The notes beneath the pieces are model-generated. The model was not told where the DNA came from, did no database searches, and worked only from the letters and a program-made list of their open reading frames with translations. A stretch of DNA of 32,094 nucleotides from Acidobacteriaceae bacterium (GTDB lineage Bacteria > Acidobacteriota > Terriglobia > Terriglobales > Acidobacteriaceae): positions 1-32,094 of the forward strand of contig JANXZS010000319.1 of the NCBI GenBank assembly GCA_025355385.1. The letters run 5' to 3'. Of the stretch, positions 1 to 32,094 are shown piece by piece (the first letter of the stretch is position 1; each line of letters begins with the position of its first letter). Both the position numbers and the translations under genes were made by a program.

Positions 1-2
1 TG

Positions 3-92
3 CAGGCTATGCAAATGTGGAAGGCCAACAACGCCTCCCACATTTACACAGCCACGACGGCGGCTGCGGAATATTTCCAAAGCCAAACCTAA
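3..92 (+). CDS. C-terminal end of an unidentified protein (partial)
   Basis: Frame 3 is open from the window edge for 29 codons and ends in TAA at 90-92. The visible tail is rich in Ala and Thr and ends in EYFQSQT. It has ordinary coding-like composition, but is too short to assign to a family. The protein begins outside the window, so neither function nor length can be judged. It could also be chance open frame, because 29 codons without a stop is weak evidence. Confidence 0.3.
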   Translation, partial: QAMQMWKANNASHIYTATTAAAEYFQSQT

Positions 93-265
93 AACGAGAA
101 TCTCCAGTTATGACTGGTTGAGAAAAACGGGGCAGGTCACGTTTTCAAATCGTTCCATGTTGGGGATTGAGTCATGCTGTGATGCGACGAACTTCTGACT
201 CGAACTTAAATTCCCGCGGTGGCGCGCTAGTTCGGCAACCAGAAATGACAGAGATGGGAGCGGGT

Positions 266-649
266 TCAACCATCTGACAACAGAGCCACCCCGGTGAACT
301 CATCAGCTACTGCCCGAGAGCTATGCATTTCTTCTTGACGTGCCCTCCAGCGGGTTACTAGATCGCATGATGCTTTGTGCCAACCGGGATACTGGAATTC
401 GAATCCAGCTATGCGAAGACGGCCGGGAACAACCCCGCGACTCTTGAGGATCAGTTCTGATTCTGTGCGTAGAAGAAAGATGCCGATTTCGAGCATCCAG
501 CTTGCGGTCGGGAGACCGATGCGTGTACCCCATGCCTGGCGAAGGGCACTTAGGAATTCGTAGTTCGGCAGCGGGTGGGGAGCGGCAAGATTCACGGCCC
601 CGGCAATATCCTGTCGCTCGATGAAGAATTTAATAGCGCGGATGCCGAC
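266..649 (-). pseudogene. Remnant of a TIGR01777-type epimerase (C-terminal DUF1731 part)
   Basis: Reading the minus strand from 649 down to the TGA at 266-268 gives about 127 codons. The stretch starts RAIKFFIERQDIAGAVNLAAP and continues through HPLPNYEF, RQAWGTRIGLP, LILKSRGVVPGRL and AGFEFQYP. These match, from memory, the last third of TIGR01777/SDR39U1-like NAD(P)-binding epimerases, including the C-terminal DUF1731 domain. An in-frame TGA at 650-652 lies directly upstream, and the Rossmann-fold N-terminal two thirds (usually about 180-200 residues) is not recognisable at 653-1189. The first internal ATG (595) would start inside the domain, so a functional product is unlikely. It looks like a decayed fragment left by a deletion or rearrangement. 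Confidence 0.72.
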
Positions 650-652
650 TCA

Positions 653-1189
653 CTATCCCATTTGACGGTGTGTTGAACCTTGGCACCGGGGGCGGCGTAA
701 TGCGCCGCTTGGCGACGCTGGGCTGCGCCAGCACCAGCACCCTCGATCATCCGAGTCGGACGGCGGACATTTTTTTGCCATGAAGGCTACCCAATGCCCT
801 GATAATTTGCTGGGATGTCGCAATGGAATAGGCGGCACACACCGAAAGGCCATCTTCGACAAGTGTTGCGGCGGAACGTCATTCGCTTGTTCCATCGGCG
901 GAGCCTTAAATCTTCCCGATAACGATTGGAGCCAACGAAAGAGGGTTAGGCTATTCCAGTCGAGCGGGGCGAAACATCACAAATCCCACGCAACTCGCTT
1001 GAATTCCAACGACAGTGCTGTACCGTGCAGAGTGCCCTATTCCCGTTCTCCGGCAGATATTAGGAGCGACTCTCTAAGGATGAAAATAGTGGCCAAGGAG
1101 CGATAACTAAGACGCGTGAAGACCAGGCCAACTGTAAAGGCAACGCCAAGTGTGAAGGCCAGATAGCGAAGGTGGTTTCCAGGGATCAC
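653..1189. other. Gene-poor stretch with no recognisable feature
   Basis: About 540 bp between the epimerase remnant and the first intact start. Short open frames exist on both strands (780-1106 plus, 653-895 minus), but their translations are rich in Cys, Arg and Ser, match no family I know and lack convincing ribosome binding sites. The only structure seen is an imperfect 14-bp direct repeat at 1128-1141 and 1146-1159. The stretch probably contains the promoter or leader of the gene starting at 1190 plus decayed sequence, but no clear -35/-10 pair was identified. Confidence 0.4.
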
Positions 1190-2482
1190 ATGAAACAAGT
1201 TAGCAGACGGGAATTACTTAAGAGCAGTGCGGCGTTCTGCCTGCTAAGGAAACTCGAAGAAGTGCCAATCAGTGGCTCGGCGGCAATTGAAGAGTCGGGC
1301 CAGTTTCTAACGTTTGCCGGAACAAACTTCGTATGGCGATGGTCAGCTAAGACTGATTACTTCTCAATACTTGATCAACAAGGCGTAATGGTCGCCCAGG
1401 GTCCCATCCAGCCCGCAGTGGTAGTCAAGGCAGTCGGAAGCAATGCTGCTCGGGCGACATGCGGAACACTACAGGGGCGCGTGGTTCGGGGGAACCGGGT
1501 TGACTGGACTTACAGCAACGTGAATGGCTCTGCGAGGCTATCCACCACTTGGCGCTTCGATGAGCATGGTGTCTGGGTCGAGCCTATTTTTTACCACTCG
1601 TCGACTGTCGATGACATAGTGAGCGTGCACTATTTCGCGCAGGGATCCGCAGAGTCAGTTCGCGTATTACTGGAGTCGAACTATTTGGTATTGCCCGGGG
1701 TCTGCGAGAGCGAGGCTATTAGTCCCATTGTCAACGCATATCTCAACATGGATATCCGGACTTCACTAGGACGGGCCGGGACGGCACTCACACAGCAGTG
1801 GGGGCTACCGGTTCATTATTTTGCGGGTTTTCGGAAACCCTCCATGACATCCACCGATAAGGTGGAGGAAGAGGAGAACAGGACGCGGGCCTTTTGTTGC
1901 GGACTTACCGAAGTTCCGAGCTCTGAAATTTTCATCGAGCAAAAGGCAGGACGCAGCAGCGTGGTGTTCGACTACCGCGGTGATTTGTGGGGACACTTGC
2001 GCGGCCCTGGAGAATTCAAACTCGGCGCAGGTGTCTTGTGGACATTCGCTCCAAATTACCACGAAGCGATTCGCAAATATTACAAGAGACTATTAGAAGG
2101 AGAAGTTATTCCCTTGAAAGTGAATTCTCCCAGGAAGAATGCAGTTCTTCTGGCTCCGCAGTGGTGTACCTGGGGGGAGCAGATTTCATTGCACAAGGAA
2201 GGCAGCGATCTTGATCAAGCAAGCTTGGAAAGATTTTATGGTGACCTTACCGCGTCTGGCCTGAACGCAGGAATGGTTTCGATCGACGACGGATGGGAAG
2301 GAAAATACGGACGACTCGAACACTCAGCCGAACGCCTCCCTCGATTTGAACAATTTCTAGACCGTCTCCGCGCTGATGGCCTCTATATAGGACTTTGGGC
2401 TGCCTTCATGCGGTGCCAAGACCCGTCGGACTTAGGCCTCAGCCCGCATCACATGTTACGTCAGGTGGACGGACAGCCCTAA
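1190..2482 (+). pseudogene. GH36/melibiase-like glycoside hydrolase, N-terminal part, cut by in-frame TAA
   Basis: I chose ATG 1190 over GTG 1172 because AGGGA lies just upstream and it places a twin-arginine-type leader (SRRELLK) at the N-terminus, suggesting Tat export. The hydrophobic part of that leader is short. Residues to about 300 look like a beta-sandwich supersandwich domain. After that the TIM barrel begins (APQWCTWGEQ, SIDDGWE, LYIGLWAAF), as in alpha-galactosidase-like clan GH-D proteins. The frame ends at TAA 2480-2482, then continues open in the same frame to 3508 with the rest of the barrel. This part lacks the nucleophile region, so alone it should be inactive. It heads a same-strand group with an SDR and an MBL hydrolase. 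Substrate specificity is not inferable. Confidence 0.7.
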
Positions 2483-2497
2483 GCAGTCGGAGAAGGA

Positions 2498-3508
2498 GTG
2501 AACAAGTATTATATTTTGGACTTTACGCGTCCAGAGGTAGAGAAGGTCCTAGGTGATAGAGCCAGACAGTTCGTTCGCAGATACAAGCCTGATTTAGTGA
2601 AGTTTGATTTTGGCTATGAGATTCCCTCGCTTGCCACAGTCGCGCCATACGATATGAACTGGGCTGGTGAACGGATGATGCAGAAAGGTCTCGACGTTAT
2701 CGTCAAGTCCATGCGGCAGGAGAATCCTGACATGGTGGTGATGTACTACCACCTATCGCCACTTTTCGCGGACTACTTTGATCTTCACAGCGGTGATGAC
2801 ATGTTCATGGCGAAGGGTGAATATGAGCTCGAAGCCAACCGTCGCTTTTTCTTCAGTGGATTGTGCGGCGAGTTTGGCATGCCGACCTATGGATCTTCTG
2901 GATATGACTGGGGAAGCGAACCCGAGATATGGTTTGATTCTTCAGTGATAGGGACGATTGGCAGTCTCGCCTCTCTAGGTGGTCTCGATGAAGTTGGCGG
3001 TGGGCTGACACCTCGAATCGCAGCCAAGTACAACGGGCTTAAGCAGACATTGCGGCATACCAATCAATTCAGTGTAGTCCCGCTGGATCCTGTTTTTGAT
3101 GCCGTGACGAGGGGTGCTCACGCATCGTCATGGGTGCGTCTTGAAAGCGGTAAACCCATGCTTCTCGCGCTTCGCACTCTGCGCTTGGACGGCGGACGCG
3201 GAATCACGGAATACAAAGATATATTGAGTACCACCTGCTCTGTTGTGGTGAGCTCTTGTTCCGAGGATGCTTTAGGGCAGACAGCCAAGCTTGCTGTTGT
3301 GCCGTACGGAGACGGTGTGCTCACGTTGCACGTAAAGGCGCACGGTTCGTCTGTCGCGGAAATCAAAGAACACCTTTACAAAGACAAACCCGCTGAAAGG
3401 CTTATCCACATCCGAGAGGGCATACTTAAAATTCCATTACATGAAACCGCACAAAACGGATCACCAGTCGAATGGATAGAGATTCAAATAACTCCTGCGG
3501 AGTTCTAA
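2498..3508 (+). pseudogene. GH36/melibiase-like glycoside hydrolase, C-terminal part
   Basis: This is the same frame as the upstream part (2498 minus 1190 is a multiple of 3), resuming directly after the TAA. It supplies the second half of the TIM barrel: the VKFDFGYE strand, whose Asp is the expected nucleophile of clan GH-D enzymes, then HSGDDMF with likely acid/base acidic residues, and a C-terminal beta domain ending near 3508. GTG 2498 could be a start, but the AAGGAG at 2493-2498 overlaps that codon, so spacing for initiation there is poor. More likely this is the tail of one roughly 770-residue gene inactivated by a single substitution, or a base-call error. Readthrough or reinitiation are less likely alternatives. 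Confidence 0.7.
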
Positions 3509-3515
3509 CGAGATT

Positions 3516-4331
3516 ATGACAATCGAGATGAAGAACGGCCGCCTCATGGAAAAGGTAGCAATTGTGACGGGTGCGGGCTCGAGCGGCCCGGGCTGGGGAA
3601 ACGGTAAGGCGGCTGCCGTTCTGTTTGCACGAGAGGGCGCAAAGATATTTGCGGTGGACTTGGTTCCGGAAGCAGTCGCCGAGACGGAACATATTATCAA
3701 GCACGAAGGCGGCGAGTGTGTCGGCAGAGCTGCTGATGTTTCCAAAGGAAGCGAAGTCGAGTCTTTAGTCGAGCAGTGTATTCAGCACTATGGACGCATT
3801 GATATCTTGCATAATAATGTCGGAAACCTTGCCGTTGGCGGACCGGAAGAAACTACTGAAGAAGTATGGGACCGTCTCGTTGAGGTGAACTTAAAAAGCA
3901 TGTTCTTGACTTGTAGATACGTTCTCCCCTTCATGGTGCGTCAGGGCCGCGGAGCAATCGTAAACATTTCCTCAGTGGCGTCTATTCGCTATACCGGCTA
4001 TCCATCGGTTGCCTACAACGCAACCAAAGGTGCGGTCAATCAGTTGACGCAGAATATTGCCGTGCAGTATGCGCCCAAGGGTGTGCGTGCCAATTGTGTA
4101 TTGCCTGGCCTCATCAATACTCCGATGATTCAGCAGCCTCTAAAGGACGCCTACGGGCCGGGCGGTGCGGAGGAGATGATTCGGCGCCGGAACGAAGTTG
4201 TTCCGATGGGGAGAATGGGCGATTGCTGGGATGTGGCTTATGCTTCGTTGTTTCTCGCATCGGAGGAAGCGAAGTACATTACGGGCGCGATGTTAGTAGT
4301 TGACGGAGGATTGACCTGTAAATGCTCTTAG
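3516..4331 (+). CDS. SDR family oxidoreductase
   Basis: A classical short-chain dehydrogenase of 271 residues, the usual family length. The nucleotide-binding loop TGAGSSGPGWGNG (18-30) is a few residues longer than the standard TGxxxGIG. The NNVG motif is at 100-103, the catalytic Ser at 152/153 and YNATK gives Tyr167 and Lys171. The C-terminus has the usual GAMLVVDGG strand. It should oxidise or reduce an alcohol/ketone with NAD(P) in the cytoplasm. ATG 3516 lies 7 bp after the glycosidase stop; ATG 3528 and 3546 are alternatives because the first residues precede the fold. In context it may oxidise a sugar or polyol, but the substrate is unknown. Confidence 0.9.
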   Translation: MTIEMKNGRLMEKVAIVTGAGSSGPGWGNGKAAAVLFAREGAKIFAVDLVPEAVAETEHIIKHEGGECVGRAADVSKGSEVESLVEQCIQHYGRIDILHNNVGNLAVGGPEETTEEVWDRLVEVNLKSMFLTCRYVLPFMVRQGRGAIVNISSVASIRYTGYPSVAYNATKGAVNQLTQNIAVQYAPKGVRANCVLPGLINTPMIQQPLKDAYGPGGAEEMIRRRNEVVPMGRMGDCWDVAYASLFLASEEAKYITGAMLVVDGGLTCKCS

Positions 4332-4468
4332 GCTTTTTGCCCGTCGTCGCGGGCTGCGGTCGAAAGCCACAGTCGGAGTCAGTTTAACTGGCAAGGACGT
4401 GTCGACAGTTGAGGCGCTGGAATTTCCCGTGGTATCCATCTTAAGCAACTCCCGAATCAACTCATCCA

Positions 4469-5416
4469 ATGGAACTCTACAAAGGCGTACATCAAATTAG
4501 TTCTCTTTACGGCGGGCGATACCTATTCCAGTACCTGTTTGTCGGCGATCGCGTAATCCTCGTGGACAGCGGAATCGCCGAAACCCCTGAAAAAGTAATT
4601 TTCCCGCACATGGAACGGCTTGGGATCAATCCGGAACGGCTTGCGATGTTGATCACTACGCATCCCGATACGGATCACCAAGGAGGTAATTCAGCCGTTC
4701 GCATGATAGCGCCCGGTGCGTTGACTGCATGTGGCGAGACGGATCGACAAATGGTTCAAGATCCCGAGTGTCTTTACCGAGACCGCTACAACCATTTGCA
4801 GAACGATCACGGAATCGGCTTTGGAAGCGAGCCTTCGCCAGACGCCGGAAATCGCTGCCGGGTGGATGTCGGCTTTCGTGGAGGCGAACACGTTATGGTC
4901 GCGGAGGGCCGGGACCTTGAAGTATTGCACGTTCCAGGGCACTCCTCAGGCCATCTGGCGCTGTTTGATCGAGCTCGGGGGGCCGCGTTTGTGAGCGATG
5001 CCGTGCATGGGCGCGGTTGCCCAAACAAGGACGGTAGCATGGCTCTCCCCGTCACATATTTTCATGTTGATTTGTATCTTTCCACTCTTGCTCAGCTGGA
5101 GGGGCTGGCGATCAAGGAGTTGCATACCGGTCATTGGCCAAGCATGTATGGCGATGAGATCAGAGACTTTTTTAGCGACTCACGCCGGACTGTTGAGATC
5201 TTAGATCGCAGAATCCTTCGGGCACTAGCCAGGGCACAAGCGGGCTTGACTTTAAATCAATTAATCGATGAGGCACGAGAAGAGTTTCCCGACTGGCCCA
5301 CGAGCACGCGTGATGCAGCCGTATTCCCTGTCCACGGTCACTTGGAGCGATTGGAGAATCGCGGGCAAATCAAAGCAATCCCTGGTGCTCCGCCCAAACG
5401 ATGGCAGTCTCTCTAA
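4469..5416 (+). CDS. MBL-fold metallohydrolase with C-terminal helical (winged-helix-like) region
   Basis: A 315-residue metallo-beta-lactamase fold protein. Visible elements are VDSGI (Asp33), the metal motif HPDTDH (65-70), PGHSSGH (His158, His162), SDAV (Asp177) and LHTGHW (His222). The second His of the usual HxHxDH motif is Asp, a common variant among lactonase, glyoxalase II and LACTB2-type members. Residues after about 235 form a charged helical region ending in a helix-turn-wing-like segment. It is predicted to hydrolyse an ester, thioester or lactone in the cytoplasm. Next to an SDR a sugar-lactonase role fits, but this is inference. A 137-bp gap separates it from the SDR. It converges with the IclR gene 67 bp downstream; no terminator was seen between them. 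Confidence 0.85.
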   Translation: MELYKGVHQISSLYGGRYLFQYLFVGDRVILVDSGIAETPEKVIFPHMERLGINPERLAMLITTHPDTDHQGGNSAVRMIAPGALTACGETDRQMVQDPECLYRDRYNHLQNDHGIGFGSEPSPDAGNRCRVDVGFRGGEHVMVAEGRDLEVLHVPGHSSGHLALFDRARGAAFVSDAVHGRGCPNKDGSMALPVTYFHVDLYLSTLAQLEGLAIKELHTGHWPSMYGDEIRDFFSDSRRTVEILDRRILRALARAQAGLTLNQLIDEAREEFPDWPTSTRDAAVFPVHGHLERLENRGQIKAIPGAPPKRWQSL

Positions 5417-5483
5417 TCCCAGATTCACCAAGTGGAATTACCCCTTTCCTTCCTGCCCGTGTAGAGTCGAAAGTAGTGAATGC

Positions 5484-6260
5484 CTAAGCTTCAACAGATG
5501 CCGAAATACTAGCCGCGCATCTTTTTACCACTGCTCCAAGGCGTCGAATCTCTTCTCTGGGAATCAGGTCCACTGTGCCCACGATGCTAATCGCGGCGAC
5601 CAATTTTCCGGCGCGATTTAGAATCGGTGCTCCAATGCAACGCGAGCCGACCTCGTCTTCTTCATCATCGACTGCATAGCCCACCTCTCTGACGCGTGCC
5701 AGATGTTCTTTCAGTTTTGCCTTGGATGAAATGGTCCTCTGGTTGTGCTTCACAAAAGCAGCAGACTTAACCTGGCGATCAAACTCTTCTGGTGACAGAA
5801 ATGCGACCAGGGCTTTACCCGCGGCGGTGGAGTTGACATCCATGGCGCGTCCTGGCCAGGTTCCAACTATTCCCGCGCCGGGGGCTTCGATCTTCTCAAT
5901 AATGATGGCTTGCGAGTTTTCGAGGACCGCCAAGTGAACAGCCATGCCTGTGCCGAGCATCAGGGATATCAATAAAGGTCGGGCAACTTCGAGGATCTGC
6001 AAATTTTCGACAGCTACCCTGCTGAGACCCACGAGCCTGAATCCGAATCGATATCGTCCGCTGCGCGCGTCCTTTTGAATACACCGTTCGCCTTCAAGCG
6101 CCGTCAACATTCTGAAGGTCGAGCTTTTTGGAAGCTTAAGCGCCCGGCTAACTTCCGAGACATTCAGCGCTTTTCGCGAATACGCAAGCAGTTCCAGAAC
6201 GGCGAGTGTACGGCTCACCGCGGGAATATTGTTCTTTGCTGGCGCATTTCCTTTAGGCAT
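5484..6260 (-). CDS. IclR family transcriptional regulator
   Basis: 258 residues from ATG 6260, the standard IclR length. I preferred this over ATG 6275 because AAGGAG at 6266-6271 sits 5 bp before it. An N-terminal winged helix-turn-helix covers about 12-75 (AVSRTLAVLELLA, LPKSSTFRMLTALE). The GAF-like effector domain follows, with STAAGKALVAFL and the conserved VDDEEDEVGSRCIGAPI segment. It should bind operator DNA as a dimer or tetramer and respond to a small carboxylate or sugar-derived ligand. It is divergent from the TonB receptor, with palindromes and overlapping promoter-like elements between them, so control of the receptor operon and of itself is likely. The ligand cannot be predicted. 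Confidence 0.93.
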   Translation of the reverse strand: MPKGNAPAKNNIPAVSRTLAVLELLAYSRKALNVSEVSRALKLPKSSTFRMLTALEGERCIQKDARSGRYRFGFRLVGLSRVAVENLQILEVARPLLISLMLGTGMAVHLAVLENSQAIIIEKIEAPGAGIVGTWPGRAMDVNSTAAGKALVAFLSPEEFDRQVKSAAFVKHNQRTISSKAKLKEHLARVREVGYAVDDEEDEVGSRCIGAPILNRAGKLVAAISIVGTVDLIPREEIRRLGAVVKRCAASISASVEA

Positions 6261-6338
6261 TGGTGCTCCTTGCATCGACAGGAAAAACTTATCGAGCCGA
6301 CAACAGATCAGTACAAGCCTGTAGGCGGATTAAGAACT

Positions 6339-6354
6339 GTCCCACAGGTGGAAC
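6339..6354. promoter_or_regulatory. Candidate IclR operator, 16-bp imperfect palindrome
   Basis: GTCCCAC-AG-GTGGAAC has 7-bp arms with one mismatch. It lies between the IclR gene and the receptor, 17 bp upstream of the plus-strand -35 at 6372 and directly downstream of a possible minus-strand -10 (6355-6360). Size and symmetry suit IclR-type operators. Assignment to this regulator is inference from position. Confidence 0.45.
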
Positions 6355-6371
6355 AAGTTAGGCCCTTTCTG

Positions 6372-6401
6372 TTGACAAGTCAAGTTAGCAAACCATAATA
6401 C
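6372..6401 (+). promoter_or_regulatory. Sigma70-type promoter for the TonB receptor operon
   Basis: A perfect TTGACA at 6372-6377 is followed by CATAAT at 6394-6399 (16 bp spacing) or TAATAC at 6396-6401 (18 bp). The -35 is part of a 12-bp palindrome, TTGACAAGTCAA (6372-6383), so the opposite strand carries TTGACT with TAACTT 17 bp away (6360-6355), a possible IclR promoter. A plus transcript would have a leader of about 150 nt before ATG 6558. Confidence 0.5.
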
Positions 6402-6497
6402 GTTCATCACGATTTCTCCACGACACTTCTACAGACACGCAGGAAGCATCAACGTTCGCTCCACAGCCAGGCCGACCAGACGCTACATCGATCAGGA

Positions 6498-6516
6498 TTC
6501 TGTTACATAGACAGAA
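6498..6516. promoter_or_regulatory. Perfect inverted repeat in the receptor leader
   Basis: TTCTGT at 6498-6503 and ACAGAA at 6511-6516 are exact inverse copies separated by 7 bp. The element lies about 40 bp before the receptor ATG and about 100 bp after the predicted promoter. It could be a second operator (roadblock) or form a short RNA hairpin in the leader. Six-bp arms can occur by chance. Confidence 0.3.
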
Positions 6517-6557
6517 CAACGGGGTTTCGCAAGTAATTAGATTTGAGGGGGATTCAC

Positions 6558-9500
6558 ATGCGCTACTTAAGATCGCTAACGCTGATTCTCGGGGTCGTTA
6601 TCGGGACAACAGGGAGTGCATACAAGGCCTATGGCCAAATTCCCCAAGGGCAAGTGTTGGGTACGGTCACCGACAGCTCCGGTGCTGCCGTAGCCGGGGC
6701 CCGCGTCCGGCTAGCCAACGAACTTACCGGCATTGCGCAAACCCAGACGACCAACTCGTCCGGAGGTTACACGTTCCCGTACCTGACAACCGGAACTTAT
6801 CGCGTGTCGGTCGAAAACTCTGGCTTTAAGACCGGGATCTATCCCGGAATTCTGGTCGGTGCCGAAGAGAAGAAGCGAGTTGACGTGCAGCTTCAGCTCG
6901 GAAACGTCAGCGAGACGGTAGAAGTCAGCGGCGGTGCGGCAAGGATCGACACCGACAGCGCCGTTGTGGGAACCGTACTCTCCCAGCGGGAAGTTGTGGG
7001 TTTGCCTCTCAACGGCCGTGATTTCTCGCTTTTAGCTACCACGGAACCAGAGGTGACGTTCGCAGGGACTCAAGGCAGTTCGATTCAGGCCCAGTTGAAT
7101 ACCTTTGTCACCGTCGGCGGAAATAACATAGTAGGCTCAGCCTACAGTCTTGATGGCGTGGACAACCGGAACGACTCTTGGGCAGGCCCGGCGATGAATC
7201 CTTCGGTGGACACCATTCAGGAATTCCGCATTGAGAAATCGCAGTCATCTGCCGAGTTTGGCGGTGGTGGCGCACAGCTCATGGTGGTGAGCAAATCAGG
7301 GACGAACAGATTTCATGGGGCGCTGTGGGAGTTCAATAGGAATGCAGCGCTCAATGCGGCCGAATATTACACTCATGAAAAAAACGCTTTGATTCGCAAT
7401 GAGTTCGGTGTGGATGTTGGCGGCCCGATCCTCAAGAACAAGCTATTCTTCGACTTCAATTACGAAGGCCACCGGCAGCGCCTGAATTACCAGGGAACCG
7501 ACACGGTAATGACAGAGAAGATGCGGACTGGGGATTTCAGTGAATTGCTGCCTGCGAAGATTATCGTTGACCCAAATACCGGCATACCCTTTCCCAACAA
7601 CGTAATCCCGGCTGATCGAATTCTTCCGGTGATGAAGGACATGCTCACACTCGAATTCCTTCCCACCCGACCGGGAATCGTCAACAATTTAACGACGAGC
7701 ATTCCAACATACTCGAGTAATAACCAATATTCCGGCCGCTTTGACTACAGCTTGACGCAAAAGGATTCGCTGTTCTTCCGCGGCACTTATCAACCTCGCA
7801 AGGGCGTTGCAGCCCCACTTTATCCACAATGGATGAGTGCCGGCGAAGACTACACGTTCTCGAACTATGGTGCGGGCTGGACACGTAGTTGGACGCCGAC
7901 ACTATTCTCCGAAACCCGCTTCGGTTACCACCGCGAGTTGGTAAACCAAGTTAACGTCGCTCCCAAGAACGCTCCGGCTACTGAGCCGCAGGGCTTCGGT
8001 TCCGACCCTATTGATCACTTCCCGATCGTATTTGTTGACGACTTCGGGTCGTTCGGTCAAGGCGGAAACAACGTCACTTTTGATACCAAATTTTGGGAGT
8101 TGGATCAGAACGTGTCGCTAACACGTGGAAACCATTTGATAAAGGTTGGATTTGCCGGACAACACTACTTTAGTGGAGCTCCCTTCCAGTACTCGAATAC
8201 AAGCTGGCCTTTCTTCTTCTTTTCAGACAATGTGTACAGCGGACTCGCAGCGGCCGACTTGCTGCTGGGACTGGCGACTGAAGGATACATAATTACCAAG
8301 AGCCCGCCGAAGGCGCAGAACTCTGGAGAGTATTCCTTCTTTGCGCAGGATGACTGGAAGATAACCCCGTACCTGACTTTGAACTATGGGCTGCGTTACG
8401 AGTTGCCGATACCGGAAACCGAAAAGCACGATATTTGGGGCAATTTCGATCCTGCATTGGGCAAGATCGTGTTAGCAGGTGACTCAATTCAGCCTGGTCT
8501 CGGCCCGCAATTCGTGTACGACGGTTATGGCAAGTTCCTTGTGCCGGCGAGCGAGACAAAGCTGCCAAGGCATGCGTTGGTCTATCAGGATTACAACAAT
8601 ATTGCTCCTCGATTTGGTTTCGCCTGGCGGCCATACCGAAAAAACAGCACGGTCATTCGAGGCGGCTACGGTATCTACCACGTCCGCCCCTGGGGTCAGC
8701 AGCAGGCCAATTCCTTCACCATTCCTTACGGCGGTGCGTTCGCGGTTTTCAACAGCACACCCAAACCTGACCTCTCGGCGGACAACATGTTTAACGGTGG
8801 CCCAAGCGGTGCCTTACCTGCCCCAAGTGCCTACTACAAGGACCTCCATCAACCCACCGGCTATTCGCAACAGGCAAGCTTAGGCATGGAGCAGGACCTG
8901 CCATGGGGGATGACGGGCGAACTAACCGTCCAACATCAAATTTTCACCCACATCGAAAACTACTACAACTTCAACCAGCCACATATTGGTCCGGGCACCA
9001 TTGACTCGCGGACGCCCTATCCAGATTTTTCATCCATTAGCGGAATCTTTGGACAAGGACATGGACATTATGATTCGTTGGTGGCTCTTATAAGAAAGAG
9101 TTCGCGTCATTACACCTACCAGGCGTCATACGTGTGGGCGAAGAACGTGGGACAGGATATTATCGACATTTACAATCCAAACCAATTTAATGGCCCAGAG
9201 AACTATGTTCCACACCAGATAAAATTCCATTTCCTGGTGGACCTACCGGTAGGTGAGGGGAGGCGATGGCTGAATCACGGTGGCTTGGCAAACGAACTGG
9301 TGGGTGGTTGGACACTCTCTGGCATTGCAACCCCCTATTCCAGTGGACAGCCGTTCAATGTGTATTACAACGGGGATCCCGGGAACATCAATGTCTTTAC
9401 CGTAAGGGCTGCACAAACCTGCAGCGGTCATGTCAGTAGTCCCACGGCGAGCAAGTGGATTGATGCATCCTGCTTCGGGGCGCCCGCCGCGGGAACGGTC

Positions 9501-9743
9501 GGAAACTCTTCGACGGGAGCGCTGTTAGGCCCTCGTTCATTCAGCGCGGATTTCGCAGTCTATAAGGATTTTATTTTTCCCGAAAAGATAACCGCGCAAC
9601 TCCGTACCGAGATGTTCAACATATTCAACCATCCCAATCTTGGCGCGCCCGTTAACGTGGAAAATGGCTTCGACTTTGGTCAAGTTACCACTATCAACCA
9701 AGTGCCCAGAGTTATTCAGTTCGCTATGCGGGTGACCTTCTAA
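6558..9743 (+). CDS. TonB-dependent receptor, Oar-like, with carboxypeptidase regulatory-like domain
   Basis: 1061 residues from ATG 6558, preferred over TTG 6543 because GAGGGGG precedes it. A signal peptide covers about 1-26 (hydrophobic LTLILGVVIG). Next comes a carboxypeptidase-regulatory-like Ig fold at about 29-110 (GTVTDSSGAAVAGARV, GTYRVSV), then the plug domain with LPLNGRDF, YSLDGVDNRN and VVSKSGTNRFHG. A long outer-membrane beta-barrel follows, ending in MRVTF with the terminal Phe typical of barrel proteins. It should import or bind a large or scarce ligand using TonB energy; no SusD-like partner is nearby. This architecture is highly expanded in Acidobacteria. It is divergent from the IclR gene, so it is probably the inducible entry point for the catabolic operon. 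The 12-bp hairpin just after it may limit readthrough downstream. Confidence 0.93.
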   Translation: MRYLRSLTLILGVVIGTTGSAYKAYGQIPQGQVLGTVTDSSGAAVAGARVRLANELTGIAQTQTTNSSGGYTFPYLTTGTYRVSVENSGFKTGIYPGILVGAEEKKRVDVQLQLGNVSETVEVSGGAARIDTDSAVVGTVLSQREVVGLPLNGRDFSLLATTEPEVTFAGTQGSSIQAQLNTFVTVGGNNIVGSAYSLDGVDNRNDSWAGPAMNPSVDTIQEFRIEKSQSSAEFGGGGAQLMVVSKSGTNRFHGALWEFNRNAALNAAEYYTHEKNALIRNEFGVDVGGPILKNKLFFDFNYEGHRQRLNYQGTDTVMTEKMRTGDFSELLPAKIIVDPNTGIPFPNNVIPADRILPVMKDMLTLEFLPTRPGIVNNLTTSIPTYSSNNQYSGRFDYSLTQKDSLFFRGTYQPRKGVAAPLYPQWMSAGEDYTFSNYGAGWTRSWTPTLFSETRFGYHRELVNQVNVAPKNAPATEPQGFGSDPIDHFPIVFVDDFGSFGQGGNNVTFDTKFWELDQNVSLTRGNHLIKVGFAGQHYFSGAPFQYSNTSWPFFFFSDNVYSGLAAADLLLGLATEGYIITKSPPKAQNSGEYSFFAQDDWKITPYLTLNYGLRYELPIPETEKHDIWGNFDPALGKIVLAGDSIQPGLGPQFVYDGYGKFLVPASETKLPRHALVYQDYNNIAPRFGFAWRPYRKNSTVIRGGYGIYHVRPWGQQQANSFTIPYGGAFAVFNSTPKPDLSADNMFNGGPSGALPAPSAYYKDLHQPTGYSQQASLGMEQDLPWGMTGELTVQHQIFTHIENYYNFNQPHIGPGTIDSRTPYPDFSSISGIFGQGHGHYDSLVALIRKSSRHYTYQASYVWAKNVGQDIIDIYNPNQFNGPENYVPHQIKFHFLVDLPVGEGRRWLNHGGLANELVGGWTLSGIATPYSSGQPFNVYYNGDPGNINVFTVRAAQTCSGHVSSPTASKWIDASCFGAPAAGTVGNSSTGALLGPRSFSADFAVYKDFIFPEKITAQLRTEMFNIFNHPNLGAPVNVENGFDFGQVTTINQVPRVIQFAMRVTF

Positions 9744-9751
9744 TCCAGACC

Positions 9752-9781
9752 AATAGAGAGGGGGCTTATCCCCTCTCTATT
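9752..9781 (+). terminator. Stem-loop terminator-like hairpin after the TonB receptor
   Basis: AATAGAGAGGGG (9752-9763) and CCCCTCTCTATT (9770-9781) form a perfect 12-bp stem with a 6-nt loop, starting 8 bp after the receptor stop. The downstream tract (attgtctct) is only partly T-rich, so termination may be incomplete. It may instead be an mRNA-stabilising 3-prime end that separates receptor expression from the genes below. Confidence 0.7.
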
Positions 9782-9871
9782 ATTGTCTCTCGTGGCGTCG
9801 CTAAAAGGCGCGATAGGCGTGGGGGCGAATTATGAAGTCATTAATAGGCTCTGAGGTGGGGATTGAAATTC

Positions 9872-12454
9872 ATGAAAGAAACGTATCTAAGTCGCCGTCA
9901 AGTGCTGCAGGGTATGCTTGCCACAACCGGCGTGGGCCTTGTAGGACCTCACTTTGGTCTGTCCGCGGACGAGGAAGTGCATGCGCGGACAGTTCACGAA
10001 TGGACCCTCGAAGAGGCACAGAAATATTGGCAACCAATGAACCGAGCGGTTCAGCACGTTGGAGTGCCGGGCCATGAATGGCAGGCTGGCGTGCTCTGGA
10101 ACGGAGCATTGGTCTTCGGTCCTCTGAAGTATGCCCGGGGAAATCCTGGCATGGTGAAGGAATTGGCGCTGTTGGGCGACAACGCCTTGCATATTTCCGT
10201 TGGCTTTGGAAAGTCACCGAAGTTCGTGGGTCGCCTTGGCGGCCCTAACCCCGATCTGGCGCGGAGTAGTCAATCAGGGCACTTACCCATCCCAAGTATC
10301 GAAACAAAGGACAACGATCTAACTTGGAAGCAAACCGTATTTGCGCACCTGCTCGACCAGGATTTCGATCAGGCGCTCCATCCTAAAGAGGATCACCTGC
10401 TTATAGTGCATTCCCATTTCACGGTTCGCAACAATTCCGCGGACAAAAGCGATGGCCACCTCTGGTTTCATTTCGGCGACACCAGCCAGGTCGTGTTCGG
10501 ATACAAGGCAGGTCAAGGCAATGAACTTGGCTCCAGCATCGCGCATAAGTTCGTCTCTCCCTGGGGCTTCGTTGAAAACGAAGTTCGCTATGTGATCCCT
10601 ACTCCTAAAAAAGGAGCGGTGAAGTGGCATGACGATATTGATCCGCCCGCGGAAATGCAGATGCGGGCAACTAAGATACTCGAGTGGATGGTATCGTTAG
10701 CGCCCGGCGAAGAAGCTAGTCTTGACCTCAGGGTTCCCTACAAGACGATTCCTCGGCAAACGGGTCGACGTCTCCTCGATCTGGATCGGGAACAGTTGCA
10801 TGACCAGACGCTCCATTTCTGGGAAGGTGTAGTCGCCCAGGCGGGAAGCATCGTGACTCCAAATCCCTTCGTGAATGACTATGTCACGGCTGTCGCGGGC
10901 CAAATGTCGCAGCAGGTGGGATATCGCCATAAATCAAATGTGTGGATGTATAAGACCAGCCCCAATCACTACGAGATGTACTGGCCGTGTAATGCGGCGA
11001 AGGCGCTTCCGACACTCGACCTGCGCGGACTGACACAGTATTCACGTCCTGTGCTTCAGAGTTTCATCGATACCCAGACAGACGATATCGGCAAGCTGAC
11101 GCGAGAAAAAATGGGGGAGGGGGACGTCGTTGCCGGCGAGGGCTTTGAAAAGCGCCCAGGATTCATGGGCAACTTCGGCGATTGGACGGCGAACACCCTG
11201 CTGCTTAGTCACGGGCTTGAAATCTGGGCGCTAGCCTCGCACTACCGGATTGTGCGAGACCGCAAGTGGCTTGGGGATGGTCACGGATCTCCGCTGCAAG
11301 CCATGCTCGACGCTTGCGATTGGACGCTGGCGCAGCGCCGCCGTACGATGCGCGAGGAAAAGGGTAAGGAGGTCCCCCATTGGGGATTATTGCCGGCGGC
11401 CTCAGCGCACGATTGGCTCTGGGGCAACACCATTTTCAACGATGCCTTTTGCATATTTGGAATCATAGAGACGGTCCGCGTTCTCCGCGAGATATCGCAT
11501 CCTCGTGCGGAAGAACTGGCCTCGGCATTGAACGAATATCGTGCCTGCCTGCGCGACCGCTATGTTGAGGCGCGTGACAAAGCCCGCCCGTTACCAATGC
11601 CTGACGGAAAACTGATGCCGTATGTTCCTCGTGATGTGTACGAGTTGGACTGGGCGAAGACCGATTGGACCTACACAACGTTTGGCCCGCTTCGCGCCGG
11701 GGCCTGGGGAGCTATCGATCCTCATGATGAATTGATCGATCAATCGTTGGCGTTCGTTGAAACTGGAATGCCGAAGGGTGAAGGCTATTACCTCGAACTC
11801 GTTAAGAACGAGTTTGGACAGTTGACCGCTGATGAAAACTTCCGCGATGTGAATGATCCGGCATCCAGTCGACACTTCCTCTTGAGGCACTATGTCGAGT
11901 ACGAAACGATGTGGCCTATAGGGTTTGACCTGTTCCTGCAGCGAGATGATCTGCCCCGGTTTTTTGAGTGGTTCTTCCACAATTTGTCGATGGTGATCCA
12001 CAAGGGTTATCGCGTCGGCGTGGAATCACTCGAGGGCGTTCCCTCGTGCGCGCCCGGTGATGGCGAACGCTGGCGTGCAGTGCGTAACATGTTCGTGAAC
12101 GAACGTGGTGGCTACGACGGCTCGCAGCAGTCCCTCTGGTTGATGCAGGCGATTCCTCGGAGTTGGCTGAAGTCTGGAGAGAAAATGGCGGTGCACAAAA
12201 TGGGAACACATTTCGGAGGCCAGGTAGATCTGGAAACTGAAGTAGCAAAGGACGGAACTTCGGTCCAGGTTCAGGCCAATCTGGATTTAACGGTCCTGCC
12301 GACTGAAATTCGAATGCGGTTGCGGTCTGGAAATGGACAGCCGCTAAAATCCGTGACCATCAACGGAACTAAGACGGCGGTGCTTGAAAACGATACTATC
12401 GCGTTGCCCCAACAGCTTAAGGGCAACTATAGAATCGACGCTCGGTTTGTCTAA
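9872..12454 (+). CDS. Tat-exported six-hairpin glycosidase-like protein
   Basis: About 860 residues. The N-terminus carries a twin-arginine motif (LSRRQVLQG) and a hydrophobic stretch (GMLATTGVGLVG), indicating Tat export to the periplasm. Residues of about 50-320 resemble an N-terminal beta-sandwich (VLWNGALVFGPLKYARGNPG). Residues of about 330-730 are helical with aromatic and acidic clusters (NHYEMYWPCNAAKALPTLD, DWTANTLLLSHGLEIWALA, HDWLWGNTIFNDAF), as in (alpha/alpha)6 six-hairpin glycosidases such as GH95/GH65-like proteins. A short beta domain closes it. I do not recognise a named family. ATG 9872 is used; TTG 9863 has better spacing to GAGGT (9853-9857) and adds three residues. It probably trims an imported or cell-surface glycan. 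Confidence 0.65.
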   Translation: MKETYLSRRQVLQGMLATTGVGLVGPHFGLSADEEVHARTVHEWTLEEAQKYWQPMNRAVQHVGVPGHEWQAGVLWNGALVFGPLKYARGNPGMVKELALLGDNALHISVGFGKSPKFVGRLGGPNPDLARSSQSGHLPIPSIETKDNDLTWKQTVFAHLLDQDFDQALHPKEDHLLIVHSHFTVRNNSADKSDGHLWFHFGDTSQVVFGYKAGQGNELGSSIAHKFVSPWGFVENEVRYVIPTPKKGAVKWHDDIDPPAEMQMRATKILEWMVSLAPGEEASLDLRVPYKTIPRQTGRRLLDLDREQLHDQTLHFWEGVVAQAGSIVTPNPFVNDYVTAVAGQMSQQVGYRHKSNVWMYKTSPNHYEMYWPCNAAKALPTLDLRGLTQYSRPVLQSFIDTQTDDIGKLTREKMGEGDVVAGEGFEKRPGFMGNFGDWTANTLLLSHGLEIWALASHYRIVRDRKWLGDGHGSPLQAMLDACDWTLAQRRRTMREEKGKEVPHWGLLPAASAHDWLWGNTIFNDAFCIFGIIETVRVLREISHPRAEELASALNEYRACLRDRYVEARDKARPLPMPDGKLMPYVPRDVYELDWAKTDWTYTTFGPLRAGAWGAIDPHDELIDQSLAFVETGMPKGEGYYLELVKNEFGQLTADENFRDVNDPASSRHFLLRHYVEYETMWPIGFDLFLQRDDLPRFFEWFFHNLSMVIHKGYRVGVESLEGVPSCAPGDGERWRAVRNMFVNERGGYDGSQQSLWLMQAIPRSWLKSGEKMAVHKMGTHFGGQVDLETEVAKDGTSVQVQANLDLTVLPTEIRMRLRSGNGQPLKSVTINGTKTAVLENDTIALPQQLKGNYRIDARFV

Positions 12455-12513
12455 TTAAATATAGATGTAGTAAGAGCGAGCTTGGTTGAGACCCTAGGGA
12501 GGGATGGACCAGA

Positions 12514-13641
12514 GTGAAAATTACGGATTGGACCGTCTATCCCGTGGATAAGAATTACCATGTTTTTCTCGAGTTACATACCGACCAAGGGGCGAGTGGC
12601 TGGGGCTCGTGCTATTCCGAAAGAGGACAGGCAGTTGGCGCGCTGAATTGGCTGAAGCGCTTTGTGATAGGGGAGAGTCCTCTCGAAATTGAGCGCTTAA
12701 CGGAAAAGCTTCATCAAATTACTTTCTGGATCGGGCGCGGGGGTGCGATTACCCATGCGATCAGCGCGATCAACCTTGCACTATGGGACGTAGCGGGAAA
12801 AATTCTAAACCAACCGCTGTCCGTACTTTTGGGAGGCAGCTATCATCGTGCCGTCCAAGCGTATGGGTCGATTCTGTTTGTGCCGTTAGAAACATTGCCT
12901 AAGCGCATCGAGGAAATGAAAGCTCGAGGCTTCCGTGCAATCAAGTTGGGCTGGGACCCCTTCGGACACCAGAGTTTGGCTGACGATGAAAAGCTGGTTC
13001 GAATGTCGCGAAAAGCCGCGGGGGATGAAACCGTTTTGCTGCTCGATATGGGAGGAAGCTATCCCTTCTGGAAGCTGCGTTTCAAGGATGCGCTCGAGCG
13101 GGCAAAGATGCTGGCGAACTATGGAATTTATTGGCTTGAAGAACCTCTGTCGCCAGACGACATAGAAGGATATGCACGCTTGACCGATCAGTCTCCGGTC
13201 AAGATCGCGCATGGTGAGGTGTTAACCAGGCGCCAGTCTTTCGTTCCCTACTTTGATCGTCGGGCTATGGATATTGTTCAACCCGATGTTTCAAAGGTGG
13301 GTGGCTTGTCGGAAATGCGCCGCATCGCCTGGATGGCGGAAGACCACGGTATTGAAGTCGTACCCCACGGCTGGAATACCGCCGTTGGTGTCGCAGCGGA
13401 CATCCACTTAGTTTCGTCGCTACCTACCCGTTCTTACGTGGAATTTAACGTCGGCAATGCGTTGGTGGAAGACCTTGTCGACAAGCCGTTTCGGCTTGAT
13501 GCAGAGGGATGCCTGCCGGTGCCGCAAGGGCCCGGTCTCGGCATTGAGTTAGATCGGGAGCGGCTCAAGAAGCTGGCAGCTTCAGGCTTTGCCTCCGGAA
13601 CGTGGACTTGGGATAACGGAGAGGACTTCGAAGTGTCATGA
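12514..13641 (+). CDS. Enolase-superfamily dehydratase, mandelate racemase/muconate lactonizing type
   Basis: 375 residues with the full enolase-superfamily set: a capping domain to about 120 and a barrel with Lys144 (FRAIKLGW), metal ligands Asp178 (LLLDMGG), Glu210 (WLEEP) and Glu235 (AHGE), then Asp258 (VQPDVSKVGG) and His285 (VVPHGWN). The last two form the His-Asp dyad of the mandelate racemase subgroup, typical of acid-sugar dehydratases and some racemases. It likely removes water from an aldonate to give a 2-keto-3-deoxy acid in the cytoplasm. The start is GTG, with AGGGAGGG at 12496-12503. Its stop overlaps the PIG-L start by 4 bp (ATGA), so translation is probably coupled. The substrate is not predictable. 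Confidence 0.88.
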   Translation: MKITDWTVYPVDKNYHVFLELHTDQGASGWGSCYSERGQAVGALNWLKRFVIGESPLEIERLTEKLHQITFWIGRGGAITHAISAINLALWDVAGKILNQPLSVLLGGSYHRAVQAYGSILFVPLETLPKRIEEMKARGFRAIKLGWDPFGHQSLADDEKLVRMSRKAAGDETVLLLDMGGSYPFWKLRFKDALERAKMLANYGIYWLEEPLSPDDIEGYARLTDQSPVKIAHGEVLTRRQSFVPYFDRRAMDIVQPDVSKVGGLSEMRRIAWMAEDHGIEVVPHGWNTAVGVAADIHLVSSLPTRSYVEFNVGNALVEDLVDKPFRLDAEGCLPVPQGPGLGIELDRERLKKLAASGFASGTWTWDNGEDFEVS

Positions 13642-14378
13642 AGAAAAAAGGACTCGCAAAGAAAACACACACGCCGCTCAGGATTCTTGCCATCGGGGCA
13701 CATCCCGACGATGTGGAATTTTGCTGCGCCGGAACCCTCGCCCGATGTATCGAACGTGGTGATCAGGTCACGATTGCTTTTGCGTGCAACGGGAATTCGG
13801 CGTCCATGGATCGGGGGCCGGAAGAGATCATCAAGATCCGTAGTCGCGAAGCTAGCAACGCGGCCCGATTCCTGGGAGCGGATTTGATTCAGATGGGCCT
13901 TCCTGACTTCGGCGTCGATGTAAACATGCAGACCAAGCAGTTGTTTGCGGATACGATTCGGCAGGCTGCGCCGGACGTTATATTGACTCACTTTCATACC
14001 GACTACGGAAGCGATCACAATAATACGTTTGTTTTGGTTCGCGACGCAGCGCTTGCCGCAACCGTCGGAAATTTCCGTACTTCTCGTCCGGCCGTCAGCA
14101 AGTCGCCACTGATCTATATGTTCGAACCGCTTGCCGGCTATGGGTTCCAACCAGAAGTCTACGTAGACATCACCGGCTCGTGGTCGACCAAGGTGAAGAT
14201 GTTGAACTGTCATAAGAGTCAACGGGAATGGTTCCTCCGGAGAGGGGGGATGGACGTTTCCGATTACATGGAAGTAGTCGCGAGATTTCGTGGATATCAG
14301 TCGGGCGTGAAGTTAGCGGAGGGATTTATACCATTGAAGAATTGGGCGAACATCGCCACTGGTTCTGTGCTGCCATAG
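13638..14378 (+). CDS. PIG-L family deacetylase
   Basis: 246 residues, the family norm. The zinc motif AHPDDVEF is at 21-28 (His21, Asp23, Asp24), and the C-terminal ligand region HFHTDYGSDHNNT ends with His127. The family removes acetyl (or similar acyl) groups from GlcNAc-type amides, as in GPI, mycothiol and bacillithiol synthesis and in antibiotic pathways. No signal peptide is seen, so it is cytoplasmic. Its ATG overlaps the dehydratase stop by 4 bp. That pairing suggests action on an N-acyl amino sugar or amino-sugar-acid intermediate before or after dehydration. This role is inference. Confidence 0.92.
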   Translation: MKKKGLAKKTHTPLRILAIGAHPDDVEFCCAGTLARCIERGDQVTIAFACNGNSASMDRGPEEIIKIRSREASNAARFLGADLIQMGLPDFGVDVNMQTKQLFADTIRQAAPDVILTHFHTDYGSDHNNTFVLVRDAALAATVGNFRTSRPAVSKSPLIYMFEPLAGYGFQPEVYVDITGSWSTKVKMLNCHKSQREWFLRRGGMDVSDYMEVVARFRGYQSGVKLAEGFIPLKNWANIATGSVLP

Positions 14379-14417
14379 CTTCCACGATTCGGTCACCAAT
14401 GGGAATGAGTACTTCGC

Positions 14418-15263
14418 ATGGACAACAATTACTCCGGGCCGCAAAAGAGGATGGAGGGGAAGCGCGTGCTGGTCACCGGGGCTGGCACTGGAATTGGCAG
14501 GGCCGTCGGCATGGAATTTGCGCGGGAAGGTGCGGTAGTAGCGTTTCATTACTCGCACGAAAGTAGCGGTGCGCAATCCGCGGTAGAGGAAATACGTTCC
14601 CACGGAGGAAGCGCCGAGATATTTCACGCTGATTTGAGCGAGATCGATTCAATTCGGACTCTTGGCAAAGATGCCATTAACTTCTTAAGTGGAATCGACG
14701 TGCTTGTAAATAACGCTGGAATAAGCATGAATGAACCGTTTGAAAGCGTAACGCCTGAACAGTTCGATCTGCTTTATGGGGTGAACATCCGCGGCATGTT
14801 TTTCTTGACTCAAAGCGTGTTGCCCAAAATGGTCGAGCAAGGTTCGGGCGCAATCATAAATATGAGTTCGATTCAGGCGATTGGTGGCACCGGCGCTAAT
14901 TCTGTTTATGGCAGCACTAAAGGCGCCATTGTGTCATTTACTCGGCACCTGGCCATTGAACTCGCGCCCAAAGGGATTCGGGTGAATGCTATCGCCCCTG
15001 GAGCAATCGAGGTCGACAGCTATTACGAGGCGATTCCGGATTTCGATCCCGCGGCTTTTGCCAACAAGATCCCAGCCGGAATAATGGGACAACCTTGGGA
15101 TGTAGCCCGCGCCGTGATTTTCCTGGCCTCTGACGACGCTCGCTACATTTTGGGGCACACGTTGATTGTGGATGGCGGTACGACGGCGTGGTTTGCGTTC
15201 TCCGACGATTTTCGGAAACCGGACACCGCTGTATGGGGTAAAGGTTACGTTCCTGGAAGGTAA
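14418..15263 (+). CDS. SDR family oxidoreductase
   Basis: 281 residues: TGAGTGIG at 20-27, NNAG at 98-101, Ser151, YGSTK giving Tyr164 and Lys168, and a closing LIVDGG strand. The C-terminal extension after that strand (about 25 residues, FSDDFRKPDTAVWG) is a little longer than usual. It should be a cytoplasmic NAD(P)-dependent dehydrogenase. ATG 14418 is used; ATG 14451 has AAGAGG directly abutting it, which is too close. It sits 39 bp after the deacetylase and 24 bp before the RraA-like gene. A sugar or sugar-acid oxidation step fits the neighbours. Confidence 0.9.
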   Translation: MDNNYSGPQKRMEGKRVLVTGAGTGIGRAVGMEFAREGAVVAFHYSHESSGAQSAVEEIRSHGGSAEIFHADLSEIDSIRTLGKDAINFLSGIDVLVNNAGISMNEPFESVTPEQFDLLYGVNIRGMFFLTQSVLPKMVEQGSGAIINMSSIQAIGGTGANSVYGSTKGAIVSFTRHLAIELAPKGIRVNAIAPGAIEVDSYYEAIPDFDPAAFANKIPAGIMGQPWDVARAVIFLASDDARYILGHTLIVDGGTTAWFAFSDDFRKPDTAVWGKGYVPGR

Positions 15264-15287
15264 ACCGGAGTCTAGCTGCGAGGACCG

Positions 15288-15962
15288 ATGTTCGAAAGTG
15301 AAGAGGATAAATTTCAGTTTTTGAACCACAACCTTTATGTTGCAGTGGTGTGCGACGTATTGGACACGCTTGGCTATCGTAATCAAGCCATGCACTCACG
15401 ACTGCGACCATTACTACCCGACATATCAAAATGTGGCTTTGTGGGCCGGGCCCGTACCATACAGTGGATGCAAACCGATCACATTGACGTGGATGATCCG
15501 TACGGTCTCGAGTTAGAGGCCATGGATTCATTGAAGCCGGGAGATGTGGTCATCCATGCGATTGATCCTCCCGCCGACTGCACCCCCTGGGGCGAACTGA
15601 TGTCGACCGTGGCTATGCGGAACGGCGCTGTGGGCTGCGTGTGCGACAGCAACGTACGAGATTGCGTACAGATCATTAAGATGGGTTTCCCGGTTTATTA
15701 CGTGGGCATCAGACCGCTTGATTCGAAGGGGCGTGGCACCGTAACGGCGTTTGATATTCCTATACATTGTGGAGACGTGCTGGTGAGTAAGGGAGAACTG
15801 ATCTTTGCTGATTTTGATGGCATCGTCGTCATTCCGAACGAGGTGGAACAGGAAGTCTTGACTCTGGCCGCTGAAAAAGTGGCTACAGAAAACCACGCCA
15901 GGCAACATTTGAGGGAAGGAAAGACTATCCGTGAAATGTTCGAAACCTACAAGATCCTATAG
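15288..15962 (+). CDS. RraA-like family protein, probable keto-acid aldolase
   Basis: 224 residues of the RraA/HMG-aldolase family. The active-site block is WGELMSTVAMRNGAVGCVCD, followed by SNVRD with Arg124 and Asp125, the substrate- and metal-binding pair of HMG/CHA aldolases. The usual DGxxRD appears here as DSNVRD. Members with these residues cleave 4-hydroxy-2-keto acids to pyruvate in a divalent-metal-dependent reaction, whereas E. coli RraA itself regulates RNase E. Being downstream of two kinds of acid-sugar enzymes favours the aldolase role: splitting a 2-keto-3-deoxy acid. It could also act as a decarboxylase. It is cytoplasmic, and 9 bp separate it from the M81 gene. Confidence 0.85.
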   Translation: MFESEEDKFQFLNHNLYVAVVCDVLDTLGYRNQAMHSRLRPLLPDISKCGFVGRARTIQWMQTDHIDVDDPYGLELEAMDSLKPGDVVIHAIDPPADCTPWGELMSTVAMRNGAVGCVCDSNVRDCVQIIKMGFPVYYVGIRPLDSKGRGTVTAFDIPIHCGDVLVSKGELIFADFDGIVVIPNEVEQEVLTLAAEKVATENHARQHLREGKTIREMFETYKIL

Positions 15963-15971
15963 GGTGCCTTC

Positions 15972-17459
15972 GTGAACAAAAGGAAAGTGTTAGTAGCTGG
16001 TCTGTTCCACGAAACCCATACATTCCTGGACGGTCGAACACGGCTGGCGGATTTTGAAATACGGCAAGGGAGCGATTTGCTGTCTGGTCTCGGTGATGCT
16101 TCGCCGTTAGCCGGAGTTCTCGAAGTCGGTGAAGAAGAACAATGGTCCGTCATCCCAGCCTTGGATATGCGCGCGATGCCAGGCGCAGTTGTAGAAGACC
16201 GGGTGGTGGAGGTCTTCTGGCATGGCGTCAGGTTAGCTGTCGAGTTATCAAACGGCTTGGATGGCATCTTCCTCATTTTGCACGGCGCCATGGTATCAGA
16301 GTCGCTTGACGACGTAGAAGGAGAAATTCTCTTCCGTATCCGCGGGCTTCCAGGATGTTCCAACGTCCCGCTCTGTGGCGTACTCGATCTGCATGCAAAC
16401 GTCACCGAAAAAATGGTTACCCATGTTGATGCCATAGTCGCCTATCGAGAAAATCCCCACGCGGATGCAAAAGAAGCGGCCATGGATGCGGCACGGATCT
16501 TGACGCGGCTAATGAACACCAGAGAACAGACGAAGACTGTATGGGAACATCCGCCTATCCTGTGGCCGCCGACCGGTACGGCTACCGCGGACGAGCCGAT
16601 GCGGTCACTTCAAAATCTGGCCCGCGAAATCGAAAGTTCGAGTCCGGAGATCCTCGCTATAAATGTTTTCGCCGGATTCGCATTTGCGGATGTCCCAGAT
16701 GCTGGCGTCAGCTTTACGGCGACAACAACAGGAAGTCCCGAGATGGCCCGAAACCATTTGTCGCGACTGGCCGAACTGGCCACAAAAAATCGAGAGAGAG
16801 GCAATGTCACCGATGCACCATTAGCTGACGTCTTGCCAAAGGTGATTAAACATCAGAAAGGTCCCATCGTCATCGCGGAGCCTTCGGACAACGTCGGAGC
16901 GGGGGCGCCGGGAAGTGGGGTTAGTCTGCTTCGAGGTTTTCTGGAACATTCGATGGACAACTCTGCTGTCATTATCGATGATCCTGACGCAGTGGCGACT
17001 GTAGCATCCAGAGGTCGTGGGGAGCTTGACACACTTACTTTTGGCGGCAAGGGATCCTCGACTTATGCCGAGCCTATCACCCTTGACGTAAAACTACTTT
17101 CCACTAGCGATGGACGATTTGACCTCGAAGACCGACAAAGCCACCTGGCATCTATCTTTGGTGCTCACATCGATATGGGTCATTGTGCGGTGATAGATCA
17201 CAAAGGCGTGCGTGTGCTGCTTACCAGCCGGAAAACTCCACCATTTGATCTCGGACAACTGCGAAGTCAAGGGATTGAGCCTTCGAACTTGTTCGCAGTC
17301 GGCGCGAAAGCTGCAGTCGCACATCGTAGCGCCTACGATCGCATTGCGGTAGCCAGTTATTCCGCCGACACTGCGGGGCCCTGCTCGAGCAACTTGAAAT
17401 CTTTTCCTTACAAAAAGATCCGACGGCCAATTTATCCCTTGGATAACTGGACTCAATGA
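15972..17459 (+). CDS. M81 family metallopeptidase, MlrC-like
   Basis: 495 residues with the characteristic M81/MlrC blocks: FHETHTF (12-18), LHGAMVSE (103-110), DLHANVT (139-145), ENPHADAKEAA (160-170) and, in the C-terminal domain, EPSDNVGAGAPGSG. MlrC completes microcystin breakdown, but most genomic members have unknown substrates, and the name should not be read as microcystin degradation. It is expected to be a cytoplasmic zinc amidase or peptidase. The start is GTG with AGGG about 8 bp upstream, and the gene is tightly packed after the RraA-like aldolase. In this operon it may open an amide bond in a small conjugated compound (inference). Confidence 0.9.
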   Translation: MNKRKVLVAGLFHETHTFLDGRTRLADFEIRQGSDLLSGLGDASPLAGVLEVGEEEQWSVIPALDMRAMPGAVVEDRVVEVFWHGVRLAVELSNGLDGIFLILHGAMVSESLDDVEGEILFRIRGLPGCSNVPLCGVLDLHANVTEKMVTHVDAIVAYRENPHADAKEAAMDAARILTRLMNTREQTKTVWEHPPILWPPTGTATADEPMRSLQNLAREIESSSPEILAINVFAGFAFADVPDAGVSFTATTTGSPEMARNHLSRLAELATKNRERGNVTDAPLADVLPKVIKHQKGPIVIAEPSDNVGAGAPGSGVSLLRGFLEHSMDNSAVIIDDPDAVATVASRGRGELDTLTFGGKGSSTYAEPITLDVKLLSTSDGRFDLEDRQSHLASIFGAHIDMGHCAVIDHKGVRVLLTSRKTPPFDLGQLRSQGIEPSNLFAVGAKAAVAHRSAYDRIAVASYSADTAGPCSSNLKSFPYKKIRRPIYPLDNWTQ

Positions 17460-17472
17460 CTAAGGACACGCG

Positions 17473-18534
17473 TTGAACACTGAAGACCGGCTTATCGAAA
17501 TTTTAAGAACGGGAGGCAAGCCCAGCGAGCTTTACGAAACTCGGGATGGCAGCAGGCTGCTTCTCCTCCCTCACGGCGCGCGCGTCCTTGGATTGTTTGC
17601 TCCAAATTCGCAGAAGAACTTCTATTGGACAAATCCTGCGCTCTCCGCAGGTCCTCGTGAATTCTTTCTCGGCGAACTCGGGCGCAATACGGGAGGGGAC
17701 CGCACTTGGTTGGCCCCCGAAATAGATATCCATTTTCCCATGTTCCCTGACCTCACCACTTACAAGGTGCCGCACGAAATCGATCCAGGAAGATATGAGA
17801 TTGAGGGGTCGGGCAATTCCTTTCAATTAGTGAGCCGAATCGGCCTGAGCTTATTTTGCTCCGCACAAAAAACAGAGGTAGAAATTCGCAAGTCTTGGAG
17901 CGCTTCTCCTAACCCTCTTAGATATGACGAAATTTGGAGTCGGACAGGTGAGGTAGAGTATGCAGGTTATTCGCAACGCACGAAATTGAAGTTGCTGGAC
18001 CGTCAACCGTGCGAGAGCGGGCCGGTCGGAGCTTGGAACCTTCTCCAACTGCCTCATGGAGGCACCGCCTTTTTCCCGCTGCATAGCAACGTCAGGCACA
18101 CTACCTACTTCGGCACGATTCCAGAGTGCGACCTTGAGCAAAAGGATCGGGTGATCCGATACAACATGAGATCTACCGGGATACAGAAACTCGGGATTAG
18201 TGCTGCCGCTTCTACGGGTCGCGCAGGCTACGTTTATTCGTCTGAAGGGCAATCAGTTTTGGTCATCCGCAATGTGTTTGTTAATCCGGCCGCGGAATAC
18301 ATTGACGTATCTTGGACGAACACCGGGGAACTCGGGGGACGCGGCTCTGCATTTCAAGCCTGCAACGTTAACAACGAGCTTGGAAGTTTCAGCGAGTTGG
18401 AATATCACGCGCCAGGCATTGGGCGTGGCACAGGCCGGCTCGAATATGAAGATGAGTCACAGATATGGGCGTTTCGCGGGCCAGCCGAGTTGATCCGGAT
18501 AATTGGGCGAAGCCTGTTGTCGCCCGCGTTCTGA
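17473..18534 (+). CDS. Galactose-mutarotase-like beta-sandwich protein (DUF6786-like)
   Basis: 353 residues, no signal peptide. The N-terminal block (LLLPHGARVLGLFAPNS, NFYWTNP, GGDRTWLAPEIDIHFP) and the beta-rich remainder resemble the DUF6786 or aldose-1-epimerase-like superfamily, from memory. Catalytic residues of true mutarotases were not clearly identified. The likely start is TTG 17473, with AAGGA at 17462-17466 six bp upstream. It lies 13 bp after the M81 gene. A carbohydrate-binding or anomer-handling role would suit the operon, but the family has no established reaction that I know of. Confidence 0.65.
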   Translation: MNTEDRLIEILRTGGKPSELYETRDGSRLLLLPHGARVLGLFAPNSQKNFYWTNPALSAGPREFFLGELGRNTGGDRTWLAPEIDIHFPMFPDLTTYKVPHEIDPGRYEIEGSGNSFQLVSRIGLSLFCSAQKTEVEIRKSWSASPNPLRYDEIWSRTGEVEYAGYSQRTKLKLLDRQPCESGPVGAWNLLQLPHGGTAFFPLHSNVRHTTYFGTIPECDLEQKDRVIRYNMRSTGIQKLGISAAASTGRAGYVYSSEGQSVLVIRNVFVNPAAEYIDVSWTNTGELGGRGSAFQACNVNNELGSFSELEYHAPGIGRGTGRLEYEDESQIWAFRGPAELIRIIGRSLLSPAF

Positions 18535-18639
18535 ACTTGGAATTCGACGAAAGCATAGTTGCATTTTTGTTCTCTGGTCGAGATTGGACTCAGCGATGGC
18601 CAAAGATCAAAGGTTTTGGTTCGACCTGAAGGCGGGCAG

Positions 18640-19101
18640 ATGAGCAGTGGAATTATTCTATGTTTTCTCGGCGCCATTTCCTTTGGGCTTTCGGCGTGCG
18701 TGTCAAAGATTGCGGCTCGGCAACAGTGCAATGCGCCCGCGCTCATTGTCTCGGTGTTCGGATGGGCCGCCGGCCTCATGCTCCTGCGAACTCTTGCATC
18801 GGGGACAAGTTTTAGCTTGCCAGGTAAAGCGATGGGCGTAGCAGTGGCATTCGGAGTTTGTGCGGCCATTGCCATTTTGGCTTTTCAGGTTTCTATCGCC
18901 GTCGGCAAAGTGACCGTGGCCTGGTTGGTGATGAACCTTTCCGCCGGCTTACCTGCACTTGTCTCCATCTGGCTCTACCGCGAATCGCTGACAAAAATGA
19001 AAGGACTTGCATTCGTCGTCGCTTTAGTCGCACTGACCTGCTTGTTCAAGGGAAAGAGACAAGAAGATCTGAAAGAAGCCGCAATCGGTCAAGGAGAGTG
19101 A
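18640..19101 (+). CDS. Half-size EamA/DMT family transporter subunit A
   Basis: 153 residues from ATG 18640, chosen over the upstream alternative start at 18559 because GAAGGCGGG precedes it and the hydrophobic fold begins at once. There are about five predicted membrane helices (roughly 4-24, 34-52, 65-85, 88-108, 115-133) and a charged tail (KGKRQEDLKE). This equals one EamA repeat, whereas standard members carry two in about 300 residues. The next gene starts 1 bp later and has the same size and topology, so the two probably form a heterodimeric transporter. It may export a metabolite such as an amine or amino acid; direction and substrate are inference. Confidence 0.8.
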   Translation: MSSGIILCFLGAISFGLSACVSKIAARQQCNAPALIVSVFGWAAGLMLLRTLASGTSFSLPGKAMGVAVAFGVCAAIAILAFQVSIAVGKVTVAWLVMNLSAGLPALVSIWLYRESLTKMKGLAFVVALVALTCLFKGKRQEDLKEAAIGQGE

Positions 19102-19102
19102 A

Positions 19103-19525
19103 GTGAAGTGGTTCATATTGATGCTAATAATGCTAGTTACAAACGGGATGAGTGCTTTCGGCCTCAAGGTTATCTCATCATGGGGACTCCCCGAAGTGTC
19201 TAAGTTCCCTTACTTGACGGTATGGTACGCGGCAGGCTTCGCATGTATAGCGGTACCGATGCTACTGAGACGAACCAAAGTGGGCATCAAAGAATTTGGA
19301 TGGGGAGCTGTTATGGCGGCCTTGAGTATCGGAGGACAAGTGGCAATGGCCACCGCCCTAAACCTGAAGGTTCCAGGCAACGTCGTCTTTCCGGTCACAA
19401 GTGGGGGCGCCGTTCTGGCAGTCGGAGTTGCAGGATGGGTATTCTTCGGTGAACGGATGAACCTTATGACGACGGCGGGAACAGTGCTTGGATTCCTCGC
19501 CGTAATCCTGCTGAGCTTTAGCTGA
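19103..19525 (+). CDS. Half-size EamA/DMT family transporter subunit B
   Basis: 140 residues from GTG 19103, with GGAG at 19094-19097, inside the 3-prime end of subunit A. About five hydrophobic helices (3-22, 35-55, 66-86, 90-112, 119-139) and the GERMNLMTTAGTVLG helix pair are characteristic of EamA repeats, where a conserved Glu/Arg follows helix 4. The single base between the two genes implies coupled translation and equal stoichiometry. Neither half is likely to work alone unless it forms a homodimer, as small multidrug resistance proteins do. This may be a split version of a single 10-helix gene. Confidence 0.8.
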   Translation: MKWFILMLIMLVTNGMSAFGLKVISSWGLPEVSKFPYLTVWYAAGFACIAVPMLLRRTKVGIKEFGWGAVMAALSIGGQVAMATALNLKVPGNVVFPVTSGGAVLAVGVAGWVFFGERMNLMTTAGTVLGFLAVILLSFS

Positions 19526-19576
19526 ACTTCACCAGGACTTCAATGCGACCCGATTTAGACGACAGCGAGGGCCAGA

Positions 19577-20914
19577 ATGAATTTCCCCAGATCAAAAGAA
19601 TTGTTGGATCGGAATGCCAAGCTTATTCCGGGCGGGTTGGCATCGCTCAATCGGAGCTGTGATCCCTGTATTGCATTCAATAAAGCGCGAGGGGCGCGGA
19701 TGTGGGACCTGGACGGTAACGAATACCTCGACTATCACGCAGGGTTTGCGCCCTACATCCTTGGCCACAGTGATCCCGATCTAGCCGAAGCAATTATTAG
19801 CGCATTACGCGCGGGAAAATCCAATTGCGGTAGCGGCCCAACTGAGGATGAGGGACGATTGGCCAACCTATTTCTACAATGCGTGCCGTTTGCAGAGAAG
19901 GTCCAGTTCTTTAACACCGGCTCAGAAGCGACTGCGCAAGCGATTCGCGTTGCCCGCGCTTGCACTGGCAAGCCTCACGTGGTCATGATGCAAGGCGGGT
20001 ACAACGGCAATCACAATATGGTTGCGGCCAATCTGATGAGCACCAGGGAACAACTCGGAGGCCGTCGTATCCAGGGAGACGAATACCCATTAGTCCCCAT
20101 CACGGCGGGTATTCCTGATGTCGAGCAAGCACTGATGCACGCTGTGGAATTCAATGATTTATCGGCAGTAGAGACGGTGGCTGGAAAATACGACTTGGCG
20201 GCACTTATCACCGAGCCGGTTTTACAAAACGTCGGCGTCGTGAAACCCCAAGCAGATTACTTGGCCGGGTTGCGCACACTGGCGGATCGCTATGGCTTTT
20301 TGCTGATTTTCGATGAGGTTAAGACCGGGTTTCGCGCCAGCCTGGGTGGGTACCAGTCCATAGCAAATGTTGCACCTGACTTATCCACGTTCGGAAAAGC
20401 CTTTGCAAATGGCTTTCCAATTGCCGCATTGGCAGGTAAGCAACAGTTTATGGATTTGGCGATCAGCTCTGATCCAGCCAGGCGTGTACTGGTAGGGGGT
20501 ACTTATAACTGCCATCCCGTTCCAGTCGCGGCAGCCACGGCCTGCTTGAATAAATTAATGGATCCAGAACTAGACGTCTATGGCACTTTGGAAAGTCTGG
20601 CGCAAAGGCTCGAAGATGGTCAGCGGAAGTTATTTGATGAGCACAATGTTAAGGCCGTTATTTCGCGTGTGGGAAGCGCGCATTGCGTTTATTTTGCGGA
20701 ACGAGTACCCGAATGCTGGTGGGATGTTCTTGAGTTTCACAATTTCAAATTTGATTTCGACTACCGGCGTGCACTTTTGGAGCGAGGCGTCTATTACTTC
20801 CCCGTATCTTGTAAACAAGGCAGCATCAGTTTCGCCCATACCGAAGAAGACATCGACATCACTCTCGCTGCGATGGACGACACGTTATCCGCACTTGGTC
20901 GACGCGAAGCATGA
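19577..20914 (+). CDS. Class III aminotransferase, glutamate-1-semialdehyde aminomutase-like
   Basis: 445 residues of fold-type I PLP enzyme. [16 protein letters not shown] (113-128) binds the PLP phosphate, DEVKTGFR is at 246-253, and Lys274 in [14 protein letters not shown] is the Schiff-base lysine. The sequence resembles HemL-type aminomutases, but it stands in a catabolic operon away from haem genes and has a long C-terminal section after residue 350. An omega-amino or beta-amino acid transaminase is more likely. It is cytoplasmic. Its stop overlaps the DgoD-like start by 4 bp (ATGA), linking amino-group transfer to acid-sugar dehydration. The amino donor and acceptor are unknown. Confidence 0.88.
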
Positions 20915-22089
20915 AAATTACCAAAATTGAAACGTTGGTCTGCTACGCGCGGATGCGCAACTGGATCTTTGTCAAAGTAGTGACTGATCAGCCGGGCCTC
21001 ATTGGCTGGGGGGAAGCTACTTTGGAGTGGCATACCCGAGCCGTGGTTGGAGCAATCGAGGACATCAGCCCGCTTTTGATCGGAGAGGATCCGACCCGAA
21101 TTGAACACCTCTGGCAGATGATGTTTCGCCAGCACTTTTGGCATGGCAACGGCATTGTGCGAGGTACAGCAATCAGCGGAATTGATATCGCGCTTTGGGA
21201 CATTCTTGGAAAAAGTCATAACGTTCCGTGTCACAAACTGTGGGGCGGCCCCGTGCGCGACTTCGTGCGGCTTTACAGCCATCTCGGTGGTGGGAAAATG
21301 GAAGATTTCTATGAAGCCACCCCCACCGATGCGGAACGCTTTGCCGCGCTGGCCCTTCAAACCGTCGACCAGGGCTTCACGGCATTTAAGGCCATGGCCG
21401 TGCCAAGTACGATGCCGCTCGAAGGGCTGACTCCGATCCGCTATGCCGAGAAGTGTGTAGCTGCGATGCGAGACGCCGTGGGAGATGAGATTGACATTAT
21501 GGTCGATTGCCATGCGCGTCCCACGCCCCGCATGGGTCTCCTGTTCGCGAAGGCTCTAGAGCCATTCGGGCTTTTCTGGCTGGAGGAGCCCTGCTGGCCG
21601 GAAACAATGGAAGACATTGCCCTGATACAGCGCGCAGTGAAAACGCCCATCGCGACTGGCGAGCGGTTGATCGGTATCCATGCCTTCCGTGATCTGCTGG
21701 AGAAACGTGCCGCGAGCGTGATTCAACCAGATATTACTCATTGCGGTGGGTTGAGTGAGGCGCGACGCATTGCGTCGTTGGCTGACGCATATCGCGTGAC
21801 CCTTGCTCCCCACAACCCGCAAGGGCCGGTCAGCACCGCCGCTGCGTTGGAGCTTGGTTTTGCCACGCCCTCGTACGTGATTTGCGAAAGCGTTCACTCC
21901 GACGTGCCATGGCGCGACGATGTGGTGACGGAAGGTTTCTCTGTCAAGAAGCAAGGCCGCATTGTTTTCCCGAATGGCAGGCCGGGCTTAGGGATCGAGA
22001 TCAACGAAGCGGAAGTGCGCAAGCACCCGTTTCAGCAAGAAGTGTTGCAACGAAGTTTTTACAAAGACGGAAGCGTAGGAGATTGGTGA
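20911..22089 (+). CDS. D-galactonate dehydratase-like enolase-superfamily protein
   Basis: 392 residues, close in length and layout to E. coli DgoD. Shared features are the N-terminal MKITK start, FVKV then GWGE, Asp199 and His201 (VDCHAR), Glu225/226 (WLEEP), Glu251 (TGERL), Asp274 (QPDITHCGG), His301 (LAPHNPQGP) and a C-terminal DGSVGDW. In DgoD the His of the first motif and the His of APH act as general acid/base in 2,3-syn or anti dehydration of aldonates. I expect an acid-sugar dehydratase; D-galactonate itself is only one possibility. It is a second, clearly distinct enolase-superfamily member in the operon and overlaps the aminotransferase by 4 bp. Confidence 0.87.
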
Positions 22090-22137
22090 ACGGATCCAGT
22101 GTTGCAAGTTACTTCGTTTGCGATGGAGCAATGGTCA

Positions 22138-23517
22138 ATGATTCACACATCTAATTCGTTTAGACATTCTTCATTTCGCGGATTGATCGGGGTCGCGCAA
22201 GCAGATATTACACCACCGGTCGGGATCTATTCGCGCAACTGGGGCGCTTCGAAACACGATTGCGCCAAGGGCGTACACAGGTTATTGACTTTGACCGCGG
22301 TCACTTTTCAGGTGAAGTCTGGTGACAACCCGCTGGTGTTGATCGGTGCTGATGTTAGCGGTTGGAGAAGCATCCTCACTGAGAAATCATTTCGTCAACA
22401 TCTGCTCCAGTCCCTCAACATTGGTAGCTCACAACTCCTCTTCTGTTTGAGCCATAGCCACTCTGCTCCCGCTCTGGCAGAACCGGATCCGACTTGGGAG
22501 GGCGGAGCCCTGCTGCGCGAGCATTTGCAGAGGGTAGAACAGGCTGCTGTTGAGACGGCGCAACAAGCGCTCCGAACGGCGACCTCTGCCACCTTGGAGT
22601 GGAATTCGGGAAGATGCGGATTGGCGACAAACCGCGATTCACGCGATCCAACAACGGGTCGAGCCGTGAGTGGATTCAATCCAGAGAACGAGGCCGACGA
22701 CGCGTTGGTGGTCGGGCGCATCACCAGCGAAGCGGGGAGGACGCTAGCTACCATCGCAAATTATGCCTGCCATCCGACCACTCTTGCCTGGGAAAGTACC
22801 CTAATCTCCCCCGATTTTGTTGGCGCAATGCGTGAGACGATTGGCTCAAACACAGGAGGCGGAGCGACGCTCTTTCTGCAAGGGGCTTCCGGCGAGCTTG
22901 CGCCGCGTTATCAATATGTCGGTGACGTTGCGGTGGCCGACGCGCATGGGCGGCAATTGGCATTTGCCACCTTGGCCGTGCTCGCGGACATGGAGCCTGC
23001 GGGTAATGATTTGACATATGCCGGCTTGGTGGAATCGGGAGCTCCGCTGGCAGTATGGAAACGGACGCCCTTTGCCGCGCCCACAGACTTGCAGGCGGTT
23101 AACTCCTCAATTGATCTTCCGCTAAAAGATTGGCCTTCCGCAGACGCGCTGGAAGAAGAGCGCGCGGCTTGTACCGACCGGGCACTTGAGGAACGTCTCC
23201 GTCGCAAGCGGGACATTCGTCGCGTCCTCGGAAATGGCAAAACATTTGCGATGCCCTTCTGGGTGTGGCGCATCGGCGATTCATTTGTTGTGGGCTGCAT
23301 GATGGAAGCATACTCATGGATCCAGCAGTACCTGAGATCACGGTTCTCGAAATTTACGATCGTGTATATAAATCTGGCGAATGGTTCGATCGGATATCTG
23401 CCTCCGTCGGAGTTGTACGATACCGACGCCTACCCGGTGTGGCAGACACCGTTTGAACGTGGCAGCCTGGAGGCCTTGGCGAGGGCCTACGAAGCGACGA
23501 TTGAAACTTTATTGTAG
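22138..23517 (+). CDS. Neutral/alkaline ceramidase-like hydrolase
   Basis: About 459 residues from ATG 22138 (GGAG 9 bp upstream); the start at 22099 adds 13 residues with no better signal. Motifs match the N-terminal domain of neutral/alkaline non-lysosomal ceramidases: GVAQADITPPVG near the start, SHSHSAP as the zinc HxH, NYACHPTT as a further zinc His, FLQGASGELAP and NGSIGYLPP. It is shorter than true ceramidases (about 650-700 residues) and has no signal peptide, so it is probably cytoplasmic. Zinc-dependent amide hydrolysis on a non-lipid substrate is more plausible than sphingolipid cleavage. It follows the DgoD-like gene by 48 bp. Confidence 0.78.
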   Translation: MIHTSNSFRHSSFRGLIGVAQADITPPVGIYSRNWGASKHDCAKGVHRLLTLTAVTFQVKSGDNPLVLIGADVSGWRSILTEKSFRQHLLQSLNIGSSQLLFCLSHSHSAPALAEPDPTWEGGALLREHLQRVEQAAVETAQQALRTATSATLEWNSGRCGLATNRDSRDPTTGRAVSGFNPENEADDALVVGRITSEAGRTLATIANYACHPTTLAWESTLISPDFVGAMRETIGSNTGGGATLFLQGASGELAPRYQYVGDVAVADAHGRQLAFATLAVLADMEPAGNDLTYAGLVESGAPLAVWKRTPFAAPTDLQAVNSSIDLPLKDWPSADALEEERAACTDRALEERLRRKRDIRRVLGNGKTFAMPFWVWRIGDSFVVGCMMEAYSWIQQYLRSRFSKFTIVYINLANGSIGYLPPSELYDTDAYPVWQTPFERGSLEALARAYEATIETLL

Positions 23518-23580
23518 GGATACCGCTGGCCTCACCAACGTCCGATATTTTCAAAGACGCCCGGACAAAGAGACAAACCC

Positions 23581-25026
23581 ATGTGGAATCGCGAAAGGGA
23601 TACTGTGTTCACTCGAAAGAATTCAATTCTAAGTTTCGCGTTACTCACAATTCTCGGCGCAGCCCTACCTGTGGCTGCAAGTGAACAGTCCACCCCCATT
23701 GTTATACGCAACGTGACGATATTCGATTCGGTTCAAGGAACGATGCTCCCAGATCGGACCATTGTGATCGTTGATGGAAGCATTCAGGCTGTTGTCTCAT
23801 CTCACCAGCGCATTAAAACTCCACGGCGGGCAAGGGCAATTGACGGTCGAGGTAAGTACGTTATCCCTGGCCTGATCGATTCCCACTCGCATCTTGTGTT
23901 CGTATATAACTTTGGACACACTACGAGTTACGATGTCTTGCCGCTTTTCCTAGCTAATGGAGTGACTTCCGTTCGCGATGTCGGTGATGATGTCATGGCC
24001 GAGAAAATATTGGCCCGTTACTCCGACGACCATCCTGAATTGTGTCCGCGAATCTTTCTCGCCAGTCAATTGATTGAGGGAGACCCGCCTTTTCATCAGT
24101 ACATAGGCTGGAATGCCGTGATGACCGATCCAGCGAAAGTGCCGGCTTACGTGGACGATATGGCTGCGTGGGGCGTGACTACTCTGAAAATCTATGCCAG
24201 GACCGGTCGCGCCGTGGGGCGCAAAGTGATCGAAGAAGGACATCGCCACGGTATGGTAGTCACCGGCCACCTGGGCGCATACACCCCTTTGGAGGCTGCG
24301 GAAGATGGAATCGACAGCATAGAACACATTTCAGCCGGATCGATATACGGGTACCTTGCGGCCCGCACGACCCCGCGTTCGATTGATACTGCGTCTGCCA
24401 TAACCACAGGACCGGAGCTGGACCTGACAAGTCCGGTCGTCCAGGAGTTAGTCGGAGCGCTCGTAAAAAACAAGGTAATGGTTGATCCCACTCTGGTGGT
24501 GTTTCGAAATATGCTACTGCTGCCGGACTTGCCCGGTGTCGCGGAGAATCCAGAAAACTCGTATGTCCCTGCAAGTTTGCGAACATTCTGGCCCACCTAC
24601 GCGACCTCCTTCAAACCGGAAACATTGGAACAGCGGAAGAAGGAGTTCCGGAGTTATCAAGATCTTACCGGCCTTCTTTTCCGTTCAGGTGTGAAACTCC
24701 TTGCAGGTACCGACGAACCTGAGCCGAGCGTTGTTCCTGGATTTTCTTTGCACGAGGAGCTCGAGCTTCTGGTGGAGTCAGGCCTAACCCCATCTGCAGC
24801 CCTCCAGACCGCAACCATCAACCCTGCTCGCATTCTGAAAAAAGATAAAGAGATGGGGAGCATTGAACAGGGGAAGCGTGCGGACTTGGTTATCTTGAAT
24901 GCAAGTCCGCTGGCCGACATCAGGAATTCCCGCCGGATCTATAGGGTTATCCGCGCAGGGACTATTTCAGATCCGGACGTTCTATTAAAAATGGTGCGCG
25001 AACGGATCACTAGTCAACATCCGTAG
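23581..25026 (+). CDS. Exported amidohydrolase, imidazolonepropionase/prolidase-like
   Basis: 481 residues with an N-terminal signal peptide (hydrophobic ILSFALLTILGAALPVAA, cleavage near residue 33). Metal-centre elements of the amidohydrolase superfamily are HSH at 102-104, TTLKIYA (Lys that is carboxylated in this subgroup), VVTGHLG and SIEHIS (His ligands), and GTDEPEP (Asp). The C-terminal LQTATINPARIL block is typical of the imidazolonepropionase-like/Xaa-Pro dipeptidase subgroup. It is predicted to be periplasmic. GTG 23605 with AAAGGG upstream is an alternative start. It is the last gene of the plus operon, 17 bp from a convergent SDR, and has a close paralogue at 29304-30728. The substrate is unknown. 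Confidence 0.87.
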   Translation: MWNRERDTVFTRKNSILSFALLTILGAALPVAASEQSTPIVIRNVTIFDSVQGTMLPDRTIVIVDGSIQAVVSSHQRIKTPRRARAIDGRGKYVIPGLIDSHSHLVFVYNFGHTTSYDVLPLFLANGVTSVRDVGDDVMAEKILARYSDDHPELCPRIFLASQLIEGDPPFHQYIGWNAVMTDPAKVPAYVDDMAAWGVTTLKIYARTGRAVGRKVIEEGHRHGMVVTGHLGAYTPLEAAEDGIDSIEHISAGSIYGYLAARTTPRSIDTASAITTGPELDLTSPVVQELVGALVKNKVMVDPTLVVFRNMLLLPDLPGVAENPENSYVPASLRTFWPTYATSFKPETLEQRKKEFRSYQDLTGLLFRSGVKLLAGTDEPEPSVVPGFSLHEELELLVESGLTPSAALQTATINPARILKKDKEMGSIEQGKRADLVILNASPLADIRNSRRIYRVIRAGTISDPDVLLKMVRERITSQHP

Positions 25027-25043
25027 AGAGGTTCGCCGCGATC

Positions 25044-25823
25044 TTAGGAATTCTTTGCTCTCAGGAACAAGCTATTCCCTCCATCGACCAGAAGAGTGGC
25101 GCCCGTCATATACGCGGCGGCCGGAGAGCAGAGCATTTCGACTGCAGCGGCCACGTCAGCAGCGGACATCAAATAGCCAAGCGGCACCATTTTCACTGCC
25201 TGGTCAATCAGGCCAGGATTCTCTTTGAATAATCGGCCAGAAAGTCCCGCATTCACAAAACCCGGGGCCACTAAATTTACCGTGATGTTATGAGAAGCAA
25301 GTTCCAGCGCCATGCACTGTGCCAGCATCTTCAAGCCGCTTTTCGCAACGCAATACGCGGTGAGATTTTCCCACGGCACATCCTGCACCCATGAACTGAT
25401 AAAGACAATTTTACCGGGCCTCCCTGTGCTTACCATGGTCTTAGCAGCCGCCTGGCCTACATGGAAGCACCCGTTCAAATTGACCGAGAGATGCTTGTTC
25501 CAGTTCTCTTCACTGGTATCGAGAAATGCACTTGGCTGGACTATTCCTGCATTTCCGATACACACATCGATGCCCCCAAATTTGTCTACAGTCGATGAGA
25601 CGAGATGATCTACCGCTTTGCGGTTCGAAACATCTCCACTGAAATACATCGCTTCGGCACCCAGCCGCCTTACTTCACTGACTAGTGCATCGGCGCCCGA
25701 TTCGGAGACGAGATCATTGAGCGCGAGACACGCGCCGTGTTTCGCGAAAGCTAAGGCTGTGGCTTTGCCAATGTCTCCACAAGCGCCGGTAATGAGAACA
25801 ACCTGCTTTTCCAAACTACCCAT
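25044..25823 (-). CDS. SDR family oxidoreductase
   Basis: 259 residues, a classical SDR: TGACGDIG at 12-19, GNAG at 90-93 (Asn-Ala-Gly without the first Asn), Ser143/144, YCVAK with Tyr157 and Lys161, and a closing LLVDGG strand. It is a cytoplasmic NAD(P)-dependent dehydrogenase. The start ATG at 25823 has GGAG about 9 bp upstream. It is the last gene of the minus run, 43 bp after the EamA transporter, and converges with the plus operon. It differs clearly in sequence from the other two SDRs here, so it is not a recent copy. Confidence 0.9.
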   Translation of the reverse strand: MGSLEKQVVLITGACGDIGKATALAFAKHGACLALNDLVSESGADALVSEVRRLGAEAMYFSGDVSNRKAVDHLVSSTVDKFGGIDVCIGNAGIVQPSAFLDTSEENWNKHLSVNLNGCFHVGQAAAKTMVSTGRPGKIVFISSWVQDVPWENLTAYCVAKSGLKMLAQCMALELASHNITVNLVAPGFVNAGLSGRLFKENPGLIDQAVKMVPLGYLMSAADVAAAVEMLCSPAAAYMTGATLLVDGGNSLFLRAKNS

Positions 25824-25866
25824 TGCAGTGACTCCAAAGAACGTACTCTCGTAACAGATCTGAATT

Positions 25867-26844
25867 TCAAATGGAAGTGATCTTGATTGACTTGCCGGCG
25901 GCCCTGATCTTGGACTCGGTGCGCGATTGTTCTCGTCCTTCGTACACCGTCACCAGCAATGTGCTCACCAGCACCAGGACTCCACCGATTACCATGAATT
26001 TGGTGAGCCGCTCGTGTAGTACAACGGCGGCCGTTAAGACGCCGAACAACGGTATTAGATAGTTGGAGAGTGCCGCCTGGGTCGCATCCAGACGAGAAAG
26101 AACGCTTAGGAAGATAACCATTGCAAGAAAGTAAACGAAGACAGCGAGAAGAATCAGTCCCAGCCAGATACCTACTCCTAGATTCAGCATGTTACGGAAA
26201 GTCTGTGGTTCAGCATAAATCGCGACCGGGAGCATGAGCCCAACGAACACGTAGTAGCTGTACAGCACGACTTGGAGCGGAGAATAGCGTAGCAACAATC
26301 TCTTGCTGTAAACGTTGTAAAATGCACTGCCGGCGACGCTCAGAAATATCATTGAGTTTCCGAGCAGGTATTTGCTGTCTCGAAATGCCAGGTCGCCCCA
26401 GCGCACTCCCGAACACTCAAGCACGCCAAGAGCCGCGAGCACAAAGCTTATCCATCGCAGCCTGGTCATGCGCTCAGCCAGGAATAGGTAGGCCATCAGC
26501 GCAGTCAATATTGGCAATGCCAAGCCCAGGAGTGCTGCGTTCGACGCGAGGGTCGATCGTACGCCCCATGAAGTAAAGAACTGCGCGACGACCTGACCCA
26601 GAACACCGATCAGTAGAAATTGGCCGAGATCTCGTAAAGATAGAACCTTGTTAGTGTTCTTTCGTCTTCGCTCACGATAAACGATCGGAATAAGCAAAAG
26701 CATGGCTATCGTTATGGGAAAGACTACGGCGAAGACTGGACCTACTTCACGCTCGACAATCTTGTAAATTACAAATTGCCCACCCCAAATAAAATTGCAC
26801 AGAAGAAGCAGACCCCAATCCCGATATCTACTGTGCTGGCTCAT
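25867..26844 (-). CDS. EamA/DMT family transporter, full length
   Basis: 325 residues with about ten hydrophobic helices in two EamA repeats. The first helix follows a short basic-aromatic N-terminus (SRYRDWGLLLLCNFIWG), the second repeat starts near KYLLGNSMIFLSVAGSAFYN, and the tail after about 300 is basic and soluble. It is an inner-membrane metabolite transporter, by family usually an exporter of amino acids or related compounds. It contrasts with the split half-size pair at 18640-19525 on the other strand. It lies between the M42 peptidase and an SDR gene. The substrate is unknown. Confidence 0.88.
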   Translation of the reverse strand: MSQHSRYRDWGLLLLCNFIWGGQFVIYKIVEREVGPVFAVVFPITIAMLLLIPIVYRERRRKNTNKVLSLRDLGQFLLIGVLGQVVAQFFTSWGVRSTLASNAALLGLALPILTALMAYLFLAERMTRLRWISFVLAALGVLECSGVRWGDLAFRDSKYLLGNSMIFLSVAGSAFYNVYSKRLLLRYSPLQVVLYSYYVFVGLMLPVAIYAEPQTFRNMLNLGVGIWLGLILLAVFVYFLAMVIFLSVLSRLDATQAALSNYLIPLFGVLTAAVVLHERLTKFMVIGGVLVLVSTLLVTVYEGREQSRTESKIRAAGKSIKITSI

Positions 26845-26916
26845 GATCGTCGCCTCCCAGAGAAAATACCTATTGATCGAACTACTGCCTTTTCGAGTGC
26901 ACGCTGAACTAATCTT

Positions 26917-28002
26917 CTAAAATCTCCTGGCAAGATCCGCGAGCGTTTCTAAAGTGATCGCGCGAAGGAATTCCCAAATCAAATCTGCAGTCACCTGAAT
27001 GTCTTGGATATGCGCCAGCTCTGTGGGAGAGTGACTATAGCGTCTGGGTACGAAGAGCCCCTGCATTGCCACTCCCCCACCCGTGACGTGAATCGTGGAG
27101 GCGTCAGTCCACGTGCGAAAGATGTCAAGCTGATGGGGCAGGCTGTGTTCAGAGGCAACCGACATCAAGAACGTTCTCAGCTTTTTTGAGTAGACGGTGC
27201 CTTGATTACTGTCTCGGAAGTCCAAGGTTCGTATGACCGGTCCCTTGCCGATTTCAGCGGTGGCCTGGGGTGGCCTCGCCGCGGCATCGGTGGCCGAGAC
27301 AGTATCCACGACAATGGCGATTGTGGGGCTGATTGCCTCGGCAGCCACCTTTGCACCCCGGCCGCCGATTTCTTCCTGAACCGTCCCGACCAAGTAGAGG
27401 TCGAAGGGAAACTTTATGGATTGGGCGCGGCGCATCACATCAAGCAATATGGCCAGTCCGATGCGGTTGTCCAAGGACTTGCTGAAGAGATAGCCATTAG
27501 TTGCAGCGAAGAAGTTGGGGCGATATGCTATCGGATCTCCGATCTGGATGCCCAACTCCAACACTTGTGCGCGATCGTCTGCCCCCACGTCAATCCAGAG
27601 GTCCGCCGCGCAGAGGGTCCGTTTTCTATCCTCTTCGGTGACCAAATGACTGGGTTTTACCCCGACTATTCCGTTGCGCGGACCCGTCGATGCATCCACC
27701 ACAACGGCTGTCCCTGGGAGCACTCGCACGTCCACCATGCCATTGGTGTCGAAGCGAAGGAATCCAGATTCCTCTATGTATTGGACGACGAGACCAACTT
27801 CGTCCAAATGGGCCGCCAGCATCACAGATGCATTGCTGGCCGAGCCCGGGATCCGCCCTATAACGTTGCCCAGGTTGTCGGTGTGGACGTCCAAACCGGC
27901 CGACGAAAGTTTTTGTGAAAACGCGTTGGCGACCATCTCCTCAAACCCTGAAGTTCCGCAAAGGAGGCAAAGAGATTCGATATCACGTAAAAGTTCGCTC
28001 AT
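26917..28002 (-). CDS. M42 family metallopeptidase
   Basis: 361 residues, with the M42 dinuclear zinc set: AAHLDEVG (His65, Asp67), KSLDNRIG (Asp178), VQEEIGGRGA (Glu210/211), VVDTVS (Asp233) and PRRYSHSP (His324). These enzymes form large tetrahedral aminopeptidase complexes in the cytoplasm and release N-terminal residues. The GTSGFEE start near residue 16 is also typical. ATG 28002 starts 1 bp after the aminotransferase stop, so the two are translationally coupled. Peptide release followed by transamination is a natural sequence of steps. Side-chain specificity cannot be read from the sequence. Confidence 0.92.
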   Translation of the reverse strand: MSELLRDIESLCLLCGTSGFEEMVANAFSQKLSSAGLDVHTDNLGNVIGRIPGSASNASVMLAAHLDEVGLVVQYIEESGFLRFDTNGMVDVRVLPGTAVVVDASTGPRNGIVGVKPSHLVTEEDRKRTLCAADLWIDVGADDRAQVLELGIQIGDPIAYRPNFFAATNGYLFSKSLDNRIGLAILLDVMRRAQSIKFPFDLYLVGTVQEEIGGRGAKVAAEAISPTIAIVVDTVSATDAAARPPQATAEIGKGPVIRTLDFRDSNQGTVYSKKLRTFLMSVASEHSLPHQLDIFRTWTDASTIHVTGGGVAMQGLFVPRRYSHSPTELAHIQDIQVTADLIWEFLRAITLETLADLARRF

Positions 28003-28003
28003 A

Positions 28004-29200
28004 TTACTTAAGACCGATCCTTTCGACTGCCCGTTTAAATCGCTGAATCAAATCTTCGATCAGAGAATGAGTTCCGCCCAGTGCGATTCTGATGTGATGG
28101 TCTGATCCAAAGGCAGAGCCGGGAACGGATGGAATTCCAAACTCAAGCAGCAATACACGGCTCACCTCTTCGCTGCCGCCCTTTAACCGCGACACGTTCG
28201 GAAAAACGAAGGGCCCTCCCATGGGCTTAATAAGAGAGACATCTGGTATATGCTCTAGGCCGTCGCAGAAGAGATTGCGATTACTTTCAAATTCATGCAG
28301 GGATCGCCTTAGCCATTCTTGTGGACCGCTCAAAGCGGCAGCGGCCGCCTTCTGGCTTACATAGTTGCCGTAGAGCATCATCCATTCCAAAACCTTTGTG
28401 AATTCGATCAGGAGCTCAGGCTGAGCAACGATGTAGCCGACTCTCCAGTTGGGCATGGCAAAGCTTTTGGTAAAGCTCCGCACCAGAATTGTGCGATTTC
28501 GCGCGCGTTCGAGTGACGCGATGCTGCGATGTCGGAGCCCGTCGTACACCAACTTGTCGTACGATTCGTCAGCCAAGATGAGCAAATCGTGCCTCTCGGC
28601 GATTGCCGCAATATTCTCCAAGTCTTGGACCGTAAGAACGTACCCGGTTGGATTCACGGGTGTGTTTAGAAAAAACAATTTGGTCGACTTAGTTACGCTG
28701 CGTTCCAACAGCTCAAAGTCCCATGCGAACCCGTTATTCTCAGCCATGGGTACACGGATGAGGTTCGCTCCGAGCGGCGTGATCACACCGTCTAGAAAGT
28801 AGCAGGGCGACGGAACCAGAACGGAATCGCCATGGTCCAGCAGCGCCGAGAAGACTGTAGACAAAGCATGCATCCCACCGGAGGTAGCAAGGACTTGTGT
28901 GTTCGGATCAATGCTGATCGACAGTTCTCGCGACAACGCATTGGCCACCGCCTGTCGGAACTCGGGCACTCCAGTGGAAGGGGGGTTCACCGTTTCTTGT
29001 AGGGCTTTTCTGGCAGCCTCGACAACATGGTCAGGAAGTGGGGTGGTCGGATACGGCTTGGGGCAGAGCACATCGGCACCCCCCGCGATCAATTGTTCCA
29101 GCGCCGCATCCGTGACACGGGAGCCGACCCTTGGAACTGCCTGCAGTCGCCGGGCTGCGAATCTCTGCAAATCGAGTTGTACATGCGGGATGGGCGTCAT
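28004..29200 (-). CDS. Class I/II PLP-dependent aminotransferase
   Basis: 398 residues of AAT-fold aminotransferase: NPTG at 183-186, DESYDKLVYDG with Asp211 and Tyr214, RSFTKSFAMPNWRVGY with Lys245 as the PLP lysine, and HIRIALGG carrying the C-terminal substrate Arg. It is cytoplasmic and likely works on an amino acid/keto acid pair; aspartate, aromatic and branched-chain types are all possible. The 103-bp gap upstream (29201-29303) holds a 5-bp stem CGCCA/TGGCG at 29251-29265 but no clear terminator or promoter. It is coupled to the M42 gene downstream. Confidence 0.92.
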   Translation of the reverse strand: MTPIPHVQLDLQRFAARRLQAVPRVGSRVTDAALEQLIAGGADVLCPKPYPTTPLPDHVVEAARKALQETVNPPSTGVPEFRQAVANALSRELSISIDPNTQVLATSGGMHALSTVFSALLDHGDSVLVPSPCYFLDGVITPLGANLIRVPMAENNGFAWDFELLERSVTKSTKLFFLNTPVNPTGYVLTVQDLENIAAIAERHDLLILADESYDKLVYDGLRHRSIASLERARNRTILVRSFTKSFAMPNWRVGYIVAQPELLIEFTKVLEWMMLYGNYVSQKAAAAALSGPQEWLRRSLHEFESNRNLFCDGLEHIPDVSLIKPMGGPFVFPNVSRLKGGSEEVSRVLLLEFGIPSVPGSAFGSDHHIRIALGGTHSLIEDLIQRFKRAVERIGLK

Positions 29201-29303
29201 TTGAAAATTTTGTGAATCTGAATACGTCTACAACTGCATAACTACGAGGCCGCCATTTTCTGGCGATAACAGATGCGCACTCATTCGCGACGAGGAACGG
29301 CGA

Positions 29304-30728
29304 CTAATTCAAAGGCACTCTCTTCAGTAACGACGCTGGCGTGGAAGCCACTCCGCCCCTGAAGACCATCTCGATCTTGCGAGTGTTCCGAATGTCGACA
29401 AGAGGGTTTGCACTAAGAATCACAAGATCCGCTAGTTTTCCAGTTTCGATGCTTCCTAAATTACTCGCTTGCTTGACAGCTTCAGCGTTTCGTATTGTCG
29501 CCGCTTGAATGGCGGCGGCTGGCGACAAACCTGATTCCACCAACAATTGCAGTTCCTGATGCATCGAAAACCCCGGAGGAACGTTAGGCTCCGGGGTATC
29601 CGTTCCGCATAGGAGCTCAACTCCTGAACGAAAAAGGAGGCCAGTAAGTTCTTCATACTTTTTGAATTGCCGTCTTCGAAGCTCCAGAGTTTCAGGCGTC
29701 ATTCTGGGCCCATACCCTGGCCAGAAGTTCCGCAAACGCCGAGGCATGAGCAGATTATCTGGAGTATTAAGAACCTCTGGAAGATCCGCTAGCAGGATCA
29801 TGTTGCGTGACACAACCAAGGTCGGATCGACCTTCACCTTGCGCTTTACAATTGAATCAATCAACGCTCGAGCTGTCGGATTTCCTAAGTCCAGGCTCGC
29901 TCTGGATTCCTCGATCTGGTCGTCCAAATGCTTGAGTTCCGCGGGGCTCATTTGTTTTTGCTCCTCAGCGGCGGGAAGGTGTGGCGCCTCCGGAGGGAAT
30001 GAGTAGTTAATTACGGAATCGATATGCTCCAGCACGTCGATTCCGTCCTCGACCGCGTCTTGTGCAGAGTATTTATAGAGATGGCCGGCAACCATCAAGC
30101 CGCGTCGATGAGCTTCTTCAATTACCTTGCGCCCTACCGGACGTTCCGTCCCCACGTAGAGCTTGACAGTAGTAACACCCCAAGCCGCCATGTCTTCAAC
30201 GAAGGCCGGCACGTCCTTAGGATCATTTGTGCCCCAACTCACGCCATTGTCTTCGTGAAAAGGAGGCTTGCCATCGACGAATGGGCTGCAAATAAAAATA
30301 CGAGGCGCCAGGGCCGGATGGGCTGCTGCGTAATTCGCCAGCAGCTTTTCGGCGACTACTTGATCTCCGGTGTCTCGAACCGACGTCACTCCATTGGCCA
30401 GAAAAAGCGGAAGAATTTCCTCTCCGGTCATGCGTGCAAAATCGAGGACGTGCACCAGATGAACGTGTGCGTCAATTAATCCAGGAATAATGTACTTGCC
30501 GCGAGCATCAATCACGCGAGCGCCGGAAGGAATGCGTGGCATGGTTTGAACGGTTGAGATGGACTGGATCCGCTCGCCTTCGATCACGATCGTGCGGTCG
30601 GGCAGCATGATGCCGGTCCTGGAATCGAAAACCGAACCTCCGCGCAGCACGACTGTTTCTGCGTTTACACACGCTGCGACTACAGCAAAAAGTATTGCCC
30701 CTAGTCGACCGAAGCCAATGAATCTCAC
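29304..30728 (-). CDS. Exported amidohydrolase, paralogue of the one at 23581
   Basis: 474 residues from GTG 30728, whose GTGA overlaps the upstream stop; GGAG lies 8 bp before it. Starting at ATG 30788 would run into the previous gene. A signal peptide covers about 1-23 (LGAILFAVVAACVNA). The metal set matches its paralogue: DAHVHLVH, TTVKLYV (Lys), MVAGHLY, VLEHID and GTDTPEPNVPPG. Long identical blocks, including PLFLANGVTSVRD and VTSVRD-flanking residues, NFWP and LLFRSG, show close relationship with the plus-strand copy. It has an extra acidic loop near EEQKQMSPAELKHLDDQI. It is predicted to be a periplasmic dipeptidase-like or cyclic-amide hydrolase. Confidence 0.88.
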   Translation of the reverse strand: MRFIGFGRLGAILFAVVAACVNAETVVLRGGSVFDSRTGIMLPDRTIVIEGERIQSISTVQTMPRIPSGARVIDARGKYIIPGLIDAHVHLVHVLDFARMTGEEILPLFLANGVTSVRDTGDQVVAEKLLANYAAAHPALAPRIFICSPFVDGKPPFHEDNGVSWGTNDPKDVPAFVEDMAAWGVTTVKLYVGTERPVGRKVIEEAHRRGLMVAGHLYKYSAQDAVEDGIDVLEHIDSVINYSFPPEAPHLPAAEEQKQMSPAELKHLDDQIEESRASLDLGNPTARALIDSIVKRKVKVDPTLVVSRNMILLADLPEVLNTPDNLLMPRRLRNFWPGYGPRMTPETLELRRRQFKKYEELTGLLFRSGVELLCGTDTPEPNVPPGFSMHQELQLLVESGLSPAAAIQAATIRNAEAVKQASNLGSIETGKLADLVILSANPLVDIRNTRKIEMVFRGGVASTPASLLKRVPLN

Positions 30729-32094
30729 TGGCCGTACTCCGACCAGTTCACCAGGCGATAAGTATCTTCTCCTACACTCACCACCCATCCATCGGCGATC
30801 AACTTTTGAAAGCGGTTGTTGAGCTTCTCATCCGTCCACATGAATTCATTGAGGTCACCGACCTTGAAGACCGCCTGCCCACGCTGCTCTCGCTGCACGT
30901 TCTGAATCTTCTCCAATAGCCGCTCGGCGTCTTCAGAACGCAGCCATGTGGGCTCAACCAGTTCTACCTGGGCTTCTTTGGCGAATCGCCGCAACTGAAT
31001 CTCCTGCATCCGCCGCTCGGTCTGTCCGAAGACACCTACCCATGTGTTGTATTCCGGTATCGGCTTCCAGGCCTTGGCAAGGCGCCGTGAGATCTCTTCC
31101 TTGGACGTCCCGTTCTGCCAGGCAGTCCTGATCTGTTCAAGTTCGATCCGAAATTCGGCGAAGGCGCGGATCTGCTGCAGGTGCGGCAGCATGAGGTCGA
31201 CTAAAGTATCCGGCGACACCGGCAGTGGAAACTTAGGTACGAACGACGTATCCGTCTTCAGAGACTTCAAATCGGTCAAAGCCAATTCTGCGCGCAGCAA
31301 ATCTTGCGTTGGATCGGCGGTTCCACGCCGGTAGCCTGACATCGTCCACCAATAGGTGTCCCACGAGGGGCCTGTGCGTACGTCTTGAATTAGCTTGAGA
31401 GCTTTCAAGACTTTCGGACCGTTTCGCGGTCCCCAAATCCCCTCTGCAAACTCAGCCATGAGCTCGTCTGGATCGCGGTCTGGATTCCACAGGAGCTGGC
31501 CGGCAACATACATGGAACACAGATTGTTGAGATGGTCGGCATCCATCTCTGACCAATACTCCATGGGGTGAATCTTGTCGGCCCCATTCTTGATCTCTAG
31601 CACCAAACTCTTGAAAAGCTGGGCATTCACATACATCGAAGGTTGCTGGTCGGTCTCATATTCCGTGTCGTACCATCCCCACATTCCGAGCGCAAGATTG
31701 AGCCGTTTTGCAGCCTGATGAACTTTGGCGCGCTGGTCTGGATGGAGGAGAGAATCAGAACCAACCCGCAGAGTCACCGCTCCATCTGGATGTACCGGAA
31801 CATAGTCCGCGATACTGTTTTCAAGAAGGAGATAATCCTTGAAACCGTTCTTGACCAGTTCATCGAAGTAACCTGGGTCTGTTCCCCACAGATCAATGGC
31901 CATTTTGATTTGCGGATTCTTCGCCTTGAATTTACTTTCCAACAGCCGCATATAGTTGAAAACATCCGACCGGTCCGAAAGTTCTCCCGGATCATAAAAA
32001 TGTCCGATCAGGCGATCGACGTAAGGCGCCATCTCGGCGTAGTAGTCGTAATATTTTTCGAACCCTTTCCTGACCGCAGGATCGTTAAATGCAG
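30725..32094 (-). CDS. Glycoside hydrolase-like protein, C-terminal 456 codons (partial)
   Basis: The frame is open from the window edge (first full codon near 32092) to TGA 30725-30727. ATG 32032 is internal, because coding-like sequence (KGFEKYYDYYAE) continues upstream in frame. The visible part has barrel-like strands (IKMAIDLWGTDPGYFDEL, LALGMWGWYDTEYE, ADKIHPMEYWSEMD) and a helical rear section with repeated charged helices, ending in a small winged-helix-like region (WTDEKLNNRFQKLIADGWVV). It resembles GH20/GH67 or DUF4838-type glycosidases in general style, but I cannot name the family. It is coupled to the downstream amidohydrolase by a GTGA overlap. The N-terminus and any signal peptide lie outside the window. 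Confidence 0.5.
   Translation of the reverse strand, partial: AFNDPAVRKGFEKYYDYYAEMAPYVDRLIGHFYDPGELSDRSDVFNYMRLLESKFKAKNPQIKMAIDLWGTDPGYFDELVKNGFKDYLLLENSIADYVPVHPDGAVTLRVGSDSLLHPDQRAKVHQAAKRLNLALGMWGWYDTEYETDQQPSMYVNAQLFKSLVLEIKNGADKIHPMEYWSEMDADHLNNLCSMYVAGQLLWNPDRDPDELMAEFAEGIWGPRNGPKVLKALKLIQDVRTGPSWDTYWWTMSGYRRGTADPTQDLLRAELALTDLKSLKTDTSFVPKFPLPVSPDTLVDLMLPHLQQIRAFAEFRIELEQIRTAWQNGTSKEEISRRLAKAWKPIPEYNTWVGVFGQTERRMQEIQLRRFAKEAQVELVEPTWLRSEDAERLLEKIQNVQREQRGQAVFKVGDLNEFMWTDEKLNNRFQKLIADGWVVSVGEDTYRLVNWSEYGQ

Follow-up and report, generated by a model that had tools for sequence, protein, structure and literature searches.

According to Belinky et al. (2021; PMC7918605), in-frame stops are widespread in bacterial genes that are otherwise conserved and tend to be short-lived, and the categories in which they occur most often include carbohydrate metabolism. 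The glycosidase gene described below, found in a window of 32,094 nucleotides (the whole stretch of acidobacterial DNA that was analysed), fits the kind of case described in that paper, as it is a carbohydrate gene with a single in-frame stop and with no frameshift or long deletion. It differs from the large-scale set described in the same source, which is composed of stops common to at least two species, whereas the stop of the window gene is present in one genome only.

At the level of fold, the closest described enzymes belong to GH36 and GH31, which were the top structural matches (Z about 22, with Foldseek in agreement) of a model in which Tyr was put in place of the stop (pTM 0.83, mean pLDDT 79.4). 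The GH36 alpha-galactosidase of Thermotoga maritima (PDB 5m12) resembles the model in fold (Z 22.4, rmsd 4.5, 489 aligned) but shares only 12% identity with the window protein, which gave no row for the Pfam Melibiase family (PF02065) at E up to 1. Similarly, GH31 YicI of Klebsiella aerogenes (PDB 8t7z; 8t7z_E, Z 22.0, rmsd 5.0, 494 aligned) is alike in fold but only 14% identical. The GH31 alpha-galactosidases (8j50, 8j52 and 8j53) also share the fold, and the upstream half of the gene has a weak sequence match to 8j52 (E 0.00013); a PDB sequence search with the downstream half found nothing at E up to 1, and an NCBIfam search gave one chance-level row (E 0.17). With Pfam GH31 (PF01055), the window protein scores 17.3 bits, below the cut-off of 23.5; of four scanned homologues, L002 (24.2) and L003 (39.5) pass, L006 (13) stays below, and L011 has no row. 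The cut-off of PF02065 (27 bits) is passed by none of the four (L002 14.7, L003 12.2). The model thus predicts a glycosidase with a GH31/GH36 fold, composed of an N-terminal beta domain and a (beta/alpha)8 barrel, and the structural matches to the two families appear tied. The original prediction had called the gene GH36-like, which agrees with the fold but not with a choice of GH36 over GH31, since GH31 structures match equally well and a Pfam cut-off is passed only for GH31 (in two of the four homologues).

The features of the locus within the window are as follows:
1190..2482 (+), upstream half (430 aa), with a twin-arginine-like leader (SRRELLK), the N-terminal beta domain and the first three barrel strands
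2480..2482 (+), lone in-frame TAA at residue 431, read from the sequence; the aligned residue in the nearest homologues is Tyr
2489..2492 (+), GGAG, candidate ribosome-binding site for a restart, 5 nt before GTG 2498; may be due to chance
2498..3508 (+), downstream half (336 aa from GTG), with the remaining barrel including the predicted nucleophile, and the C-terminal beta domain; ends with TAA
2606..2608 (+), codon of Asp473 in VKFDF, predicted nucleophile, invariant in 12 of 12 aligned sequences
3516..4331 (+), short-chain dehydrogenase, the downstream neighbor

As originally proposed, the two open frames (1190-2482 and 2498-3508, forward strand) lie in the same reading frame with no indel between them, and 1190-3508 comprises 771 sense codons, one internal stop and the terminal TAA. 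Residues 1-767 give one tblastn match with the nearest relative, which spans the stop with no shift (54% identity), and the Markov coding score is above 0 both 5' and 3' of the TAA. The claims that the stop lies between two barrel strands and that the VKFDF motif is downstream of it were likewise borne out, the fold model placing the TAA between strands 399-404 and 469-472. Asp473 is likely the catalytic nucleophile, a role that we take from analogy with GH31 and GH36 enzymes, and the upstream half alone lacks this residue. The RR motif of SRRELLK is presumably part of a Tat (twin-arginine) leader, and the glycosidase is probably exported; 10 of 21 homologues have an S/N-RR motif among the initial 80 codons of their open frames.

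Upstream of the glycosidase gene, an open piece (269-595, reverse strand) directed away from it encodes a DUF1731 domain (E 1.9e-08) and has the look of a terminal remnant from a lost gene; two other upstream frames were scanned and gave no Pfam row. Further downstream, positions 9863-12454 (forward strand) encode a protein of 863 aa that carries an RR-type leader (SRRQVLQG) and has no Pfam match at E up to 0.001. The substrate is not fixed by the neighbors of three homologous loci, which are a methionine-synthase-type B12 protein and a RES domain (L002), a fucosidase and TonB-type receptors (L003), and a Melibiase, a sugar transporter and a TonB-type receptor (L006). At locus L002, the glycosidase family is represented twice on one strand (3693-5999 and 7947-10253), and between the two copies lies a 581-aa frame (6018-7763) for which Pfam gave nothing at E up to 1e-5.

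Homologues were taken from a named genome collection, which gave 10 loci, and from two draws on larger groups, namely 298 genomes of the order, of which 11 had a match, and 398 genomes of the family, of which 12 had one, the own genome being counted. Copies from the own genome (L001, L012 and L023) were removed beforehand, as were duplicate loci, and the alignment contained the window gene and 21 homologues. One of these, the remote L022 (25% identity), was included in the residue count and left out of the decay test described below. In the relatives' search, a TGA in G031 proved to be the gene's own end, and a TAG in G053 lay outside the blast match, the matched frame being open over 781 codons; neither is an internal stop. 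One other genome of the same genus had no match to the gene at E up to 1e-5.

The stop column is occupied by Phe in seven homologues, Tyr in five, Ile and Val in three each, Leu in two and Arg in one (the remote L022). None of the 21 has a stop codon there, and in none is the gene split. The original prediction had described the TAA as one base away from Lys, Gln or Glu and had suggested looking for these residues at position 431 of the orthologues. The alignment speaks against this, because the five nearest homologues all have Tyr (codon TAC in four, TAT in one), and Lys, Gln or Glu is found in none of the 21. The TAA would therefore most simply have arisen from a Tyr codon by a third-base change.

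Both halves appear to be free of decay, as judged from 94 columns that are invariant in the 20 closer homologues (without L022): the window protein differs in three of them (Y47F, D246E and A507S), and leave-one-out differences for the other homologues range from 0 to 10, in a comparison whose nearest homologues are only about 54% identical to the window protein. It follows that the stop is either very recent or not real, in agreement with the earlier proposal of a recent nonsense change or base-call error with no decay. By a rough estimate rather than a measured rate, a dead gene of 2.3 kb should gain another stop or frameshift by the time neutral divergence has reached about one percent.

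Stop codon usage was examined in frames of at least 250 codons within 1,407,739 of the 4,626,746 genome bases. The 715 long frames of this sample terminate with TGA (272), TAG (260) or TAA (183), with no sign that TAA is avoided as a terminator, and the glycosidase gene itself ends with TAA. A tRNA search of this draft assembly, in which 150 of 160 first-look candidates were scored, yielded 47 tRNA matches; all 47 were typed, and none has a UUA, CUA or UCA anticodon. There is thus no sign of a suppressor or of a new meaning for TAA. The idea that TAA encodes an amino acid here, considered after a lone TAA was found in a CusA-like efflux gene of the same assembly, was rejected on these grounds and also because the residues of the relatives differ (Tyr/Phe here, Gln or Asp in the pump) and another lone stop is a TGA.

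Searches with protein families in the own genome revealed at least two further long genes with one lone stop and an otherwise open frame: (i) the CusA-like efflux gene (G000:C197; L059 933-4139), with a lone TAA at 1539-1541, and (ii) a TonB-type receptor gene (G000:C265; L181), with a lone TGA. At the site of the pump TAA, 8 of the 10 aligned relatives have Gln and two have Asp (11 relatives were supplied, and L177 was excluded as it does not cover the site). An ABC gene (L061) contains a TAA and further frame breaks and is decayed; by eye, it adjoins an apparent transposase fragment. Matches with a stop amounted to 1 of 12 for PF00873, 0 of 9 for PF01055, 1 of 42 for PF00005, 0 of 31 for PF00106, 3 of 34 for PF07690 and 1 of 35 for PF00593. 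Four of these six stop-bearing matches were inspected (the pump, the ABC gene, the receptor and C3), two C35 rows being left out; the TGA of C3 looks like the gene's own end.

Split frames were also sought by two scans. The codon-frequency scan gave three candidates in 677,996 bases and missed the case of the window, and is thus too weak. The Markov scan recovered this case, with 16 candidates on the same 677,996 bases and 45 in 1,407,739, most of which, by eye, look like neighboring genes sharing a frame; because the CusA-like case escaped it both times, it is no census of lone stops. Besides the window gene, two Markov candidates were checked by Pfam: the ABC gene and a recombinase (L076 12976; G000:C95), likewise counted among the decayed genes, in which a TAA divides the Resolvase half from the zinc-ribbon half in the same frame. 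The lone stops of this genome do not share a single codon or residue, and nonsense changes or consensus errors at scattered sites would fit this pattern.

The interrupted glycosidase gene most likely reflects either an assembly error or a loss of function of the ordinary kind that arose very recently, and not a new mode of gene reading. With moderate confidence, we consider it a recent loss-of-function allele created by one base substitution to TAA and not yet decayed. In the sampled strain, TAA would have replaced the codon of an aromatic residue, in the simplest case Tyr; translation would end after 430 residues, before the strand of the nucleophile, so that no complete active site would be made, and the allele would be too young for decay. 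The premature stop stands where the homologues have a sense codon, and we infer that the change is present in the organism rather than only in the consensus, and that the product is inactive. Against this, a consensus error would look identical, and the GGAG-GTG start after the stop would permit the synthesis of a second polypeptide. A consensus or base-call error, with a sense codon in the organism and an intact gene, is a possibility to be taken seriously, though one that we hold to be less probable than the loss-of-function allele: the assembly is a draft of 321 contigs with 2.89% contamination, the gene shows no decay, and the two other long genes with one lone stop are what scattered errors would give. 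On the other hand, real decay is also present in this genome, namely in the ABC gene with its stop and frame breaks and in the gene end-piece upstream of the glycosidase gene.

The remaining explanations would keep the stop and still yield an enzyme. It is very unlikely that ribosomes end at the TAA and restart at GTG 2498, and that the two halves form a working barrel. A candidate start is present, with GGAG and a 5-nt spacer before a GTG that is separated from the TAA by 15 bases, and a comparable start (GGAG, AGGA or GAGG located 4-9 nt before it, within 10 codons) follows only 279 of 8948 in-gene codons (3.1%) in 22 genes of the window; this figure is post hoc, and such a start also occurs at the same site in 1 of the 20 closer homologues, L008, which is unsplit. 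These observations give a weak hint that translation from GTG 2498 could yield the second half. Moreover, the break falls in a loop of variable length among homologues, in the model the second half would open three residues before a strand, and both halves are conserved; at the same time, the break lies inside the catalytic barrel, and the second half lacks the RR leader. Natural two-gene orthologues with a good start at the junction had been held in the original prediction to speak against an interrupted gene; the start exists here, but none of the 21 homologues is split. Even less probable is a gene fission at birth, in which the TAA would have created two cistrons, the second beginning at the GGAG-GTG start, the half-barrels would form a working glycosidase, and the leaderless half would be exported by its partner. 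We give the least credence to readthrough, by which a near-cognate tRNA, e.g., tRNA-Tyr, would decode the TAA with some frequency and give a low level of full-length enzyme. It would be consistent with the absence of decay and with the widespread, short-lived in-frame stops in conserved bacterial genes described in PMC7918605. However, tolerated readthrough, one of the options originally offered, found no positive support: the stop is shared by no homologue, a stop-reading tRNA was not detected among the typed tRNAs, TAA is a routine terminator in this genome, and its lone stops do not correspond to one codon or residue.

As a pseudogene or an assembly error, the interrupted gene matters for annotation only, and the assembly contains several genes whose lone stop could lead a gene caller to report two genes in place of one. 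If it were true that the halves work together, the locus would represent a natural split-barrel enzyme that is one mutation old.
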